A DNA stretch of 64,000 bases, from positions 124,001 to 188,000 of the forward strand of contig JABMLH010000008.1 in assembly GCA_013205085.1 (NCBI GenBank), written 5' to 3'. The notes beneath the pieces were generated by a model. That model was not told the origin of the DNA and did no database searches. It worked only from the letters and a program-made list of their open reading frames with translations. Positions 1 to 64,000 of this stretch are shown in pieces. The stretch comes from Microbacteriaceae bacterium VKM Ac-2854. Lineage in GTDB: Bacteria > Actinomycetota > Actinomycetes > Actinomycetales > Microbacteriaceae. Both the position numbers and the translations under genes were made by a program. Numbering within the stretch: position 1 is the stretch's first letter; each line of letters begins with the position of its first letter.

Positions 1-57
1 GAGGATGAGCCAGCGCGAGAGGCGGGACGGCTCGGCGCCCAGCCGCGGCGCGCTCAT
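1..57 (-). CDS. ABC transporter permease, N-terminus only (cut by window edge)
   Basis: Only the first 19 residues lie in the window. They begin MSAPRLG and end in SRWLIL, a basic patch running into a hydrophobic stretch, as at the start of a second permease of a binding-protein-dependent importer. The ATG (57-55) lies inside a 27-bp sequence that also occurs at the end of the upstream permease gene. An in-frame ATG at 126 would give a 23-residue longer product, but that extension is made of duplicated and intervening sequence and looks unlike a permease start. The position directly after a PotB-like permease suggests the PotC-like partner. Moderate confidence, because so little is visible. 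Confidence 0.5.
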   Translation of the reverse strand, partial: MSAPRLGAEPSRLSRWLIL

Positions 58-160
58 CGCTGCCACCGTTCGGTGCTGGAAAGGGCCACGGCGGCGCTCT
101 TCGCGCACGCCGGGACGAGGGAGCATGCCCGACGCGCGCTCATCGCTGCCACCGTTCGGT
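48..160. repeat. 27-bp direct repeat across a permease-permease junction
   Basis: The same 27 bases lie at 48-74 and 134-160, 86 bp apart. Read on the minus strand each copy contains the codons for TERWQR, the TGA stop and the overlapping ATGA start. The first copy met by the ribosome ends the upstream permease; the second supplies the start of the downstream permease. The 59 bp between the copies is unique. Confidence 0.85.
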
Positions 161-1033
161 TCGGCTCTGCAGCAGCGAATACCCGTACATCAGCACCACC
201 ATCACGATCACCATGCCGAGCGCGAGCGCGCCGGCCATGTTCTCGCGGCCCAGCACCGTCTCGCTGACCAGCGCGGCGCGGATCTGCAGGGGCACGATCT
301 GCGAGCCCTGGCTGATCAGCGCGGCGGCGGTCGCGTACGACGAGAAGGCGTTCGCGAAGAGCAGCAGGAGGGAGCCGAAGAACGACGGGGCGAGGATCGG
401 GAAGGCGATCCGCAGCCAGAAGGTACCGCGCGAGCCGCCGAGCACCGCATTGGCCTCGGCCCACTGCGGCTTCAGCCCTTCGAGCGCCGGCATGAAGGTG
501 ATCACCATCAGCGGCACCTGGAAGTAGATGTACGGCAGCAGCAGCCCGGGCACCTGGTAGAGCCAGACGCCGTCGGCGAAGATGTCGACGCCGATGCTCT
601 TCAGCCACAGCGTGACGATGCCCTGGATGCCGATCGAGGCGATGAAGGCGAAGGCCAGCATCACACCGCCGAACTGGGCGAGCACGCTCGAGGCCGAATC
701 GACGAACGACCGCAGCGGTCCGTCGGCCCGGGTGCCCAGCAGCGCGTAGCAGACCAGCGCTCCGACAACGGCGCCGACGACGGCCGTGACCGCGGAGACC
801 CAGAACGAGGAGACGAAGGTGCCCAGCACCGCCGGCGCGAAGAGGCCGGCGATGTTGTCGAACGTGAAGGCTCCGGCCTTCGTGAAGAACCCGGTCGCCA
901 CCGCCAGCACCGTCGGGATGGCGAGGAACAGCAGCACGTACGCCGCGAACGGGGTGAGGCCCAGGTAGGCCATCACCCCGCGCGGCCGGTGCCGAGGCTT
1001 CACAGCCCCGGCACCGGATCCGACGATCGTCAC
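140..1033 (-). CDS. ABC importer permease (PotB/CysU-like)
   Basis: Integral membrane subunit of a binding-protein-dependent importer. It has six predicted membrane segments, the first at about residues 28-48 (LGLTPFAAYVLLFLAIPTVL), and a cytoplasmic EAA-type loop near PQWAEANAVLGGS that would contact the ATPase. The family resembles spermidine/putrescine, iron and sulfate permeases. The GTG start at 1033 overlaps the stop of the binding-protein gene (GTGA), so the two are probably translationally coupled; an upstream ATG at 1051 would overlap more deeply and is less likely. The gene ends in TERWQR* at a duplicated junction with the next permease. Substrate not determinable from sequence. Confidence 0.85.
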   Translation of the reverse strand: MTIVGSGAGAVKPRHRPRGVMAYLGLTPFAAYVLLFLAIPTVLAVATGFFTKAGAFTFDNIAGLFAPAVLGTFVSSFWVSAVTAVVGAVVGALVCYALLGTRADGPLRSFVDSASSVLAQFGGVMLAFAFIASIGIQGIVTLWLKSIGVDIFADGVWLYQVPGLLLPYIYFQVPLMVITFMPALEGLKPQWAEANAVLGGSRGTFWLRIAFPILAPSFFGSLLLLFANAFSSYATAAALISQGSQIVPLQIRAALVSETVLGRENMAGALALGMVIVMVVLMYGYSLLQSRTERWQR

Positions 1034-2169
1034 TGGATCGCCGCAGCCCACTTCTCGGCGAGCAGCGCGGAGGCGGCGGTGGTCTGCGCATCCGTGAACT
1101 GCACGAGGTCCTCCGGCGCCGCGCCGACCGCGTCGAGAGCGACCTCATCGACCGTGCCGGCATCCGTCATCGCCGCGAGGCGGACGGGGTAGGCCCCGGC
1201 GGCGAGGTAGAGGTTCTGCGCGGTGTCGGAGTAGATGAACTCCTGCCACAGGCGCGCGGCCGCGGGGTGCGGGGCGTCCGCGTTCACGGCCTGGTTGTAG
1301 TAGCTGCCGACGGCGACGCCGGGGAGCACGGTGGTCTTCCACTTGCGGGTGTCGGCGTTCGTGGTCGCCGCGGCGAGGTTGTTGTAGCTCCAGTCGAAGA
1401 CGACGGGGGTCTCGCCGGAGGCGATCGTCGCGTCGGTCGGGTCGACCGGAAGGAAGTTGCCGGCGGCGTTGAGCTTCTGGAAGAAGTCGATGCCCGGCTG
1501 GATGTCGTCGGCGGAGCCGCCGCTCTGCAGAGCCGCGAGCTGTACCGCGGCCGCGGCGGCACCGGCCTGGGTCGGGTCGCCGTTGATGGCGACCTTGCCC
1601 TTGTAGTCGGCGCCGAGGAGGTCGTCCAGCGTCCTGGGCGCGTCAACCGCGTCGGGGTCGTAGCCGATCGACATCAGGCCCGTGTAGTCGTTCACCCAGA
1701 GGCCGGTGGCCTCCTTGTTCTCGGCCGGGATGTCGTCCCAGGTCTCGACCTGGTACGGAGCGAAGACATCCGTGTTCGCCAGCGCCACGGCGGGGCCGAG
1801 GTCGAAGACGTCGGGAGCGGTGTCCTGGCCGGCGAGGTTCTTCGCGGCGCTGATCTCCTCCGCGGAGGAGACATCGGGGTTGGCCGAGTTGACGGTGATG
1901 CCGTACTCGTCCTCGAAGGCCTGGATGATCTGGCCGTAGTTGGCCCAGGTGTCCGGCAGGGCGATGACGTTGAGTTCGCCCTCGGCCTTGGCCGCCTCGA
2001 CGAGGCCGTCCAACCCACCGAAGTCGGCGGCGCTGGTCGCGGCCTTCGCGTCGACGTCGGAGGCCGATCCCGAGTCGGTCGAGCCGGAGTCGCTGGAGCA
2101 GCCGGCCAAGGTCAGGGCGAGCACTGCGGAGACGGCGACGGACGCCAGTCCCATTCGCTTCGAGATCAA
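1030..2169 (-). CDS. Extracellular solute-binding lipoprotein (family 1, PotD-like)
   Basis: Lipid-anchored substrate-binding protein of the importer downstream. The N-terminus MISKRMGLAS is followed by a hydrophobic stretch and the lipobox LAGC with Cys24, then a Ser/Asp linker. The mature part carries the class I binding-protein pattern (ELNVIALPDTWANYGQII near residue 60, later PVVFDWSYNN and YYNQAVNADAPHPAAA). I chose the TTG at 2169 because GGAGGAA lies 4 nt before it and it supplies the basic n-region; the ATG at 2154 has its Shine-Dalgarno 19 nt away. It overlaps the permease start by 4 bp. Polyamine, iron or a small carboxylate are all possible ligands. Confidence 0.85.
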   Translation of the reverse strand: MISKRMGLASVAVSAVLALTLAGCSSDSGSTDSGSASDVDAKAATSAADFGGLDGLVEAAKAEGELNVIALPDTWANYGQIIQAFEDEYGITVNSANPDVSSAEEISAAKNLAGQDTAPDVFDLGPAVALANTDVFAPYQVETWDDIPAENKEATGLWVNDYTGLMSIGYDPDAVDAPRTLDDLLGADYKGKVAINGDPTQAGAAAAAVQLAALQSGGSADDIQPGIDFFQKLNAAGNFLPVDPTDATIASGETPVVFDWSYNNLAAATTNADTRKWKTTVLPGVAVGSYYNQAVNADAPHPAAARLWQEFIYSDTAQNLYLAAGAYPVRLAAMTDAGTVDEVALDAVGAAPEDLVQFTDAQTTAASALLAEKWAAAIQ

Positions 2170-2430
2170 GATTCCTCCGTTGGATGTGGGACGCGTCACC
2201 CCGCGCACGCGGGCACCCCTGACACGTCCTGAGTGATTGTCGAGACCCACACTTGCGCACCGAAGTGGTGGTTGCAATGCCATCCGGTTACGATCCGGTT
2301 TCAGCGCGGCAAACGATTTGTTGCGTATGGCGATAGCCCGCGGCGCTCAGCGCACCGTTTCTCCACCCTCAGGCGTCACAGGACCCTCGACGCATTCCGT
2401 GTCGGAGGTGCGCGCTAGCGTGTGGTTCCT

Positions 2431-3636
2431 ATGGTCGAACAGCTCTCCCCCGCACTGGCCCGACGCGTCGCCCTCGCCGCGCAAGGCTTCGGTCGCCCGC
2501 GCCCGGCGACCATCGGTACCCGCCAGCTGACGGGCATGATCGACCGGATCCGGCCGCTGCAGATCGACTCGGTCAACGTGTTCGAGCGCAGCCACTATCT
2601 GCCGCTGTTCGCCAGGCTCGGCACGTACGACAAGAACCTGCTCGACGCGATCACCTTCACGGGTCGGGGTCGCTACCTGGAGTACTGGGCACACGAGGCC
2701 GCGCTCATACGGGCCGAAGACCTGCCGCTGTTCCGCTGGCGGATGCAGCACTACCGCGACCGCAGTGCGCGACCCGGTGATTGGGCGTTGGCGAACGTGT
2801 CGATGCTGGATTGGCTGCGCGCGGAGCTCGCTGCGCACGGTCCGATGCGCGCCAGCGAGATCGAGCACGAGAGCAACGAACGCCGCGGCCCGTGGTGGGG
2901 CTGGTCGGATGTGAAGCAGGGCCTGGAGACCCTGTTCCGCTGGGGCGAGGTCGTCTCGGCCGGGCGCACCCGCTTCGAGCGCACCTACGCCCTCGCCGAG
3001 CAGGTGCTTCCCGCCGAGGTCCTGAACCACGAGCCGAGTACGGCGGATGCGCTGCGCGAGCTCGTGCGCCGCTCCGCGATCGCGCACGGCATCGGCACCC
3101 TGGGCGACCTCGGCGACTACTACCGGTTGAAGAATGCGCCGACCCTCGCGGCGATCAACGAACTGGTCGACGACGGCGAGCTGATCCCCGTCGCGGTGCG
3201 CGGCTGGGAGACCCGAGGCAAACCGGTACCGCTGTGGCTGCACCGCGACGCCCGACTCCCCCGGCGCATGGACGCGCAGGCGCTGCTCTCGCCCTTCGAC
3301 CCGGTGGTCTGGCGGCGGGAGCGCGCCGAGCGCTTCTTCGACTTCCACTACCGGATCGAGATCTACACCCCGGCGCCGCAACGGATCTACGGCTACTACG
3401 TTCTGCCCGTGTTGATCGACGACACGATCGCCGCCCGGGTGGATCTGAAGAACGACCGGCAGGCCGGTGTCCTCCGGGTGCAGGCGGCGTGGCTCGAACC
3501 GGATGCGCCGTCCGACACCGCGGAGCGGCTCGCGCAGCTGCTTCGCGACGCCGCGCTCTGGCAGGGTCTCGACTCGATCGAGGTGGTCGATCGCGGCACG
3601 CTCGCGCCCGCGCTCCGCGCCGCGATCGCCCGGTGA
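2431..3636 (+). CDS. Winged-helix DNA glycosylase, AlkX/YcaQ type
   Basis: Member of the HTH_42 (PF06224) superfamily, tandem winged-helix enzymes that remove alkylated bases and unhook interstrand crosslinks. The 401-residue length fits. The catalytic loop reads RPLQIDSVNV (Gln44-x-Asp46), the QxD form of AlkX/YcaQ rather than the QxQ form of Streptomyces AlkZ. ATG 2431 is preferred; a TAGCGT box at 2416-2421 lies 9 nt upstream and no Shine-Dalgarno is close, so the mRNA is probably leaderless or nearly so. A GTG at 2422 would add three residues. It is followed by a TetR gene 30 bp downstream that has its own -10 box. Confidence 0.8.
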   Translation: MVEQLSPALARRVALAAQGFGRPRPATIGTRQLTGMIDRIRPLQIDSVNVFERSHYLPLFARLGTYDKNLLDAITFTGRGRYLEYWAHEAALIRAEDLPLFRWRMQHYRDRSARPGDWALANVSMLDWLRAELAAHGPMRASEIEHESNERRGPWWGWSDVKQGLETLFRWGEVVSAGRTRFERTYALAEQVLPAEVLNHEPSTADALRELVRRSAIAHGIGTLGDLGDYYRLKNAPTLAAINELVDDGELIPVAVRGWETRGKPVPLWLHRDARLPRRMDAQALLSPFDPVVWRRERAERFFDFHYRIEIYTPAPQRIYGYYVLPVLIDDTIAARVDLKNDRQAGVLRVQAAWLEPDAPSDTAERLAQLLRDAALWQGLDSIEVVDRGTLAPALRAAIAR

Positions 3637-3653
3637 CCTGCCCGATCGCCCAG

Positions 3654-3659
3654 TAGCCT
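3654..3659 (+). promoter_or_regulatory. -10 box TAGCCT, leaderless start of the TetR gene
   Basis: TAGCCT lies 7 nt before the GTG at 3667, so transcription would begin at or within a base or two of the start codon. No Shine-Dalgarno is present. Confidence 0.5.
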
Positions 3660-3666
3660 GGACGCC

Positions 3667-4335
3667 GTGACGCCATCCGAGAACGCCGCCGTCGAGCCCC
3701 GAGGTTCGGTGGCCCTCGCTCTGTCGGCCCGCTGCGTCGCCCTCTTCCTCGAGCGCGGCACGACCAAGGGCACCTCGGCCGGCGAGCTGGCGCGCAATGC
3801 CGGGGTCTCCATCCGCACCTTCCACCGTTACCTCGGCACGAAGGAGTCGAGCGTGCGGCCCGTGCTGTTCGCGGCGATCGACGCGATGGCGGCGGCGTTG
3901 GACGCCCGACCCGAGGCCGAGCACCTCGACATCGCGCTCGCCGAGTCCTTTGCCACCGCCGCATCGGGCGTCTGGCTGGAGCGCACCCTTCGACTGATCC
4001 CGCTGCTGACCGAGACGCGCAAGATGCGCGCGGTCTGGGCGCAGTCGCTGAGCGACGGCGAAGTCGCGTTGACCGACCCGATCGCCCGGCGGATGGAGCT
4101 TCCCGCCGGCTCACCGCGCGCGGCGGTGTTGGCCACCGTGATCATGGCCCTGATCCGACGTGCTCTGACGGATGCGGTGGCCGAGAACGCCGACCCGGCG
4201 CCGATCTTCGCCGACTACCTCACCACGCTCAGCGCAGGCCCGCTGGCCCGACCGGCGCACCAGGAACCCCGAAGCGTTCCGAACCCCCACAAGAAACAGG
4301 GGGTTTCGCACGGATCAGGGGGTTTCACGGCCTAG
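3667..4335 (+). CDS. TetR-family transcriptional regulator
   Basis: A one-component DNA-binding regulator. The helix-turn-helix is clear at about residues 30-62 (GTSAGELARNAGVSIRTFHR then YLGTKESSV), with Phe/Tyr in the usual FHRYLGTKE position. The C-terminal ligand domain (FATAASGVWLERTLRLIPLL) is diverse and gives no ligand hint. The GTG start is set by a -10 box 7 nt upstream. The last 20 codons run through a G/C hairpin (4282-4305) that probably serves as terminator for convergent htpX, and the two stop codons overlap by 4 bp. Target genes unknown. Confidence 0.8.
   Translation: MTPSENAAVEPRGSVALALSARCVALFLERGTTKGTSAGELARNAGVSIRTFHRYLGTKESSVRPVLFAAIDAMAAALDARPEAEHLDIALAESFATAASGVWLERTLRLIPLLTETRKMRAVWAQSLSDGEVALTDPIARRMELPAGSPRAAVLATVIMALIRRALTDAVAENADPAPIFADYLTTLSAGPLARPAHQEPRSVPNPHKKQGVSHGSGGFTA
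4282..4328. terminator. Hairpin with AACCCCC/GGGGGTT arms between convergent genes
   Basis: AACCCCC (4282-4288) pairs with GGGGGTT (4299-4305) around a 10-nt loop, and a second GGGGGTTTCAC follows at 4318-4328. It sits within the last codons of the TetR gene and just past the htpX stop, suiting a minus-strand terminator. The arm resembles hairpins at 24861, 30291 and 57456. Confidence 0.55.
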
Positions 4336-5219
4336 AAGCGCGAGCCCATCGCCTCGAGGCGGGCGACCCGGTCCGCGATCGGCGGATGGGTGGCGAACAA
4401 CTTGGCGATCGCACCGGGCTTGTTCGGGTCCGCGATCCAGAGGTGCGCCATCGAGGTGTTCTGCTTGCGCATCGGCTTGCCGTACTGCTCGAGCTTGAGC
4501 AGAGCGCTGGCGAGCGCATCCGGATGCCGGGTGGTCAGCGCGCTGGTCGCATCCGCCAGGTACTCGCGCTGGCGGGAGACCGACAGCTGCACGATCGAGG
4601 CGACGATCGGTGCCAGGAGCATGGCGACCAGACCGATGACGAACACCACGGGGTTTCCGCCGCCGCTGTTGTTGTTATTGCGTCCGCCGCCGAACCATGC
4701 GAACCGCAGGAAGATGTCGGAGAGGAAGCCGACCGCGACCACCAGCCCGAACACGATCATCGACACCCTGATGTCGTAGTTGCGCACGTGGCCGATCTCG
4801 TGCGCCATCACGCCCTCCAGCTCGGAGTCGTTCATGATGTCGAGCAGCCCGGTCGTCGCGGCGACCACCGCGTGCTCCGGATCGCGCCCGGTCGCGAACG
4901 CGTTCGGCGCCGGGTCGTCGATGATGTAGACCTTGGGCATCGGCATGCCGGTGGTGATCGACAGGTTCTCCACCACACGGTAGAGCCGCGGGTTGTCCGC
5001 CTTCTGAATCTGCACGCCACCACTCAGGGCGACGGCCTGCGAGGCGGCGAAGAAGTACTGGAACACGGCGTAGCCGATCGATCCGATCACCACGATCAGC
5101 ACGATCGCGGTGTTGTTGTAGATGTACGACGCCAGCCAGCCCAGGCCGCCGATGATGACCAGGAACAACGCGATGATCAGGACGGTGTTGCGTTTGTTCT
5201 TCGCGATCGCGGAGTACAC
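4332..5219 (-). CDS. htpX: HtpX-like M48 zinc metalloprotease
   Basis: Membrane-embedded protease of envelope protein quality control. Two N-terminal membrane segments (about residues 13-30 and 36-58) precede the zinc site His140-Glu-Ile-Gly-His144, and two further segments (about 153-172 and 190-210) come before the third ligand Glu219 in SRQREYLAD. Length 295 is typical. The loop at 178-189 is Gly/Asn-rich (GGGRNNNNSGGGNP). GTG start with GAGG 6 nt upstream. It lies 15 bp downstream of a lemA-type gene, a frequent pairing of LemA with M48 proteases, and is probably cotranscribed with it. Confidence 0.92.
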   Translation of the reverse strand: MYSAIAKNKRNTVLIIALFLVIIGGLGWLASYIYNNTAIVLIVVIGSIGYAVFQYFFAASQAVALSGGVQIQKADNPRLYRVVENLSITTGMPMPKVYIIDDPAPNAFATGRDPEHAVVAATTGLLDIMNDSELEGVMAHEIGHVRNYDIRVSMIVFGLVVAVGFLSDIFLRFAWFGGGRNNNNSGGGNPVVFVIGLVAMLLAPIVASIVQLSVSRQREYLADATSALTTRHPDALASALLKLEQYGKPMRKQNTSMAHLWIADPNKPGAIAKLFATHPPIADRVARLEAMGSRF

Positions 5220-5234
5220 GAGCGACCTCGGCGG

Positions 5235-5801
5235 CTAGAACTGCACGCGGGGCGGCTCCGAGATCGCGGCGATGTCGCTGACCTCGAAGAACTCGCGCTC
5301 GGAGAAGCCGAGCCGACGCGCGAAGAGGGTGTTCGGGAACACCTTCACCTTCGTGTTCATCTCTCGAACGCCGCCGTTGTAGAACCGACGTGAGGCCTGC
5401 ACCTTGTCCTCGGTGTCGACGAGCTCGCCCTGCAGCTGGAGGAAGTTCTGACTCGCCTGCAACTGCGGATACGCCTCGGCCACGGCGAAGATCGACTTCA
5501 GGGCCTTCTGCATGTGGTCCTCAGCGACGGACGCCTCCGCAGGGCCTTGCGCGGAGAGCGTCTCGGCGCGAGCCTGCGTGACCGACTCGAACACGCCCTT
5601 CTCATGGGTCGCGTATCCCTTCACCGATTCGATGATGTTCGGGATCAGGTCGGCGCGCCGCTTGAGCTGCACGGTGATGTCGCTCCACGCCTCGTCGACA
5701 CGGACGTTGAGCGTGACGAGCGAGTTGTAGGTGGCCCAGAGGTAGATGCCGACGATGACCACGACGGCGACGACGATGACGAGCGGGACAAGCCATTCCA
5801 T
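5235..5801 (-). CDS. LemA family membrane protein
   Basis: A single membrane helix at residues 4-25 (LVPLVIVVAVVVIVGIYL) is followed by the long helical LemA domain with the conserved RRADLIPNIIESVKGYA (about 50-66) and the FFNGxVxxYN-like region, here RRFYNGGVREMN. The N-terminus is outside and the helical bundle is predicted on the inner face. The exact function of LemA is unknown, but the gene is commonly linked to M48 proteases as here (htpX 15 bp downstream). ATG 5801 is preferred: TAGAGT lies 7 nt upstream, consistent with a leaderless mRNA. A much longer in-frame extension upstream is antisense to the next gene. Confidence 0.9.
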   Translation of the reverse strand: MEWLVPLVIVVAVVVIVGIYLWATYNSLVTLNVRVDEAWSDITVQLKRRADLIPNIIESVKGYATHEKGVFESVTQARAETLSAQGPAEASVAEDHMQKALKSIFAVAEAYPQLQASQNFLQLQGELVDTEDKVQASRRFYNGGVREMNTKVKVFPNTLFARRLGFSEREFFEVSDIAAISEPPRVQF

Positions 5802-5808
5802 GGGCGCA

Positions 5809-5814
5809 ACTCTA
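5809..5814 (-). promoter_or_regulatory. -10 box TAGAGT, leaderless start of lemA-htpX
   Basis: Read on the minus strand, TAGAGT precedes the lemA ATG by 7 nt (TGCGCCC). No ribosome-binding site is present. Confidence 0.5.
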
Positions 5815-5876
5815 CTCGCGGCATCCTCAGCACCGGCCTCGGGTGCGGCACTTTCGCAGCGTGAAACAGCCCGGCC

Positions 5877-5882
5877 TATCCT
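5877..5882 (+). promoter_or_regulatory. -10 box TATCCT, leaderless start of second TetR gene
   Basis: TATCCT is 6 nt before the ATG at 5889. Divergent promoters of lemA and this gene lie within about 70 bp. Confidence 0.5.
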
Positions 5883-5888
5883 GGAACG

Positions 5889-6491
5889 ATGACTCAGGAG
5901 CCGGCCCCGCGCCGTCGCGGTCGCCCGCGGAAGGACGCCGGTTCGGACGCTCGCGGCCGGATCGAGAAGGCGGCGACCGCGGAGTTCGCGGAGCGCGGGT
6001 ACGAGGCGGCCTCCCTTCGAGCGGTCGCCCGCCGGGCGGAGGTGGATCCCGCGCTCGTGCACCACTACTTCGACGACAAGGCTGCTCTGTTCGCGGCGAC
6101 GATGAAGGTGCCGGTGCGTCCGGACCGGGTGTTGGAGGCCGCGCTGCAGGGTCCGCGCGAGGGTACCGGCGAGCGGATCGTTCGCGCGCTCGTCGAGGCG
6201 TGGGACTCCCCGGGCACCGCGGCGCTCGGCGTGCCGCTGGTGCGCACCGTGATCGGCCACAGCGCCGGCAGCCGCATGATGAAGGAGTTCATCATGCGCG
6301 AGATGGTGCGCCGCATCGCCGCGCACCTCGATTCTCCGGACGGCGAGCTGCGCGCATCCCTCGCCGCGAGCCAGCTCGTCGGCCTGATCGTGATCCGCTA
6401 CGTCGTCGCGTTCGAACCCCTGGTGGAGGCGACGCCCGACGAACTCGTCGCCCGCATCGGACCGGTGGTGCAGGAGCACCTCTACGGCTGA
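5889..6491 (+). CDS. TetR-family transcriptional regulator
   Basis: The N-terminus RRRGRPRKD is a basic tail common in this family. The HTH follows at about residues 22-66 (RIEKAATAEFAERGYEAAS, then DPALVHHYFDDKAALFAAT). The C-terminal part (residues 90-200) matches the TetR_C_17/PsrA-like class with VGLIVIRYVV near 165. Leaderless start. It is immediately followed by a 35-bp hairpin and a two-gene ABC exporter on the same strand, so it may control that exporter, as TetR proteins next to DrrAB-like pumps often do; this link is inference from position. Confidence 0.85.
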   Translation: MTQEPAPRRRGRPRKDAGSDARGRIEKAATAEFAERGYEAASLRAVARRAEVDPALVHHYFDDKAALFAATMKVPVRPDRVLEAALQGPREGTGERIVRALVEAWDSPGTAALGVPLVRTVIGHSAGSRMMKEFIMREMVRRIAAHLDSPDGELRASLAASQLVGLIVIRYVVAFEPLVEATPDELVARIGPVVQEHLYG

Positions 6492-6570
6492 GCCTGCGAG
6501 GGACCCGGGCAGCGCGCGAGGGCGCCGCGGGCCGGGGCGCCCTCGCGCGCTGCGGGGGTCCCTCGCGGGC
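6492..6570. terminator. Long 35-bp stem-loop between TetR gene and ABC exporter
   Basis: The arms 6492-6526 and 6536-6570 are reverse complements over 35 bp with three mismatches and a 9-nt loop. The stem starts right after the TetR stop (TGA 6489-6491) and ends 1 bp before the -35 hexamer TTGACG of the next gene. It is long for an intrinsic terminator and lacks a T-run, so it could also be a protein-binding or processing element. Confidence 0.7.
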
Positions 6571-6571
6571 A

Positions 6572-6600
6572 TTGACGGGGGGCGGTGTCGTGCGGATAAT
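6572..6600 (+). promoter_or_regulatory. Consensus-like promoter of ABC exporter, TTGACG-17-GATAAT
   Basis: TTGACG (6572-6577), a 17-bp spacer and GATAAT (6595-6600) form the best housekeeping-type promoter in the window. Transcription should begin near 6607, so the mRNA would start at the GTG (6608) or the ATG (6611). Confidence 0.7.
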
Positions 6601-6610
6601 TCGGCGTGTG

Positions 6611-7336
6611 ATGAATTATTCGATCGAGGCGCGCGGACTGCGCGTGCGTCGAGGACGCACCGAGGTGTTGCACGGCATCGACCTGACCGTCGAGCGCGGC
6701 GCGCTGGTCGGCCTTCTCGGCCCGAGCGGCTGCGGCAAGACCACGCTGATGCGCTCGATCGTCGGCGTGCAGAAAGTCTCCGGCGGCTCCGTCACCGTGC
6801 TCGGCCGGCCGGCGGGTGACCGAGCGTTGCGCGATCGGATCGGCTACGTCACCCAGTCGGCCAGCGTCTACGACGACCTCACCGCGGCGCAGAACCTCGA
6901 CTACTTCCGCCGCATCCTGGGCGCACCGGCGAGCGAGGTCGACCGCGTCCTCGCGGCGACCGACCTGATGAGCGTGTCGAAACGGATGGTCGGCACGCTC
7001 TCGGGCGGCCAACGCGGTCGGGTCTCGCTCGCGGCCGCCCTGATCGGGAATCCGGCGCTGCTGGTGCTCGACGAACCGACGGTGGGCCTGGACCCGGTGC
7101 TGCGGGTCGAACTGTGGGGCCTGTTCCGTCGCCTCACGGCAGCGGGCACGAGCATCCTGGTCTCCAGCCATGTGATGGACGAGGCGAACCGCTGCGACAC
7201 CATCATCGTGATGCGCGACGGCGAGGTCCTCGCGCAGGAGACGCCGGAGGGTCTGCTCACGAGCACGGGAACGGCGAACGCCGAGGACGCCTTCCTCGAA
7301 CTGGTGCGCCGCCGGCCCGAGGCGGTGGCCTCGTGA
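6611..7336 (+). CDS. ABC-2 exporter ATP-binding subunit (DrrA/CcmA-like)
   Basis: ATPase of a drug- or lipid-type exporter. Walker [12 protein letters not shown] (about 36-46), signature LSGGQRGRVSL, Walker B LLVLDEPTVGLDP and switch His in VSSHVMDEA are all intact. The 241-residue length fits single-domain subunits. ATG 6611 is used; a GTG at 6608 is an equally possible leaderless start and differs by one residue. The stop overlaps the permease start (GTGA), so the two subunits are coupled. The adjacent TetR gene suggests induction by a transported compound. Confidence 0.9.
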   Translation: MNYSIEARGLRVRRGRTEVLHGIDLTVERGALVGLLGPSGCGKTTLMRSIVGVQKVSGGSVTVLGRPAGDRALRDRIGYVTQSASVYDDLTAAQNLDYFRRILGAPASEVDRVLAATDLMSVSKRMVGTLSGGQRGRVSLAAALIGNPALLVLDEPTVGLDPVLRVELWGLFRRLTAAGTSILVSSHVMDEANRCDTIIVMRDGEVLAQETPEGLLTSTGTANAEDAFLELVRRRPEAVAS

Positions 7337-8067
7337 ATCCGCGGCGCACGCTCGCCACGGCGGCGCGGATCCTGACCCAGGTGCGGCACGACCCGCGCAC
7401 GATCGCCCTGCTGCTGTTCGTGCCGAGCCTGCTGATCGGGCTGGTGTCGTGGTTGTTCGCGGATACGCCGACCTTCCAGCAGATCGGACCGGCGATGATC
7501 GCGCTGTTCCCGTTCATCGTGATGTTCCTGGTGGCCAGCATCTCGACGCTGCGCGAGCGTCGCTCCGGCACCTTGGAGCGGTTGCTGACCCTCCCGACGG
7601 GCAAGGGCGACATCATCCTCGGCTACACGCTGGCGTTCGGTCTGCTCGCGGTTCTGCAGTCGAGCATCGCAGTGCTGTTCGCGACCGCGGTGTGCGGGCT
7701 GGAGATCGACGGATCCGTGGGGCAGTTGCTCGCCGTCGCGCTGCTGGACGCGGTGCTCGGCACCACACTCGGACTGCTGGCGAGCGCCTTCGCGCGCAGC
7801 GAGTTCCAGGTCGTGCAGTTCATGCCGGCGCTGGTCTTCCCGCAGATCCTGCTGGGCGGCATCTTCCTCCCGCGCGAACAGCTGCCGGACGGTCTGCGAC
7901 AGATCTCGGACTGGCTGCCGCTCTCGCACGCGATCGACGCGTTGAACGCGGTCGCGACCGGGTCGGAGGACGTAGCGTTCGTGGGTGGCGAGCTGCTGAT
8001 CATCGGCGCCTTCGCGCTCGGCGCGGTGGTGCTCGGCTCGCTGACGCTGCGGCGTCGGACGGCGTGA
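7333..8067 (+). CDS. ABC-2 exporter permease
   Basis: Six-helix ABC-2 type permease. It starts VNPRRTLATAARILTQVRHD, a short cytoplasmic segment before the first membrane helix, and contains the family pattern ERRSGTLERLLTLP (about residues 75-90) and the C-terminal PLSHAIDALN. Partner ATPase is encoded just upstream with a 4-bp overlap. Substrate unknown; the gene pair is of the DrrAB or NatAB kind. Confidence 0.88.
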   Translation: MNPRRTLATAARILTQVRHDPRTIALLLFVPSLLIGLVSWLFADTPTFQQIGPAMIALFPFIVMFLVASISTLRERRSGTLERLLTLPTGKGDIILGYTLAFGLLAVLQSSIAVLFATAVCGLEIDGSVGQLLAVALLDAVLGTTLGLLASAFARSEFQVVQFMPALVFPQILLGGIFLPREQLPDGLRQISDWLPLSHAIDALNAVATGSEDVAFVGGELLIIGAFALGAVVLGSLTLRRRTA

Positions 8068-8096
8068 GGGACGTCGTCTCTTCGACAAGGATTCGC

Positions 8097-8102
8097 GAGA
8101 AT
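8097..8102 (+). promoter_or_regulatory. -10 box GAGAAT, leaderless acetyltransferase gene
   Basis: GAGAAT is 6 nt upstream of the ATG at 8109. Confidence 0.4.
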
Positions 8103-8108
8103 CGAAGC

Positions 8109-8558
8109 ATGCGGATCGAGAGTGTGGCGTGGGAGCATCCGGAGGCCGAGCGGCTGCGCGCGGCCCAACGAGTGGAGATCGACGGGCGCTACGGCGCCGA
8201 CACCGAGCCCGGCGAGAAGCCGACGGCGGCCAGTGTGAGCGTCTTCCTGGTCGCCTTCGACGACGCGGGGACGGGCCTCGGCTGCGGCGGGCTGCGGATG
8301 CTGGAGCCCGGCATCGCGGAGATCAAGCGGATGTACGTGGCCCCGAGCGCGCGCGGCTCGGGGGTCTCGACCGCCTTGTTGCGCCGGTTGGAGGCGGAGG
8401 CGGCCAGCGCCGGCGTCACGCAGCTGCGCCTGGAGACGGGGCCCGCCCAGCCCGACGCGGTGCGCTTCTACACCCGCGAGGGCTATACGCGGATCCCGAA
8501 CTTCGGCTACTACGTTGATGCGCCGGATTCGCTGTGCTTCGGGCGGGTGTTGGGCTGA
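8109..8558 (+). CDS. GNAT-family N-acetyltransferase
   Basis: A 149-residue acetyl-CoA-dependent acyltransferase. Motif A is visible at about residues 75-100: EIKRMYVAPSARGSGVSTAL, with the R/Q-x-x-G-x-A pyrophosphate loop present as RGSGVS. The C-terminal VRFYTREGYTRI is the usual motif B. The acceptor is not predictable. It has its own leaderless promoter and stands alone between the exporter and a convergent operon. Confidence 0.85.
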   Translation: MRIESVAWEHPEAERLRAAQRVEIDGRYGADTEPGEKPTAASVSVFLVAFDDAGTGLGCGGLRMLEPGIAEIKRMYVAPSARGSGVSTALLRRLEAEAASAGVTQLRLETGPAQPDAVRFYTREGYTRIPNFGYYVDAPDSLCFGRVLG

Positions 8559-8584
8559 CCGGCGCACGGCGTCCGGTGTCCGGC

Positions 8585-10045
8585 TCAGCTGCGGGCGTCG
8601 AGGACCCGGCGGAGCCAGTCGAACGAGGCCTTCGGCACACGGTCGTAGCCCATCGCGTCCAGCGCGACGAGGCCGCTCGGCCGCGTGTAGCCGGCCGACC
8701 ATTCGAAGGCGTCGACCAGGGTCCACAGGTACACCGCCTCGAGCGTGACGCCGTCCGCGTCCCCGCCCGGCGCGACAGCCTCCACCAACGCGGCGAGGTG
8801 GCTGCCGAGCCAGCGGATCCGCGCGGTGTCGACGATCGCGCCGTCCCGATCCTGCGCCTCCGGGTAGCTGACCCCGAGCGCGCCGACGACCAGGGGCGGC
8901 AGCGCCTCGCCGTAGCGATCGCGCAACTCGCGCAGCGCGACGCCGAGGAACGACGGCGCGTTCGGCTCCCCCGCGCCGTCCGTCGGGAACTCGGGCCACG
9001 GCTCCCGGTGGAACGGGAACACCGGTGGCGCTCCGACGCCCGTCGGCGCCGACGGATCCCGCCCGGCGGCGATCCGGGCCGGCGGCAGCGGAGCGACACC
9101 GTAGAAGTCCAGCGGAGCGCTGATGCGCACCAGGTCGACGGGGTCCACCCTGGTCAGCGGCTCGAACAGCATCGCCAGTTCCTCGGGCCCGGTCGGATAC
9201 GCGCCGGTGAGCAACGCGTCCGGCACCAGGCGGTTGTGCAACGTATCGAACGCGGCGGCCCAGCTGACGTCGGCCTCGCGGTCGCTCGCCGGCTCGACCG
9301 GGGCGTACGCATCGACGATGCCGATCCGACCGGGCACCGCGGCGGCCCGCAGCGCCTCGACGGCGACTCCGTGGCCGAGCAGCTGATGGTGCAGGGCGGG
9401 CAGAGCGTTGAAGAGCCGCCCGTACCCGGGGGCCTCGGTCGTCAGCGCGTAACCGCCGAGCATCACGGTGGTCGGTTGGTCGAGCGTGACCCAGGAGTCG
9501 ACGCGGTCGCCCAGGCGAGAGGCGAACTCGAAGGCGTAGTCGCCGAAGCGGAAGGCCGTATCGCGATTCATCCAGCCGCCGGAGAACGTCTCGGGCGTGT
9601 CCCGGTGCTGCAGGGTGAGCATGGGGCGGATGCGGGCCTCGGCCAGCGCGTCCAGGAGCCGGTCGTAGAACGCGAGCCCCGCGCGACTGATCGGGCCGCG
9701 GCCGGCGGGCTGGATGCGCGTCCACGCGACGGAGAGGCGCACGTCCTGCACACCCAGATCGACCAGGAGGGCGATGTCGTCGGCGAAACGGCGGTAGAAG
9801 TCGGTCGCGACCTCGGGCGTCGCGCCATCGGCGATCGTGTGCCGCCGGCCGGCGAACTCGTCCCAGACGGTGGTGCCGCGGCCGTCCGCCGCCAACGAGC
9901 CCTCCGTCTGGAATGCGCTGGACGCCATCCCGATCCGCAGCGTCGACGGCAGCAGCGCGCCGAGCTCGCGTGGGTCGTCGAATCGCGCTGCCGCCGTCGC
10001 GGACTCCCGCCGACCGAGCCCGCGCGCGGCGTCGGATCCGCTCAT
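8585..10045 (-). CDS. GH1 beta-glucosidase homologue lacking both catalytic glutamates
   Basis: The whole 486-residue chain follows the GH1 TIM-barrel plan: SSAFQTEGS (42-50), WDEF (61-64), RLSVAWTRIQP (103-113), GGYALTTEAPGYG (197-209), and a C-terminal LWTLVDAFEWSAGY (440-453) with the sugar-binding Glu/Trp. The acid/base motif TxNEP reads TLDQP (187-191) so the Glu is Gln190; the nucleophile motif ITENG reads VGALG (387-391) so the Glu is Ala389; HWDLP is HRDTP. Hydrolysis by the classical retaining mechanism is therefore not expected. It starts ATG 10045 inside the stop of the upstream FAD oxidase gene (ATGA). A sugar-binding or regulatory role is inference. Confidence 0.85.
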   Translation of the reverse strand: MSGSDAARGLGRRESATAAARFDDPRELGALLPSTLRIGMASSAFQTEGSLAADGRGTTVWDEFAGRRHTIADGATPEVATDFYRRFADDIALLVDLGVQDVRLSVAWTRIQPAGRGPISRAGLAFYDRLLDALAEARIRPMLTLQHRDTPETFSGGWMNRDTAFRFGDYAFEFASRLGDRVDSWVTLDQPTTVMLGGYALTTEAPGYGRLFNALPALHHQLLGHGVAVEALRAAAVPGRIGIVDAYAPVEPASDREADVSWAAAFDTLHNRLVPDALLTGAYPTGPEELAMLFEPLTRVDPVDLVRISAPLDFYGVAPLPPARIAAGRDPSAPTGVGAPPVFPFHREPWPEFPTDGAGEPNAPSFLGVALRELRDRYGEALPPLVVGALGVSYPEAQDRDGAIVDTARIRWLGSHLAALVEAVAPGGDADGVTLEAVYLWTLVDAFEWSAGYTRPSGLVALDAMGYDRVPKASFDWLRRVLDARS

Positions 10046-11355
10046 GCGCCGAGCACGCGTTGCAGGTAGGGGTTGCCGAAGAGCCGGTGCGGATCCAACC
10101 GGTCGCGGACGGCCAGGAAGTCGCCGAAGCGCGGATACAGCTCGCGCAACTCGTCGTCGACCCGGTAGTGCAGCAGGCCCCAATGCGGGCGGCCGTCGTA
10201 GTCGCGCATGATCTCCTCGACCGCTCGGAAGTACTCGCCCGCGCTGTCGCGGAGATAGCGGCGCACGCCGATGTAGGCGCTGTCGCGCCCGTACGCCGTC
10301 GAGAGCCAGTTCTCGTCGGCCGCGGCGGTACGCACCTCGATGGGGTACGACACCCGCCACCCGCGCTCCTCGATCAGCCCGCGGATGCGGCGCACCGCTT
10401 CCGGGGCGTGCTCCCGAGCGATCGCGTACTCCATCGCTCGGTAGCGCGGCGGACGCGTCGCGGTGAACACGGTCGCCGAGTGATCGGCGTACTCCCGCCG
10501 AGCCGTGAGCGCCGTGGCAACCCGATTCGCACGCGGCGTCACCACAGGCACGACGCGTCCGGCGACCCCGGCCGTTGTGGTGAGCGCAGCGGCGAACAGC
10601 TCGTCTCGAATGACGCGCGCCAGCAACGGCACCGGGCGACGGCGGGCATCCACCGGCAGCCGCCGATGGGTGCGGGTCGTGGCCGTCTCGGTGTGCGGCA
10701 GCCAGGAGAACGAGAAGTGATCGGCACCGTCGACGCGCTCGGCGAAGGAATCGAGCACGGCGTCCAGCGGTTCGCCGCCCTCCTCCGCGGCGAGCACGAA
10801 CGCGGGAACGCACTGCATCGTCACCTCGATCAGCACCCCCAAGGCACCGAGCCCGAGCCGCACGGCGGGCAGCAACTCGGCGTTCTCCTCCGCGTCGACG
10901 GTGAGCAGTTCGCCCTCGCCCGTGACGATCGTGACGCCGACCACCTGGCTGCCGAGCCCGCCGAAACGCGCACCGGAGCCGTGCACGCCCGTCGAAAGGG
11001 CGCCGCCCAGGGTCTCGCGATCGCTGTCGCCCTGGTTCTGAAGCGCGAGACCGAGCGGCGCGAGAAGGGCGGGCAGCCGGTGCAGCCGGGTTCCGGCCAG
11101 CAGGGTGACCTGCGCGCGCGGGCGATCGACGCGGACGAGGCCGCTCAGGTCGGTCAGATCGAGTTGCACGCCGGGCGCGACCGCGATGCCGGTGAAGCTG
11201 TAACCCGAACCGACGGGCTTGATCAGCATTCCGCCGCGCCGAGCGGCCTGGACCGCGCGCTGCACCGCGCCCGCGTCGGCGGGGCGTTCGATGCGAGCCG
11301 GGCGCACACTCTCGGTGCGGCTCCAGTTGCGCCACACGGCACCTGCTGCGGTCAC
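10042..11355 (-). CDS. FAD-linked sugar-lactone/alditol oxidase homologue (ALO/GULO family)
   Basis: Vanillyl-alcohol-oxidase superfamily: N-terminal PCMH FAD domain with LIKPVGSGYSFTGI (44-57) and LGGALSTGVHGSG (about 115-127), and a C-terminal ALO domain. The position that is a covalent-FAD histidine in GULO and alditol oxidase (GSGHS) is Tyr52, so flavin is probably non-covalent. The E-x-R pair (PIEVR) of the substrate pocket is present, but the family HWxK motif reads HWGL (391-394), replacing the lysine implicated in catalysis in AldO. GTG start 11355; no clear Shine-Dalgarno. It overlaps the degenerate GH1 gene downstream by 4 bp, so the two are made together. Confidence 0.8.
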   Translation of the reverse strand: MTAAGAVWRNWSRTESVRPARIERPADAGAVQRAVQAARRGGMLIKPVGSGYSFTGIAVAPGVQLDLTDLSGLVRVDRPRAQVTLLAGTRLHRLPALLAPLGLALQNQGDSDRETLGGALSTGVHGSGARFGGLGSQVVGVTIVTGEGELLTVDAEENAELLPAVRLGLGALGVLIEVTMQCVPAFVLAAEEGGEPLDAVLDSFAERVDGADHFSFSWLPHTETATTRTHRRLPVDARRRPVPLLARVIRDELFAAALTTTAGVAGRVVPVVTPRANRVATALTARREYADHSATVFTATRPPRYRAMEYAIAREHAPEAVRRIRGLIEERGWRVSYPIEVRTAAADENWLSTAYGRDSAYIGVRRYLRDSAGEYFRAVEEIMRDYDGRPHWGLLHYRVDDELRELYPRFGDFLAVRDRLDPHRLFGNPYLQRVLGA

Positions 11356-11570
11356 CGCTCACCCGCTTCCATCTCGACCGAGCCGTTCATCGGCCCGACC
11401 CGCCATTGTCCCGCATCCCGCCCGCCCCTCGGTTTTTGTCTACCGAGTATGGGTATTTATGGAGAGCGCCGCCGGGGTGGTTGACACCCCACGGAGGCGG
11501 CGACTGCAATGGACACTACGTGACGGCAGGCTTGAGCAGGGCAAGGCAGGGGGCGTCATCGGGATCGCCG

Positions 11571-13730
11571 ATGAGCTCTGTTCGGCGCGCCGCGCGGCTC
11601 GCCCTGGCTGCGCTCGCCGCAATGGCCGGACTCCTCGTGACCGCTCCGATCGCCTCCGCAGCCGCGCTCAGCATCGATTCGCCGTCAACGGGCACTTTGC
11701 TCGATTCCGGTACCGTCACGGTGACCGGCAGCGGCAGCGCCGGCAGCCAGATCCAGGTCTCCGATGCGAGCGGCGGCGATCCGCTCTGCATCGTGACCGT
11801 CGACGCGGCGGAGAGCTGGAACTGCGGCCTCGACCTCGGCGACGGCCCGCATCGACTGACGGCGGCGGAGCTGCTCGCGGACGGCTCCACCTCCGCCACC
11901 TCGATCGACATCGCCGTGCTCTCGCCGCCCGTGATCACCTCCGTCGACGGCGGGACGACGTCGGCCGGCTCGGTCGGTGGCTCGGCGTACCCCGGCGCGA
12001 CCGTGACCGCGACGACGACGGACGGCTCCGCCTCGTGCAGCACGAGCGCCGACGCGAGCGGAAAGTGGTTCTGCCAGCTGGTGCCGGCGTTGGGCGCGGG
12101 CGACTACTCCGTCTCGGCGACGCAGTCGGCCGCATTCGCGAACGGAGCGAGCTCGCCGGCGAGCGCTGCCGTGACGCTGACCGTCGACGCCGCCCCTCCG
12201 GCGGCACCGACGATGACCTCCCCCACGAGTGGCGGCACGCTGCCGCTCAGCGGCGCGAGCTACAGCGGCACCGGCGAAGAGGGCACCACCGCCTACGTCT
12301 ACGTCGACGTGGTGAACACGTGCGAGGCACCCGTCATCGACGGCACCTGGACCTGCACCGGCGGCGTCGTCGAGCCGGGCTCGCACCGGGTCTCCGCGAT
12401 CCTCGGCGACGCCGCCGGCAACTACGGCCCGCCGAGCGCCTGGATCGACGTCGTCTTCGCGGACGCGAGCCCCACGCCGACCGCCACTCCGACTCCGACC
12501 GGCAGCACGAGTCCGACCGGCAGCGCGACACCGACGGCGAGCGCGAGCGCCTCCCCGACGCCCAGCGCGACATCCTCCGCAGGGCAACCGACTCCGAGCG
12601 CCACCTCATCGACCCCGGCCAAGGGCGGCGCGACTCCGAGCAGGACCGGTACGCCGTCGGCCCCGCGCCCGAGCGACGGCGAAACCGCGCTGCCCGCACT
12701 CCCCGGCGCGCCGTCGGACGGCGCCCAGCCCGCTCCCTCGGTGCCCGAGCCCCTCTCCGGCGGCGACGTCGAGGGTGGCTGGAACGCAGCGACGGGGATG
12801 ACCACCGCGCTGACCGCGCGCGCCGAGCTGGGCACCTTCTCCGACTGGGTCCGCTCGCTCGCCCTGGCGGCGATCTCCCTCGCGCTGGTCGTGGTTCCCG
12901 CCCGTCTCGCGGCCGGCTCGCGCGCCCCGCGAGAGAGCAGTGCGCCGCGGTGGCAGCTCACCGGACGCAATCGGGCCCGGGTCGAGTTCGAGACGGTTCC
13001 GGAGGCACCGGCGCTCAGTCGGCGAACCGTCGCGGTCGGCGTGATCGGCTGCGCCGCCGGGCTGGTGCTGCTCTCCGGTCCGGTGAGCGATCAGCCCGCC
13101 TACATCCGACTCCTGATCGCCGTCGTCGTCGCGATCGTCGCCGTCAACGTGGTCGCCGCGGGCGTTCCGGCCTTGGTGGCTCGGAGACTGGCGGTCGGCT
13201 CGGTCGCCGTCGTGCCGGCTCCGAAGGCCCTCCTGATCGTGGCCGCCGCCGCCCTCGGCTCGCGCTTCGCGGGCTTGGATCCCGCGTTCCTCTTCGGCGT
13301 CGTCGTCGGCCTCGCGCTGGCACCCTCGGCGTCCGCGGCCGATCGGGCCAAGCTCGCGACCGTGCGCGTCGTCGCCCTCCTCGCTCTGGCGGGAGTCGCC
13401 TGGGCGCTCTCCGGAGCGGTCCCCGCCGACGGCACGTTCGTGGCGACGCTGCTCGCTGAGGTGTTGTCGGCGACCACGCTGCTCTCGATCGGCTCGGCGG
13501 TGGTGCTGCTGTTCCCGATCGGGCGCCCGGCCGGCCAAGCGATCCTGCGCTGGTCGCCGGTGCTGTGGCTCGGGCTGACGCTGATGAGCTACACGGTGCT
13601 CTTCCTGCTGCTCACCCCCACCCTCGCCGCCTGGCAGAGTGGCGGCGGCGGCGCGGTCGTCGCACTGATCGTGGTCGGCTTCGCCGCGGTGTGCACCTCG
13701 GTCTGGGCGTGGCGCCGCTTCGTGGAGTGA
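11571..13730 (+). CDS. Secreted Ig-like repeats fused to multi-TM domain
   Basis: A 719-residue envelope protein. A signal peptide (MSSVRRAARL then a hydrophobic run to IASAA, cleavage near 31) is followed by three Ig-like/adhesin-type repeats of about 90 residues, each with paired cysteines, a Pro/Ser/Thr linker at about 300-400, and a C-terminal half with some seven membrane helices (from about 425), including LDPAFLFGVVVGLALAP. The layout resembles actinobacterial proteins described as FGLLP-motif membrane proteins, though the exact motif is not intact here. The ATG 11571 is chosen for the signal peptide; no strong Shine-Dalgarno precedes it. Function unknown; surface exposure with an integral anchor is the safe reading. 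Confidence 0.75.
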   Translation: MSSVRRAARLALAALAAMAGLLVTAPIASAAALSIDSPSTGTLLDSGTVTVTGSGSAGSQIQVSDASGGDPLCIVTVDAAESWNCGLDLGDGPHRLTAAELLADGSTSATSIDIAVLSPPVITSVDGGTTSAGSVGGSAYPGATVTATTTDGSASCSTSADASGKWFCQLVPALGAGDYSVSATQSAAFANGASSPASAAVTLTVDAAPPAAPTMTSPTSGGTLPLSGASYSGTGEEGTTAYVYVDVVNTCEAPVIDGTWTCTGGVVEPGSHRVSAILGDAAGNYGPPSAWIDVVFADASPTPTATPTPTGSTSPTGSATPTASASASPTPSATSSAGQPTPSATSSTPAKGGATPSRTGTPSAPRPSDGETALPALPGAPSDGAQPAPSVPEPLSGGDVEGGWNAATGMTTALTARAELGTFSDWVRSLALAAISLALVVVPARLAAGSRAPRESSAPRWQLTGRNRARVEFETVPEAPALSRRTVAVGVIGCAAGLVLLSGPVSDQPAYIRLLIAVVVAIVAVNVVAAGVPALVARRLAVGSVAVVPAPKALLIVAAAALGSRFAGLDPAFLFGVVVGLALAPSASAADRAKLATVRVVALLALAGVAWALSGAVPADGTFVATLLAEVLSATTLLSIGSAVVLLFPIGRPAGQAILRWSPVLWLGLTLMSYTVLFLLLTPTLAAWQSGGGGAVVALIVVGFAAVCTSVWAWRRFVE

Positions 13731-13738
13731 GCGGGCAG

Positions 13739-13880
13739 CCCGGGTTGTCACGTCCCGTCCATCCGGGCCCGGGTTGTCACGTCTCGTCCATCCGGGCCCG
13801 GGTTGTCACGTCTCGTCCATCCGGGCCCGGGTTGTCACGTCTCGTCCATCCGGGCCCGGGAACGGACGCGGAACGACAAC
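13739..13880. repeat. Four tandem 29-bp units with GGGTTGTCACGT core plus inverted arm
   Basis: Units start at 13739, 13768, 13797 and 13826; each is CCCGGGTTGTCACGTCTCGT followed by CCATCCGGG, with one base different in unit 1. A partial inverted copy of the core, ending ACGACAACCC, follows at 13873-13882, so the left arm of a hairpin appears to have been amplified. There are no spacers, so it is not a CRISPR array. It lies between the convergent membrane-protein and transglutaminase genes. Confidence 0.9.
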
Positions 13881-13988
13881 CCGGGCGAGCCGGGGACCCC
13901 GGGCGAGCCGGGGACCCCGGGCCTGCCGGGGACCCCGGGCCTGCCGGGGAACCCGGGCCTGCCGGGGAGCCCGGGCACGCCGGCGAGC
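13881..13988. repeat. Six 18-bp G/C units with collagen-like coding potential
   Basis: Units of the form CCGGGCxxGCCGGGGAxC run without gaps from 13881 to 13988. Because 18 is divisible by 3 and each unit is nearly self-complementary, both strands can be read as Gly-x-x triplets. No convincing start signal is present and the run ends inside the convergent gene region, so I treat it as non-coding repeat DNA. Confidence 0.85.
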
Positions 13989-13998
13989 CGGGGCCGGC

Positions 13999-14790
13999 TC
14001 AGCCGATGCTGACGAAGTCCGTGACGTCGTCCTTGGGGAGGTCGTCGACGACCGCCGTGACCCAGAACTCGCCGAGGTCGGCGAAGCCGTCGTACACACT
14101 CAGGAACGCCGTGTCGGCCGCGTCGCGACCCGTCGCGATCCGCACCAGGCTCTGGCGCGGGGCGAGAGTGGTCGCATCCACCACGTGCCAGGCTCCCTCG
14201 ACCCAGGCCTCCGCAACGGCGTGGAAGTCCATCGGGTCCAGGCCTGGCGCGTAGACCGCGACGAGGCGGGCCGGCACGTCGAGCCCGCGCAGCAGGGCGA
14301 CGACGAGGTGCGCGTAGTCGCGGCACACGCCCTGGCGCGCGAGCAAGGTCTGCTCCGCGCCGTCCGTGGGCAGGCTGGAGCCGGGAACGTACTCGAGTCG
14401 GGTGCCGACCCACGAGCTGACCGCGGCGAGGAGGTCCTTGCCGCGCAGGCCGCTGAACTCCGCGTGGGCGGTGGGGGCCAGCAGGTCGGACTCGGCGTAG
14501 CGGCTCGGGCGCAGGTATCGCAGTCGCTCCGCCTCCGAACCCATGATCGGCGTGAGCCGGCCGGATACCGAAGCGCGGTAGTCGAGGACGAGGTGGCCGG
14601 GATGCGCGTTCAGCACGTGCAGGCGCCCGCCGTGTTCGTCGGGGATGACCCGGGGCGTGACGGGGACGCCGTCGATCGTGAGGTCGAACGTCTCGATCGG
14701 CGCGTGCGCCTGCGCCACCGACACAGCGAAGACGAGCGTTGCGGGCGAGGTGACCTCGAGCGTCATGTGGGCGGTGACGTCGCGCTTCAT
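13999..14790 (-). CDS. Transglutaminase-like cysteine protease-fold protein
   Basis: The transglutaminase core carries a complete Cys-His-Asp triad: Cys156 in [12 protein letters not shown], His190 in [10 protein letters not shown] and Asp205 in HVVDATT. The N-terminal 100 residues form the beta-rich domain common in bacterial homologues. Such proteins act as proteases, peptide-modifying enzymes or amidases, usually cytoplasmic when, as here, no signal peptide is present. ATG 14790 has AAGGGA 7 nt upstream. The gene is preceded by a DUF7882 gene on the same strand, 68 bp away. Confidence 0.85.
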
Positions 14791-14858
14791 GGATTCCCTT
14801 GGGTTCGGGTGAGGAATGAGGTGGAGCGTGGAGCAGCAGCGACTCTACCGGGCGCGTG

Positions 14859-15197
14859 TTACGGCCGCGGTTCGCCCTTCGGCGGCGGCGTGGGCGCGGC
14901 GTCGGGTTCCTGCAGGAGCTGTAGACCGCCGGACGCGTTGGCCGACACGGTCAGCTGGTCGATCCAGCTGCGATTGATCGACGGCACCCGGCCGCCGTAG
15001 TACTTGAAGTACAACGGGATCGACGGGTCGAGCCAGATGCTGGAGCGGCCGTCGCCGACGGACGGGTCGTCGCGCCACGAGAAGAAGAAGCTCTCCCGGC
15101 GGCGCAGCTTGTTGGCGATCACGATCTGGAGGTGGGTGAGTGTTCTATCGTCGAATTCGACTTCTACGCCAGAGACGCCGTACAGCAGTTTGCCCAT
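14859..15197 (-). CDS. DUF7882 family protein
   Basis: A 112-residue protein of a family common in Microbacteriaceae and often mislabelled ATP-dependent DNA ligase. Recognisable blocks are MGKLLYGVSGVEVEFDD, LRRRESFFFSWRDD, VGDGRSSIWLDPSIPLYFKY and PSINRSWIDQL. It lacks any ligase motif (no KxDG). The C-terminus is Pro-rich. Perfect Shine-Dalgarno AAGGAGAATC before ATG 15197. Function unknown. Confidence 0.85.
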   Translation of the reverse strand: MGKLLYGVSGVEVEFDDRTLTHLQIVIANKLRRRESFFFSWRDDPSVGDGRSSIWLDPSIPLYFKYYGGRVPSINRSWIDQLTVSANASGGLQLLQEPDAAPTPPPKGEPRP

Positions 15198-15397
15198 GAT
15201 TCTCCTTGCCGACCGGGGTCACGGGTCGTTTCGTGCCAGCCGTTTCTCGCAACAGCGAAGGGCGGGTCCTTGGACCACGCCCTCCGGATTCGTCGACCAT
15301 CCGATCAACGTTTTTCGACTCTATTCGAGCCGAAGAAGCCGCTCGGGGGATTGACAGTTCGGGCGCAAGCTCAGTATGCGCGCCTCATGTCGAATAG

Positions 15398-15474
15398 TGG
15401 TGCCCCCACTGGGATTCGAACCCAGACTGAAACGATTTTAAGTCGTCTGCCTCTGCCGATTGGGCTATGGGGGC
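15398..15474 (-). tRNA. tRNA-Leu(UAA), class I-like short form
   Basis: Read on the minus strand, the acceptor stem GCCCCCA/TGGGGGC, D arm, a 7-nt anticodon loop CTTAAAA (anticodon TAA), a T arm CTGGG-TTCGAAT-CCCAG, discriminator A and encoded CCA are all present. The anticodon predicts leucine (UUA codon). The variable loop is only five nucleotides (TCAGT), whereas leucine tRNAs normally carry a long variable arm. Discriminator A73 agrees with leucine. Confidence 0.85.
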
Positions 15475-15498
15475 GGAGACTCCAGTCTGCCAGGCGCC

Positions 15499-15562
15499 CG
15501 CGCTGTCGTTTCGACCACGCGCGCCCGGCAGAACACCTGCGCGCGGCCAGAACGACAGCGCG
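15499..15562. repeat. 12-bp inverted repeat upstream of tRNA-Leu
   Basis: CGCGCTGTCGTT (15499-15510) and AACGACAGCGCG (15551-15562) are perfect complements with 40 nt between. It lies 24 bp before the tRNA 5' end on the minus strand. It may be a terminator of a lost gene or the edge of the decayed block that follows. Confidence 0.6.
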
Positions 15563-15576
15563 GTCGGACCGGCGAC

Positions 15577-15690
15577 TCAGGCCGAGGCCGACTCGCCGAG
15601 TCGAGCGTCGACCGCATCGGCGGCGAAGGTGCGGTCGATCACGAGGTGGCGCGCGCCCTGGACGGCCGCACCGGCGCCGAGGCGACTCGT
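15577..15690 (-). pseudogene. Possible C-terminal remnant of a sugar kinase/ROK-type gene
   Basis: In one minus-strand frame about 36 codons (LGAGAAVQGARHLVIDRTF and on to a TGA at 15577) look like the last residues of a ROK-type regulator or sugar kinase. Upstream coding sequence is missing and replaced by the glycoside hydrolase fragment on the other strand. Very tentative; it could be chance coding potential in G+C-rich DNA. Confidence 0.2.
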
Positions 15691-16283
15691 GCACCGACCC
15701 CCACCCCTCCTGATCGAGGACCCGGCGGTGAACGCCCTCTGGGCACGATCGGAACGCGCGTTGGCGGACATCGCCGGTGAACTCGGGCTCGCCGGCGATG
15801 TGCACCACGAGCGTGCCGAGCGGACCGTTCGGGCGATGGACCGACTGTGGAGCGATGAGCTCGGCTGCTACTCCGCCCGCGACGTCGCGACGGATGCGCT
15901 GCAGCCGTTCCGCACAGTGAGCGGGCTGATCCCGCTGATCGCATCGACACCGCATCGCGATGCCCTGCTGGCGACGCTCGACTCCGAGCATTTCGGTCTC
16001 GGCCGCGTACGGATGGTGCCGAGCGCCGACCTCGTCGGCCCGGGCTTCGATCCGTCGCTACTGGCGCGGACCGAGCTGGTTCAATACCGCATGGCTGATC
16101 GCGCAGGGCCTGCTGGCGGCGGGGCGCACGGCGGATGCGACGGCGCTCTCGGCTCAGACGACGGCGGCCGCCGCGGACGGGGATTACCCCGAGTACGTCG
16201 ACCCGCACACCGGCGCGCCGAAGGGCACGCGACGATTCAGCTGGACGGCGGCGCTTACGCTGGACCTGGAGCGCACGCTCTGA
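15690..16283 (+). pseudogene. C-terminal fragment of an (alpha/alpha)6 glycoside hydrolase, frameshifted
   Basis: The plus strand encodes the C-terminal barrel of an MGH1/GH63-type hydrolase: IEDPAVNALWARSERALADI, RLWSDELGCYSARDV, FRTVSGLIPLI, then after a frame change RRYWRGPSWFNTAWLIAQGL, EYVDPHTGAPKG and RFSWTAALTLDL before a stop at 16283. The frame shifts by one base near 16055-16060, where intact homologues read FDPRRYWRGP. There is no start signal and the first two thirds of the enzyme are missing, so this is a relic. Confidence 0.7.
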
Positions 16284-16301
16284 GGTCAGAGCGGGGTAGG
16301 C

Positions 16302-16330
16302 TTCACATTCGGTCGGTGATGGATCATTAT
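16302..16330 (+). promoter_or_regulatory. Promoter TTCACA-17-CATTAT of the MNT-HEPN operon
   Basis: TTCACA at 16302-16307 and CATTAT at 16325-16330 are 17 bp apart; the -10 box lies inside the first operator palindrome, so a bound repressor would block it. Transcription would begin near 16337, giving a 36-nt leader. Confidence 0.45.
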
Positions 16331-16360
16331 TGATCCAAATGGATCGAAAATGGTCCATTT
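16320..16360. promoter_or_regulatory. Two palindromic operators (TGGATCA-N4-TGATCCA and AAATGGA-N10-TCCATTT)
   Basis: TGGATCA/TGATCCA occupies 16320-16337 and AAATGGA/TCCATTT 16337-16360. The core TGGATC/GATCCA recurs again nearby (GGATCG at 16341, GGGATCA at 16364). The sites cover the -10 box and probable transcription start of a gene whose product has an N-terminal winged helix, suggesting autoregulation. Confidence 0.6.
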
Positions 16361-16372
16361 GATGGGATCAAC

Positions 16373-16987
16373 ATGGACCTTGGATCTCCCGGCAGTGACC
16401 TTTTGGGAGCGACTGAAGCTTCGCTTCTGCGTGCGCTCAACCGCCTACCACTGGGATCGTCCGGACGACGACTCGCGAAGCTCGCAGGGGTTCCGTCTCA
16501 CAGCACCGCGTTGCGAGCGCTCGCGCGACTCGAGGCCAACGGTTTACTCGAATCGGAATCCATCGCCCCCTCAACGATCTACCGGATCAATCGATCTCAC
16601 TTCTACTGGCCGTCGATCGAGCGGATCTTCAACCTTCGGAGCGCGATCGACAACGTCATCCAAGGAATTGCGGAGCGGTCAACGGGCGAGTCAGCGACGA
16701 TCGCGGTGTTCGGCTCGTTCGTGCGCGAGGAAGCCGGGCCGAACAGTGATCTCGATCTCGTCGTTGTCGTGAATCGCAGCGAAGATGCCGTGGTGCGCGA
16801 GGCTCTCATTGATGACCTCGAATCGGCCCTCACTGCGTTCCTCGGGAACCCCGTGCAGATCGTCGACCTCGACGATGAACAGATGACGCAGATGGTGCGA
16901 TCGAGAGACCCGCTCATCGAGTCGTGGCGTCGCGAGGCGAGGACAATCGTGGGACAACCGCTCAACTGGTGGATGCGAGCGCAGTGA
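16373..16987 (+). CDS. Winged-helix/nucleotidyltransferase fusion (MNT-type antitoxin)
   Basis: The 204-residue protein joins an N-terminal winged HTH (SGRRLAKLAGVPSHSTALRA, about 30-50, then LEANGLLESE) to a minimal nucleotidyltransferase domain with the catalytic signature GSFVREE at 114-120 and the acid pair in SDLDLVVVV (Asp126, Asp128). MNT proteins pair with HEPN proteins; in characterised systems the MNT component AMPylates or otherwise neutralises the HEPN RNase. The next gene (HEPN-like) starts within this gene's stop codon (TGATG). The HTH could bind the palindromes at 16320-16360. ATG 16373; no good Shine-Dalgarno. Confidence 0.8.
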   Translation: MDLGSPGSDLLGATEASLLRALNRLPLGSSGRRLAKLAGVPSHSTALRALARLEANGLLESESIAPSTIYRINRSHFYWPSIERIFNLRSAIDNVIQGIAERSTGESATIAVFGSFVREEAGPNSDLDLVVVVNRSEDAVVREALIDDLESALTAFLGNPVQIVDLDDEQMTQMVRSRDPLIESWRREARTIVGQPLNWWMRAQ

Positions 16988-17409
16988 TGGCGGCAAAGGG
17001 CCGAGTCGTTGAGATGACTGCGGGGACGATCGCCAGCCGATCCCGTCAGGCCAAAGGTTTTCTGGCGGCGGCCCGATTGGTACAAGAATTTGCGGCCGAC
17101 GCCGAGATCGAGTCTGCGCCGGCCGTGGTGAGTTCATTGACCGTACTGGCGGGGATCGCGGCCAGCGATGCGATCTGTGGCCACGCCACCGGGCATCGCG
17201 CCGCGGGCGAGGCACACGGAGAAGCCCTCTCATTGCTGGCGAGGTCGACCTCCGAGGGGAATCAGTATGCGAAGGATCTGGGACGACTACTCCAGGTCAA
17301 GTCAACGGTGCAGTACAGCGGCCTGACCGTCACCGAATCATCGGCGCAGAACATGCTGCGGTGGGCCCAACGTCTCGTCGACGGAATGGACCTCGAACTC
17401 AGTCGCTGA
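16987..17409 (+). CDS. HEPN-like partner protein (putative toxin)
   Basis: A 140-residue all-helical protein. The order of blocks (SRQAKGFLAAARLVQEFA, SSLTVLAGIAASDAICGHAT, LLQVKSTVQYSGLTV) matches the small HEPN-type proteins that sit after MNT genes in actinobacteria. The canonical R-x4-6-H RNase motif is not obvious; the equivalent position in KSTVQYSG has Lys and Tyr, so RNase activity is uncertain. Its ATG overlaps the stop of the nucleotidyltransferase gene, implying coupled translation. A bidirectional terminator follows at 17563. Confidence 0.65.
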   Translation: MAAKGRVVEMTAGTIASRSRQAKGFLAAARLVQEFAADAEIESAPAVVSSLTVLAGIAASDAICGHATGHRAAGEAHGEALSLLARSTSEGNQYAKDLGRLLQVKSTVQYSGLTVTESSAQNMLRWAQRLVDGMDLELSR

Positions 17410-17562
17410 CAGCTCGTGCGCCGTCCGGCACGCTGCGTCGTGATGAATTCGATCGCCGTGCACGAAGTCCGCATCGAAACGAGCAGCGACGCACTGGCCG
17501 CCCGGACCGCCGGACTCACGCTTCGGCACATCGCTCACCAGTGACCACGCCCGATCCATCCC
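17410..17562. other. Gap with one possible 33-codon ORF
   Basis: Between the HEPN gene and the terminator, an ATG at 17443 opens a 33-residue frame ending at 17544 (MNSIAVHEVRIETSSDA and on). It has no Shine-Dalgarno or -10 box and no recognisable motif. I see nothing else here. Confidence 0.2.
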
Positions 17563-17605
17563 ACGAGAACGGCCCTCCCGAGCGTGTCGGGAGGGCCGTT
17601 CTCGT
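17563..17605. terminator. Bidirectional intrinsic terminator, 19-bp perfect stem
   Basis: The arms 17563-17581 and 17587-17605 are perfectly complementary with a GCGTG loop. It sits between the convergent HEPN gene and ndh and can end both transcripts. Confidence 0.85.
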
Positions 17606-17624
17606 CGGATGAACCGGAGGGAGA

Positions 17625-19103
17625 CTACTCCGCGACCGGGTCGCCGCCGACGGGCACCGGAGTGCCCTCGGGGGCGGGCAGGCCCTCGCCTTCCGCCTTC
17701 TTGGCAGCGGGCTTCTTCTTGGCCGGAGCCTTGGTGGCGGCGGGCTCGGCGGGCACGGCCGGAGCCGCAGCCTCGGCCGGAGCCGGGGGCTTCGGACGCG
17801 AAGCGAAGGTCTCGAACGCCTGGCGCGGAACCTCACGGGCCTCGATCGAGGCGATGTCGCGGCCGAGCCAGAGGTTGTTCCACCAGCCCCAGACCACGCG
17901 GAACTTGCGCTCCCAGGACGGCATCGCCAGGCCGTGGTAGCCGCGGTGGGCGACCCAGGCCGGGAAGCCCTTGATCGCGAACTTGCCTGACTGGAACACG
18001 CCGATGCCGATGCCCAGACCGGCGACGGCGCCGAGGTTCTTGTGGTTGTACTCGACCGGCTTCTCGCCGCGCAGGATGGCGACGATGTTCTTCGCCATCA
18101 GCTTGCCCTGACGCACGGCGTGCTGCGCGTTCGGCACGCACATGCCGCCGACTCCGCCGCCGGAGAGGTCCGGAACCGCGGTCGCGTCGCCGGCGCCCCA
18201 GGCACCCTCGACGAGGTTGTCGGCGGTGCCGACGCGGAGGTCGGGGCGCACCTGCAGGCGGCCGCGCTCTTCGATCGGGAGGTCGGAGTTCTTGATCGAC
18301 GGGTTCGCCATCACGCCGGCGGTCCAGATGATCAAGTCGGACTCGAAGGTCTCGCCGGTGGACAGCTCGATCACGCCGCCGAGGGCCGACTTGAGCTGCG
18401 TGTCCAGGTGCACCTGAGCGCCGCGCTGGTCGAGGTTCTTCAGCACCCAGTGGCTGGTCTCCAGCGACACCTCCGGCATGATCCGACCCATCGCCTCGAC
18501 CAGGTGGAACTTGGTCTCTTCGAAGTCGATCTCGGGGTAGCGCTTGAGCAGCGCGCTCGCGAACGAACGCAGTTCGGCGAACACCTCGATGCCCGCGAAC
18601 CCGCCGCCGACGACCGTGACGGTCAGCAGACGCGAGCGCTCGGCGCCCTTGGGCAGCGATGCCGCCTTGTCGAAGTTGGTGAGGATGCGGTCGCGGATCG
18701 CGGTCGCCTCCTCGATCGTCTTCAGGCCGATCGCGTTGTCGGCGACACCCGGGATCGGGAACGTGCGCGAGACGGATCCGGCCGTGACCACGATCTGGTC
18801 GTAGCTGAACTCGTAGGGCTCACCGACCGTGGGAGTGATCGTGGCGACCTTGTTGGCGTGGTCGATCTTGGTGACCTTGGCCGCGACGATGGCGGTCTTC
18901 TTGAGGTGGCGGCGCAGCGAAACGATGGCGTGGCGCGGCTCGATCGAGCCCGCGGCTACCTCCGGAAGGAAGGGGAGGTACGCCATGTAGGGCAGCGGAT
19001 CGACGATGGTGACCTCGGCCTCGCCGGGACGGAGGTACTTCTCGAGCTTCCAGGCCGTATAGAAACCGGCGTAGCCGCCACCGACGATGAGGATTTTTGG
19101 CAC
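17625..19103 (-). CDS. ndh: Type II NADH dehydrogenase (NDH-2)
   Basis: Single-subunit, non-proton-pumping NADH:quinone oxidoreductase at the inner face of the membrane. Two dinucleotide folds are visible: FAD site ILIVGGGYAGF near residue 5-14 and NADH site VTVVGGGFAGIE near 168. The family quinone-site block GGGVGGMCVPNAQHAVRQG is present. After about residue 430 comes a 60-residue disordered Ala/Pro/Lys tail (AATKAPAKKKPAAKKAEGEG) not needed for catalysis; the basic stretch might aid membrane contact. GTG 19103 is preferred because GGAGAA lies 6 nt upstream and the Rossmann fold starts at once; a longer frame upstream adds non-homologous sequence. Confidence 0.93.
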   Translation of the reverse strand: MPKILIVGGGYAGFYTAWKLEKYLRPGEAEVTIVDPLPYMAYLPFLPEVAAGSIEPRHAIVSLRRHLKKTAIVAAKVTKIDHANKVATITPTVGEPYEFSYDQIVVTAGSVSRTFPIPGVADNAIGLKTIEEATAIRDRILTNFDKAASLPKGAERSRLLTVTVVGGGFAGIEVFAELRSFASALLKRYPEIDFEETKFHLVEAMGRIMPEVSLETSHWVLKNLDQRGAQVHLDTQLKSALGGVIELSTGETFESDLIIWTAGVMANPSIKNSDLPIEERGRLQVRPDLRVGTADNLVEGAWGAGDATAVPDLSGGGVGGMCVPNAQHAVRQGKLMAKNIVAILRGEKPVEYNHKNLGAVAGLGIGIGVFQSGKFAIKGFPAWVAHRGYHGLAMPSWERKFRVVWGWWNNLWLGRDIASIEAREVPRQAFETFASRPKPPAPAEAAAPAVPAEPAATKAPAKKKPAAKKAEGEGLPAPEGTPVPVGGDPVAE

Positions 19104-19143
19104 GGTGAATTCTCCAAAGGGGTGGACTATGCGGAACACCCTA

Positions 19144-20370
19144 CTACTTGCGAAGTGCCCGCTTGAACTGGCGGGTGGCAGCGATGACACCGAGCGATAC
19201 CAGCGTAACGAATCCCACGATCGTCGCGAAGGGAATCACGGTATCCCGCCACACCGGGCCGTCCCAGATCGGGGCACCGCGGGCGACGCTCTCATCCGGC
19301 CCGGGTAGCGGGAGCGGTGTCGCGGCCGGGGCGGCGCCGGCCTCGTCGGCGCTGGCCCCCCGGCGGTGCAGTCGCACCCACTCCCGCAGGTCGCCCATCG
19401 GATTGGCGCTCACCTCCGCGACCTCGGCGGTGACGGCGGCGTTCGCATCGATGAGGCCGTGGCCGTAGATCGGACTGTCCGTGCGTCCGTCGACCGGCGC
19501 GGCCGTGGCGACGACGCGCTCGATCACGTTCGCGGCGTCGAGATCCGGATGCGCGGCGCGCACCAGCGCGACCAGTCCGGCCACGATCGGCGCGGCTCCG
19601 CTGGTGCCCTGCCACGAGGCGTATCCGCCGCCGGGGAGGGCGCCGACGAGCTGCTCGCTCGGAGCGGCGACCGCGATGGTGATGCCCTGGGAGGAGGCAT
19701 CGAAGCTCGCGGCTCCGTTGCGGTCGACGCCGGCGACGGTGAGCACACCCGGGATGGTCGCGGGTGCGCCGACCTCGGTGGTGCCGCTGGCGCGGTTGCC
19801 GGCCGCGGCGACCACCACGACGTCGTGGTCGAACGCGTACTGGAAGGCGTCGTCCCACGACCGCGGCCATTGCAGGCTGTTCCGGGTCAGCGAGAGGTTG
19901 ATCACCGAGGCTCCGTTGTCGACCGACCAGCGCACGGCCTGGGCGATCTGGTCGTCGACCGACGTCGCTCCGTCGAGCCCGACACCGATGGAGGCCGAGA
20001 GCACGGAGGCGCCGGGCGCCACCCCGATCACTCCGCTGTCGGTTCCCGTGCCGCGTCCGGCGAGCATCGACGCGACCAGGGTGCCGTGCTCGGGGTCGTC
20101 CCCCACGGGCGTCTGACCGTTCGCGGAGCCGACTCCCGAGAAGTCGCTGCCGCCGACGACGGCGCCGGACAGCTCGGCGATCGTTCCGTCCACACCGGTG
20201 TCGATCACGGCCACGGTCACACCCTCGCCGGTGCTGCTGCCCCACGCGGTGGTGAAGCCGTAGTCGGCCAGCCAGTACTCGAGGCTGCGCGGTGTGTCCG
20301 CGACGGCGACGGGCGCGACGAGGAACGCGAGGGCGACGATCGCCGCGAGCGCCCCACCGCGCCGACGCAC
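19144..20370 (-). CDS. Secreted S8 subtilisin-like serine protease with C-terminal anchor
   Basis: The signal sequence MRRRGGALAAIVALAF with AVA at 22-24 leads into a subtilase domain with Asp57 (VAVIDTGVD), His95 (DDPEHGTLVASMLAG), oxyanion Asn192 and Ser257 (GTSGAAP). A C-terminal membrane helix (IPFATIVGFVTLVSLGVI) and a basic tail fix it to the membrane, an arrangement like mycosins, but no ESX genes are nearby. GTG 20370 lies 2 nt after the stop of the DUF501 gene and has GAGG 7 nt upstream, so the genes are probably cotranscribed. Substrate unknown. Confidence 0.88.
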   Translation of the reverse strand: MRRRGGALAAIVALAFLVAPVAVADTPRSLEYWLADYGFTTAWGSSTGEGVTVAVIDTGVDGTIAELSGAVVGGSDFSGVGSANGQTPVGDDPEHGTLVASMLAGRGTGTDSGVIGVAPGASVLSASIGVGLDGATSVDDQIAQAVRWSVDNGASVINLSLTRNSLQWPRSWDDAFQYAFDHDVVVVAAAGNRASGTTEVGAPATIPGVLTVAGVDRNGAASFDASSQGITIAVAAPSEQLVGALPGGGYASWQGTSGAAPIVAGLVALVRAAHPDLDAANVIERVVATAAPVDGRTDSPIYGHGLIDANAAVTAEVAEVSANPMGDLREWVRLHRRGASADEAGAAPAATPLPLPGPDESVARGAPIWDGPVWRDTVIPFATIVGFVTLVSLGVIAATRQFKRALRK

Positions 20371-20372
20371 CC

Positions 20373-20885
20373 TCAGACCTCGTACGGTTCGCACACGCAG
20401 ACGTCGGGCGACCAGTCCGCGCGCTCCAGGGCGAGGTCGCCGATCGGGTTCACCCCCGGGCCGGCCGAGAGGGAGTGGGCCGCGAGCGCGTGCAGGCACT
20501 TGACGCGCACGGGCATGCCGCCGGAGGAGATGCCGTCGATCTCGTCGACGTGAGCGACGCTCTCGCGGTCGGCCAGGAACGCGGCGTGCGCCGCGGCGTA
20601 CGCCTCGCGGAGTGACGCGTCCTCGGCCAGCAGCGCGTTGTACTCGTTCATCACCTGGGTGGCTTCGAGGGCGGAGATCGCCGCCGTCGCACCGGGGTGG
20701 GTCAGGTAGTAGAAGGTCGGGAACGGCGTGCCGTCGGACAGCCGCGGCTTCGTCGAGACCACGGTCGGGTTTCCGCAGACACAGCGCGCCGGGATGCCGA
20801 TGACGTCACGCGCGGGCCGGCCCAACTGGGCGGAGACGACGGCGATGTCGCGATCGCTGGGCGGGTCGAAGGGGGGCGTGCTCAC
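20373..20885 (-). CDS. DUF501 domain protein
   Basis: A 170-residue protein with the family cysteines ARCVCGNPTVV (33-43), VKCLHALAAHSL and DVCVCEPY, consistent with a metal or cluster site. In actinobacteria the order eno, FtsB-like gene, DUF501 gene is widely conserved (M. tuberculosis Rv1023-Rv1025), and the same order is seen here. GTG start. Its role is unknown; the conserved neighbours tie it loosely to division and central metabolism. Confidence 0.88.
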   Translation of the reverse strand: MSTPPFDPPSDRDIAVVSAQLGRPARDVIGIPARCVCGNPTVVSTKPRLSDGTPFPTFYYLTHPGATAAISALEATQVMNEYNALLAEDASLREAYAAAHAAFLADRESVAHVDEIDGISSGGMPVRVKCLHALAAHSLSAGPGVNPIGDLALERADWSPDVCVCEPYEV

Positions 20886-20944
20886 GGAGGGGTCCTTGTC
20901 TGACTGCGGAGGGAGCCGGGCGTCGTGCCGCGGAAGCAGCGATT

Positions 20945-21625
20945 CTACGGGGTGGGCGTCGGCGTCGGTACGGCGCCCGAGAGTTGGTCGGGGGTCTGCT
21001 CGCCGGTGCCGCTGATCACGACGGAGGAGAGCAACGACTGCACCCAGTCGGTGCGGGTCTGCTGCAACGCGTCGCTGACGGCGGTGTCGTTCTCGGTCGC
21101 GACGGTGACGTCATTGAGCACGAGGTAGCTGATCTCGCCGGGCATCACGTAGTAGAGCCGGTCGCGAGCCTGCGCCCGGATGTACGCCGGATCGGACCAG
21201 CGAGCCTGCTCGTCGTCCAGGTTCTGCGCATCCGACTTGGCCGCATCCACCGATTGCTGCAACTCGGCGATCTGCGCGCGCTGCTCGACGAAGGTCTTCA
21301 CGCTCGGGGCGAGCACGATCACCGCCAGGATCATGATGCCCATGATCAGCAGGGTGAAGCCGGAACCGCGCACGCCGGCCATCCAGGCGGAGGCCTGCGT
21401 CTGCGCCGTCGACATCGCGACCGGGACCCGCCGGGTGCCCGCGGCGGCGGGGCGCTTCGGACCGGCGGGTCTCGCGGCGCTCGACTTCGCGGTGCTCGGC
21501 TTCGCGGCGCTCGGCTTCGCGGCGCTGGGCCTCGCGGCGCTGGGCCTCGCGGCGGTCGGCTTCGCGGAGGTGTTCTGGCGCGGTGCCGATCCGGGGGCCG
21601 CGGGGCGGCGGGTCGTGCGAGCCAT
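20945..21625 (-). CDS. FtsB/DivIC-like septum formation initiator
   Basis: Bitopic division protein. After a 70-residue Ala/Pro/Lys/Arg-rich cytoplasmic tail comes one membrane helix (TLLIMGIMILAVIVLAPSV, 91-109), a coiled coil (EQRAQIAELQQSVDAAKSDA, 114-133) and the family sequence DPAYIRAQARDRLYYVMPGE (146-164) where FtsL/FtsQ contacts are expected. The tail repeats AKPSA-type pentads coded by a 15-bp DNA repeat. ATG 21625 has AGGAGG 8 nt upstream. It lies between eno and the DUF501 gene as in other actinobacteria. Confidence 0.88.
   Translation of the reverse strand: MARTTRRPAAPGSAPRQNTSAKPTAARPSAARPSAAKPSAAKPSTAKSSAARPAGPKRPAAAGTRRVPVAMSTAQTQASAWMAGVRGSGFTLLIMGIMILAVIVLAPSVKTFVEQRAQIAELQQSVDAAKSDAQNLDDEQARWSDPAYIRAQARDRLYYVMPGEISYLVLNDVTVATENDTAVSDALQQTRTDWVQSLLSSVVISGTGEQTPDQLSGAVPTPTPTP
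21481..21567. repeat. 15-bp tandem repeat inside the FtsB-like gene
   Basis: A GGCTTCGCGGCGCTC-like unit recurs about six times with point changes and codes for the (A/R)KPSA pentads of the disordered N-terminal tail. Copy number is likely to vary between strains. Confidence 0.7.
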
Positions 21626-21716
21626 TCTGCGTGCCTCCTCCGGCAGGGTGGCGGGCGGCGCCCGGGAACGAGAAGCGGCCCACCGGCTTCCCGGTGGGCC
21701 GCATCGCTTGGTTACG

Positions 21717-23644
<1,928 letters not shown>

Positions 23645-23650
23645 GCGCTC

Positions 23651-23700
23651 CCCGCTGGTTGAGCCAGCCCCCGCTGGTTGAGCCTGCCGAAACCACACCC
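23651..23700. repeat. Two copies of CCCCGCTGGTTGAGCC
   Basis: The 16-base sequence occurs twice in tandem (near 23650 and 23668), the second followed by TGCCGAAAC. The same GGTTGAGC-TTGCCGA element recurs in inverted form at 60293-60533 and 60625-60669, so it is a dispersed intergenic repeat. Confidence 0.75.
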
Positions 23701-23766
23701 ACAACGAACATCGATTTCGGCGCGCTCAATCGGCATCCGCCGGCACCATCGGCATCCGCCGAACGA

Positions 23767-24825
23767 TCATGCAGCGTCCACGAGGACGGAGCGCCGTCCG
23801 CGGGCGCGCACGGTGAGCGCGTGCAGGCCGGCCTCCAGCGGGCCGCGCCGCATCCGCAGGAACCACAGGCTCGCGACGACGAGCGATGCGATCGTGACCG
23901 GGAGGAACAGCGCCGGCACCGTGCCGACCGGACCGGCCTGGTGCACGATCGCGAGCACCAGGATGTGCGCGACGTAAAGGGTGAGCGCCATCCGGCCGAC
24001 AGACTCCAGGGGGTACAACACGTGCCAGGGCAGCCGCTCCAGGAGCAGGCAGGCGGCGATGACCAACAGCGCCGCGCCGAACACCGCCACGGCGATGAAC
24101 GGACTCGTCGAGCGCAGGTTCGCGGCCAGCGGGGCCGCGAGGATCGAACGCACGGCCGTCGGATCCGCCGGGTCGCTCAGCGCCGCGGCGAACGGCTGCA
24201 CGAATCGAGCCCCCAGGTGACCGGCGGCGGCCAGCACGAATCCGACCCCGCCCAGCGACCACATCCGGCGCACCGTCCACTCCGTGCGCCCGAGCGCGAG
24301 CCCGAGGATGAGGAAGCCGAGCCAGACGACCGCCGGGTAGCTGCCCGCGAACAGCACGGAGCCGATGGGCGTCACCGTGTACGTCGGCAACCAGAGCGGG
24401 CCACCCGCGACGAGGATCGGGCCGAGGATCAAGAAGGTCGCCCCGATGACCCAGAGGGTGCGCACGCGCAGCCGGAGCAGCAGCAGCGCGATCACGAAGT
24501 AGACGGCGTAGAACTCCAGGATCACCGCGACCGGGGTGCCCAACGCCCGCAGCATCCCGCCCAGCGCGAAGAGCACCACGCTGCGCACGAGGATCGCGAG
24601 GCGGTCCCCCGCCAGCCGGTCCCCGCTGTGCGGGGTCGCCCCGCCGGTCGCCAGAGCGAGCGAGAAACCGGCCACGACCACGAACAGCACGGCTGCGCGC
24701 CCGCCGGCCACGTGGATCCAGCTCCCCGGGTTCGACATCGACAGCGGCGTGTGATCCAGGTGCGTAGCGAACATCCCGATCAGCGCGATCCCCCGCGCCG
24801 CATCGATCCCGCGGATCCTGACCAT
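23767..24825 (-). CDS. DUF418/HGSNAT-like acyltransferase-family membrane protein
   Basis: A 352-residue protein with about ten membrane helices. The N-terminus RIRGIDAARGIALIGMFATH is the heparan N-acetyltransferase-like pattern with His near 22, and the C-terminal part holds the DUF418 block YPLESVGRMALTLYVAH. Such proteins are thought to move acyl groups across the membrane onto glycans, but few have been tested. ATG 24825 with GGGGGAG upstream. It is followed on the minus strand by the intergenic repeat at 23651. Confidence 0.8.
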   Translation of the reverse strand: MVRIRGIDAARGIALIGMFATHLDHTPLSMSNPGSWIHVAGGRAAVLFVVVAGFSLALATGGATPHSGDRLAGDRLAILVRSVVLFALGGMLRALGTPVAVILEFYAVYFVIALLLLRLRVRTLWVIGATFLILGPILVAGGPLWLPTYTVTPIGSVLFAGSYPAVVWLGFLILGLALGRTEWTVRRMWSLGGVGFVLAAAGHLGARFVQPFAAALSDPADPTAVRSILAAPLAANLRSTSPFIAVAVFGAALLVIAACLLLERLPWHVLYPLESVGRMALTLYVAHILVLAIVHQAGPVGTVPALFLPVTIASLVVASLWFLRMRRGPLEAGLHALTVRARGRRSVLVDAA

Positions 24826-24860
24826 GTGACTCCCCCTTCGGCCCCGGACAGCGTAGCGAA

Positions 24861-24912
24861 AGGGGGTTGTCACGCCGTCCCATCGATGCGCGGGACGCAG
24901 TGACAACCCCCT
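24861..24912. terminator. Nested inverted repeat with AGGGGGTTGTCAC arms
   Basis: AGGGGGTTGTCAC (24861-24873) pairs perfectly with GTGACAACCCCCT (24900-24912); inside, CGTCCC (24876-24881) pairs with GGGACG (24892-24897). It follows the importer operon end (24924) and precedes the DUF418 gene on the minus strand, so it can end the importer transcript. Same arm as at 13739 and 30291. Confidence 0.75.
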
Positions 24913-24923
24913 GTCGTCTGGCG

Positions 24924-25799
24924 CTACTTCGAGCCGCCGTCGAGCGACATCCGGGCGAGCACGACCGACTCGAGCACCTGCACCACCATGTAGAGGATGA
25001 GCGAGACGCCGGTCACGATGACCACGGCCGCCCACACCTCCGCGAACTTGGCCTGCGACATCCACGCGTTGATGGAGCCGCCGATCCCGTCGCCCGTGGA
25101 GAGCCACTCGGCCAGCAGCGCACCGGTGATCGCGCCCGGTACCGAGACGCGGATCGCCGCGAAGAGCGACGGCAGCGCACCGGGCAGCGCGACCTTGCGG
25201 ATCGCGGTGAAGGTGGTGCCGCCGTAGACGGAGATCACGTCGAGCATCTGCGGCGAGGCGGCGTTCAGTCCGAACGCCACCGTCACCAGCGCGGGGAAGA
25301 GCACCACGATGCCGCCGATGACGGCCACCGAAACGACCGTACCCTGACCGAAGACCAGGATGATCAGCGGCGCCATCGCGATGAGGGGCACCGAGCGCAC
25401 CAGCATCGCGAAGGGCATCAGGGCGCTCTCGAGCCCCTTCGACAGGCGGAACAGCACCGCGACCGCGATCGCGACGACGAGCCCGGAGGCGAAGCCGATG
25501 AACGCGTGCCACATGGTCACGCCGAACAGCGAGGCCAGTTCGGCACGGTTCTCGGCGGCGCCGTCGACCGTGAACAGGTAGTTCCAGACATCGATCGGGC
25601 CCTTGATCACATAGGGCGAGACGCCGCTGAACAGGATCACGCCGACCCAGATCGCCAGCACGATCACGATCGTCGCGAGCGCGACCAGGAGCGAGCGGTT
25701 CAGGCTCTTCAGCAGCTGCTTGGTCGCGGCCGCCCGGATCTGCTTGCGCAGCTCCGCGACCGCGTAGGTGGTGGTCGCCGTGGAGACGTTCGTGGTCAT
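24924..25799 (-). CDS. ABC importer permease (SsuC/TauC-like)
   Basis: Second membrane subunit of the NMT1/THI5-type importer. A polar 30-residue N-terminus precedes six helices; the EAA loop reads LDVISVYGGTTFTAIRKVAL with the conserved Gly, then LPGALPSLFAAIRVSVPGA. It starts ATG 25799, 2 bp after the stop of the paralogous permease. The two permeases form a heterodimer by analogy with similar operons that encode two distinct permeases. Confidence 0.88.
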   Translation of the reverse strand: MTTNVSTATTTYAVAELRKQIRAAATKQLLKSLNRSLLVALATIVIVLAIWVGVILFSGVSPYVIKGPIDVWNYLFTVDGAAENRAELASLFGVTMWHAFIGFASGLVVAIAVAVLFRLSKGLESALMPFAMLVRSVPLIAMAPLIILVFGQGTVVSVAVIGGIVVLFPALVTVAFGLNAASPQMLDVISVYGGTTFTAIRKVALPGALPSLFAAIRVSVPGAITGALLAEWLSTGDGIGGSINAWMSQAKFAEVWAAVVIVTGVSLILYMVVQVLESVVLARMSLDGGSK

Positions 25800-25801
25800 G
25801 C

Positions 25802-26602
25802 TCAGGCCCGCTTTCCGGTCGACCAGGGCGCCGCGAAGCGCCCCACCAGCCCGACGAGGCCGTAGCCCGCGAGGGCCACCACCGCGCAGAGCAGGAACAG
25901 AGCGAACACGCGCGGGGAGTTCAGCGAGACCGCGGCGTTGCGCAGGATCGGACCGACGCCCACCTCGATCCGCCCCATGTACTCGCCCAGGATCGCGCCG
26001 AGGAACGCGGCCGGAACCGCGATCTGCAGGGCGCTGAGGATGCTCGGCAGCGCCGCCACCAGTCGCACCTTGCGCAGCTGCGTGAACTTCGATCCGCCGT
26101 AGACCGTGATCACGTCGAGCGAGGCGCGATCGGCGGCCTTGAAGCCCAGCAGCGAGCCGACGACGGTCGTGAAGAAGACCGAGAGCCCGGCGAGGAACAC
26201 CGCGGTCGCGGAGGCGTCACCGGGTTGGGTCGCGCCGCCGAGGATCAGGATCGCCAACGGCCCGATCGCCACGATCGGCACGCAATAGGAGACCACGGCG
26301 ACCTGCTGCAGCACCCCCTCGAGCTGCGGCACCACCAGCACGAAGGCGCTGAGCACGAGCGCGATCAGGTTGCCCCAGAAGTAGCCGATACCGGCCTCGA
26401 GCAGGGTGACCGAGAAGCTGGTCCAGAAGAAGTCGAAGCCGTCGTCGACCATCGACGTGACGACGTCCAGCGGCGTCGGGACGGGCACGTAGCTACCCGT
26501 CGCGGTCGCCGCGGCGACGAGCGCGATCAGCCACCACACCACAACGATACCGACGACACCGATGAGCCCGGAGGCCCACCGCGGGAGGGAGAAGGATCTC
26601 AT
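25802..26602 (-). CDS. ABC importer permease (SsuC/TauC-like)
   Basis: First permease of the pair. It has helices from residue 13 on (GLIGVVGIVVVWWLIALVAA), a periplasm-facing VPVPTPLDV, and an EAA loop LDVITVYGGSKFTQLRKVRL followed by AALPSILSALQIAVPAAFLG. The loop resembles that of the neighbouring permease (VYGG, then a LRKV/IRKV step), so they are old paralogues. ATG 26602; the ATPase gene ends 9 bp upstream. Role: membrane channel of an importer for a planar nitrogenous compound or sulfonate. Confidence 0.88.
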   Translation of the reverse strand: MRSFSLPRWASGLIGVVGIVVVWWLIALVAAATATGSYVPVPTPLDVVTSMVDDGFDFFWTSFSVTLLEAGIGYFWGNLIALVLSAFVLVVPQLEGVLQQVAVVSYCVPIVAIGPLAILILGGATQPGDASATAVFLAGLSVFFTTVVGSLLGFKAADRASLDVITVYGGSKFTQLRKVRLVAALPSILSALQIAVPAAFLGAILGEYMGRIEVGVGPILRNAAVSLNSPRVFALFLLCAVVALAGYGLVGLVGRFAAPWSTGKRA

Positions 26603-26611
26603 CCGTCGCCC

Positions 26612-27442
26612 CTAGTGGTCGTCGGCCGCGGCGCCGCCGGCACCGAACAGCAGTTCGGAGGCCTGGTCGACGTAGGCGTGGAACTCGGGGCTGCGCTGCA
26701 TGTCGGGCGTGCGCGGGCGCGGAAGGTCGATCGGGATGATCTCCTTGACTCGTCCGGGCCGCGGGCTCATCACGGCGACCTGGTCGGAGAGGAAGATCGC
26801 CTCCGAGATGCCGTGGGTGACCAGCAGGGTGGTCGCGGGCTTCTCGGTCCAGATCCGCAGCAGCTCGAGGTTCAGCTTCTGCCGGGTCATGTCATCCAGC
26901 GCGCCGAACGGCTCGTCGAGCAGCAGCACCTCGGGCTTCATGATCAGGCAGCGCGCGATCGAGACGCGCTGGCGCATGCCGCCCGAGAGCTGCGACGGCT
27001 TCGCCTTCTCGAAGCCGCGCAGGCCCACGAGGTCGATCAACTCATCCACGTAGCCCTGGTCGACGCTCTTGCCGGCGACCTCGAAGGGCAGCTTGATGTT
27101 GCTCATCACGCTGCGCCAGGGCAGCAGCGCGTGGTCCTGGAACGCGATGCCGAGCTCGTTGTTCTTGCGCAGCTGCTTCGGCGTCTTGTCGTCGACCTTG
27201 ATCGAGCCGCTGGTGGGCTCCTCCAAGCCGGCGAGGATGCGCAGGATGGTGGACTTGCCGCAGCCGGACGGGCCGAGCAGCGAGAGGAAGCTGCCCTTGT
27301 CCGTGTGCAGGTCGGTGTCCTGCAGCGCGGTGACGCTGCGGGAGCCCATCCGGAACGTCTTCGAGAGTCCGTGGATCTGGATTCCGGTGCCGCCGGCACC
27401 CTGGGTCGAGCCCTGGGTGCCGGCGATGGTCGTATCGGTCAC
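26612..27442 (-). CDS. ABC importer ATPase (SsuB/TauB-like)
   Basis: Energises the importer. Walker [12 protein letters not shown] (about 55-65), Q-loop [11 protein letters not shown], signature [13 protein letters not shown], Walker [15 protein letters not shown] and switch THGISEA are all intact. The HALLPW Q-loop region is typical of nitrate/taurine/thiamine-precursor subfamily. GTG 27442. The first 20 residues are Gly/Thr-rich ([13 protein letters not shown]). It lies 26 bp after the binding-protein stop and before two permeases. Confidence 0.9.
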
Positions 27443-27468
27443 GAGGCGTGCCCTTCGTTCGGTAGAAC

Positions 27469-28554
27469 TCAGCCCGCGTAGGCGACGAGCTCGGGGTTCT
27501 CCTCGTAGACCTCGGCGAGGAGGGAGAGGTCGAACAACGCGTCGACCGTGACGTCGATGCCGGCCGTGGCGAGCGAAGCGACGGTCTCCTTCTGGAGCTC
27601 GTCGCTGATGGTGAAGAGGCCGTTCGCGACGGTCTCGTCGGAGACGACGAGCTGCTCGGCCTGAGCCTTCGCGCCCGCGATCGAGTTGGCCTCGACGAGG
27701 CCGAGGTCCTTGCCGTAGTCGTTGATGGCGAGCATGGCACCGGCCTCGGGGTCGTTGATGGCGTCGGTCCAGCCCTTGATCTCGGCGACGAGGAACGCCT
27801 TAAGCGCGTCGCGCTTCTCGGCGATGGCCTGGTCGGTGACGGTGACGGTCTCGGCCACGAACGGCAGGCCGTTGTCGGCGAAGGGCAGGTTGACGACCTC
27901 GTAGCCCTCGGCGGCGACGGTGATCGACTCGTTGGTGAGGTAGGCGATGAAGCCGTCGACCGAGCCGTTGATGAGCACGGACGGGTCGTACTCGACCGGC
28001 ACGACGGTCAGGTCGGCCTCGGTGAGGTCGTTCGCGGCGAGCAGTGCCTGGAACAGCGAGGTGTTCGAGGCCTGGACGCCGATCTTCTTGCCCTTGAGGT
28101 CGGCCGGGGTCGCGATGTTGCCGGCGGTGGCGATCGAGAGCACGGTGAACGGGTTCTTCTGGAAGGTGGTGCCGATGATCTTCAGCGGCGCCTCCTGCTC
28201 GGCGATCACGGTACCGACCGAGACGGCGTCGCTCAGGGCGACGTCGGCGGAGCCGGAGAGCAGCTCGGCGGTTCCGGTCGACGGGCCGGCGGTCAGCACG
28301 ACGGAGGAGAAGCCCGCGTCGGTGTAGTAGCCCTTGGAGTCGGCGAAGAACTCGCCGGAGAACTCCTCGTTCTTGATCCAGGAGAGCTGGACCTTCAGCG
28401 TGCCGAGGTCGCTGCCCTCGGCCGACGCGTCGGAGCCCGAGTCGGAGGAGCAGGAGGCGAGGGTGGTGACGCCACCGATGGCCAGGGCGCCGACGCCCGC
28501 CATCCGGAAGAGGCTGCGGCGGTCGAGGGCGGGGCTGGTACGCAGGAAGGACAA
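27469..28554 (-). CDS. NMT1/THI5-like substrate-binding Tat lipoprotein
   Basis: The N-terminus carries a twin-arginine motif [10 protein letters not shown] (11-20) and a lipobox LASC (Cys35), so export by Tat and lipid anchoring are likely. The mature domain shows the NMT1 pattern [45 protein letters not shown] and [12 protein letters not shown]. Relatives bind thiamine precursors (HMP), riboflavin or sulfonates. TTG 28554 is chosen because GAGGAG lies 6 nt upstream. No TPP or FMN riboswitch is recognisable upstream, so the ligand stays open. First gene of a four-gene operon. Confidence 0.85.
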
Positions 28555-28778
28555 GGGGGTCTCCTCGGGATTTCGGGCTGTGGTTCGGGTCTTTCGCGCG
28601 CGGGACCTGTGCGTTCGCGCGCAGCCACCACGGCATCATCGACGTGAGGTCGTGTCGAAACTACTTCCGCAAGGTTTCTTCGATGTATCCGCACGTTTCG
28701 ACCGCATTAACTCCGCACGCTTCAGGGGGTGTGGTGCGGCGCCCGAGCGCGGGCCGTCTCTTCCTCCACAGGCTGAAC

Positions 28779-28794
28779 TAGAGCACATGTTCTA
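28779..28794. promoter_or_regulatory. Palindrome TAGAGCACATGTTCTA, LexA-box-like
   Basis: The 16-bp sequence matches the actinobacterial SOS box pattern GAAC-N4-GTTC with one mismatch in the left half (GAGC). It lies about 43 bp upstream of the -10 box of the DUF222/HNH gene. Confidence 0.4.
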
Positions 28795-28836
28795 ATGTTT
28801 CGAGGTTATGGCTTTCCGAGAGTCGCTCACGTGAGC

Positions 28837-28842
28837 TACTAT
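28837..28842 (+). promoter_or_regulatory. -10 box TACTAT, leaderless HNH gene
   Basis: TACTAT is 6 nt before ATG 28849 and argues against the upstream in-frame start at 28795. Confidence 0.5.
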
Positions 28843-28848
28843 ATCGGT

Positions 28849-30273
28849 ATGGGAAACAGTTCAGGGCTCGCCGCAATGGTGAGCACCGCACGCGACGCAC
28901 TGCAGCAGGCAGTGGACGTCGCCTTCACCGCCGGGCCGCTACGGCCGGAGGAGGCGGTGGCTTTCGCGCACGTCGCGGAGGAGATCGGCCGTTTCGGCGA
29001 TGCTCTGAGAGTCGCGGCCGCGGCGGGCATCGTCCGCTCCCACGCGTGCGAGGAGTATCAGACGAAAACGCCCGCGAAGCTGCTCACGCTGATGTGCCGC
29101 GTGTCCGCCCGGGAGGCGCGCCGCCGCATCAGCGTTGCTGCAGTCGTGACGCCGCGGATCATGCTCTCCGGGGATGTGCTCGAGCCGTCGCAGCCCGACC
29201 TCGCCCTCGCGGTACGAGCGGGCGAGGTCACGACCGTGTCCGCCGGGGAAGTGGTGCGGATGGTGGAGAAGATCGGCGACGTCGTCACCGACGACACCCG
29301 ACACGCCCTCACCGCGGCACTGCTGGACGAGGCGCGCACCGAGGACGACGCTTTCGTGCACAGCTGCGCCAACCGGATCATCGACAACACCCACCCCGAC
29401 GGAACCGAACCCACCGACGGGATCCTGCGGATGAAACAGGGCATCACCTTCGGACCCGAACGCGACGGACTCGTCCCGTTCGCCGGGAACATGACCACGA
29501 TCCAGTACGAGACCGTGCTCTCCACCATCGGCACCTTCACCAACCCGCGACTGCGCACCCCCGACCCCGACTGCGACGACTCCGACACGCCCGAAATCGA
29601 GCCGATCGACGAGGTCATCATCGACCCGCAGGACGGCGACGACCCGATCCGCGTCGGATTGAACGGTCGCACCCGCGCGCAACTCCTGCTCGAAGGATTC
29701 GTTGCCGCGTGCGAACTCGCGTCCCGCACCGGGAAGCTGCCGCGCAACGGCGGCGTGAAGCCCGCCGTGATCGTCACCGTCGGGTTGGAGGACCTGCGCG
29801 ATCGGCTGGGCGATGCGGACACCACCTTCCCCGGCCCGGTGCCCGCCGCGCAGATCCGGCAGATCGCGTGCGATGCCCGCATCATCCCGGTCGTCCTCGG
29901 CGCGGACGGCGCGATCCTCGACCAGGGCCAGTCCCAGCGCCTCGTCAAGGGTGACCTGCGGGATGCGCTGATCGCCCGCGATGGTGGCTGCGCGTTCCCG
30001 AGCTGCGACGCCCCCGCGACCTGGGCCGACGGCCACCATATTCGTCACTGGGCCGACGGCGGACCCACCAGCCTGGAGAACACGGTGCTGCTCTGCCGGG
30101 CACATCACACCCTCGTGCACCACTCGGATTGGCGGATCGTCCTGATCGACGCGATCCCGCACTTCATCCCACCCTGGCAGATCGACCCCCACCAGCGGCC
30201 CCGCCGCAACCGCAGGCACCGGCTCCCGAAACCCGCTCGCCGCTCCCGCATCCGCCGCCCCAACCGCGAGTGA
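28849..30273 (+). CDS. DUF222 HNH endonuclease-like protein (13E12 family)
   Basis: A 474-residue member of the family multiplied in many actinobacteria. The N-terminal DUF222 part (about 15-330) is helical, with ARRRISVAAVVTPR near 85. The C-terminal zinc/HNH nuclease site reads CAFPSCDAPATWADGHHIRH, followed by LENTVLLCRAHHTLVH, with the Cys4-type pairs and the His-His/Asn pattern complete. The tail is Arg/Pro-rich. It may be a mobile or DNA-repair-linked nuclease; no intein, intron or terminal repeats surround it. Leaderless start, LexA-like palindrome upstream, hairpin terminator downstream. Confidence 0.85.
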   Translation: MGNSSGLAAMVSTARDALQQAVDVAFTAGPLRPEEAVAFAHVAEEIGRFGDALRVAAAAGIVRSHACEEYQTKTPAKLLTLMCRVSAREARRRISVAAVVTPRIMLSGDVLEPSQPDLALAVRAGEVTTVSAGEVVRMVEKIGDVVTDDTRHALTAALLDEARTEDDAFVHSCANRIIDNTHPDGTEPTDGILRMKQGITFGPERDGLVPFAGNMTTIQYETVLSTIGTFTNPRLRTPDPDCDDSDTPEIEPIDEVIIDPQDGDDPIRVGLNGRTRAQLLLEGFVAACELASRTGKLPRNGGVKPAVIVTVGLEDLRDRLGDADTTFPGPVPAAQIRQIACDARIIPVVLGADGAILDQGQSQRLVKGDLRDALIARDGGCAFPSCDAPATWADGHHIRHWADGGPTSLENTVLLCRAHHTLVHHSDWRIVLIDAIPHFIPPWQIDPHQRPRRNRRHRLPKPARRSRIRRPNRE

Positions 30274-30290
30274 GACGCACCCTCCTCGGA

Positions 30291-30339
30291 GGGTTGTCAC
30301 TCCGTCCCACTCGCGAAGCGCGAGACGGAGTGACAACCC
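30291..30339. terminator. Perfect 16-bp stem hairpin GGGTTGTCACTCCGTC
   Basis: GGGTTGTCACTCCGTC (30291-30306) pairs without mismatch with 30324-30339; the loop contains a second small stem TCGCG/CGCGA. It separates the convergent HNH gene and hisS and can end both. Shares its arm with 13739 and 24861. Confidence 0.85.
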
Positions 30340-30369
30340 CCTATCCGCCGGCCCGACAGCGGATGAAAC

Positions 30370-31653
30370 TCAGAGGGTCTTGAACTCCAAGGCAGTCGCG
30401 TCGGTCGACGACTCCGTGACGAACGCGAAGCGGCCGAAGCCGGCCGCCGCCGAGCGCTCCAGCAGCGCGTTGAGGTTCTTGACCCGCTTCTCCAGGCGCA
30501 CCCGCACACCCTGCGCGATCAGCTGCTGCTTGAGCGATACCAACTGCGCCGCGGGCAGGTTCTTGTCGTGCACCAGCACGACCGCTTCCGCGGCGGAGTC
30601 CGTCGGCAGCTCTATCAGTTCCACGATGCGCTCGAAGCCGATCGAGAAGCCGCACGCCGGCACATCCTGGCCGAGGAATCGACCGATCATGCCGTCGTAC
30701 CGCCCGCCGCCGCCGACCGACGAACCGGATCCGGGATGCGCGATCTCGAAGATGGTGCCGGTGTAGTAGCCCATGCCACGAACCAACGTGGGATCGAAGC
30801 GCAGCGTCACTCCCTCAGGCAGTGCCCGGAGCGACGCGGCGAGAGCCTCCAACGCGGCCACGGCATCCGGATCGATACCCTCCGGCAGCACCTCGAGGAT
30901 CGCCGCGGTCGTCAGCGGCACTCCCCCGTCGGCGAGTGCCGGCTCGATGTGCTCCAGGATGCCGCCGAGCACGGCCGCCGCATCGGGCCCGTTCTCGCTG
31001 AGCTCGCGGACCACCCCCTCCGCGCCGATCTTGTCGAGCTTGTCGATCGAGATGAGGGCCTGGCCGAAACGGCTCGGATCGAATCCGCAGAACTCCAGGA
31101 TGCCCGTGAGGATGCGCCGGTCGTTGATCCGGATCGTGCAGTCGCGCAGGCCGAGCGCGTCGAGAGCGGAGGCTGTCGCCGTGATCAGCTCGACCTCGGC
31201 CAGCTGACCGGCCTCGCCGATGATGTCGATATCGCACTGCACGAACTGGCGATAACGACCCTTCTGCGGACGCTCGGCCCGCCAGACCGGAGCGATCTGC
31301 AGCGAGCGGAACACCGTCGGCAGTTCAGCACGGTGGCTGGCGTAGAAGCGGGCGAGCGGAACCGTGAGGTCGAAACGCAGACCCAGGTCGGCGAGGGTCG
31401 CTGGATCGTTGGCCGCACGTGCGATGTCATCCGCGCCGAGGCCGCGCTTGAGCACGCTGAACGCGAGCTTCTCGTTGTCGCCGCCGAGGCCCGAGTGCAG
31501 CCGCTCGAAGTCTTCGACGACGGGCGTCTCGATCTCATCGAAGCCGTGCTGCGCGTAGACCCCGCGGATGACGCCGAGCGCGTGTTCGCGCTTGGCCTTG
31601 TCGGCCGGGAGGAAGTCGCGCATCCCGCGGGGCGGGGTGATCGGGGAAGCCAT
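30370..31653 (-). CDS. hisS: Histidyl-tRNA synthetase
   Basis: Class II aminoacyl-tRNA synthetase that charges tRNA-His. Motif 1 region starts PPRGMRDFLPADK, motif 2 is FRSLQIAPVWRAERPQKGRY, the histidine-specific loops RFDLTVPLARF and LVRGMGYYTGTIFEI are present, and motif 3 is GGGGRYDGMIGRFLG. The anticodon-binding domain follows to residue 427. ATG 31653 lies 6 nt after CAGAAT and GGAGG occupies the gap, so the start could be leaderless or led. Stands alone, as usual in actinobacteria. Confidence 0.97.
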   Translation of the reverse strand: MASPITPPRGMRDFLPADKAKREHALGVIRGVYAQHGFDEIETPVVEDFERLHSGLGGDNEKLAFSVLKRGLGADDIARAANDPATLADLGLRFDLTVPLARFYASHRAELPTVFRSLQIAPVWRAERPQKGRYRQFVQCDIDIIGEAGQLAEVELITATASALDALGLRDCTIRINDRRILTGILEFCGFDPSRFGQALISIDKLDKIGAEGVVRELSENGPDAAAVLGGILEHIEPALADGGVPLTTAAILEVLPEGIDPDAVAALEALAASLRALPEGVTLRFDPTLVRGMGYYTGTIFEIAHPGSGSSVGGGGRYDGMIGRFLGQDVPACGFSIGFERIVELIELPTDSAAEAVVLVHDKNLPAAQLVSLKQQLIAQGVRVRLEKRVKNLNALLERSAAAGFGRFAFVTESSTDATALEFKTL

Positions 31654-31659
31654 GCCTCC

Positions 31660-31665
31660 ATTCTG
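31660..31665 (-). promoter_or_regulatory. -10 box CAGAAT of hisS
   Basis: CAGAAT precedes the hisS ATG by 6 nt (GGAGGC) on the minus strand. Confidence 0.4.
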
Positions 31666-31761
31666 GCGCGTCCGGAAATCCGGCGCGTCCGAAAGTGAAC
31701 CATCCTCGGTTGCGCATCGTTGTTGTGGTCGAGGGCAGAGAACTGGGGAAAGGAACCTTCC

Positions 31762-33036
31762 ATGCAGCACACACCACCACGGGCGCTCGCCCGCTGGGCG
31801 GCGATCACCGCGACCGCCGCACTCGTCCTGAGCGCGTTGGTCGCGCCGGCGGCGAGCGCCGCGCCCGCGCCGACATCGTCATCGTCATCGACATCAACGC
31901 CGACATCCTGTTCGGGCCGCGTCGGCATGGTGCTGACGCCGACGCCGTCGAAGGGACATCGCACCGGCGCGCGTCTGACGAACTGCAGCGGAAAGGACAC
32001 GGCCGCGCAGTTCCTCATCACCACCGGCGGCTGGTGGTTCTGGTCGCAGAGCACCGTCAGCACCACCTGCACCACCGTCTCCCAGGGCGGCAGCATCGAC
32101 GTCGAGCTCACCAAGGCGCAGCGTCGGGCGAGCGGATACCTCGGCTGGCAGTACTGCACGGTCACGCCGAAGCCGACCGCGACACCCAAGCCCATCGCGA
32201 CCGCGACGCCCAAGCCGACCGCCACGCCCAAGCCAACCGCCACACCCAAGCCCACCGCGACCGCGACACCCAAGCCCACCGCCACGCCGAAGCCGACGGC
32301 GACACCCAAGCCCACCCCGACCGCCACACCCAAGCCCACCGCCACGCCGAAGCCGACGGCGACACCCAAGCCCACCCCGACGCCGACCCCCACCCCCAAG
32401 CCGACGACCGCGCCGACCCACCCGGTCGAGGGTCCGACCGTCGACCTGCTCACGGTTCCGGTGAACGACCCGAAGGTCTGCGCGAGGTCCACCACGATGG
32501 TGGCACTCGCGAATCCGACCCGCGCGAGCGATGGCCGCGCCGCCCACGGTGACGCGTACGTCTACAACTGCTCGAAGAGCCCCGCCGGATACTCGGTGTT
32601 CCTGAACATCGCGGAACCGACCGCCGAGGTGCCGTCGTCCTGGCAGCCGTGCACCGTGCTCCAGCCCGGCGCCTCCGCCGCGATCACCGCGCAGCGCTCC
32701 AGCGACCGCTCGAGGGTGCCGGCGTTGTGGCGGACCTGCAGCGACGGTTCGTGGAACGCCCCCGTGGCCCCGATCCCCGCCAGCGCCGGCTTCAGTTGCA
32801 CCGGCCGTACGGGAATGGTCTGGGCGTCCCGTCCCGGCAGAGTCGACCTGTTCAACTGCTCCGGCGCCGGGCAGGCTGTCGCGTTCCGCTACACCAGGGT
32901 CGACCTCAGCACCGGCGTCTCCGAGGTGAAGATCGACTCGTGCGACGGTATCGCCCCGGGCGGCTCGATCGGTTTCGAGAACGTGCGCTTCGTCGGAACC
33001 GAAGAGACCGCGACCGCCTGGCGGTTCTGCGCCTGA
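31762..33036 (+). CDS. Secreted protein with three four-cysteine modules and PT-rich stalk
   Basis: A signal peptide (basic start, then TATAALVLSALVAPAASAA) precedes three copies of an 85-residue module. Cysteines are at 50, 75, 103, 132; 240, 270, 297, 326; and 346, 366, 394, 423, so C2-C3 is 27-28 and C3-C4 exactly 29 in every copy. Shared marks are G-M-V after C1, N-C-S at C2, PGxS/A after C3 and W-x-x-C at the end. Copies 1 and 2 are separated by an 85-residue (P-K-P-T-A-T) stalk, 133-220. I do not recognise the fold; two disulfides per module are expected. ATG 31762 with AAAGGA 7 nt upstream. Confidence 0.8.
   Translation: MQHTPPRALARWAAITATAALVLSALVAPAASAAPAPTSSSSSTSTPTSCSGRVGMVLTPTPSKGHRTGARLTNCSGKDTAAQFLITTGGWWFWSQSTVSTTCTTVSQGGSIDVELTKAQRRASGYLGWQYCTVTPKPTATPKPIATATPKPTATPKPTATPKPTATATPKPTATPKPTATPKPTPTATPKPTATPKPTATPKPTPTPTPTPKPTTAPTHPVEGPTVDLLTVPVNDPKVCARSTTMVALANPTRASDGRAAHGDAYVYNCSKSPAGYSVFLNIAEPTAEVPSSWQPCTVLQPGASAAITAQRSSDRSRVPALWRTCSDGSWNAPVAPIPASAGFSCTGRTGMVWASRPGRVDLFNCSGAGQAVAFRYTRVDLSTGVSEVKIDSCDGIAPGGSIGFENVRFVGTEETATAWRFCA
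32157..32410. repeat. ACGCCCAAGCCGACCGCC-type repeats coding the PT-rich stalk
   Basis: About fourteen 18-bp and 12-bp units coding TPKPTA run through the stalk of the four-cysteine protein. The composition suits a flexible wall-spanning stalk, and the units make the region prone to length change. Confidence 0.85.
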
Positions 33037-33044
33037 GAGTGAAC

Positions 33045-33086
33045 GGTGGTCGTCGGGTCGGGCCCGCCTCTCGCCCGACGACCACC
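33045..33086. terminator. Intrinsic terminator, 13-bp perfect stem
   Basis: GGTGGTCGTCGGG (33045-33057) pairs with CCCGACGACCACC (33074-33086) just after the four-cysteine gene. No strong T-run. Confidence 0.7.
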
Positions 33087-33095
33087 CTCACCGAT

Positions 33096-33123
33096 TTGAC
33101 GCCACCACCTCGCACGCTGTAGT
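33096..33123 (+). promoter_or_regulatory. Promoter TTGACG-16-TGTAGT of ABC-2 transporter
   Basis: TTGACG (33096-33101) and TGTAGT (33118-33123) predict a start near 33130, giving a leader of about 45 nt to the ATG at 33175; this argues against the earlier GTG at 33127. Confidence 0.55.
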
Positions 33124-33174
33124 CCGGTGTCGGGGCACGGATTCGCGGGTCCCACTGCAGGGGGGAAGCAGTCC

Positions 33175-34125
33175 ATGACGGGAACGACTAACGCCGGAAT
33201 CAGCGCGCACGGTGTCGCGCGGTCGTTCGGTGAGGTCCGCGCGGTCGCGTCCGCGAGCTTCGAGGCGCATCCGGGCGAGATCACGGCGCTGATCGGCCCT
33301 AACGGCTCCGGCAAGACCACGCTGATGCTGCTGCTGGCGACGCTGTTGCGCCCCGACGCCGGCACGCTGTCGGTCGCGGGATACGACCCGGTCACGCACC
33401 CGCAGGCCGTACGCGCACGGATGGGCTGGATGCCCGACGTGCTCGGCTCGTGGACGAGCCTGAGTTCGCGCGCGACGCTGATCACGACCGGTCGGCTCTA
33501 CGGCGCCGATGCGGCCGGCGCGGTTCGCCGAGCGGACGAATTGCTCGACCTCGTCGACCTGCGCGAACTCGCCGACAGCCCGACTCGGGTCCTCTCCCGC
33601 GGCCAGAAGCAGCGACTGAGCCTCGCCCGCGCCCTGGTCCACGACCCCGAGGTGCTCATCCTGGACGAGCCGGCCTCGGGCCTGGACCCGGGCGCGCGGA
33701 TCCAGCTGCGCGACCTGATGCAGCGGCTCGCCGCAGAAGGACGCACCGTGCTCGTCTCCAGCCACGTCCTCGCCGAACTCGACGAGGTCGCGACCGCCGC
33801 CGTCTACCTGGATCGCGGGGCCACGGCCTCGGCCGAGGCGATCACGCAGGCACGCACCTCCACTCGGCTGTGGCGGATCCGCGCGCTCGCGCCGCCCGGG
33901 GCGCGCCCGCTCGCCGCGGCCGTCACGGAGCTCACGGGCGTGGCGGCGCAGGTCGACGGCGACGCCGCCCTGATCCCGATCGCTTCGGAGTCCGATGCGG
34001 TCGCACTGCTCGCCCGCCTCGTCGCCGCGGGTCTCGGCGTGGTGTCGTTCGCGCCCGCCGTGGGCGAGCTGGAACACACCTTCACGGACTTGAACCGGGC
34101 GAAGCGCCCCGCGGAGGAATCATGA
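33175..34125 (+). CDS. ABC-2 transporter ATP-binding subunit
   Basis: A 316-residue ATPase with Walker A IGPNGSGKTTL, signature LSRGQKQRLSLAR (SRGQ instead of SGGQ), Walker B VLILDEPASGLDPG and switch VSSHVLAEL. The extra C-terminal 90 residues resemble those of DrrA/BcrA-like exporters. ATG 33175 with GGGGGAA 7 nt upstream. The stop overlaps the permease ATG by 4 bp. Substrate unknown. Confidence 0.88.
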   Translation: MTGTTNAGISAHGVARSFGEVRAVASASFEAHPGEITALIGPNGSGKTTLMLLLATLLRPDAGTLSVAGYDPVTHPQAVRARMGWMPDVLGSWTSLSSRATLITTGRLYGADAAGAVRRADELLDLVDLRELADSPTRVLSRGQKQRLSLARALVHDPEVLILDEPASGLDPGARIQLRDLMQRLAAEGRTVLVSSHVLAELDEVATAAVYLDRGATASAEAITQARTSTRLWRIRALAPPGARPLAAAVTELTGVAAQVDGDAALIPIASESDAVALLARLVAAGLGVVSFAPAVGELEHTFTDLNRAKRPAEES

Positions 34126-35195
34126 CCACGCTCGAGACCGTTCGCCCGCAGTCCTTACCGTTCTTCCGCGGCGTCGCCCTCATCCTCGGCCTGGAGCTGC
34201 GTCAACGCGTCCGCGGCGTCTCCTCGTACGTCCTGCTCGGGCTCTTCTTCGTGCTGGTCGGTCTGGTCACGGCACTGGTCGTGATCGCGACCGGTGTGCT
34301 GTCGGGCAGCGGAGCGACGCCCGGCGGCTGGCTCTACTCGATCGTGATCTACTTCGTACTGCTGCTGACGGGGCTGGTGACGCCCGCACTGTCCGGCAAC
34401 GCGATCAACGGCGACCGCGACGCCGGCACCTTGGCCACCACCCAGGTCACGCTGGTCTCGACGGCGCAGCTCGTGATCGGCAAGTTCCTCGCCGCCTGGG
34501 TGACGGCCCTGGTCTTCCTGGGCAGCACGGTGCCGTTCCTGCTCGTCGCGGTGCTGGTCGGCGGCGTCGGGGCGGCGACGGCGGTCGTCTCGATGCTCGT
34601 GCTCGCCCTCGAACTCGGCGTGACCGCCGCGGTCGGCGTCGGACTCTCGGGCATCGTGAATCGCCCACTGATGTCGGTGGTGACCAGCTACCTGGTGATC
34701 GCCGCGCTCAGCCTCGGCTCGTTGATCGCGTTCGGCCTGCTCACGATGGTGACCACCTCGACGGTGACGACCTCGTACACGAGCAGCGATCCGACGGTGG
34801 CGGAGGACTACTGCGACTCGGCGAGCTACGAGAGTCAGGTGCCGCGCGCCGACTACTACTGGGGCCTGCTCGCGGTGAATCCGTTCGTGGTGCTGGCCGA
34901 CGCGGCGCCGGCACGATTCGACGAGTGGGGCGGCGCCGCCGACACCTTCAGCGGGATCTCGCTGCTGGTCCGTCAGGCGCAGCAGACGCCGGAGCTGGAC
35001 GTCGTGTACGACTGCGCGAAGATGGTCGACTTCAATCCCCGGAAGAGCTCGCAGGAGATCATGGCGACCACGGTACCGAGCTGGTTCGTCGGTCTCTCCG
35101 TGCACATCCTGCTCGGCGCCGGCGCGCTGTGGTGGGCGATCACCCGCACCAGCACCCCGGCGGCCCGGCTGCCCCGAGGAAACCGGGTCGCCTGA
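34122..35195 (+). CDS. ABC-2 transporter permease
   Basis: A 357-residue membrane protein with six to seven helices. After LELRQRVRGVSSYVLLGLFF there is a large extracellular loop (about 225-300) with cysteines and several aromatic residues (EDYCDSASYESQVPRADYYW and DVVYDCAKMVDF), probably a disulfide-bonded domain. The block GDRDAGTLATTQVTLVSTAQ is the ABC-2 pattern for the cytoplasmic gate. GGAGG precedes the ATG in the overlap. Works with the upstream ATPase. Confidence 0.85.
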   Translation: MTTLETVRPQSLPFFRGVALILGLELRQRVRGVSSYVLLGLFFVLVGLVTALVVIATGVLSGSGATPGGWLYSIVIYFVLLLTGLVTPALSGNAINGDRDAGTLATTQVTLVSTAQLVIGKFLAAWVTALVFLGSTVPFLLVAVLVGGVGAATAVVSMLVLALELGVTAAVGVGLSGIVNRPLMSVVTSYLVIAALSLGSLIAFGLLTMVTTSTVTTSYTSSDPTVAEDYCDSASYESQVPRADYYWGLLAVNPFVVLADAAPARFDEWGGAADTFSGISLLVRQAQQTPELDVVYDCAKMVDFNPRKSSQEIMATTVPSWFVGLSVHILLGAGALWWAITRTSTPAARLPRGNRVA

Positions 35196-35213
35196 ACCCG
35201 GCCAGGGCTCCAG

Positions 35214-35900
35214 CTAACCCGCGGCCCCATCGCTCTGCTCGGCGGCGCGGATCTCCTCCTGGAGGTCGCGCACCGCGGAGCGCAGGGCGCGCTCGGCGTC
35301 GAGGCCGGCGGCGCGGGCGGAGGAGACGATCGCCAACAGCAGCGGCCCGAGTTCGTCCTCGTCGGTGATGCCGAGCGGGCCCGCCTCCGCCTCCGCGTCG
35401 AGCAACCCGGCCTTCTCGGCCTTGCCGAGCACTTTGTCGGCGAGCGCCAGAGCCGGCATCCCCTGGGGGATGCCGTCGAGCACGCTGGTGCGCCCGGGCT
35501 TCTCCACCTTCTTCACGTCGTCCCAGAGCGCGACGACGTCCTCCGCCGTGAGGGCCGTGCCGTCGCCGAACACGTGCGGATGCCGACCGATCATCTTCGC
35601 GTTCATCCGCGCGGCCACGTCCTCGATCGTGAACCGGCGTGCCGGATCGGTCTCGGCAGCGGCGATGTCGGAATGGAACAGCACCTGGTAGAGCACGTCG
35701 CCGAGCTCCTCGATCACGTCGTCACGGCTGCCGGATTCGATCGCGTCGACGAGTTCGTGCGACTCCTCGATCAAGTACTTCACCAGCGACTCGTGGGTCT
35801 GCTCCGCGTCCCACGGGCAGCCGCCCGGCGCGCGCAGAACGTGCACGGTGGTGATGAGTTCGTCGAGTCGGGGATGCGGGGCGCTGGCGTCCGGGTTCAC
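35214..35900 (-). CDS. mazG: Nucleoside triphosphate pyrophosphohydrolase MazG
   Basis: Hydrolyses NTPs/dNTPs to NMP and PPi, a house-cleaning enzyme. The N-terminal MazG domain shows GGCPWDAEQTHESLVKYLIE, the EExxE helix EESHELVDAIESG and EELGDVLYQVLFHSDIA, with the divalent-metal Glu/Asp residues intact. Length 228 suits actinobacterial MazG with a second short helical part. GTG 35900; GAGGAT 6 nt upstream may be a leaderless -10 box. Convergent with the ABC-2 permease gene and upstream of the minus-strand glycan genes' end. Confidence 0.92.
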   Translation of the reverse strand: MNPDASAPHPRLDELITTVHVLRAPGGCPWDAEQTHESLVKYLIEESHELVDAIESGSRDDVIEELGDVLYQVLFHSDIAAAETDPARRFTIEDVAARMNAKMIGRHPHVFGDGTALTAEDVVALWDDVKKVEKPGRTSVLDGIPQGMPALALADKVLGKAEKAGLLDAEAEAGPLGITDEDELGPLLLAIVSSARAAGLDAERALRSAVRDLQEEIRAAEQSDGAAG

Positions 35901-35906
35901 CCGCCC

Positions 35907-35912
35907 ATCCTC
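35907..35912 (-). promoter_or_regulatory. Possible -10 box GAGGAT of mazG
   Basis: GAGGAT is 6 nt before GTG 35900; the same GAGGATGGSCGGRTG context precedes the methyltransferase start at 49742. Confidence 0.3.
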
Positions 35913-35941
35913 GCACCCGCCGGACGTCACCCCGCCGGCCG

Positions 35942-36928
35942 TCACTCCGCGGGGCGGCGCTGCCGATTGCGTCGGCGCCGGAAGAACCGGTCGATGGAGC
36001 GCAGTAGATTGCGGGCCGGGCGCGCGGCGGCGAGGAACCAGTCGGGGTAGTCCAGCGACGTGCGCAACCGGTCGGTCTTCGGCAGCAGCTGGGTCCCCGC
36101 GCGTCGAAGGCGCTGCGCGTAGACGAACTCGCGCGCGTAGTAGGGGTAGAGCGCCCAGAACCGGGCCAGGTCGACGAGGCTGCGCAGGCGTTCGCGGCGA
36201 TAGCGGCTGTCGGTCACCGTGCGATCGAACGGCAGGTCGAACTGGAAGTCGGCCTGGTACGGCTCCGGGCGCACGCGCAGTCCGCGCACCCCGTTCGCGA
36301 CGTTCGAGCCGTGGATGATCTGCATCCAGCGCGGCGGGCCGACGACGTTCAGGATGTCGGCGAACAACCGGCTGTAGCCGTGACCGGAGTTGAAGAAGAC
36401 CGTCCGCGGCAGCTCGCCCTCGATGCGCTTCTCGATGTAGGAGATGAACGCGCCGGAGGGCTCGTCGTAGCGGTAGAGCTCGCCCGTGCGCTCGATCTGC
36501 ACCCCGCAGAGCAGGTTGACGTAGAGCGAGGCCTGAGCGTCGAACTGCGCCTGGATGTCCTCGACGAACCGGGTCGCGATCGCGTCGTCGCTGTCGATCC
36601 GCGTGGTGATCAGGTACGGCGCGCCGGCGAGCTCCGCCACCGATTCCTGAACCACGGCACTCGACCACGTCGAGACGTACCGCGGCGTGAACAGCCCGGC
36701 GCCGACGCTGTCGATCTGTTCGCGCAACCAGGCGGGAGTGTCGATGTCGAAGAAGACCAACCACTCGAACTCGCGGACGGTCTGCCGCTGGGCGGAGGCG
36801 GCCAGCGCGTCGCAGAAGAACGCCCAGCGGTACGCCAGCCACGCGTCGTCGTGCGGCGCCGATCCTTCGAAGCGGACGCTGAATCGCGTCAGGATGACGT
36901 GGTCGAACTCGCGCCGTTGCTCGCTCAT
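35942..36928 (-). CDS. Putative rhamnosyltransferase-like glycosyltransferase
   Basis: A 328-residue GT-A-like protein of the family annotated putative rhamnosyl transferase (PF11316). Seen features are HVILTRFSVR at the N-terminus, WLVFFDIDTPAW, and the DxD-type motif in TTRIDSDDAIATRF. The C-terminal 60 residues are very basic, suggesting membrane or polymer contact. ATG 36928 overlaps the stop of the DegT aminotransferase gene (ATGA). Acceptor unknown; part of a surface-sugar locus. Confidence 0.78.
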   Translation of the reverse strand: MSEQRREFDHVILTRFSVRFEGSAPHDDAWLAYRWAFFCDALAASAQRQTVREFEWLVFFDIDTPAWLREQIDSVGAGLFTPRYVSTWSSAVVQESVAELAGAPYLITTRIDSDDAIATRFVEDIQAQFDAQASLYVNLLCGVQIERTGELYRYDEPSGAFISYIEKRIEGELPRTVFFNSGHGYSRLFADILNVVGPPRWMQIIHGSNVANGVRGLRVRPEPYQADFQFDLPFDRTVTDSRYRRERLRSLVDLARFWALYPYYAREFVYAQRLRRAGTQLLPKTDRLRTSLDYPDWFLAAARPARNLLRSIDRFFRRRRNRQRRPAE

Positions 36929-37989
36929 CGCGACAGCACCTCCGAAATCGCATCGACGTGGGCTTGCTGGACGCGGCCGTGGAACGGCAACGCGATCGCC
37001 GTCCGCGCGAACTGCGCCGTGCTGCGCGCATCCCCGCCGGCGATCGGCGCGTCGGCGTAGCGCTGCCCGTCGGCGCAGAGCGCAGGGAAGGTGCGCGCGT
37101 ACACGTCGCGCGCGGCGAGCTCCTGCAGGATCCGCTCCTGGTCGTCCGGGTCGCAGCGCAGCACATCCATCACCAGCGCCCGCGCGCGCTCCGGCGCGTG
37201 CACACGGACGCGCGAACCCGACTCGGCCGCCCTCGTGTAGGCCGCGCGCAGCGCCTGGCGCGCCTGCACCTCTGCCGCGAGCCGGGGCAGCGTCGCCAGA
37301 CCCACCGCTGCGGAGAGTTCCGGCAGCTTGCCGTTGATGCCGGCGTGCGGGTCGGATCCGCCGTCGATCCCGAAGTTGATCGTGTGTCGCACCCGCGCGT
37401 CGAGCTCGTCGTCGTGCGTCGCGACGAATCCGCCCTCGCCGGTGTGCAGCAGCTTCGTGGCGTGCAGCGAGTACGCGGTCGCTGCGCCGCGACCCACGAT
37501 CTCGTCCAGGCCGTAGGCGTGCGCCGCGTCGTACACGACCGGCAGTCCGTGCGCCTCGGCCAGCGCATCCAGCGCCGGGTCGACGGCGACGCCGAACAGG
37601 TGCACCGGGAGGATGGCGACGGTGCGCTCGGTGATGGCTGCGGACACCGCGTCGCGCGCCAGGTTCAGCGTGTCGAATTCGACCGCCGCGAAGACGGGGA
37701 CGAGTCCGGCGCTCTCGATCGCCAGCGTTGTGGCCCGGAACGTCAGCGGCGTCGTGACGACCTCGCCGCCGCGCGGAAGGTCGAGGGCGAGCAGCGCCGC
37801 GGTGAGCGCCGAGGTGCCGGACGCGGACGCCACGACGTGCCGCCAGCCGCCGGCCTCCTCGAGTCGACGCTCCAACGCGGCGACCAGCGGGCCGCCGTTG
37901 GACCACCGGGCGCGCTGCCACACCCCCGCCGCCAGCTCGGCGAAGAGATCGCCGTCGGGCGCGAGCGGCTGGCCCAGGGTGGCGATCAC
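36925..37989 (-). CDS. DegT/DnrJ/EryC1 sugar aminotransferase
   Basis: PLP-dependent aminotransferase that makes amino sugars on nucleotide-sugar substrates. The PLP phosphate region SASGTSALTAALLAL, the Asp in YDAAHAYG and the Schiff-base Lys in SLHATKLLHTGEGG are present. Length 354 fits. GTG start overlaps the NeuD-like gene stop, and its own stop overlaps the glycosyltransferase start, so three genes are coupled. Together with the acetyltransferase it suggests an N-acetylated amino sugar. Confidence 0.88.
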   Translation of the reverse strand: MIATLGQPLAPDGDLFAELAAGVWQRARWSNGGPLVAALERRLEEAGGWRHVVASASGTSALTAALLALDLPRGGEVVTTPLTFRATTLAIESAGLVPVFAAVEFDTLNLARDAVSAAITERTVAILPVHLFGVAVDPALDALAEAHGLPVVYDAAHAYGLDEIVGRGAATAYSLHATKLLHTGEGGFVATHDDELDARVRHTINFGIDGGSDPHAGINGKLPELSAAVGLATLPRLAAEVQARQALRAAYTRAAESGSRVRVHAPERARALVMDVLRCDPDDQERILQELAARDVYARTFPALCADGQRYADAPIAGGDARSTAQFARTAIALPFHGRVQQAHVDAISEVLSR

Positions 37990-38660
37990 GACGGTTCGCC
38001 GGGTGCGCGCTTCGCGGCGGACCGCGTCGCCGCGTACTCGCGGACGCTGACGGCGCGTGGGCTCATCACGACCTCGCCGGGCTCGAGGTCGCGATCGACG
38101 ACGGCGCCCACGCCCACCACGGCGCCGTCACCGATGCGGATCGGGCGCCTCGCCGTTCCGTTGCGGATGATCGCGCCGGCGCCGACGAAGACGTCCTGAC
38201 CGATCTCGACGTGGCCCAACACGATGCTCTGCGCGGCGAGTGTCGTGAACTCCCCCACGGTGACGTCGTGCGCCACGAGCTCCCCGAACGCGATCGTGCC
38301 ACGGCCGAGCGTCGTACCGTGTCCGACCCGCGTCGTGCAGGAGACGATCGCGCCTTCGCCCAGCCGCGCACTCGGGTCCGAGAGGTGGGCCGAACCCTCG
38401 GCACCGAGGATGGGCAGTCCGGCCTTCTCGATGCGATCGAAGACGGAGCGCCGACCGGCCGGATCGTGAACGGGCACGAACAGCGCGATGTCATCCCACT
38501 GCGCTATCCGATCAAGGCTCAGAATCGGCGTGCCATCGGTGGAGAACTCTCGCGGGTCGGAATCGGCGACGAATGCGGCCAGGCTACTGATCCCCCGAGC
38601 CTGATAGGAGAGATCCAGCGCCGCCGCGACGCAGGTTCCGCTGGTGCCGAAACACGCCAT
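37986..38660 (-). CDS. NeuD/PglD-like sugar O/N-acetyltransferase
   Basis: A 224-residue left-handed beta-helix enzyme. The N-terminal nucleotide-sugar-like fold begins MACFGTSGTCV, and hexapeptide repeats follow (LGEGAIVSCTTRVGHGTTLG, VTVGEFTTLAA, IGQDVFVGAGAII). The likely catalytic His is in VGHGTT or VAHDVT. ATG 38660 gives the usual length; an ATG at 38747 in frame, with TTGTAT 5 nt upstream, would add 29 residues and is a real alternative because no Shine-Dalgarno supports 38660. With the downstream aminotransferase it likely builds an acetamido sugar as in PglD/PglE pairs. Confidence 0.78.
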   Translation of the reverse strand: MACFGTSGTCVAAALDLSYQARGISSLAAFVADSDPREFSTDGTPILSLDRIAQWDDIALFVPVHDPAGRRSVFDRIEKAGLPILGAEGSAHLSDPSARLGEGAIVSCTTRVGHGTTLGRGTIAFGELVAHDVTVGEFTTLAAQSIVLGHVEIGQDVFVGAGAIIRNGTARRPIRIGDGAVVGVGAVVDRDLEPGEVVMSPRAVSVREYAATRSAAKRAPGEPS

Positions 38661-38835
38661 CCGCGACGGGACGCGGGAATACCCCGGGACATACACTTCA
38701 TCAGGATATCCGGCGCGGTCGAGTTGAGAGATCCTTCGCCCATTCATCCGGAATACAACGCCACCCGGAATACACCGCGCCCGTGCCGTCACGGATAATC
38801 GTCGCGAAGGCGTTCGCAGAAAGTCGGAGGTACGC

Positions 38836-41568
38836 GTGGGGTCGAGGAGTCCGGTCACTCCCGGTACGCATTCTTTGGATCCGACCCGACCCGATGAATT
38901 GTTCGACCGGGACTGGTACCTGCGCACCTATCCGGACATCGCCGCCGAGACCGAGGACGGCTGGACGCACTTCGTGCAGTACGGCGAACTCGAAGGGCGC
39001 TCGCCCGGACCCGGATTCGACGCCGAGTACTACCGGCGCACCCACCTCCCGCTGGAGGGCGAACGGCCGTTCACGCACTACGTCGCGTACGGGCGGGACC
39101 ACGGACATGCGCCCCGGGCGATGGACGTGGACACGATCCAGACGTGGCACGGGATCCGCGCGGCGCTCTCGGGGCGGCTGAACCCCGTGCTCGTGGTCGG
39201 CAACGACGCGCGATCCGCGGGGGCTCCGCTGCTGCTGCTGGAGATCGCCGGCCGGCTGCGTTCGCGCGGCTGGTCGCCGGTGTTCCTGCTCAAGCAGGGC
39301 GGGCCGTTGTTCTCCCGCTTCGCCGCCCTCGGTCCGACCCTGATCGCCGACGAGGGCTGGAACCTGCCGGCGCTGGGCGCCGCGCTCACCGAGGACATCC
39401 CGATCCTGGCGAACACCGCCTGGGGAGCCCTCCTCGTCGATCGGCTCGGCGTCGCCTCCCGATCCGTGGTGTTGATCCACGAGATGAGCGACTACCTCGT
39501 CGCCCAGGACCTGCTCGAACCAGTCGGCCACGCGCACACCGTCGTCGCCTCCATGCCCCGCGTGCAGAACGATTTGCAGCGCCTGCTCCCTCCGGGGCCG
39601 CGGTTGTCGACGATCGTGCCGGGACTGCGGACGCCGACAGCGACCCGAGCCGGCACGCGCCGAGTGCGCCAGGAGATCGCGAATCGATTCGGCACCGTCG
39701 GACCGGTGTACATCGGCGCAGGCTACGCCGACCAGCGCAAGGGCTTCGACCTCTACCTCGAGACGGCGCGCACGATCGCCGGCCAGGATGCCAGCGCGGT
39801 GTTCGTCTGGCTCGGCGACCTCGGCTCCTGGGCACGATCCCTCGCCGACGAGGCTGAGACCGCCGGGCTGCGCCTGCTGCTCCCCGGCTTCCGCGCGGAC
39901 GCGGGCGACTGGTACGCGGCGGCCGGGGTCTACCTGCTGACCTCGCGCCAGGACCCGGGGCCCACGACCGTGATGGACGCCGCCGGAGTGGGCACACCCT
40001 TCGTCGGGCTGAACGCCGACATCGGGCTAGGCGACCTGACCGAGGTGATCGAGGCCACCGGCGAGTTCGTGGCCGACACGGACACGCTCGCCGCACGAGC
40101 GGCGGCGCTCGCCGAAGCGGAGTCGTCGGCCTCCCGGAAGCGTCGTGCGACGTTCGTGCGCAAGTACCGCTCGCTGGACACCTATGTGGACGACGTCGAG
40201 CGCGTCCTCGTCGAAGCCGCGCCGCTGCGTCGCCCGCTCGGCCTCTCGGCCCGCGCGAACGTGCGCCTCCGGCTGGCGTTCCTCCAACTCGTCGAGAGCC
40301 GAGCCCGACGCGAGACGATGTGGGCCACCCGAGCGTTCGTGCGCCGATCCGTGCAGAACGCCCGCAACGTGGCGCCGCGGATGGCCGCGAGGATCACCGT
40401 GACACGCAGCCCGCGCCTCATCGCGATCGCCGTGGCCCAGACCGACGCGGTCTCGATCCTGCCGGATTCCGGCATCGCGGATCCGGCGCGCACGAGCGAA
40501 CTGGTGGGCGGAGACCGCGCGTGGCTGTCGAGCCCGCGACTGCTCACGGCGCTGTCGGAGCGAGCCGATCTGCACATCCTGCGCGACCCGGACACGGCGC
40601 CGTGGCCGCTCGTGCGCGAGCTGGAGTCGGCGGCCGGCCGGATCGGCCGCGTCAGCCAACACGATCTGAGCGACCCGCCCGGCTGGGTCGGCGCCGGAGA
40701 GCTCCCGCCCCGACCGCGCAAGCCGCTCGGGCCCAGTGCCGTTCCGCACCCCAGCGTGGCGCTCACCGGGCAGCCGCCGGTTCGGCTCGCGCGCCCCCTC
40801 GGGATCTTCGTGCACGCCTACTACGTCGACGTGGCGACGCAGATCGCCGCCCGGCTCGCGCTGATCGATCATCCGTACGCGCTGTACGTGTCGACGGTAG
40901 ACGAGCAGCGCGCGGAGGCGATCCGGCAGCTGCTGCCGGAGGCCACCGTGCGCGTGTTCCCGAACCAGGGCCGCGACATCGCGCCGAAGGTCTTCGGCTT
41001 CGCGGCCGAGCACGCCGCTCACGACGTCGTCCTGCACCTGCACACGAAGCGCTCCCCGCACCGCAGCGACCTCGACGGCTGGCTCGCCTACCTGCTCGAC
41101 TGCCTCCTGCCTTCCGAGGAGGGCATCCACGCGATCCTGACGCTCTTCGAACGGGTCGAGCGGGTCGGCATGGTCAGCCCCGCGCTGTACTCCGGGCTCG
41201 GCCGGACGGCGAGCTGGGGTCCGAATCGCGCGATCGCGGAGGTCGTCACGTGGGGCAAGGGCTGGGGTGCCCTTCCGGAGGATCACCAGCTCGCCTTCGC
41301 CGCCGGCTCGATGTTCTGGGCGCGATCGAGCGCCCTCCGGCCGATCCAGAGCCTGGCCATCCCCGCCGCGGCGTTCAGCGACTCGTCGGCGCCCGACGGC
41401 ACGCTCGCACACGCCGTGGAACGCCTGATCGGTGTCTCGTGCGCGGTCGCCGGGCTCGATCAGGTCTTCGTGCGGCCCGGTACGGCGTCCGCCGCGGACG
41501 GCGGCCTGTCGCCCGCCCAGGTCGCTCGCGTGCTCCAGCGGCGGCGCCTGATCCGTCGGCTGCGGTAG
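38836..41568 (+). CDS. Large bimodal glycosyltransferase: GT4-like domain plus RgpF-like domain
   Basis: A 910-residue cell-wall polysaccharide enzyme. Residues 20-95 form two repeats of the kind LFDRDWYLRTYPDIAAE...HFVQYGELEGRSPG found at the start of many rhamnan and capsule glycosyltransferases. The middle (about 110-450) is a GT-B retaining GT4 domain with YIGAGYADQRKGFDLYLET and the Glu-x7-Glu-like region near DPGPTTVMDAAGVGTPFVGL. The C-terminal third is an RgpF/rhamnan-synthesis domain (FPNQGRDIAPKVFGF, about 707-722; LHLHTKRSPHRSD). GTG 38836 with GGAGG 5 nt upstream. Divergent from the acetamido-sugar genes. Confidence 0.82.
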   Translation: MGSRSPVTPGTHSLDPTRPDELFDRDWYLRTYPDIAAETEDGWTHFVQYGELEGRSPGPGFDAEYYRRTHLPLEGERPFTHYVAYGRDHGHAPRAMDVDTIQTWHGIRAALSGRLNPVLVVGNDARSAGAPLLLLEIAGRLRSRGWSPVFLLKQGGPLFSRFAALGPTLIADEGWNLPALGAALTEDIPILANTAWGALLVDRLGVASRSVVLIHEMSDYLVAQDLLEPVGHAHTVVASMPRVQNDLQRLLPPGPRLSTIVPGLRTPTATRAGTRRVRQEIANRFGTVGPVYIGAGYADQRKGFDLYLETARTIAGQDASAVFVWLGDLGSWARSLADEAETAGLRLLLPGFRADAGDWYAAAGVYLLTSRQDPGPTTVMDAAGVGTPFVGLNADIGLGDLTEVIEATGEFVADTDTLAARAAALAEAESSASRKRRATFVRKYRSLDTYVDDVERVLVEAAPLRRPLGLSARANVRLRLAFLQLVESRARRETMWATRAFVRRSVQNARNVAPRMAARITVTRSPRLIAIAVAQTDAVSILPDSGIADPARTSELVGGDRAWLSSPRLLTALSERADLHILRDPDTAPWPLVRELESAAGRIGRVSQHDLSDPPGWVGAGELPPRPRKPLGPSAVPHPSVALTGQPPVRLARPLGIFVHAYYVDVATQIAARLALIDHPYALYVSTVDEQRAEAIRQLLPEATVRVFPNQGRDIAPKVFGFAAEHAAHDVVLHLHTKRSPHRSDLDGWLAYLLDCLLPSEEGIHAILTLFERVERVGMVSPALYSGLGRTASWGPNRAIAEVVTWGKGWGALPEDHQLAFAAGSMFWARSSALRPIQSLAIPAAAFSDSSAPDGTLAHAVERLIGVSCAVAGLDQVFVRPGTASAADGGLSPAQVARVLQRRRLIRRLR

Positions 41569-41727
41569 AGCGCTCCGCTCGGCCTGGCGAGCGGACGGCG
41601 CGAACGAGAGGGGACGGGCGGGCACGACTCCGGCCAGGAGGAGGTACGGGGGCCGCGATGAGCGCCGTTGCGTGCCGCGCTTCGTCCGATCCCATCGCGG
41701 ACCCCGGTCTGTGGGCCCCCATCCCCG

Positions 41728-41790
41728 CGAGATGCCTCTTCTGCACGCGACACGCCGTGGCGGGCGTACCAAAGTGGCATCTCGCAGGGA
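41728..41790. terminator. GCGAGATGCC inverted repeat after pckG
   Basis: GCGAGATGCC (near 41728) and GGCATCTCGC (near 41780) enclose about 40 nt. It lies beyond the pckG stop on the minus strand and between it and the convergent glycosyltransferase. The 234-bp gap holds nothing else I can recognise. Confidence 0.55.
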
Positions 41791-41802
41791 GGAGGGGGTG
41801 CG

Positions 41803-43629
41803 TCAGGCGCGCAAGCGCCCGCGCAGTGCATCCAGTTCGTGCGACACGGCCTCGGGGAGGCGGTCGCCGAAGCGGGTGAAGTACTCCTCGGTGAGGTCGC
41901 ACTCGGCCAGCCACGAGTCGGGATCGACCTCGAACAGGTGGGCCAGGGCGTCGTCCGCGATCTCGAGGCCGTCGAGGTTGAGGCTTCCGGCCGGCACCAG
42001 GCCGACCGGGGCCTCGACGGCGGAGGCGGTGCCCTCGACGCGACGGACGATCCATTCCAGCACCCGCGAGTTCTCGCCGAAGCCGGGCCAGAGGAAGGAG
42101 CCGTCGGCGTCCTTGCGGAACCAGTTCACCTGGAACATCTTCGGCGCCTTCTCGCCGAGGGTCTCCCCCATCTCCAGCCAGTGCGACCAGTAGTCGGCCA
42201 TGTTGTAGCCGCAGAAGGGCAGCATCGCGAACGGATCGCGGCGCAACGCCCCGACGGGCCCCTCGGCCGCCGCCGTCTGCTCGGAGGCGATGGTCGCGCC
42301 GATGAAGACACCGTGCTTCCAGTCGAACGCCTCGGCGACGAGCGGCACGTTGGTGGCGCGGCGTCCGCCGAAGATCACCGCGTCGATGGGTACTCCGTCG
42401 GTCTCGTACCAGTCGTCCGCGAGCGAGGGGCACTGCTGGATCGGCACCGTGAAACGGGAGTTCGGATGCGCGGCCTTGGTTGCCGAGGCCGGCGTCCAGT
42501 CGTTGCCCTGCCAGTCCGTCAGGTGCTCGGGCACCGCCTCCGTCATGCCCTCCCACCACACGTCGCCGTCGTCGGTGAGCGCGACGTTGGTGAAGATCGT
42601 GTTCGCCGTCATCGTCGCCAGGGCGGTGGGGTTCGTGGACTCCCCCGTGCCCGGCGCGACGCCGAAGAAGCCGGCCTCCGGATTGATCGCCCAGAGTCGC
42701 CCGTCCGCGCCGGGACGCAGCCAGGCGATGTCGTCGCCGATGGTCTCGACCCGCCAACCCGGCAGCGTCGGCTTGAGCATGGCGAGGTTGGTCTTGCCGC
42801 ACGCCGAGGGGAACGCCGCCGCCGCGTGGTAGACGCCACCCTCGGGCGAGATCAGCTTGATCAGCAGCATGTGCTCGGCCAGCCAGCCTTCGTCCCTGGC
42901 CATCGTCGAGCCGATCCGCAGCGCGAAGCACTTCTTGGTCAGCAGCGCGTTGCCGCCGTAGCCCGAGCCGTAGGACCAGATCTCCCGCGTCTCGGGGAAG
43001 TGGCAGATGTACTTGGTCGCGTTGCTGGGCCACGGCACGTCCGGGCGCTCGACACCGGCCGCATCGCGCAGCGGGTAGCCGACGGTGTGCGCCGCGGCGA
43101 CCCAGGGCGTGTCGGGGCCGATGCTCTCCAGCACCGCGGCGCCCATGATCGACATGATCCGCAGGCTCAGCACCGCGTACGGCGAATCGGTGATCTGCAC
43201 GCCGCGCTGCGAGATCGGCCCGCCGACAGGGCCCATCGAGAACGGGACGACGTACATGGTGCGACCGCGCATCGAGCCGTCGAAGAGTTCACGCAGCTCG
43301 CCCAGCATCGCCTCGGGCTCGCGCCAGTTGTTCGTAGGGCCGGCGTCGGCCTCCAGCGGCGGACAGATGAAGGTGCGGTCCTCGACGCGCGCGACGTCGT
43401 TCGGGTCGGAGCGAGCGAGGAAGCTGTTCGGGCGCCGGGCCTCGTTCAAGCGGATCAGCGTGCCGGCGGCGACCATCTCGTCCGTCAGCCTCGTCCACTC
43501 GGCATCGGATCCGTCGCACCAGTACACGGCATCCGGCTTCGTCAGTTCCGCCATCTCGGCGACCCATGCGATCAGGCGCGGGTTCCTCGCCGCGGTGGGG
43601 CCGGCTGCGGTGCTGCTTGCGATCGTCAC
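41803..43629 (-). CDS. pckG: Phosphoenolpyruvate carboxykinase (GTP)
   Basis: Converts oxaloacetate and GTP to PEP, GDP and CO2, the entry to gluconeogenesis. The 608-residue chain shows [10 protein letters not shown], the kinase-1a loop [12 protein letters not shown] (about 275-286), the kinase-2 metal site GDDIAWLRP, and the guanine-binding block [22 protein letters not shown] 43629 has GAGGAG 6 nt upstream. It is divergent from a RamB-like regulator gene; RamB controls acetate and gluconeogenic genes in Corynebacterium, so direct control here is a reasonable inference. Confidence 0.97.
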
Positions 43630-43756
43630 GTGACACTCCTCTGTGTTCCGAGCCGTATCCCGGTCGTCCGTGACCCGGGTGTTTTCGGCTGCGGAACCAG
43701 AATGCGACGGATGCACCCGGTGGAGTGACGTATTTTCAGGCCAAGAAGGGCCGAAG

Positions 43757-43771
43757 TTTACGTACAGTAAA
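43757..43771. promoter_or_regulatory. Palindrome TTTAC-N5-GTAAA at the ramB start point
   Basis: TTTAC (43757-43761) and GTAAA (43767-43771) surround GTACA and cover the -10 box of the regulator gene. Position suggests autoregulation and perhaps control of divergent pckG. Confidence 0.5.
43763..43768 (+). promoter_or_regulatory. -10 box TACAGT, leaderless ramB
   Basis: TACAGT lies 6 nt before ATG 43775. Confidence 0.5.
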
Positions 43772-43774
43772 GAA

Positions 43775-45208
43775 ATGGCAACAGACCTCCTTCTGCTGGG
43801 CAAACGCATCCGGCATTTCCGCACCGCCGCCGGCCTCACCCTCGACCAACTCGGCACCGCCGTCGGTGCCGTGGGCTCGCTGCTCTCGCTGATCGAGAAC
43901 GGCAAGAGGGAGCCGAAGCTCTCGCTGTTGCAGGCGATCGCCGAGACCCTCGGCGTGTCCGCCGCCGACCTGCTCTCCGCCGAAGCGCCCGACCGGCGCG
44001 CCGAGCTGGAGATCGAGGTCGAGCGGGTGCAGCGCGGCGGTACCTTCTCGGCGCTCGGGTTGCCGCGCATCCGCAGCACCAAGTCGCTCCCGACGGAGGC
44101 CCTCGAGACGATCGTCGGGCTGCACCGCGAGTTGGAGCGGCGCGCCCTCGCCGCGACGTCGACGCCAGAGGAGGCGAAACGGGCGAACACCGAGCTGCGG
44201 TTGCGGATGCGCGGGCTGGACAACTACATGGACGATCTGGAGACGATCGCGGAGCAGATGCTCGCGGAATCGGGCCACGGCACCGGACCGCTGACGCACC
44301 GCACCGTCGCCCGGATGGCGGAGGGGCTGGGCTTCGAGCTGGTGCACGTCGCCGACCTGCCGCAATCCACCCGCACCGTCACCGATCTGGAGAACGGCCG
44401 GATCTACTTGCCGCCCGCCTCCATCCCGGGCGGCCACGGCCTGCGCTCGCTGGCGCTGCAGGCGATCGCCCACCGGATCCTCGCGCACCGCCGGCCGGGC
44501 AGTTACGCCGAGTTCCTGCTGCAGCGACTCGAGATCAACTACTTCGCCGCCGCCTGTCTGATGCCGCGCACGGCGGCGGTCGACTTCCTGCAGGCGGCCA
44601 AGAAGGAGCGCAACCTCGCGATCGAGGATTTCCGGGATGCGTTCGGCGTGACCCACGAGGCGGCCGCGCACCGCTTCACCAACCTCGCCACCTCGCACCT
44701 GGGGTTGCGCACGCACTTCCTCCGCGTCGGCGGCGACGGCACGCTGTTCCGCGGTTTCGAGAACGACGGTCTGCCCTTGGTGGCGGATGCGAACGGCTCG
44801 ATCGAGGGTCAGGTGGTCTGCCGCGAGTGGGCGGCGCGTAACGCGTTCGCGCGCACCAGCCGCGCCAGCGAGTTCTACCAGTACACCGATACCCCGGTCG
44901 GCACCTTCTGGTGCACCACCCAGACCGGCACGACTCCCACGGAGGAGTTCTCGATCAGTGTCGGAGTACCGTTCGACGACGCACGCTGGTTCCGCGGGCG
45001 CGACACCTCGGCCAGGGCCGTCTCGACCTGCCCCGCCGAGAGCTGCTGCCGCCGCCCGGCCGAATCGCTCTCGGCCCGCTGGGCCGCGAAGTCGTGGCCG
45101 AGTGCGCGGATGCACGCGCACGTGCTCGCGCCGCTGCCGCAGGGATCGTTCCCGGGGGTCGACGACGCGGAGGTGTACACCTTCCTCGAATCCCACGCCC
45201 GCGCCTGA
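43775..45208 (+). CDS. ramB: RamB-like XRE regulator of carbon metabolism
   Basis: A 477-residue regulator of the short-chain fatty acid family: an N-terminal HTH_3 ([20 protein letters not shown], about 21-40), a long helical linker, an IrrE-type ImmA/M78 domain (about 195-330; the catalytic HExxH is degenerate, IAHRILAHR), and a C-terminal DUF2083 with the conserved Cys cluster in [12 protein letters not shown]. RamB represses or activates aceA/aceB/pck-type genes in Corynebacterium and Mycobacterium. Leaderless ATG within a palindrome. Divergent from pckG, a likely target. Confidence 0.85.
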
Positions 45209-45259
45209 CGGGACCGGGCCCGCTCGGCGAGCGCCCGAACTCGACGAGCGCACGAGGGA

Positions 45260-45304
45260 CCGCCGCCGGACGCCGCGCAGGTGGGGCGGCTCGTCCGGCG
45301 GCGG
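45260..45304. terminator. 13-bp perfect stem between convergent ramB and SGNH genes
   Basis: CCGCCGCCGGACG (45260-45272) pairs with CGTCCGGCGGCGG (45292-45304), 19-nt loop. Confidence 0.75.
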
Positions 45305-45317
45305 TGGCTGTTGCGGC

Positions 45318-46745
45318 CTACTTCAGCTTCAGCGGGACCGCCGGGCTCGTGCCGACGTTGCCGGCCGCATCCGTCGCCACGGCGATCACGGAGTAGCTGC
45401 CCGCGCGATACGCCGCCGAGGCCACGGTCAGCTGCCAATCGCCCGCGGTACCGACGCGGGCGTCGCCCAGCTTGGTACCGCCGACCCAGAACGAGACGGC
45501 CACGGTGCCCACATCGTCACTGGAGGTCGCGGTGAAGACGACGCTGCCGGAGACCGTGCTGCCGGAGCGGGGAGAGGTGATCCGCACCGACGGAGCGCGG
45601 GTGTCCGCCACGGGGGCCGGGGCGGGGGCCGGGATGGGGGCAGCAGGAGCGCTCGGCGTCGGCGTCGGGATCGGGATCGGCGTCGCGGTCGGGATCGGCG
45701 TCGCGGTCGCGGTCGGGATCGGCGTCGCGGTCGGGGTCGGGGTCGGGACGGACGTCGGGTCGGAGGTCGGGGCCGGCGTCGGAGCCGGCGTCGGAATCGC
45801 GCCGAGACCGCTGGCCGCCCACTCGACGGCCGCGAGGCGCGCCTGCCCGACGGCGTTGGGGTGGAAGTAGTCGACCGTCGAGATCATGTCGGGCGTGATG
45901 GCGGTCGCCGTCATCGCGCCGCCGTCCCAGCGGCAGTCCGGGCCCACGGCGGCACACGCCGCCTGCAGGGCGTCGTTGTACGCGGCCATCCGCGCGATCC
46001 CCTCGCCGACCGCGGCCGCGGATTCGACGGCGCCGAGCGGAGCACCGCTCGCGGAGACGCCGCGGAACGGCTTGCACATGCCGCCCACCGACCAGGTGAG
46101 CGCACCGCCACCGTTCTTCACCGCATCCCATTCGCCGGGGATGTTCGGTACGGAGGAGAGCACGATGGTCGCCTCGGGCCACGCGAGCGCGATCCGGTTC
46201 AGCACCGTCGACGCCGATGCGGCGAAGGCTGCGGCCGAGGTCATCGTGTAGCCGTCGACACCGGCGGTGTTGTCGGGATGGCACAGGTCGTTCCCGCCGA
46301 TCAGCAGGGTGACGACATCGGCCGAGGCACCGGCCGCGACGGCGGAGGAGATCATCGCGTTGACTCCGCTGATCCGGCTTCCGGATCGCGCGTAGTTCAG
46401 GCCGGTGACCTGCGCGTCCGGATTCGCCCGCTGCAACCGGGTGGCGATCGAGTCGACCGCGACGGCCGAACCCGTTGACCAGGAGTTCACGGGGCAATCG
46501 CCGGTGCCGCCGCAGGTGGTCGCGCCGCGCGTGATCGAGTCGCCGAGCGACAGCACGGTGATCCCGCGCGGCTCGGCCTCGGCCCTGGCGGGCGTCGCGA
46601 CGACGCCGGCGACGACGGTCAGGGCGATCAGCGCGGCGGCGAGGAGCCGGCGCGGGGAGGCCGACTGCGCGCCGGTCGACATGAGGGACGCGGTCGAGGA
46701 AGGGGATGTGATCGAGGAAGGGGAGCTGGGGAGCGGGCGCGACAC
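45318..46745 (-). CDS. Secreted SGNH/GDSL esterase with PT-rich linker and Ig-like domain
   Basis: A signal peptide with a long basic/Ser n-region (residues 1-32) leads into an SGNH hydrolase domain: block I SLGDSITRG with nucleophile Ser70, block III IGGND (Asn152) and block V DYFHPN with Asp292 and His295. A P/T-rich linker (about 315-365) and a C-terminal Ig-like/Big domain (RITSPRSGSTVSGSVVFTAT) suggest cell-surface attachment. GTG 46745 has AAAGGAA 6 nt upstream; the ATG at 46682 would give a shorter signal peptide and cannot be excluded. Likely acts on acylated wall polysaccharide or lipid. Confidence 0.85.
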   Translation of the reverse strand: MSRPLPSSPSSITSPSSTASLMSTGAQSASPRRLLAAALIALTVVAGVVATPARAEAEPRGITVLSLGDSITRGATTCGGTGDCPVNSWSTGSAVAVDSIATRLQRANPDAQVTGLNYARSGSRISGVNAMISSAVAAGASADVVTLLIGGNDLCHPDNTAGVDGYTMTSAAAFAASASTVLNRIALAWPEATIVLSSVPNIPGEWDAVKNGGGALTWSVGGMCKPFRGVSASGAPLGAVESAAAVGEGIARMAAYNDALQAACAAVGPDCRWDGGAMTATAITPDMISTVDYFHPNAVGQARLAAVEWAASGLGAIPTPAPTPAPTSDPTSVPTPTPTATPIPTATATPIPTATPIPIPTPTPSAPAAPIPAPAPAPVADTRAPSVRITSPRSGSTVSGSVVFTATSSDDVGTVAVSFWVGGTKLGDARVGTAGDWQLTVASAAYRAGSYSVIAVATDAAGNVGTSPAVPLKLK

Positions 46746-47138
46746 GACGCGTTCCTTTCAGGTGATGATCGACGAGGACCGAGCGGGACGGGCCGAATCG
46801 GGGCTTCCGGAGTCCGATGCACTGAGTATTCGGGCCAGGAAAGCTAGTGACAATCAGGTTTCGGCACCCGTCGGAGGCGCGCCGGACTCGAATGTTCCTC
46901 GCGAAATCGCACCGCCCACCCCGTGCGGGTTCCGGCGCCCCGAAGGAAGACTCACCTCGGCCCGACCGGGCCGACGCGGTTGATCGTGCGCCAGATTTGC
47001 ACCGTCGCACGACAGACCTGTGCCCACCTTCGCAACGGGACCGGGGTCGATACCGGTCTAATAGATGACGACGACTCAGCTCCGCTCAACCCGTAACCTC
47101 GCGGAGCGATCGTCGCGACGAAGGTTGGGGGAACCACT
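46746..47138. other. 393-bp divergent region of SGNH esterase and AraC gene
   Basis: The left half holds the esterase promoter (46825-46853) and its 73-nt leader. The middle is lower in G+C. I see no open reading frame with coding character and no strong palindrome in the right half, which should hold the AraC-gene promoter. Confidence 0.5.
46825..46853 (-). promoter_or_regulatory. Promoter TTGTCA-17-AATACT of SGNH esterase
   Basis: On the minus strand TTGTCA (46853-46848) and AATACT (46830-46825) are 17 bp apart; start near 46818. Confidence 0.55.
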
Positions 47139-48095
47139 GTGTTGCATCGACGTCGCCCCGGGTCACGCCGCGTGTCCCGCCAGCTCTCCGGGCCGCGTGG
47201 GCTGATCGAGCTGGGCCCGGGCTACGGCTCGCTCCAGCCCGACGCCATGCGGATCCGGATGGAGTCGCGGCGGGTCGGACGCGTCGGTCTGCACGCCCTC
47301 GCGGCGACCCGCCTCACCTTCGAGCCGATCGCCTTCGGGGCACCCGACATCATGCTCTGCTTCTACGTGACGCGCGGAGCCGTCCACGTGGACACGCCGG
47401 ACCGGCGCACCTTCTCGGCCGGAACGGTGTTCTTCGCGACCGGGGTGTCGCGGGCCCGATTCGCGATCACGCATCCCAGCACGGTGGTGGTGATCGTGCT
47501 CTCCGCGGCCGTCCTCAACGCTGCGGGCATCGAACCGCCGGACGACCACGGCCCGCTCTCCGCCGACAGTGCGCTGGTCGCGGCGACCCTCACCCTCGCC
47601 AATGCCTTCACCGGCTCGGACATCGACACCACGGAGATCGCCGAACGGCACCTCGCTCGGGCGATCGAGGAACTCAGCGTGGGCGTCTTCCTCCAGAGCG
47701 CCGGGTTCCGCCGCGCCGACGAACCGGTGTCGATCGACGCGCGCGCCGCCGCTCTCGACGTCATCGAGCAGCGCTACATCGACCCCGAACTCACGCCCAG
47801 TTCGGTGGCCACGGCGCTCAACGTCTCCGTCCGGCACCTGCAACGAGCGTTCCAGGCCGGCGAGGAGACCGTCTCGGCGGCCATCCGGGACCGACGCACC
47901 CGCGCCGCGGTCGACATCCTGACCGACAAGCACGCCGCGGCGCTCTCGCTGCCCGACGTCGCGGCCCGCTCCGGCTTCGGCACGGTCGGCGAGATGCGCC
48001 GCGCGGTCTCGACGGTGACCGGGCTCTCGCCGCGGGCCCTGCGCACGTCGGCCGCTGAGCAGCCGTTCCCGTCCGAGGTGCCGTCGCGGACCTGA
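47139..48095 (+). CDS. AraC-family transcriptional regulator
   Basis: A 318-residue regulator with a variable N-terminal AraC-binding-like domain and a C-terminal double HTH. The first HTH is LTPSSVATALNVSVRHLQRA (about 226-245) and the second SLPDVAARSGFGTVGEMRRA (about 272-291), followed by VTGLSPRALR. GTG 47139 with GGGGGAA 5 nt upstream. Neighbours give no hint on targets. A probable AraC-like gene with similar layout begins at 63310. Confidence 0.85.
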   Translation: MLHRRRPGSRRVSRQLSGPRGLIELGPGYGSLQPDAMRIRMESRRVGRVGLHALAATRLTFEPIAFGAPDIMLCFYVTRGAVHVDTPDRRTFSAGTVFFATGVSRARFAITHPSTVVVIVLSAAVLNAAGIEPPDDHGPLSADSALVAATLTLANAFTGSDIDTTEIAERHLARAIEELSVGVFLQSAGFRRADEPVSIDARAAALDVIEQRYIDPELTPSSVATALNVSVRHLQRAFQAGEETVSAAIRDRRTRAAVDILTDKHAAALSLPDVAARSGFGTVGEMRRAVSTVTGLSPRALRTSAAEQPFPSEVPSRT

Positions 48096-48104
48096 GCGGC
48101 GACC

Positions 48105-49742
48105 CTACGGCGTCGTCGATACGACCGGGGGAAGCAGCAGGAACCCGTCGGCGATCAGACCCCTGACCTGCGGCAGCACCGCGGTGAGCACGGCCGAGTC
48201 GTCGACGTCCAGCAGGTGCTCGAGCGCCGCTGCGATCGCGGCGATGCTGAGCTCGCCGTCGCAGGCGCCGACCACCGCGGCGAGCGCGGTGTCCAGGTCG
48301 ACCGAGCGCGCGAAGCCGCCACCCTGACGCAGGGTCATCACCGTCGGGTCGTCGTTGCCCGGCCAGTAGTGACGCTCCTCCGTGACGTCTCCCGCGGTCT
48401 GCAGGGCGAGCGCCGCGAGCGCCGCGTCGTCGAGCATCCGCTCGGTCGCCATCGCGTCGAGGCAGTGTGCGAGGTGCCCACCGAGACCGGCCGAGTTCGC
48501 GCCCAGCTCGGCGTCGACGCGCTCGAAGCGGCGCAGTGGCAGCAGTGCCCGCGGCGCGGCGGGAAGCCGCAGGGTGACGTAGCCGAAACCGACGCCGGTC
48601 ACGCCTCGCTCCTCGAAATCGTCCAGCCACGCTCCGACGAGGGCGTCGAACGCCGGGCCGGGCCTGGTGCCGCCGTCGCGGATCCAGGTCTCCGCGTAGC
48701 GGGCGGGATCCTGCTGCTCCCGCTCGACGAACCACGCGTCCAGCGGCGAGGAGGTGCTCTCCATCCACGCATCCAGCGGCGACTGCTCGCCCTCGATCCA
48801 GGCCTCGATCGGGCCGCGCGCGTCATCCAGCCACGCACGGATCCGCGCGAAGGCATCCAGCTCGCGCCGATACTCCCAGTTGCCGAGCAGTTGCGCGACG
48901 CCGCCGGGCGTGAGGTGATCCGCCGCGCCGACCACGACCCGGCGCACGATCTCGTCACCGACCAGTCCGCCGTCGCGGTACTCGTACGCCGGCACACCCT
49001 GCACCCGCGGCGTGATCACGAACGGCGGATTCGACACGATGTGATCGAAGCGTTCGCCGGCGACGGGCTCGTACAGGCTGCCGAGCCGGAACTCGATGTT
49101 GTTGATCTCGTTGAGTCGAGCGTTGAGTTCCGCGAGCTGCAGCGCCCGCGCCGAGATATCGGTCGCGACCACGTGCCCCGCGTGCCGCGATGCGTGCATC
49201 GCCTGGATGCCGCAGCCGGTGCCGAGATCGAGGGCACGCTGGACCGGGCGCTGGATCATCAGCCCGGCGAGCGTGAGGCTGGCGCCGCCGACGCCCAGAA
49301 CGTGGTCTTCCTCGAGCGCGCGGCCGAGCGCGAGTTCGCCGAGGTCGGAGGCGATCCACCAGGAGGCGGGGCCGCGGGAGTCGACCAGATCGTAGGGGCG
49401 CAGGTCCAGCGCCGCCGTGATCACGGCGTGCTCCTCGATCTGCAGCAGACCCAGCTCCGCCCCGCCCTCGAGCCCGAGATGCGGGAACGCGGTCGCGGCC
49501 TCGCTCGCGTCGAGAGCGTCGGAGAGCAGGAACAGGCGAGCCAGCGCCACCAGCGCGGCCTGAGCATCCGACTCGGGCAGCAACCGCGCGAGCGCGCGCC
49601 TCGCCGGCACCCGATCGCCGCGGTGCAGAGCCTGCGCCGCGTCCGCACCCCAGAGCGCCTCCACCGCCGGCACCGTGTATCCGGCACGCACGAGGTCTTG
49701 GCGCAGCCGCGCAACGAGTTCGGGTTCGAGACGGATCCGCAT
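48105..49742 (-). CDS. SAM-dependent N-methyltransferase (DUF7059-type, NPPF motif)
   Basis: A 545-residue enzyme. An N-terminal helical domain (1-160, HLGLEGGAELG region) precedes a Rossmann methyltransferase with motif I LDLGTGCGIQA (171-181) and the amino-methyltransferase motif NPPF (238-241), so the target is an amide or exocyclic amine of RNA, DNA or protein. Residues 311-343 hold three 11-residue repeats starting PIEAW, PLDAW, PLDAW; this insert looks like local expansion. The C-terminal domain has PGNDDPTVMTLRQGGGFARS. ATG 49742 has GGAGG 8 nt upstream and GAGGAT 6 nt upstream. Confidence 0.82.
   Translation of the reverse strand: MRIRLEPELVARLRQDLVRAGYTVPAVEALWGADAAQALHRGDRVPARRALARLLPESDAQAALVALARLFLLSDALDASEAATAFPHLGLEGGAELGLLQIEEHAVITAALDLRPYDLVDSRGPASWWIASDLGELALGRALEEDHVLGVGGASLTLAGLMIQRPVQRALDLGTGCGIQAMHASRHAGHVVATDISARALQLAELNARLNEINNIEFRLGSLYEPVAGERFDHIVSNPPFVITPRVQGVPAYEYRDGGLVGDEIVRRVVVGAADHLTPGGVAQLLGNWEYRRELDAFARIRAWLDDARGPIEAWIEGEQSPLDAWMESTSSPLDAWFVEREQQDPARYAETWIRDGGTRPGPAFDALVGAWLDDFEERGVTGVGFGYVTLRLPAAPRALLPLRRFERVDAELGANSAGLGGHLAHCLDAMATERMLDDAALAALALQTAGDVTEERHYWPGNDDPTVMTLRQGGGFARSVDLDTALAAVVGACDGELSIAAIAAALEHLLDVDDSAVLTAVLPQVRGLIADGFLLLPPVVSTTP
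48727..48828. repeat. 33-bp imperfect tandem repeat in the methyltransferase gene
   Basis: Three diverged copies coding for 11-residue units that start with P-[IL]-[DE]-A-W. They sit between the methyltransferase fold and its C-terminal domain. Confidence 0.6.
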
Positions 49743-49748
49743 CCGGCC

Positions 49749-49754
49749 ATCCTC
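49749..49754 (-). promoter_or_regulatory. Possible -10 box GAGGAT of methyltransferase gene
   Basis: GAGGAT is 6 nt before ATG 49742; it overlaps the Shine-Dalgarno candidate GGAGG, so either use is possible. Confidence 0.3.
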
Positions 49755-49850
49755 CCACCCGGGTGCGCCGAGCCGACGCGACCCGCTCGGTCGCGGACGC
49801 AAGCTCGGCTGAGACCGCCCGTCAGCCCCCATCGCGGCTGACGACGACTC

Positions 49851-50627
49851 TCAGCCGAGGTTGTGCTCGTCGTTCACCCGCTCGGCGACCGCCTCGATCA
49901 CGCCGGGGTCGGCGAGGATGGCGAAGTGTCCGATGATCGGGATCACCACGTTCTCGGCGGCACCCTCCAGTCGGCTGCCGCGCGGGATGTACTGGTCGCG
50001 CTGGCCGTAGATCGAGGTGATCCGGGCGTTCGCGGCGCGGGCGGCGTGCAGGAAGCGGATGGTCGCCTTGCGCGGATGGAACTCGCGCAGAGCCCGCCCC
50101 GGTGCCACGCGGGACAGCGGGCTGCCGCTGAACGGAGTGGAGATCGCGATCATCCGGTCGATCCGACGTTCCCCGTCCGCGAGATCGTCGACCACCATCA
50201 TGTGCTTGCCGATCAGCCCGCCCTTGCTGTGCGCCACAACGATCACGCCCCGCAACTCGGCCGCACGCAGGTACTCCTGCCCCAACCGCGCCGAATCGAC
50301 GATCGGCTGCGCGTTGTAGCCGAGCGCCGGCAGCACGTGGATCGGGTGGCCGCCTTCGTGCAGACGCTCGGCGATCGGACGGAGGAACTGCCAGGTCTCG
50401 TAGACGCCGGGGATCAGCAGCACGGGAGCCTTCTCGCCCGCGGCGAAGTGCGCCACGTCCCACCCGTCGCGCAGGTGCCGGAGCCGGGCGGCGTAGGCGT
50501 AGCGGTAGTCCTTCACATAGGAGAGATGCACAGAGGAGAGACGCACATAGGACAGATGGCGCAGCGCGCGTCGGCGCAGGGCGCGACCGCGGACCGGTCG
50601 ATCGCGTCCCGCTCCGAGCCGACTCAT
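49851..50627 (-). CDS. Alpha/beta-hydrolase (lipase/acyltransferase-like)
   Basis: A 258-residue serine hydrolase. The oxyanion region is LLIPGVYETWQFL (70-82) and the nucleophile elbow VVAHSKGG (Ser134). Asp and His acids are probably in ITSIYGQRDQYIPRG and IPIIGHFAIL. The N-terminal 50 residues are basic with a short repeat (HLSYV at about 24 and 34), unlike typical family members; a later start is possible but none has better signals. ATG 50627 overlaps the stop of the VOC gene (ATGA), so the pair is coupled. Confidence 0.8.
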   Translation of the reverse strand: MSRLGAGRDRPVRGRALRRRALRHLSYVRLSSVHLSYVKDYRYAYAARLRHLRDGWDVAHFAAGEKAPVLLIPGVYETWQFLRPIAERLHEGGHPIHVLPALGYNAQPIVDSARLGQEYLRAAELRGVIVVAHSKGGLIGKHMMVVDDLADGERRIDRMIAISTPFSGSPLSRVAPGRALREFHPRKATIRFLHAARAANARITSIYGQRDQYIPRGSRLEGAAENVVIPIIGHFAILADPGVIEAVAERVNDEHNLG

Positions 50628-51082
50628 TCTCCGGCGTACGCCTTCCGCAACGCCGCGATGTCGAGCTTGCGCATCTGCAGCATCGCCTGCGTGGCGCGCG
50701 CCGCACCCTCGGGATCGGGCCCGCCCGTCGTCTCGCCGAGCGCGGTGGGCACGATCTGCCAGGAGAGGCCCCAGCGGTCCTTCGCCCAGCCGCACTGGCT
50801 CTCCTCGCCGCCGTCGGAGGTGATCGCATCCCAGAGCCGGTCGACCTCCTCCTGCGTGTCGACGGAGACCGAGATCGAGATCGCCTCGGTGAAGTGGAAG
50901 TGCGGGCCGGCGTTCAGCGCTTGGAAAAGCTGCCCGTCGAGCTCGAACGAGACGAGGAAGACGCTGCCGTCCGCCGCGTAGTTCGTCGAGAGGATGCGCG
51001 AGTTCGGCAGCAGAGACGTGTAGAAGTCCACCGCCTCCCCCGCTGCCGTGTCGTACCAGAGGAATGTGCTGACCGAGCCCAT
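50624..51082 (-). CDS. PhnB-like VOC-superfamily protein
   Basis: A 152-residue protein of the glyoxalase/bleomycin-resistance fold, of the 3-demethylubiquinone-methyltransferase-like group (mis-named). Marks are TFLWYDTAAGEAVDFYTSL, VSFELDGQLFQALNAGP, and ESQCGWAKDRWGLSWQIVPT with the conserved GWxxDRxGxSWQ. Enzymatic activity of this group is unproven. Shine-Dalgarno GGAAGGAA before ATG 51082. Confidence 0.85.
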   Translation of the reverse strand: MGSVSTFLWYDTAAGEAVDFYTSLLPNSRILSTNYAADGSVFLVSFELDGQLFQALNAGPHFHFTEAISISVSVDTQEEVDRLWDAITSDGGEESQCGWAKDRWGLSWQIVPTALGETTGGPDPEGAARATQAMLQMRKLDIAALRKAYAGE

Positions 51083-51115
51083 GATGTTCCTTCCGAGAGG
51101 TGTGTTCTGCTCACA

Positions 51116-51730
51116 TTAGGGGGTGAGCCGGACGACGCGACCGTGGCCGGGGGCGACCCAGTCCACACCGAGCGCGCGCAGGGCCGCGAGGCTGCGTTCG
51201 GCCTCGACGACATCGGTGTGCAGCCAGGCGGCGAACGGCACGATGCCGCGTTCCGGATCCGTGCCGGCGGCGTCGCCGACGAAGAGGACGCCGTGAGCGA
51301 GGAAGGCGACGTGTCCCGGGGTGTGGCCCGGCGTCGCGATGGCCAGCACACCCGGAATCACCTCGCCGTCGCCGTCGATCGGTCGGAGATCCCGCGGCGG
51401 CTGCACACGTCCGGCGGCGTTGAGCACGCGGCGGACGGGAGTGCTCGCCTTCTGCTGCCGACGGAGGAGGGGGATGTCGGCGGCGCCGAGGAACACCGTC
51501 GCGCCGGTGGCGGACTGCACACCGGCCGCGGCACTCGCGTGGTCGACGTCGTAGTGCGTCAACAGGATCGCGGTGACCGGCTCCGGCCCGATCACCTCGG
51601 CGAGCACACCCGTCACACCGGGCTTCAACCCGGGATCGATCACCGCGAGGTGCCCGCCGAGGTCGACGACGTAGCCGTTCGCGGCGACGCTGTTCTCGAG
51701 CTGCCGGACGCCTGGCGTGATCTGCCGCAT
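51116..51730 (-). CDS. Metallo-beta-lactamase-fold hydrolase
   Basis: A 204-residue MBL protein. The metal motif reads THYDVDHA, where the usual HxHxDH has Asp in place of the second His; the remaining ligands are in TPGHTPGHVAF, LFVGDAAG and APGHGRVV. Several MBL subfamilies tolerate this change, so hydrolysis is still likely, perhaps with one metal site altered. ATG 51730; CAGGAT 6 nt upstream suggests a leaderless mRNA. Substrate unknown. Confidence 0.82.
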   Translation of the reverse strand: MRQITPGVRQLENSVAANGYVVDLGGHLAVIDPGLKPGVTGVLAEVIGPEPVTAILLTHYDVDHASAAAGVQSATGATVFLGAADIPLLRRQQKASTPVRRVLNAAGRVQPPRDLRPIDGDGEVIPGVLAIATPGHTPGHVAFLAHGVLFVGDAAGTDPERGIVPFAAWLHTDVVEAERSLAALRALGVDWVAPGHGRVVRLTP

Positions 51731-51736
51731 GTGCTC

Positions 51737-51742
51737 ATCCTG
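51737..51742 (-). promoter_or_regulatory. Possible -10 box CAGGAT of MBL hydrolase gene
   Basis: CAGGAT is 6 nt before ATG 51730. Confidence 0.3.
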
Positions 51743-51790
51743 CCACCGGGGGCTGGACGCGGCCTGCCCGACGCGAACGCCGCGGAGTAA

Positions 51791-52678
51791 CTAGAGCGGG
51801 TTCACCCCGAACGCCGTCGCGAGCTTGTCGATCTTCTTCGCGCGGCCGAGGCGCGGCAGGTCGGAGCCGTCGCGGATGACGCGACCTCGCGCCTCGAAGT
51901 CGTCCAGGAAGTCGCGTGCCCAGGCCACGTCGGACGGAGTCGGGCTGATGACCTCGTTGATCACGGCGAGCTGCTCGGTGTCGAGGCAGAGCTTGCCGGT
52001 CAGCCCGAGCGAGACGGTCAGCGCCGACTGCTCGCGCAGCACCGGGTGCGAGTTGGAGACGGTCGGCCCGTCGATCGGGCCGGGCAGGTCGCCGATCCGC
52101 GAGGCGACGACCAGACGCGAGCGCGGGTACGCCATCGCGAGGTCATCGGCGGAGGTGCCGGTGTCGCGGCGGTAGTCACCGGAGCCGAACGCCAGCCGGA
52201 AGCAGCCGCGCGCCTTCGCGATCGAGACGGCCTCCTCGATGCCGAGGGCGGATTCGACCAGCGCGAGCACCGGCGTCTGTCCACCGAGACGGTCGAAGGT
52301 CTCGGTGACGTGCTCCGCCGCCTCGGTCTTCGCCAGCATCACGCCGGCCAGTCCGGGCAGACCCTTGAGTTCGTCCACGTCGTCGGACCAGAACGAGGTG
52401 GAGTGATCGTTGATCCTGACCCAGGCTCGATTGCCCTCGACGCTCAGCCAGGCGGCGACCGCCGTGCGCGCCTCCGGCTTCGCCTTCGGGTCGACCGCGT
52501 CCTCGATGTCGAGCACGATCTGGTCGGCGCGCGAGGTGAACGCGGCGTCGAAGGTGTCGGTCTTGGTCGCGTTGACCAGCAGCCACGAGCGCGCGATCTC
52601 CGGGGAGACGTCACGCCCCTTGCGGATGCGAGTCTGCGGGGTGGGGTTCTGCGTCTGCACAGAATCGGGCAACGTCAC
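51791..52678 (-). CDS. HpcH/HpaI aldolase/citrate lyase-family CoA-ester lyase
   Basis: A 295-residue TIM-barrel enzyme of the CitE/Mcl type. Marks are SWLLVNATKTDTFDAAF at the N-terminus, QIVLDIEDAVDPKAK (metal Glu/Asp), RAWVRINDHSTSFW, PVLALVESALGIEEA and the Asp in FGSGDYRRDTGTS. Relatives cleave malyl-, citramalyl- or citryl-CoA. GTG 52678 has GAGG 8 nt upstream. No partner genes for a full pathway are next to it. Confidence 0.85.
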   Translation of the reverse strand: MTLPDSVQTQNPTPQTRIRKGRDVSPEIARSWLLVNATKTDTFDAAFTSRADQIVLDIEDAVDPKAKPEARTAVAAWLSVEGNRAWVRINDHSTSFWSDDVDELKGLPGLAGVMLAKTEAAEHVTETFDRLGGQTPVLALVESALGIEEAVSIAKARGCFRLAFGSGDYRRDTGTSADDLAMAYPRSRLVVASRIGDLPGPIDGPTVSNSHPVLREQSALTVSLGLTGKLCLDTEQLAVINEVISPTPSDVAWARDFLDDFEARGRVIRDGSDLPRLGRAKKIDKLATAFGVNPL

Positions 52679-52779
52679 CTGAATATCCTCATTTCCTCCC
52701 TCGCGGGACCGCCGTCCAGGCTACCGGGTGCCCGCTCGCCCCCTTCAGTACTGCTCATAGTGTTCGCGCATCGATCGAT

Positions 52780-53325
52780 TCAGCGAGCAGATCGAGCAGA
52801 ACGATCCCGCTGAGCCAGCCCCTTCACGAACGCCGCCTGGCCCGCGTGCTGGATGTCGTCATCGATCACGCTCACCAGGCGCACCGCGAGCGTCACCGGC
52901 GGGTCCCAGCGGGTGTCGACCACGCGGGCGAGATCCTCGTCCGCGAGGGTGCGGACGAACGCGAGGGAGCGTTCGTGCACCGCGAGGAAGTACTCGCGCA
53001 GGAACTCCGCGCTCAGCGCGCCAACGGCGGCGACCTCGGCGGCGGACTGTCCGTATCCGCTGGCCTTCGGCGCGAACGGGAGGCCCGACTTCTCGAACCA
53101 GCCGTCGGCCAGCCACGCCTGCTCCTTGGCTTGCTCGCGTTCGGCGAGCGGGGAGAGGTGGTTGTCCTGCACGCGGGTGAGGTGCCAGATCAACCAGGCG
53201 ACGCTGTTCGCCTCGGGATCGGCGCGGTAGGCGAGGTCCTCCGCCGTCGCGTCGTCGAGAACGGCGAGCACGGTGTCGTGGATGCGCCCGAGGGCGTCAG
53301 TGAGCAGTTCGATGGATGCGGTCAT
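52780..53325 (-). CDS. DinB/mycothiol-dependent-type metalloprotein (DUF664)
   Basis: A 181-residue four-helix protein. The metal triad histidines are visible: His in WLIWHLTRVQDNHL and in DDDIQHAGQAAFVKG. Members are thiol-dependent S-transferases in actinobacteria that use mycothiol. ATG 53325; CAGACT lies 7 nt upstream (leaderless). Stands alone. Confidence 0.85.
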   Translation of the reverse strand: MTASIELLTDALGRIHDTVLAVLDDATAEDLAYRADPEANSVAWLIWHLTRVQDNHLSPLAEREQAKEQAWLADGWFEKSGLPFAPKASGYGQSAAEVAAVGALSAEFLREYFLAVHERSLAFVRTLADEDLARVVDTRWDPPVTLAVRLVSVIDDDIQHAGQAAFVKGLAQRDRSARSAR

Positions 53326-53332
53326 GGCTTCC

Positions 53333-53338
53333 AGTCTG
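53333..53338 (-). promoter_or_regulatory. -10 box CAGACT, leaderless DinB-like gene
   Basis: CAGACT is 7 nt upstream of ATG 53325. Confidence 0.4.
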
Positions 53339-53455
53339 GCCCCTGCATCCCCCGTGTCACCGTTTCGGCGACTGTACAGCGGCAATCGCGGTCGCTACTT
53401 TGAGACACCACGACGCAAACGTGTCTCCGCCCTCTGCCGCTCAGGAGAGTGTCCG

Positions 53456-55573
53456 ATGAAGCCGTTCCGCCCCGACTCGCCCTCTCCCCTGCGCAGGATG
53501 CTCGGTGTCCTCCTCGCCGCCGTGCTCGTCGCCACGATCGCCCCGTACGCCGCGGCGACCGACGCCGCGCCGAGCGACAGTCAGGAGGCGAGGCGCGCGA
53601 CGGTCAGCGAGGTGGAGCCGAACGGCAGCACGCAGACCGCGAATCAGGTCGCCCTCGGGAACTCCGTGCAGGGCTCCACCTTCGCCAGCGGCGGCAGCGA
53701 CGCCGACTACTTCGCCTACGACGCGCCCGCGGCAGGCCGAGCGACCATCCGCCTCACCTTCCCCGCCGGCCTCGGAGCCGACACCGCCTACGAGATGCGC
53801 GTCTACAACCAGAACGGCGACGCGCTCTACGATTTCACCGTCGGCGGCGCCGACTACACGGGCGACCGCATCGCCAACCGCAGCACCTTCGTCCCCGCCG
53901 GACGCTTCTACATCCGCCTCCTCGGCTACAGCAGCTACCTCGGCTGGGGCCAGACCTACAGCCTGAACACCAGCCTCACCCCCGGCGCCGTCGAAACCGA
54001 ATTCAACAACGACACCAGCACCGCAGACGTCGTGGCACTCGGTTCCGCCATCCAAGGCTCCACCCTCGCCAGCGGCGGCAGCGACGCCGACTACTTCGCC
54101 TACGACGCGCCCGCGGCAGGCCGAGCGACCATCCGCCTCACCTTCCCCGCCGGCCTCGGAGCCGACACCGCCTACGAGATGCGCGTCTACAACCAGAACG
54201 GCGACGCGCTCTACGATTTCACCGTCGGCGGCGCCGACTACACGGGCGACCGCATCGCCAACCGCAGCACCTTCGTCCCCGCCGGACGCTTCTACATCCG
54301 CCTCCTCGGCTACAGCAGCTACCTCGGCTGGGGCCAGACCTACAGCCTGAACACCAGCCTCACCCCCGGCGCCGTCGAAACCGAATTCAACAACGACACC
54401 AGCACCGCAGACGTCGTGGCACTCGGTTCCGCCATCCAAGGCTCCACCCTCGCCAGCGGCGGCAGCGACGCCGACTACTTCGCCTACGACGCGCCCGCGG
54501 CAGGCAACGCCACCCTCCGTTTCACGTTCCCGGCCGGCTTGGGTTCCGGAACCGCTTACGAGCTGCGGGTCTACGACGAGAACGGCGACCGGCTGTACGA
54601 CTTCACCGCGACCGGCGCCGACAGCGACGGCAGTCGGATCGCCGGCCAGCAGATCGCGCTCGCCTCGGGTCGCAGCTACGTGCGGGTGCTCGGTTACAGC
54701 AGCTACCTGGGTTGGGGCAAGACCTACGACCTCTCCGTCGCGTTCCCGCTGAACGCCGGCACGCCGACCATCTCCGGCACGCCGAGCATCGGCAGCAGCC
54801 TCACGGCGAATCCCGGCACCTGGACGCCCGCTCCCGTGAGCTTCGGCTACCAGTGGAATCGCGACGGTGCCGCGATCTCCGGAGCGACCGGCAGCTCCTA
54901 CACGGTCACGATCGCCGACGTCGACCGCAAGCTCACCGTCGCCGTCACCGGGTCGAAGCCGGGATCCGCCGCGCAGACGCGCACGAGCGCCGCGGTGACC
55001 GGGCGCGGATCCTTCACCGACGTCTCGTCGTCGAACCCGTTCTTCGCCGACATCGAATGGATGAAGGCCGAGGGCATCTCCACCGGCACGAAGCAGGCGG
55101 ACGGCACGTTCCTCTACAAGCCGTCGGATCCGGTCTCGCGCCAGGCGATGGCCTCGTTCCTCTACCGCTACAGCGACGAGACGTTCACGGCTCCGGCCAC
55201 GCCGTCCTTCACGGATGTGCCCACGAGCAACCCGTTCTACACCGCGATCGAATGGATGAAGGCCGAAGGCATCTCCACCGGCTATCCGCAACCCGACGGC
55301 ACCGTGCTCTACAAGCCCGTCGACGCGGTGTCGCGCGAGGCCATGGCCGCGTTCCTGTACCGATTCAGCGACGACACGTTCACTCCGCCGACCACCCCGT
55401 CATTCACGGACGTACCGACGACGAGCACCTTCTACACGGCGATCGAGTGGATGAAGGCGGAGCGCATCTCGACCGGATACGCGCAGCCGGACGGCACGGT
55501 CACCTACCGACCCAGCAGCCCCGTCACGCGCGAGGCGATGGCGGCGTTCCTGCACCGCTACGACGGCCGCTGA
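53456..55573 (+). CDS. Secreted PPC-repeat and SLH-like surface protein
   Basis: A 705-residue exported protein. After a signal peptide (RRMLGVLLAAVLVATIAPYA) come three pre-peptidase C-terminal (PPC-like) domains of 128 residues (from about 55, 183 and 311), an Ig-like domain (TISGTPSIGSSLTANPGTW, about 437-515) and three SLH-like repeats (FTDVSSSNPFFADIEWMKAE and its copies, each with GISTG and R-x-x-MAxFLYR). SLH-like repeats suggest non-covalent wall attachment. The second PPC unit is an exact copy of the first at DNA level over most of its length. ATG 53456 with AGGAG upstream. Binding partner unknown. Confidence 0.85.
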   Translation: MKPFRPDSPSPLRRMLGVLLAAVLVATIAPYAAATDAAPSDSQEARRATVSEVEPNGSTQTANQVALGNSVQGSTFASGGSDADYFAYDAPAAGRATIRLTFPAGLGADTAYEMRVYNQNGDALYDFTVGGADYTGDRIANRSTFVPAGRFYIRLLGYSSYLGWGQTYSLNTSLTPGAVETEFNNDTSTADVVALGSAIQGSTLASGGSDADYFAYDAPAAGRATIRLTFPAGLGADTAYEMRVYNQNGDALYDFTVGGADYTGDRIANRSTFVPAGRFYIRLLGYSSYLGWGQTYSLNTSLTPGAVETEFNNDTSTADVVALGSAIQGSTLASGGSDADYFAYDAPAAGNATLRFTFPAGLGSGTAYELRVYDENGDRLYDFTATGADSDGSRIAGQQIALASGRSYVRVLGYSSYLGWGKTYDLSVAFPLNAGTPTISGTPSIGSSLTANPGTWTPAPVSFGYQWNRDGAAISGATGSSYTVTIADVDRKLTVAVTGSKPGSAAQTRTSAAVTGRGSFTDVSSSNPFFADIEWMKAEGISTGTKQADGTFLYKPSDPVSRQAMASFLYRYSDETFTAPATPSFTDVPTSNPFYTAIEWMKAEGISTGYPQPDGTVLYKPVDAVSREAMAAFLYRFSDDTFTPPTTPSFTDVPTTSTFYTAIEWMKAERISTGYAQPDGTVTYRPSSPVTREAMAAFLHRYDGR
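53684..54505. repeat. Exact 384-bp tandem duplication in PPC protein gene
   Basis: Sequence from 53684 to 54121 is identical to 54068 to 54505, a 438-bp identity at an offset of 384 bp (128 codons). The third unit diverges after GCGGCAGG at 54505. Confidence 0.95.
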
Positions 55574-55593
55574 GCGACATCGGTCGCCCCTGA

Positions 55594-55628
55594 GCCGGCC
55601 CCGGCGGGATTCGTTCCGCCGGGGTCGG
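55594..55628. terminator. Intrinsic terminator after PPC/SLH gene
   Basis: GCCGGCCCCGGCGG pairs with CCGCCGGGGTCGGC (one mismatch each side) around GATTCGTT. Confidence 0.75.
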
Positions 55629-55733
55629 CGTCCGTGGGGACTGCGCCCGGGAGGGCCACGCTCGTGGGGCCGCTCGCGGGGGCGTGCGCTCGGGGGGCCG
55701 TGTCCTTCTGGGCGTCCGCACGGACAGGTGCCG

Positions 55734-55739
55734 GATACT
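55734..55739 (+). promoter_or_regulatory. -10 box GATACT, leaderless acyl-CoA synthetase
   Basis: GATACT lies 6 nt before GTG 55746 and decides the start over ATG 55728. Confidence 0.5.
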
Positions 55740-55745
55740 CTTCCG

Positions 55746-57443
55746 GTGTCTTCCGGATCCTCGTTCCTCGCGGCTCGGCCGTGGCTCTCCTCCTACGCCG
55801 ACGGCGTCCCGGCCGAGATCGCGCCGCCGACGCAGACCCTCGTCGACATGCTCGACGCCGCGGTGCGCGGCCACGGCGGCCGGGTCGCCCTCGACTTCTT
55901 CGGTGCGACCACCAGCTACGACCGGCTCGGCGAACAGGTCGCGCGCGCCGCGGAGGGTTTGCGCCGGCTCGGCGTCGCCGCCGGCGATCGCGTCGCCCTG
56001 GTGCTGCCGAACTGCCCGCAGCACGTCGTCGCTTTCTACGCCGTGCTGCGCCTGGGCGCGATCGTGGTGGAGCACAACCCGCTCTACACCGCCCGCGAAC
56101 TGCGGCACCAGTTCGAGGATCACGGCGCCACCGTCGCGATCGTCTGGGACAAGGTCGCCGATACCGTGGCCGCGTTCCCCGGCGACGTCGCCGTCGAGCA
56201 CCTGGTCGCGGTCGACCTCACCACCGCCATGCCGTTGGGCAAGCGTGTCGCCCTGCGGCTGCCGGTGAAGAAGGCCCGCGAGGCCCGCGCCGCGCTGACC
56301 ACGAAGCCTCGCACCCGCGTCGCGCGGTGGGACGACCTGGTCGGTTCCCGTCGAGTCGCCCGCAAGCATCCGCGGCCGCAACTCGGTGACACCGCACTGC
56401 TGCAGTACACCAGCGGTACGACCGGAACCCCGAAGGGTGCCGTCCTCAGCCACGCCAATCTGCGCGCGAACGCCGCGCAGAGCGTCGCCTGGGTGCCGGG
56501 GCTGCGCCCCGGTCACGAGACGTTCTACGGCGTGCTGCCGCTCTTCCACGCCTACGGGCTGACGCTGTGCCTGACCACCGCGATCAGCATCGGCGCTCGG
56601 ATCGTGTTGTTCCCCAAGTTCGATCTCGATCTCGTCATCGCGGCGGCGAAGACCGCTCCGCCCACCTTCCTGCCGGCCGTACCGCCGATCTACGACGCAC
56701 TGTCGCGATCCGCCGAGCGTGGCGGGATCGACCTGTCGGGCATCCGCTTCGCGATCTCCGGCGCCATGAGCCTGCCCGTCGCGACGGTGGATCGCTGGGA
56801 ACGCGCCAGCCGCGGCCTGTTGATCGAGGGATACGGCATGACCGAGGCGTCGCCGATCGCGCTCGGCAATCCCATGGGGCCGACCCGACGGCCGGGCACC
56901 GTCGGTGTGCCGTTCCCGAGCACGGAGATCCGCCTGGTCGATCCGGACGACCCGACGATCGACCGTGCCCCCGGCGAGTCCGGCGAGTTGCTCCTGCGCG
57001 GGCCGCAGGTCTTCCAGGGCTACTGGCGTCGGTCGGACGAGACGGCCGCCACCCTGCTCCCCGGCGGCTGGTTGCGCACGGGCGACATCGCCACCGTCTC
57101 CCCCGACGGCTTCGTCGCCATCGTCGATCGCGCCAAGGAGCTGATCATCACCGGTGGCTTCAACGTCTCGCCCACGGAGGTCGAGGGGATGCTGGAGTCG
57201 CACCCCGACGTGCTGCGCGCCGCCGTCGTCGGCCTGCAGCGCGCCTCCGGTGGCGAGGACGTGGCCGCGGCGGTCACCCTGCGCGCGGGCGCGGTCTTCG
57301 ACGCCGGAGCGCTGCGCGACTTCTGCCGCTTGCATCTCGCCGCGTACAAGGTGCCCAAGCGCATCGTGCACCTGGAGGCGCTGCCCACCTCCTTGATCGG
57401 CAAGGTGCTGCGCAAACAGGTCCGCGAGCAACTCGAAGGCTGA
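55746..57443 (+). CDS. Long-chain fatty-acid-CoA ligase (FadD-like)
   Basis: Adenylate-forming enzyme that activates fatty acids to acyl-CoA. Motifs: A3/P-loop YTSGTTGTPKGAVLSH, A5 GYGMTEASP, A7 GWLRTGDIATVSPDGF, A8 VDRAKELIITGGFNVSPTEV, and A10 catalytic Lys in PTSLIGKVLRKQ. Length 565. Start at GTG 55746 is set by a GATACT box 6 nt before it. No beta-oxidation genes are adjacent. Acyl chain preference not inferable. Confidence 0.92.
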   Translation: MSSGSSFLAARPWLSSYADGVPAEIAPPTQTLVDMLDAAVRGHGGRVALDFFGATTSYDRLGEQVARAAEGLRRLGVAAGDRVALVLPNCPQHVVAFYAVLRLGAIVVEHNPLYTARELRHQFEDHGATVAIVWDKVADTVAAFPGDVAVEHLVAVDLTTAMPLGKRVALRLPVKKAREARAALTTKPRTRVARWDDLVGSRRVARKHPRPQLGDTALLQYTSGTTGTPKGAVLSHANLRANAAQSVAWVPGLRPGHETFYGVLPLFHAYGLTLCLTTAISIGARIVLFPKFDLDLVIAAAKTAPPTFLPAVPPIYDALSRSAERGGIDLSGIRFAISGAMSLPVATVDRWERASRGLLIEGYGMTEASPIALGNPMGPTRRPGTVGVPFPSTEIRLVDPDDPTIDRAPGESGELLLRGPQVFQGYWRRSDETAATLLPGGWLRTGDIATVSPDGFVAIVDRAKELIITGGFNVSPTEVEGMLESHPDVLRAAVVGLQRASGGEDVAAAVTLRAGAVFDAGALRDFCRLHLAAYKVPKRIVHLEALPTSLIGKVLRKQVREQLEG

Positions 57444-57455
57444 GCGGGGCGGCCG

Positions 57456-57516
57456 AACCCCCAGTAGCGTGCGAGACCCCCACGTCGAACGGGGGCCTCG
57501 CATGCAGCAGGGGGTT
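57456..57516. terminator. Nested inverted repeat with AACCCCC/GGGGGTT outer arms
   Basis: Outer arms AACCCCC (57456-57462) and GGGGGTT (57510-57516); inner arms GCGTGCGAGACCCCC and GGGGGCCTCGCATGC with two mismatches around ACGTCGAAC. Ends the fadD-like transcript. Related to 4282 by the outer arm and GGGGGTTTCAC. Confidence 0.75.
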
Positions 57517-57543
57517 TCACTGAGACGCGCGGTTGCGCCGCGC

Positions 57544-57549
57544 TAGCAT
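57544..57549 (+). promoter_or_regulatory. -10 box TAGCAT, leaderless P-loop protein gene
   Basis: TAGCAT is 6 nt before ATG 57556. Confidence 0.5.
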
Positions 57550-57555
57550 CGCGAC

Positions 57556-58101
57556 ATGCGGATCGTCGTCTCGGGCACACACGCGAGCGGAAAGAGCACT
57601 CTGATCTCCGACTTCGCGCTCCGCCACCCCGACTTCACCGTGCTGCCCGACCCTTTCGACCTCATCGACGAGGCCTGGGATCAGCCGAGCGCGGCGATGT
57701 TCGCCAGGCAGCTGGGTATCGCGGCACAGCGACTCGATGCTGACGAGGTCGCGGGGAATGTCATTGCAGAGCGTGGACCACTGGACTTCCTCGCCTACTT
57801 ACTTGCTCTCGACGAGGTGAGGGGCGCATCCCTCTCCGCCGATCTCCTGGAGCGATCGACCGCCATCACCGCGGAGGCGCTCCGTCACGTCGACCTGCTC
57901 GTCGTGCTGCCGCTCGACTCCGCGGATCCGATCGAGGTCGGCGCCGAGGAAGACCCCGAGCTGAGGCAGTCGATGAACGACGTGCTGATGGATCTGGTCG
58001 ATGACCCTGATCTCGTCGGTTCGCGGCTCAGGGTGGTGGAGGTCGTCGGGATCCCGAGTGACAGGCTCCGCCGACTCGAGGAAGTCGTCAGCGAGTTCTG
58101 A
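57556..58101 (+). CDS. P-loop kinase/ATPase-like protein (AAA_28-like)
   Basis: A 181-residue nucleotide-binding protein that starts MRIVVSGTHASGKSTLISDF with a perfect Walker A at 7-14. ERGPLDFLAYLLAL resembles the ERG/DxxDxxAY region of deoxynucleoside- or NAD-type kinases, and LLVVLPLDSADP the Walker B strand. The family is often described as ATP/GTP-binding with unknown substrate. Leaderless ATG. No partner gene. I cannot name the substrate. Confidence 0.75.
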   Translation: MRIVVSGTHASGKSTLISDFALRHPDFTVLPDPFDLIDEAWDQPSAAMFARQLGIAAQRLDADEVAGNVIAERGPLDFLAYLLALDEVRGASLSADLLERSTAITAEALRHVDLLVVLPLDSADPIEVGAEEDPELRQSMNDVLMDLVDDPDLVGSRLRVVEVVGIPSDRLRRLEEVVSEF

Positions 58102-58144
58102 ACCCGGAGGGAGGGGGTTGTCAGTGAACGCGGTGCAATGGAAA

Positions 58145-58170
58145 AGGCCCGGAGCCGAAGCTCCGGGCCT
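58145..58170. terminator. Intrinsic terminator of tRNA-Ala
   Basis: AGGCCCGGAG and CTCCGGGCCT form a 10-bp stem with a 6-nt loop (CCGAAG on plus). On the minus strand it is followed by TTTTC, directly after the tRNA. Confidence 0.85.
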
Positions 58171-58177
58171 GACGTTG

Positions 58178-58253
58178 TGGTGGATCCGAGGGGATTCGAA
58201 CCCCTGACCTCTTCATTGCGAACGAAGCGCGCTACCAACTGCGCCACGGACCC
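58178..58253 (-). tRNA. tRNA-Ala(CGC)
   Basis: 76 nt including encoded CCA. Anticodon loop TTCGCAA (anticodon CGC), T arm AGGGG-TTCGAAT-CCCCT, acceptor GGGTCCG/CGGATCC. The G3-U70 wobble pair, the main identity element for alanyl-tRNA synthetase, is present. Reads GCG codons. Confidence 0.97.
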
Positions 58254-58354
58254 TTGGCGTTGTCTCGAGGCCTGCAGTGCCCCGAACAACTCGACAAGAC
58301 TAGCACGCCCCGGGGGCGGCCTTCGCCACCGCCCCGGCGCTGCCGTCCGCCGGA

Positions 58355-59320
58355 CTACGCGCCTCGGCGACGCTGCAGCGCCTGGTCGAGGTCGATGGCG
58401 TCGACGCCGTCGATAACGCCCATCGACGCGAAGCGGGAGGTGGGCTTGGCGGGCTCGGCAGCCGGAGCGGCCTGACGCGGGGCGCGGATCGGCGCCACCT
58501 CGGGAGCCGCGGCCGCCGCGCGCTGCGCGAGTTCCGCCTCCGCCGCCGCCGCGCGCATCCGCTCGACCGCGTCGATCGACGCCATCGCGCTGGCTGCGAC
58601 GGAACCGCGCGAGAGGTAGAGCGGCTTGGGCAGCGGCTGCGGCGTCCAGCCAGGGGCTTGCTCCTCGGCACTGATCGTTTCGATCACATCGGTGTCGGGG
58701 TGCGCGATCTCGGCCTCGAAGACCTCGGCCGGGCGGTACTCGGCCTGCGCCCGTTCGGCGGGCGCGGCTGCGGCTACGGTGCCGCGCTTGCGCCCCGGAG
58801 CCAGCATGATCAGCGTGCCGAGACCGGCGGTGAACACCGCGCCGGCGATCACCGGCACCAGCCAGCTGCCACCGAACGCGAGCAGCACGAGTCCGACGAT
58901 GCCGCCGATCAGCCCGAGCAGCACGCCCAGGGCGGCCGACTGGCGCCAACGCAACGCGCTCGTGCCGGTCTGCGCGCTGCGCCGGGTCTGCACCGCCACC
59001 CGGTGCAGTGCCTCGCGTGCCGCTTTCTCCGCCTGTGCCAGCTCCATCGCCTGTGCCTTCTCTTCGGCTCGTCGTCGTGTCTCGGTCGCCCGGAGCGTCC
59101 GCTGCTGAGCGGCGACTTCTCGGGCGGTCGCCTCGGCACGAACGTGCTCGGGGACCTCCGCCGTCTCGGCGAGGATGCGCAAGGTCTGCTGCAGCCGCAC
59201 CGCGTTGCGCTCAGTCGCCAGGAACGACCGTCGACGCAACCACGTCGGAATGAGGTAGACGACCCACAGTGCGGCCGCGAGCGCCCAGACGACGCCACCA
59301 CCCAGCCAGTCTCCACTCAT
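58355..59320 (-). CDS. SepX/GlpR-like membrane protein of cell division
   Basis: A 321-residue membrane protein. One helix at residues 8-27 (GGVVWALAAALWVVYLIPTW), a basic coiled region (55-125), then a two-helix hairpin (about 130-175: LGVLLGLIGGIVGLVLLAFG and VIAGAVFTAGLGTLIMLAP) and a disordered Ala-rich tail. Position beside rimJ and galU and the topology match Rv0996, corynebacterial GlpR and Streptomyces SepX, division proteins that contact FtsZ-associated partners. In those species the MoeA-like Glp is encoded nearby; here it is absent. ATG 59320 with TACGGT 7 nt upstream, leaderless. Confidence 0.75.
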   Translation of the reverse strand: MSGDWLGGGVVWALAAALWVVYLIPTWLRRRSFLATERNAVRLQQTLRILAETAEVPEHVRAEATAREVAAQQRTLRATETRRRAEEKAQAMELAQAEKAAREALHRVAVQTRRSAQTGTSALRWRQSAALGVLLGLIGGIVGLVLLAFGGSWLVPVIAGAVFTAGLGTLIMLAPGRKRGTVAAAAPAERAQAEYRPAEVFEAEIAHPDTDVIETISAEEQAPGWTPQPLPKPLYLSRGSVAASAMASIDAVERMRAAAAEAELAQRAAAAAPEVAPIRAPRQAAPAAEPAKPTSRFASMGVIDGVDAIDLDQALQRRRGA

Positions 59321-59327
59321 GCGGTCA

Positions 59328-59333
59328 ACCGTA
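59328..59333 (-). promoter_or_regulatory. -10 box TACGGT, leaderless sepX/glpR-like gene
   Basis: TACGGT lies 7 nt upstream of ATG 59320. Confidence 0.45.
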
Positions 59334-59359
59334 TGAGTTGCGCGACACGGATCGCGTGA

Positions 59360-60097
59360 TTACGGGTAGGTGTGTCCGTACGGATCCGCAGATCCGTCGC
59401 CGATCAGGCGATGACTCGGGGCGGCCAGGCCGATGCCCGATGGCGGGCCGGACAGCCCGGATCGGTGCGAGGCCCGCAGGTCGGCGTCGCTCGGCACGCC
59501 GACTTCGTGCGGCACCTGACCGTCGAGCCAGCGGCGCAGCACACCGCGCGGCACTTCTTCGCCGACGAGGGCGAAGCAGAAGTGGTCGCGCCAGTCGCCG
59601 TTGATGTGGATGTAGCGCCGACGCAGCCCTTCGTAGCGGAAGCCGAGCTTGTCGACGACGCGGAGGGACGGACCGTTCTCGGGTCGGATGCAGATCTCGA
59701 TGCGGTGCAGGCCGAGATCGAAGAACGCGTAGTCGGTGGCGAGCGCGACCGAGGTGGGGGTGAGGCCACGGCCCGCGAAACGCTCGGCGACCCAGTAGCC
59801 GATCGAGGCGGAGGAGAGCGAGCCGTAGCCGATGTTGGAGACGTTCAGCTGTCCGGCGAGTTGGCCGTCCCACTCGATGATGAACGGCAAGCCGCCGCCC
59901 ACGCGAGCGTTCTGCTGCAGCGAGCGGATGCTGGCACGCACGTCGAACGGGGCGCCGCCGCGCGGATCCGAGGCCTCCCACTGCCGCAACCAACTGCGAT
60001 TGGCGATGAGTTCGCGCTCCAGGCTCCGCGCGTCGCGCAGACGGATGGGGCGGATCGTGACCCGGCCCTCACTCAGCGTCGGAATGGGGAGCGCCAT
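59360..60097 (-). CDS. GNAT acetyltransferase, RimJ/RimL type
   Basis: A 245-residue acyltransferase. Core blocks: GRVTIRPIRLRDA, SIGYWVAERFAGRGLTPTSV (the acetyl-CoA loop RGLTPT), LHRIEICIRPENGPSLRVVD, KLGFRYEGLRRRYIHINGDW. Homologous to Rv0995 (rimJ) with the same neighbours. ATG 60097 is chosen over an upstream ATG (60169) because TACGCT lies 7 nt before it. The substrate may be ribosomal protein alanine or another N-terminus. Confidence 0.88.
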   Translation of the reverse strand: MALPIPTLSEGRVTIRPIRLRDARSLERELIANRSWLRQWEASDPRGGAPFDVRASIRSLQQNARVGGGLPFIIEWDGQLAGQLNVSNIGYGSLSSASIGYWVAERFAGRGLTPTSVALATDYAFFDLGLHRIEICIRPENGPSLRVVDKLGFRYEGLRRRYIHINGDWRDHFCFALVGEEVPRGVLRRWLDGQVPHEVGVPSDADLRASHRSGLSGPPSGIGLAAPSHRLIGDGSADPYGHTYP

Positions 60098-60104
60098 AAC
60101 TCCG

Positions 60105-60110
60105 AGCGTA
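60105..60110 (-). promoter_or_regulatory. -10 box TACGCT, leaderless rimJ
   Basis: TACGCT is 7 nt upstream of ATG 60097. Confidence 0.45.
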
Positions 60111-60292
60111 GCCCGTTTTCGGGCGGCTTCCTTCTTCGTCGGTTGCGGAGGCTCGAAGGTCCCTAACACGGTGAATCCGGGGTCGAGTCGTCCCGGATCG
60201 CCGTCCCGGTGCGTTCAGTGTCAGTGGTCCGCGCTGGAATACTCGTATGGATCAGACGAGGCGACAGCAAGCACCGCACGCGGTGCGCGAGA

Positions 60293-60533
60293 GTCGAGTA
60301 GCCAAAGGCCGCTGATGAACAATGTCGGCGAAGCCGTCCCTCCGGTGGTTGAGCTTGCCGACTTGTCCTGAGCCTGTCGAAGGGAACCCGGCCGACCGTA
60401 TCGAAACCCTTGCACCTGCTCTCAAGAGAGGATGCATGGGTCTCGATACGCGTCGGCCGGATTTCGACAAGCTCAACCACCGCGAGGGCCGGCTTCGCCG
60501 GCGGCGCCCATCAGCGGCCTTGGGCTACTCGAC
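60293..60533. repeat. 241-bp imperfect palindrome with GGTTGAGC/TTCGACA core
   Basis: The first 68 bases (GTCGAGTAGCCAAAGGCCGC onward) are matched by the reverse complement of the last 69. Inside are GGCCGACCGTATCGAAACCC and its inverse at 60437-60460, and the centre near 60413 is TTGCACCTGCTCTC/AAGAGAGGATGCAT. A 28-bp piece (60361-60388, TGTCCTGAGCCTGTCGAAGG) occurs only on the left. Confidence 0.85.
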
Positions 60534-60624
60534 CAGCGAGAGGGCGGACACACCAGTGGGATGCCTTTTCCAACGGCACCACCGCCGAACAAGCCGGATT
60601 CTGAACGCCCGACCCGCGACCCCC

Positions 60625-60669
60625 GCTGATCGAGCCCGCCGAAAACACAACGCGGCAAGCTCAACCAGC
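60625..60669. terminator. 17-bp imperfect inverted repeat after galU
   Basis: GCTGATCGAGCCCGCCG (60625-60641) against CGGCAAGCTCAACCAGC (60653-60669), four mismatches in the stem. Shares the GGTTGAGC element with 23651 and 60293; on the minus strand it follows the galU stop. Confidence 0.55.
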
Positions 60670-60676
60670 GGTGACG

Positions 60677-61573
60677 TCAGTCCTCGAGGCCGCCGACGAA
60701 GTCCTTCAGCCACGGGCGCAGGTCGGGGCCGAGGTCCTCGCGGTCGGAGGCGAGCTGCACGATCGCCTTGATGTAGTCGAGCTTGTCGCCGGTGTCGTAG
60801 CGGCGGCCACGGAAGACGACGCCGTAGACGCCACCGAACTCGGCCGGGTCCTGCGCCATCCGCTCCAGCGCATCCGTCAGCTGGATCTCGCCGCCCTTGC
60901 CGGGCTCGGTCTCGTCCAGAACGCCGAACACCTCGGGCTTGAGCACGTACCGTCCGATGATCGCGAGGTTCGACGGCGCGTCCTCCTTGGACGGCTTCTC
61001 GACGAGACCGGTGATCCGCACCACGTCGTCCTCATCCGTCGTCTCGACCGCGGCGCAGCCGTACAGGTGGATCTGGTCGGGGTCGACCTCGAGCAGGGCG
61101 ACGACGGTGGTGTCGCGCTGCTCGGCGACCTCGATCATCCGCGCCAGCAGCAGGTCGCGCTCGTCGATCAGGTCATCGCCCAGCAGGACGGCGAACGGTT
61201 CGTGGCCGACGTGCTTCTGAGCGCGGGAGACGGCGTGGCCGAGTCCCTTCGGGTCGCCCTGGCGCACGAAGTGGATGTCGGCGAGCTCGCTCGCCTTCTG
61301 CACGTGCGCGAGCTTCTTGTCGTCGTTCTTCTTGGTCAGGTTGTGCTCGAGCTCGGGAACCGAGTCGAAGTGGTTGCTGATCGCGTTCTTGTTGCGGCCG
61401 ATGATGACCAGCACGTCGTCGAGACCGGCGCCGACGGCCTCCTCCACCACGTACTGGAGTGCCGGCTTGTCGACGACCGGAAGCATCTCCTTCGGAATGG
61501 CCTTGGTCGCGGGAAGGAAGCGGGTGCCGAGGCCGGCCGCGGGGATGACTGCTTTTCGAATCCGAGTGCCCAT
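60677..61573 (-). CDS. galU: UTP-glucose-1-phosphate uridylyltransferase
   Basis: Makes UDP-glucose from UTP and glucose-1-phosphate, precursor for wall glycans. The N-terminal nucleotide loop AVIPAAGLGTRFLPATKAIP, the substrate loop PVVDKPALQYVVEEAV, AVLLGDDLIDE with the metal Asp, and LVEKPSKEDAPSNLAIIGRY are all present; length 298 is standard. ATG 61573 lies 8 nt after TAGTAT. Divergent from the 5-FCL gene, which has its own promoter about 130 bp away. Confidence 0.97.
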   Translation of the reverse strand: MGTRIRKAVIPAAGLGTRFLPATKAIPKEMLPVVDKPALQYVVEEAVGAGLDDVLVIIGRNKNAISNHFDSVPELEHNLTKKNDDKKLAHVQKASELADIHFVRQGDPKGLGHAVSRAQKHVGHEPFAVLLGDDLIDERDLLLARMIEVAEQRDTTVVALLEVDPDQIHLYGCAAVETTDEDDVVRITGLVEKPSKEDAPSNLAIIGRYVLKPEVFGVLDETEPGKGGEIQLTDALERMAQDPAEFGGVYGVVFRGRRYDTGDKLDYIKAIVQLASDREDLGPDLRPWLKDFVGGLED

Positions 61574-61581
61574 GGGGCGCC

Positions 61582-61587
61582 ATACTA
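61582..61587 (-). promoter_or_regulatory. -10 box TAGTAT of galU
   Basis: TAGTAT is 8 nt before ATG 61573. Confidence 0.45.
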
Positions 61588-61694
61588 CTGGGACCGATGA
61601 ACGGCAATGTTTCAAGGATGGGACGCGTGACGCCATTGGTCACCCCCAGCCCGGGGCATGATGTCCCGTCCGCGGTGCGCGACCCGGCCTCCTT

Positions 61695-61700
61695 TAGAAT
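61695..61700 (+). promoter_or_regulatory. -10 box TAGAAT, leaderless 5-FCL gene
   Basis: TAGAAT is 6 nt before ATG 61707. Confidence 0.55.
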
Positions 61701-61706
61701 GTGCGC

Positions 61707-62291
61707 ATGGCAGCCGACATCCCCCACGAGAAACGGGCACTCCGGGCGGAATTACGCGAACGACGACGCAACGCGACGACGACCGAGCGCGAAAAGGCGA
61801 CGACTTCGCTGACCGCCCGCCTCATCGACCTGGTGACCGAACACGGCGCCAGGTCGATCGCGTGTTACCTGTCGGCGACCGACGAGCCCAACACCCGCCC
61901 GTTCCTCGGCTGGGCGGAAGGCCGCGGCATCCGGGTGCTGTTCCCGATCACCCGGCAGGACGGACTCTTGGACTGGGCCGTCGGCGACGGCCACACCGAG
62001 ACCCAGGGCCTGTTCGGGATGCCGGAACCCGTCGGGGACCTGCTCGGCCCCATCGCCATCAACGACGTCGACCTGATCATCGTGCCGGCGGCGAGCGTCG
62101 ACCGGAGCGGGATGCGGATGGGCTGGGGGCGCGGCTATTTCGACAAGACCCTCGGGTCGATGGAAAAATGTCCTCCGGTTTACGCGGTCGTCTTCGACAA
62201 CGAGTTCGTCGATCGGGTTCCGAGCGAGGTCCACGATCAACCGGTCGACGGAGTCGTCACCCCCTCCGGCACCACCCGCATCCGGCGCTGA
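61707..62291 (+). CDS. 5-formyltetrahydrofolate cyclo-ligase
   Basis: Converts 5-formyl-THF and ATP to 5,10-methenyl-THF. Blocks are KRALRAELRERRRN at the N-terminus and the ATP/Mg loop GMRMGWGRGYFDKTL (about 136-150), then DQPVDGVVTPSG near the C-terminus. Length 194. The leaderless ATG 61707 is favoured over ATG 61701. Its position beside galU and upstream of fmdB and mscL matches other actinobacteria (Rv0992c region). Confidence 0.92.
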   Translation: MAADIPHEKRALRAELRERRRNATTTEREKATTSLTARLIDLVTEHGARSIACYLSATDEPNTRPFLGWAEGRGIRVLFPITRQDGLLDWAVGDGHTETQGLFGMPEPVGDLLGPIAINDVDLIIVPAASVDRSGMRMGWGRGYFDKTLGSMEKCPPVYAVVFDNEFVDRVPSEVHDQPVDGVVTPSGTTRIRR

Positions 62292-62355
62292 CGCCGCCCC
62301 ACCTGCTCGGCGACGCATCCGTCGCACCGAGAACGCACCGCAACGAGGAGCATCC

Positions 62356-62691
62356 GTGCCCGTCTACTCATACCGCTGCACCCAGTGCGGCAACGCCTTC
62401 GACATCCAGCAGGCCTTCACCGACGACACTCTCACCGAGTGCCCGTCCTGCCAGGGCGCGCTGCGCAAGGTGTTCAGCGCCGTCGGCGTGACCTTCAACG
62501 GCTCCGGCTTCTACCGCACGGATTCGCGCTCCGGCTCGAGCTCGTCGGTGCCGAAGTCGGATTCCGGCTCCGGCTCGAAGTCCGAGGGGTCGAAGTCCGA
62601 GGGTTCGAAGTCCCCGGCCGCGAAGTCCGAATCGAAGCCGTCCTCCCCCGCGTCCAGCGGGAGCACCTCCTCCGGAACCTCCTCCAACTGA
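62356..62691 (+). CDS. FmdB-family zinc-ribbon protein
   Basis: A 111-residue protein: an FmdB zinc ribbon with CTQCG (Cys8, Cys11) and CPSCQG (Cys29, Cys32), then VFSAVGVTFNGSGFYRTDSR, and a Ser/Lys/Gly low-complexity tail in which GSKSE repeats. Role unknown; often near 5-FCL and mscL. GTG 62356 with GAGGAG upstream. Confidence 0.9.
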   Translation: MPVYSYRCTQCGNAFDIQQAFTDDTLTECPSCQGALRKVFSAVGVTFNGSGFYRTDSRSGSSSSVPKSDSGSGSKSEGSKSEGSKSPAAKSESKPSSPASSGSTSSGTSSN

Positions 62692-62713
62692 TCTCGACCA
62701 GAACGGACATCCC

Positions 62714-63172
62714 ATGATCAACGGATTCAAGGAATTCATCCTCCGCGGCAACGTGATCGACCTGGCCGTGGCCGTGGTCATCGGCGCCGCGTTCACCGGC
62801 ATCGTGAATGCCCTCGTCAACGGCGTTTTCACGCCGCTGATCGGTGTGCTCTTCAACGCGAGCGACCTGGACGGCATCGGCCCGGTCATCCGCGAGGCGA
62901 GCGGGGACGACGCCGCGCTCGTGCTGAACCTCGGTGGCGTACTCGCGTCCGTCATCCAGTTCCTCCTCGTCGCGATCGTGCTCTACTTCGCCATCGTGAT
63001 GCCGATGAACCATGTGAAGAAGATCGCCGCCGCCAAGAAGGAGGCCGGCCAGCCCGCCGTCAGCGTCGACACCCCGCCGACCGAGCTGGAGCTGCTGATG
63101 GACATCCGCGACCTGCTCGCCAACGGTGGCACGCCCAGCGGCGATCTGCACCACGGCAAGCACACCGACTGA
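62714..63172 (+). CDS. mscL: Large-conductance mechanosensitive channel
   Basis: Homopentameric membrane pore that opens on osmotic downshock. N-terminal amphipathic MINGFKEFILRGNVIDLAVA, TM1 AVVIGAAFTGIVNALVNG, an extracellular loop that is shorter than in E. coli, TM2 VIQFLLVAIVLYFAIVM and the C-terminal helix with ELELLMDIRDLLA. Length 152. It lies 22 bp after fmdB and a perfect hairpin follows. Confidence 0.96.
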   Translation: MINGFKEFILRGNVIDLAVAVVIGAAFTGIVNALVNGVFTPLIGVLFNASDLDGIGPVIREASGDDAALVLNLGGVLASVIQFLLVAIVLYFAIVMPMNHVKKIAAAKKEAGQPAVSVDTPPTELELLMDIRDLLANGGTPSGDLHHGKHTD

Positions 63173-63182
63173 ACCGCACCTC

Positions 63183-63216
63183 CGAAGGACCCCGCCCTCG
63201 AGGGCGGGGTCCTTCG
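63183..63216. terminator. Perfect 34-bp palindromic terminator after mscL
   Basis: CGAAGGACCCCGCCCTC is followed at once by its reverse complement GAGGGCGGGGTCCTTCG (17-bp arms, no loop in the perfect form). Confidence 0.85.
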
Positions 63217-63309
63217 TCGTTGCGCCCCTGCTTGGGGGCACGGCGACCGCGTACTACGTCGGAGGCCGGCGGGACAATGGATGAGAGAACCCGAGACAGC
63301 GAGGCACCA

Positions 63310-64000
63310 GTGACCGCAGCGCCGACGCGCTCGACGTCCACGATCGGCGACGCCAAGATCGCGCGGATGTTCGCGGGTGCACCCGGTCTGCGCGACTTCG
63401 GCGGCGCGTTCGGGCCGGCCCTCGGTGAGCCGTCCGCGTTCCGCGCCCGACTGATCTCGATGACGCTCGCCGGCGTTCAGGTGCACAAGATCGACGCGAC
63501 CGCGCACGTCGGTGTGCTCGGCTCGGTGTTGGGCCGCGGCACCCGCGCGGACGTCATCCGTTTCGTCTTCTTCGTGCAGGGCAGCGCCGACACGGCCGAA
63601 TCCGCGCCGCCGCGCCTCGACCCCGTCGGCAGCGCACGCCTGCTGTCGCCGACGGAGGTGGTGCCCTTCAACGCCACGACAACGACGACGCTTCTGATCG
63701 TGGACGCGCCGATGCTCGTGCTGCCCTCGGTGCTCGGCGCCGCTCGCCGCGGCAGCTCGCAGCCGGCGATCGGCCCGAACGCGGTGACGAGCGCGACGAT
63801 CGCCTTCCTGGAGACCACCCTGAGCCTGGCCGCCGCGAGCGGCTCCGACGACGTCTTCCACGTCGAGCGGGCGCTGACCGGGCTGCTGACCGCTGTCGCC
63901 CACAGTGCGATCGCGATCGACGCGGTCGAGGCGACGGACGTAATTCCCGTCGCGACGGATCCGACGGTCGACGATCTCACCTTCGAACGCGCGAAGGCGC
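63310..64000 (+). CDS. Probable AraC-family regulator, N-terminal part (cut by window edge)
   Basis: An open frame without stop runs from GTG 63310 past the window end, 230 codons. The N-terminal part (SAFRARLISMTLAGVQVHKI, about 42-61; RLLSPTEVVPFNA near 109) and the helix-rich region from 145 on (NAVTSATIAFLETTLSLAAA) resemble the ligand domain of the AraC regulator at 47139. No HTH is visible because it would lie beyond 64000. GAGG lies 5 nt before the GTG; an in-frame ATG at 63277 with GGAGG 11 nt upstream is an alternative. Confidence 0.6.
   Translation, partial: MTAAPTRSTSTIGDAKIARMFAGAPGLRDFGGAFGPALGEPSAFRARLISMTLAGVQVHKIDATAHVGVLGSVLGRGTRADVIRFVFFVQGSADTAESAPPRLDPVGSARLLSPTEVVPFNATTTTTLLIVDAPMLVLPSVLGAARRGSSQPAIGPNAVTSATIAFLETTLSLAAASGSDDVFHVERALTGLLTAVAHSAIAIDAVEATDVIPVATDPTVDDLTFERAKA

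What the first reader, a model, noticed from the sequence alone, without database searches (positions are those of the whole stretch)
8585..11355. Coupled pair: catalytically dead GH1 homologue and FAD oxidase with altered key residues
The GH1 fold is intact over 486 residues and keeps much of the sugar-binding pocket (FEW, WDEF), yet both retaining-mechanism glutamates are replaced (acid/base Gln190 in TLDQP, nucleophile Ala389 in VGALG). The partner oxidase overlaps it by 4 bp, has Tyr52 where covalent FAD histidine occurs and HWGL where HWxK is usual. That two coupled enzymes of sugar chemistry both changed catalytic positions, without frameshifts or stop codons, suggests a reassigned function (sugar sensing, a non-hydrolytic reaction with the lactone oxidase, or a scaffold) rather than decay.
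Basis: partly seen in the sequence, partly recalled or inferred. Interest (0 to 1): 0.7.

Follow-up and report, generated by a model that had tools for sequence, protein, structure and literature searches.

The report
Retained dead β-glucosidase beside altered oxidase
A sugar-cutting enzyme in a plant-associated bacterium has lost both of its cutting residues, yet its close relatives keep the protein and the wider family shows the same loss happening several separate times, so it probably does a job other than cutting sugar.

Summary
In detail: the GH1 protein (8585-10045, -) has Gln190 and Ala389 where retaining GH1 enzymes carry catalytic Glu, and it overlaps by 4 bp an ALO-type oxidase (10042-11355, -) with Tyr52 and Leu394 for His and Lys. 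Relatives split the story. All 15 held genus genomes (Rathayibacter by kin titles) have the GH1 gene; all 13 full-length rows lack at least one catalytic Glu, whereas 14 of 14 other GH1 loci examined keep both. dN/dS of dead pairs is low (0.05-0.21), as in active ones. The oxidase survives in 2 of 15, and its Tyr/Leu pair occurs in the window alone (1 of 56). The ancestral family arrangement is a TetR-MFS-PLP-oxidase-GH1 cluster with intact GH1. Across 91 family rows Glu loss needs at least 6 changes (5 firmly); at this chromosomal place the oxidase is missing only where GH1 is dead (23 of 35 dead, 0 of 43 intact). Best reading: a GH1 pseudoenzyme kept for a non-hydrolytic role that no longer needs the oxidase; the window oxidase changes separately. 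Ligand or partner unknown.

The parts
8585..10045 (-). GH1-fold pseudo-glycosidase, 486 aa
9476..9478 (-). Gln190 codon at the acid/base position
   Evidence: alignments; follows strand 184-189
8879..8881 (-). Ala389 codon at the nucleophile position
   Evidence: alignments; in strand 385-390
10042..11355 (-). ALO-type FAD oxidase homologue, 437 aa, GTG start
   Evidence: an ALO relative lies upstream of GH1 in 21 of 21 nearest non-genus loci
11200..11202 (-). Tyr52 codon at the flavin-linking His position
   Evidence: His in 55 of 56 ALO rows, Tyr here
10174..10176 (-). Leu394 codon at the HWGK Lys position
   Evidence: Lys in 55 of 56 ALO rows, Leu here
10042..10045 (-). 4-bp overlap ATGA of oxidase stop and GH1 start
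   Evidence: sequence read
11406..13730 (+). divergently transcribed neighbour (open frame limits; the true start probably lies inside), a landmark beside the cluster in much of the family
   Evidence: cluster I; bacterial Ig-like Pfam hits (Big_6, Big_13) were obtained on relatives in L122 and L103, not on the window protein

Best explanation
The window GH1 is a pseudoenzyme. It descends from an active beta-glucosidase-type enzyme that was the last gene of a TetR-MFS-PLP-oxidase-GH1 cluster in Microbacteriaceae. On the stem of this genus the pocket was remodelled and catalytic Glu were lost; the barrel and several recalled glucose contacts (Gln46, His147, Trp441, Glu448, Trp449) stayed, and new pocket residues (Arg148, Asp189, Asp245, Ala318, Leu320) became fixed. 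It cannot work as a classical retaining glycosidase. Shown: the residue changes, retention in the genus, low dN/dS, repeated loss elsewhere in the family, loss of the cluster around it. Inferred: that it now works by binding, most likely a glucoside-like or acidic ligand in the remodelled pocket, or a protein partner, as sensor or scaffold, without the oxidase. The window oxidase is a late remnant of the cluster: it lacks the flavin-linking His and the Lys of HWGK, so covalent flavin and normal oxidase activity are unlikely, though it is not drifting neutrally.
For: Retention: 15 of 15 genus genomes. Catalytic states in 13 full-length genus rows: Q/A 7, Q/E 4, E/S 1, S/A 1; 14 of 14 other GH1 loci examined in these genomes are E/E. 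dN/dS (Nei-Gojobori) of 17 chosen dead pairs 0.048-0.214, of 13 chosen intact pairs 0.066-0.174. Of 156 columns conserved in at least 95% of 43 intact syntenic rows, 106 are unchanged in all 13 genus rows, 13 carry a new fixed residue and 37 vary. Ten of 14 recalled pocket positions are invariant in the 13 genus rows, five of them as a new residue. Tree: 53 rows E/E, 38 lost, fewest changes 6. Oxidase near GH1: 43 of 43 syntenic intact rows; among 38 dead rows 12 yes, 23 no, 3 at contig edges. Window oxidase: 17 of 106 near-invariant columns changed against 0 of 102 in sister G010; one-sided changes 45:10, for GH1 8:11; end branch 0.358 against 0.059.
Against: No ligand, partner or expression data. 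Pocket invariance in the genus (10 of 14 against a 55% background) is no clear excess; no test was run on it. Two of 15 genus copies (G003, G014) are split between reading frames, real breaks or assembly errors. Catalytic positions still vary inside the genus, and 4 of 13 rows have Glu at the nucleophile position, so residual or altered catalysis there is open. In other dead lineages some recalled sugar contacts are lost, so a shared binding role is not shown. The link of GH1 loss with oxidase loss rests on few independent events: 1.9 of 5 pairs agree, none opposes, sign test not significant; 10 intact GH1 rows at other chromosomal places have no oxidase and were set aside. Codon ML did not show a raised omega on the window oxidase branch (0.084 against 0.052, 2 dlnL 2.2), though omega = 1 was rejected (2 dlnL 37.9); its branch lengths were saturated.
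Confidence: 0.7

Rival explanations
1. Slow decay: the whole cluster is being lost and the GH1 gene is simply the last piece to go, without function.
For: In 13 of 15 genus genomes no oxidase of this group is found, and no TetR, MFS or PLP cluster gene was matched in the fetched flanks of those 13, three of which soon reach a contig end; 2 of 15 GH1 copies are split; catalytic positions vary; the window oxidase changes fast.
Against: dN/dS of 0.05-0.12 in the 7 pairs of genus members without the oxidase; 106 of 156 family-conserved columns unchanged in all 13 genus rows; 13 of 15 frames open.
Confidence: 0.15
2. New catalysis: the remodelled pocket carries out another reaction, for example a myrosinase-like cleavage with Gln in place of the acid/base, or a non-hydrolytic step using Asp189, Asp245 and Arg148.
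For: Four genus rows have Gln at the acid/base and Glu at the nucleophile position, the plant myrosinase pairing (recalled); Arg148, Asp189 and Asp245 are fixed in 13 of 13.
Against: The window and 8 other genus rows have no Glu at the nucleophile position, and in the window no acid lies within 6 residues of it; both catalytic positions differ between close species, unlike an active site in use.
Confidence: 0.1
3. One reading: GH1 and oxidase work together in a reassigned sugar reaction or sensor.
For: Overlapping genes; the pair is conserved in many genera; omega = 1 is rejected for the window oxidase.
Against: 13 of 15 genus genomes keep GH1 without this oxidase; the oxidase changes occur in one genome only; conversely, oxidase relatives outside the tabulated GH1 genomes had no GH1 in the fetched flanks (20 of 20 larger stretches, 29 of 30 smaller ones with 1.5 kb flanks, the exception being the window genome).
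Confidence: 0.05

Closest known systems
GH1 beta-glucosidases, nearest solved Cba3 of Cellulomonas biazotea (8znv)
   Different: Both catalytic Glu replaced; against intact family members also Trp148 to Arg, Asn189 to Asp, Asn318 to Ala, Tyr320 to Leu, Asn446 to Ala
Klotho proteins, GH1-fold pseudoenzymes of animals (recalled; only a search listing was seen)
   Same: GH1 fold with lost catalysis and a non-hydrolytic role
   Different: Bacterial, partner unknown; here lost repeatedly within one bacterial family
Plant myrosinases (recalled)
   Same: Gln at the acid/base position
   Different: Myrosinases keep the nucleophile Glu; the window does not. Both positions match only in 4 of 13 genus rows
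Bacterial alditol / aldonolactone oxidases (AldO type, 8ot8; TIGR01679)
   Same: Family score well over cut-off; His-linked FAD and a catalytic Lys are described for 8ot8 (PMC10771423, passages; that this Lys is the one of HWGK is recalled)
   Different: Tyr52 and Leu394 in the window. A non-His residue at the first position has precedent: the dehydrogenase lineage has Leu (PMC11099136, passages; aligned to Tyr52)

Membership tests
Glycoside hydrolase family 1, by descent and fold | GH1 profile match and (beta/alpha)8 barrel | tested here: met
   PF00232 298.4 bits, cut-off 22.6; model and structural match
Glycoside hydrolase family 1, active retaining enzyme | acid/base Glu after strand 4 | tested here: not met
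   Gln190
Glycoside hydrolase family 1, active retaining enzyme | nucleophile Glu at strand 7 | tested here: not met
   Ala389
NCBIfam GH1 beta-glucosidase equivalog TIGR03356 | score over 478.5 bits | tested here: not met
   335.3 bits
Myrosinase-like GH1 | Gln acid/base with Glu nucleophile | tested here: not met
   window Q/A; Q/E in 4 of 13 genus rows
Pseudoenzyme with a non-hydrolytic role | catalytic residues lost, protein kept under purifying selection | tested here: met
Pseudoenzyme with a non-hydrolytic role | binding function shown | not testable with these tools
   needs experiment
Bacterial FAD-linked oxidoreductase TIGR01679 (oxidase) | score over 292.25 bits | tested here: met
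   390 bits
Covalent-flavin aldonolactone/alditol oxidase | flavin-linking His | tested here: not met
   Tyr52; His in 55 of 56 rows
Covalent-flavin aldonolactone/alditol oxidase | Lys of HWxK | tested here: not met
   Leu394; Lys in 55 of 56 rows

The most novel reading that the evidence does not exclude
In one bacterial family the GH1 enzyme of an oxidase module has repeatedly and in parallel been turned into a stand-alone binding protein: substrate pocket first (possible intermediate L116), then the catalytic Glu, then loss of the partner genes, while the dead barrel is kept. This would mean that the ancestral enzyme already had a second, non-catalytic job that outlives its chemistry.
Probability: 0.35. 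Interest if true: 0.75.

Novelty: new variant of a known kind. Interest (0 to 1): 0.58.

Why it matters
Here several apparently separate conversions of the same bacterial gene into a pseudoenzyme can be compared with active orthologues at the same chromosomal place, including a possible intermediate and graded loss of the partner genes. That makes the question of why a dead enzyme is kept directly testable, and it warns against annotating these proteins as beta-glucosidases.

Tried and rejected
Misalignment of the nucleophile: rejected, the motif aligns without gaps and no acid lies within 6 residues. Strain-specific decay of GH1: rejected by genus-wide presence and dN/dS. Coupled change of both genes: rejected, the oxidase changes are private to the window. 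A foreign oxidase in the window: not supported, window and G010 oxidases are sisters with SH-aLRT 100 in a quick tree. Literature: searches on GH1 pseudoenzymes, on this gene pair or its cluster gave listings in which I saw nothing on this system, and one search found no paper; only titles and opening abstracts were seen, one search showed 12 of 64 papers, and most subscription papers are not held. One search (8ZNV) found nothing; two searches found the two oxidase papers used. Codon ML gave saturated branch lengths, so I lean on the pairwise values. A wrong frame was translated once and set right.

Limits of the sample: of 98 non-genus genomes with a GH1 match, 80 were fetched and tabulated; 18 were left out (one, G354, was seen as intact). 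Four partial rows (L078, L079, L133, L164) were dropped before the tree. Ten intact rows at other chromosomal places were kept in the tree but set aside in the oxidase count. The ALO stretches were picked from oxidase hits outside the tabulated GH1 genomes, so they do not sample the family evenly. Backbone support is weak: losses nested in g38/g84, g8, g77 and g12 are well supported, while g1, g35 and g78 could share one older loss; hence 5 firmly and 6 by parsimony, by my reading of the supports; no AU test was run. Pocket positions were chosen from recalled GH1 contacts. Other GH1 loci of the genus were examined in 14 cases, not all that one search listed.

Full report

The genus. The window genome has 4.75 Mb. 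Of nine kin loci in named records, eight are titled Rathayibacter and the nearest is Microbacteriaceae bacterium VKM Ac-2855, so the window is Rathayibacter or near it. All 15 held genus genomes have the GH1 orthologue: 86% identical in G010, about 68-72% elsewhere, split into two pieces in G003 and G014. In the 13 full-length rows the acid/base and nucleophile letters are Q/A 7, Q/E 4, E/S 1, S/A 1. Fourteen other GH1 loci of these genomes that I examined are E/E, 14 of 14. Trp148 to Arg, Asn189 to Asp, Asn245 to Asp, Asn318 to Ala, Tyr320 to Leu, Asn446 to Ala and Arg456 to Pro are fixed in 13 of 13.

The partner. A close relative of the window oxidase is found only in G010 (74%); in the other 13 genus genomes the best match is 30-33% identical. 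G010 keeps MFS, PLP and oxidase genes before GH1; the window keeps only the oxidase; in the other 13 none of these genes was matched in the fetched flanks, three of which soon reach a contig end. The G010 oxidase has His and Lys. The window oxidase differs at 17 of 106 near-invariant columns, G010's at 0 of 102; window-only against G010-only changes are 45:10, whereas for GH1 they are 8:11. End branches are 0.358 and 0.059. Pairwise dN/dS for the window-G010 pair is 0.231 for the oxidase and 0.146 for GH1. Codon ML rejects omega = 1 on the window oxidase branch but does not show it raised. So the oxidase is altered and fast, not neutral.

The family. 108 of 398 family genomes match the window GH1 at E 1e-90 or better. 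In the 21 nearest non-genus loci an oxidase 50-61% identical to the window's lies upstream of GH1, and in most of them GH1 has NEP and a Glu-bearing TE(G/N/S)G motif. The full cluster is TetR, MFS, PLP (Ala_racemase_N) protein, oxidase, GH1, beside an Ig-domain gene and LemA-HtpX (the names LemA and HtpX come from reading, not from a profile search). In 50 further ALO stretches a GH1 match was found only in that of the window genome, 1 of 50, within the fetched flanks, while the PLP gene was matched in 49 of 50, all but the window genome. The oxidase itself is common: 212 of 398 family and 118 of 297 order genomes at E 1e-80. GH1 therefore looks like the accessory part of the module.

Repeated loss. 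In 91 rows (4 partial rows dropped) 53 are E/E and 38 have lost one or both Glu; both trees need at least 6 changes. Lost are 13 of 13 rows of this genus, 6 of 6 of g35 (its weakly supported sister), 9 of 9 of g78, 4 of 4 of g84, 4 of 9 of g8, 1 of 10 of g12 and 1 of 7 of g77. Outgroup rows are E/E, so I read these as losses. Most dead copies share flanking genes with intact ones. Pocket residues around 318-320, 358-360, 446-450 and 456-457 change in parallel in several dead lineages. L116 of g8 keeps both Glu but already has His189, Asp318, Leu320 and Arg441, which looks like an intermediate. The oxidase is near GH1 in 43 of 43 syntenic intact rows; among 38 dead rows it is present in 12, absent in 23 and undecided in 3 at contig edges. 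By independent pairs the link is not significant (1.9 of 5 agree, 0 oppose).

Selection. Nei-Gojobori dN/dS is 0.048-0.214 for 17 dead pairs and 0.066-0.174 for 13 intact pairs. These are chosen close pairs, not all pairs. Dead GH1 is thus about as constrained as active GH1, also between genomes that have lost the oxidase (0.05-0.12 in 7 pairs). The stem of the genus is long (0.58) against mostly short branches within it, as expected of a burst of change followed by constraint.

Mechanism. I conclude that the protein is a pseudoenzyme with a binding role. What it binds is inferred: recalled glucose contacts Gln46, His147, Trp441, Glu448 and Trp449 are invariant in 13 of 13 genus rows, and a new Arg/Asp pair (148, 189) is fixed, which would suit a glucoside-like or charged ligand; a protein partner is equally open. 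In other dead lineages these contacts are partly gone (Gln46 to Lys and His147 to Asp in g35, Trp441 to Arg in dead g8 rows), so the retained role may differ between lineages or may not need the pocket.

Literature. PMC10771423 (passages) describes His-linked FAD and a catalytic Lys in an AldO-type oxidase (8ot8); PMC11099136 (passages) describes Leu against His at the flavin position in lactone dehydrogenases and oxidases. Searches on GH1 pseudoenzymes and on this gene pair or cluster listed nothing that I recognised as this system.

Noticed in passing
L116 (G258): GH1 with both catalytic Glu but an eroded pocket (His189, Asp318, Leu320, Arg441 in window numbering): a possible intermediate before catalytic loss.
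   Followed up: partly
L073, L075, L076, L077: Four genus members have Gln at the acid/base but Glu at the nucleophile position, one clade among Ala/Ser rows: either kept or regained; the myrosinase pairing (recalled).
   Followed up: no
G003:C1:658346-659778 and G014:C173:1446-2878: The genus GH1 orthologue is split between two frames in these two genomes; real break or assembly error, not resolved and not mended.
   Followed up: no
G000:C17:194576-195748 (L080), about 6.6 kb past the window end: Another, distant GH1 of the same genome with intact INEP and TENG motifs.
   Followed up: yes
L173 (G050:C3:238009-240835): Two tandem GH1 matches downstream of one oxidase.
   Followed up: no
L167, L168, L171, L172, L174, L175 (g35): Most extreme dead GH1: TLRTP and LSGLD-like motifs, Lys, Asp and His at recalled sugar contacts, no module genes matched in the flanks, yet low dN/dS in 3 pairs.
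   Followed up: partly
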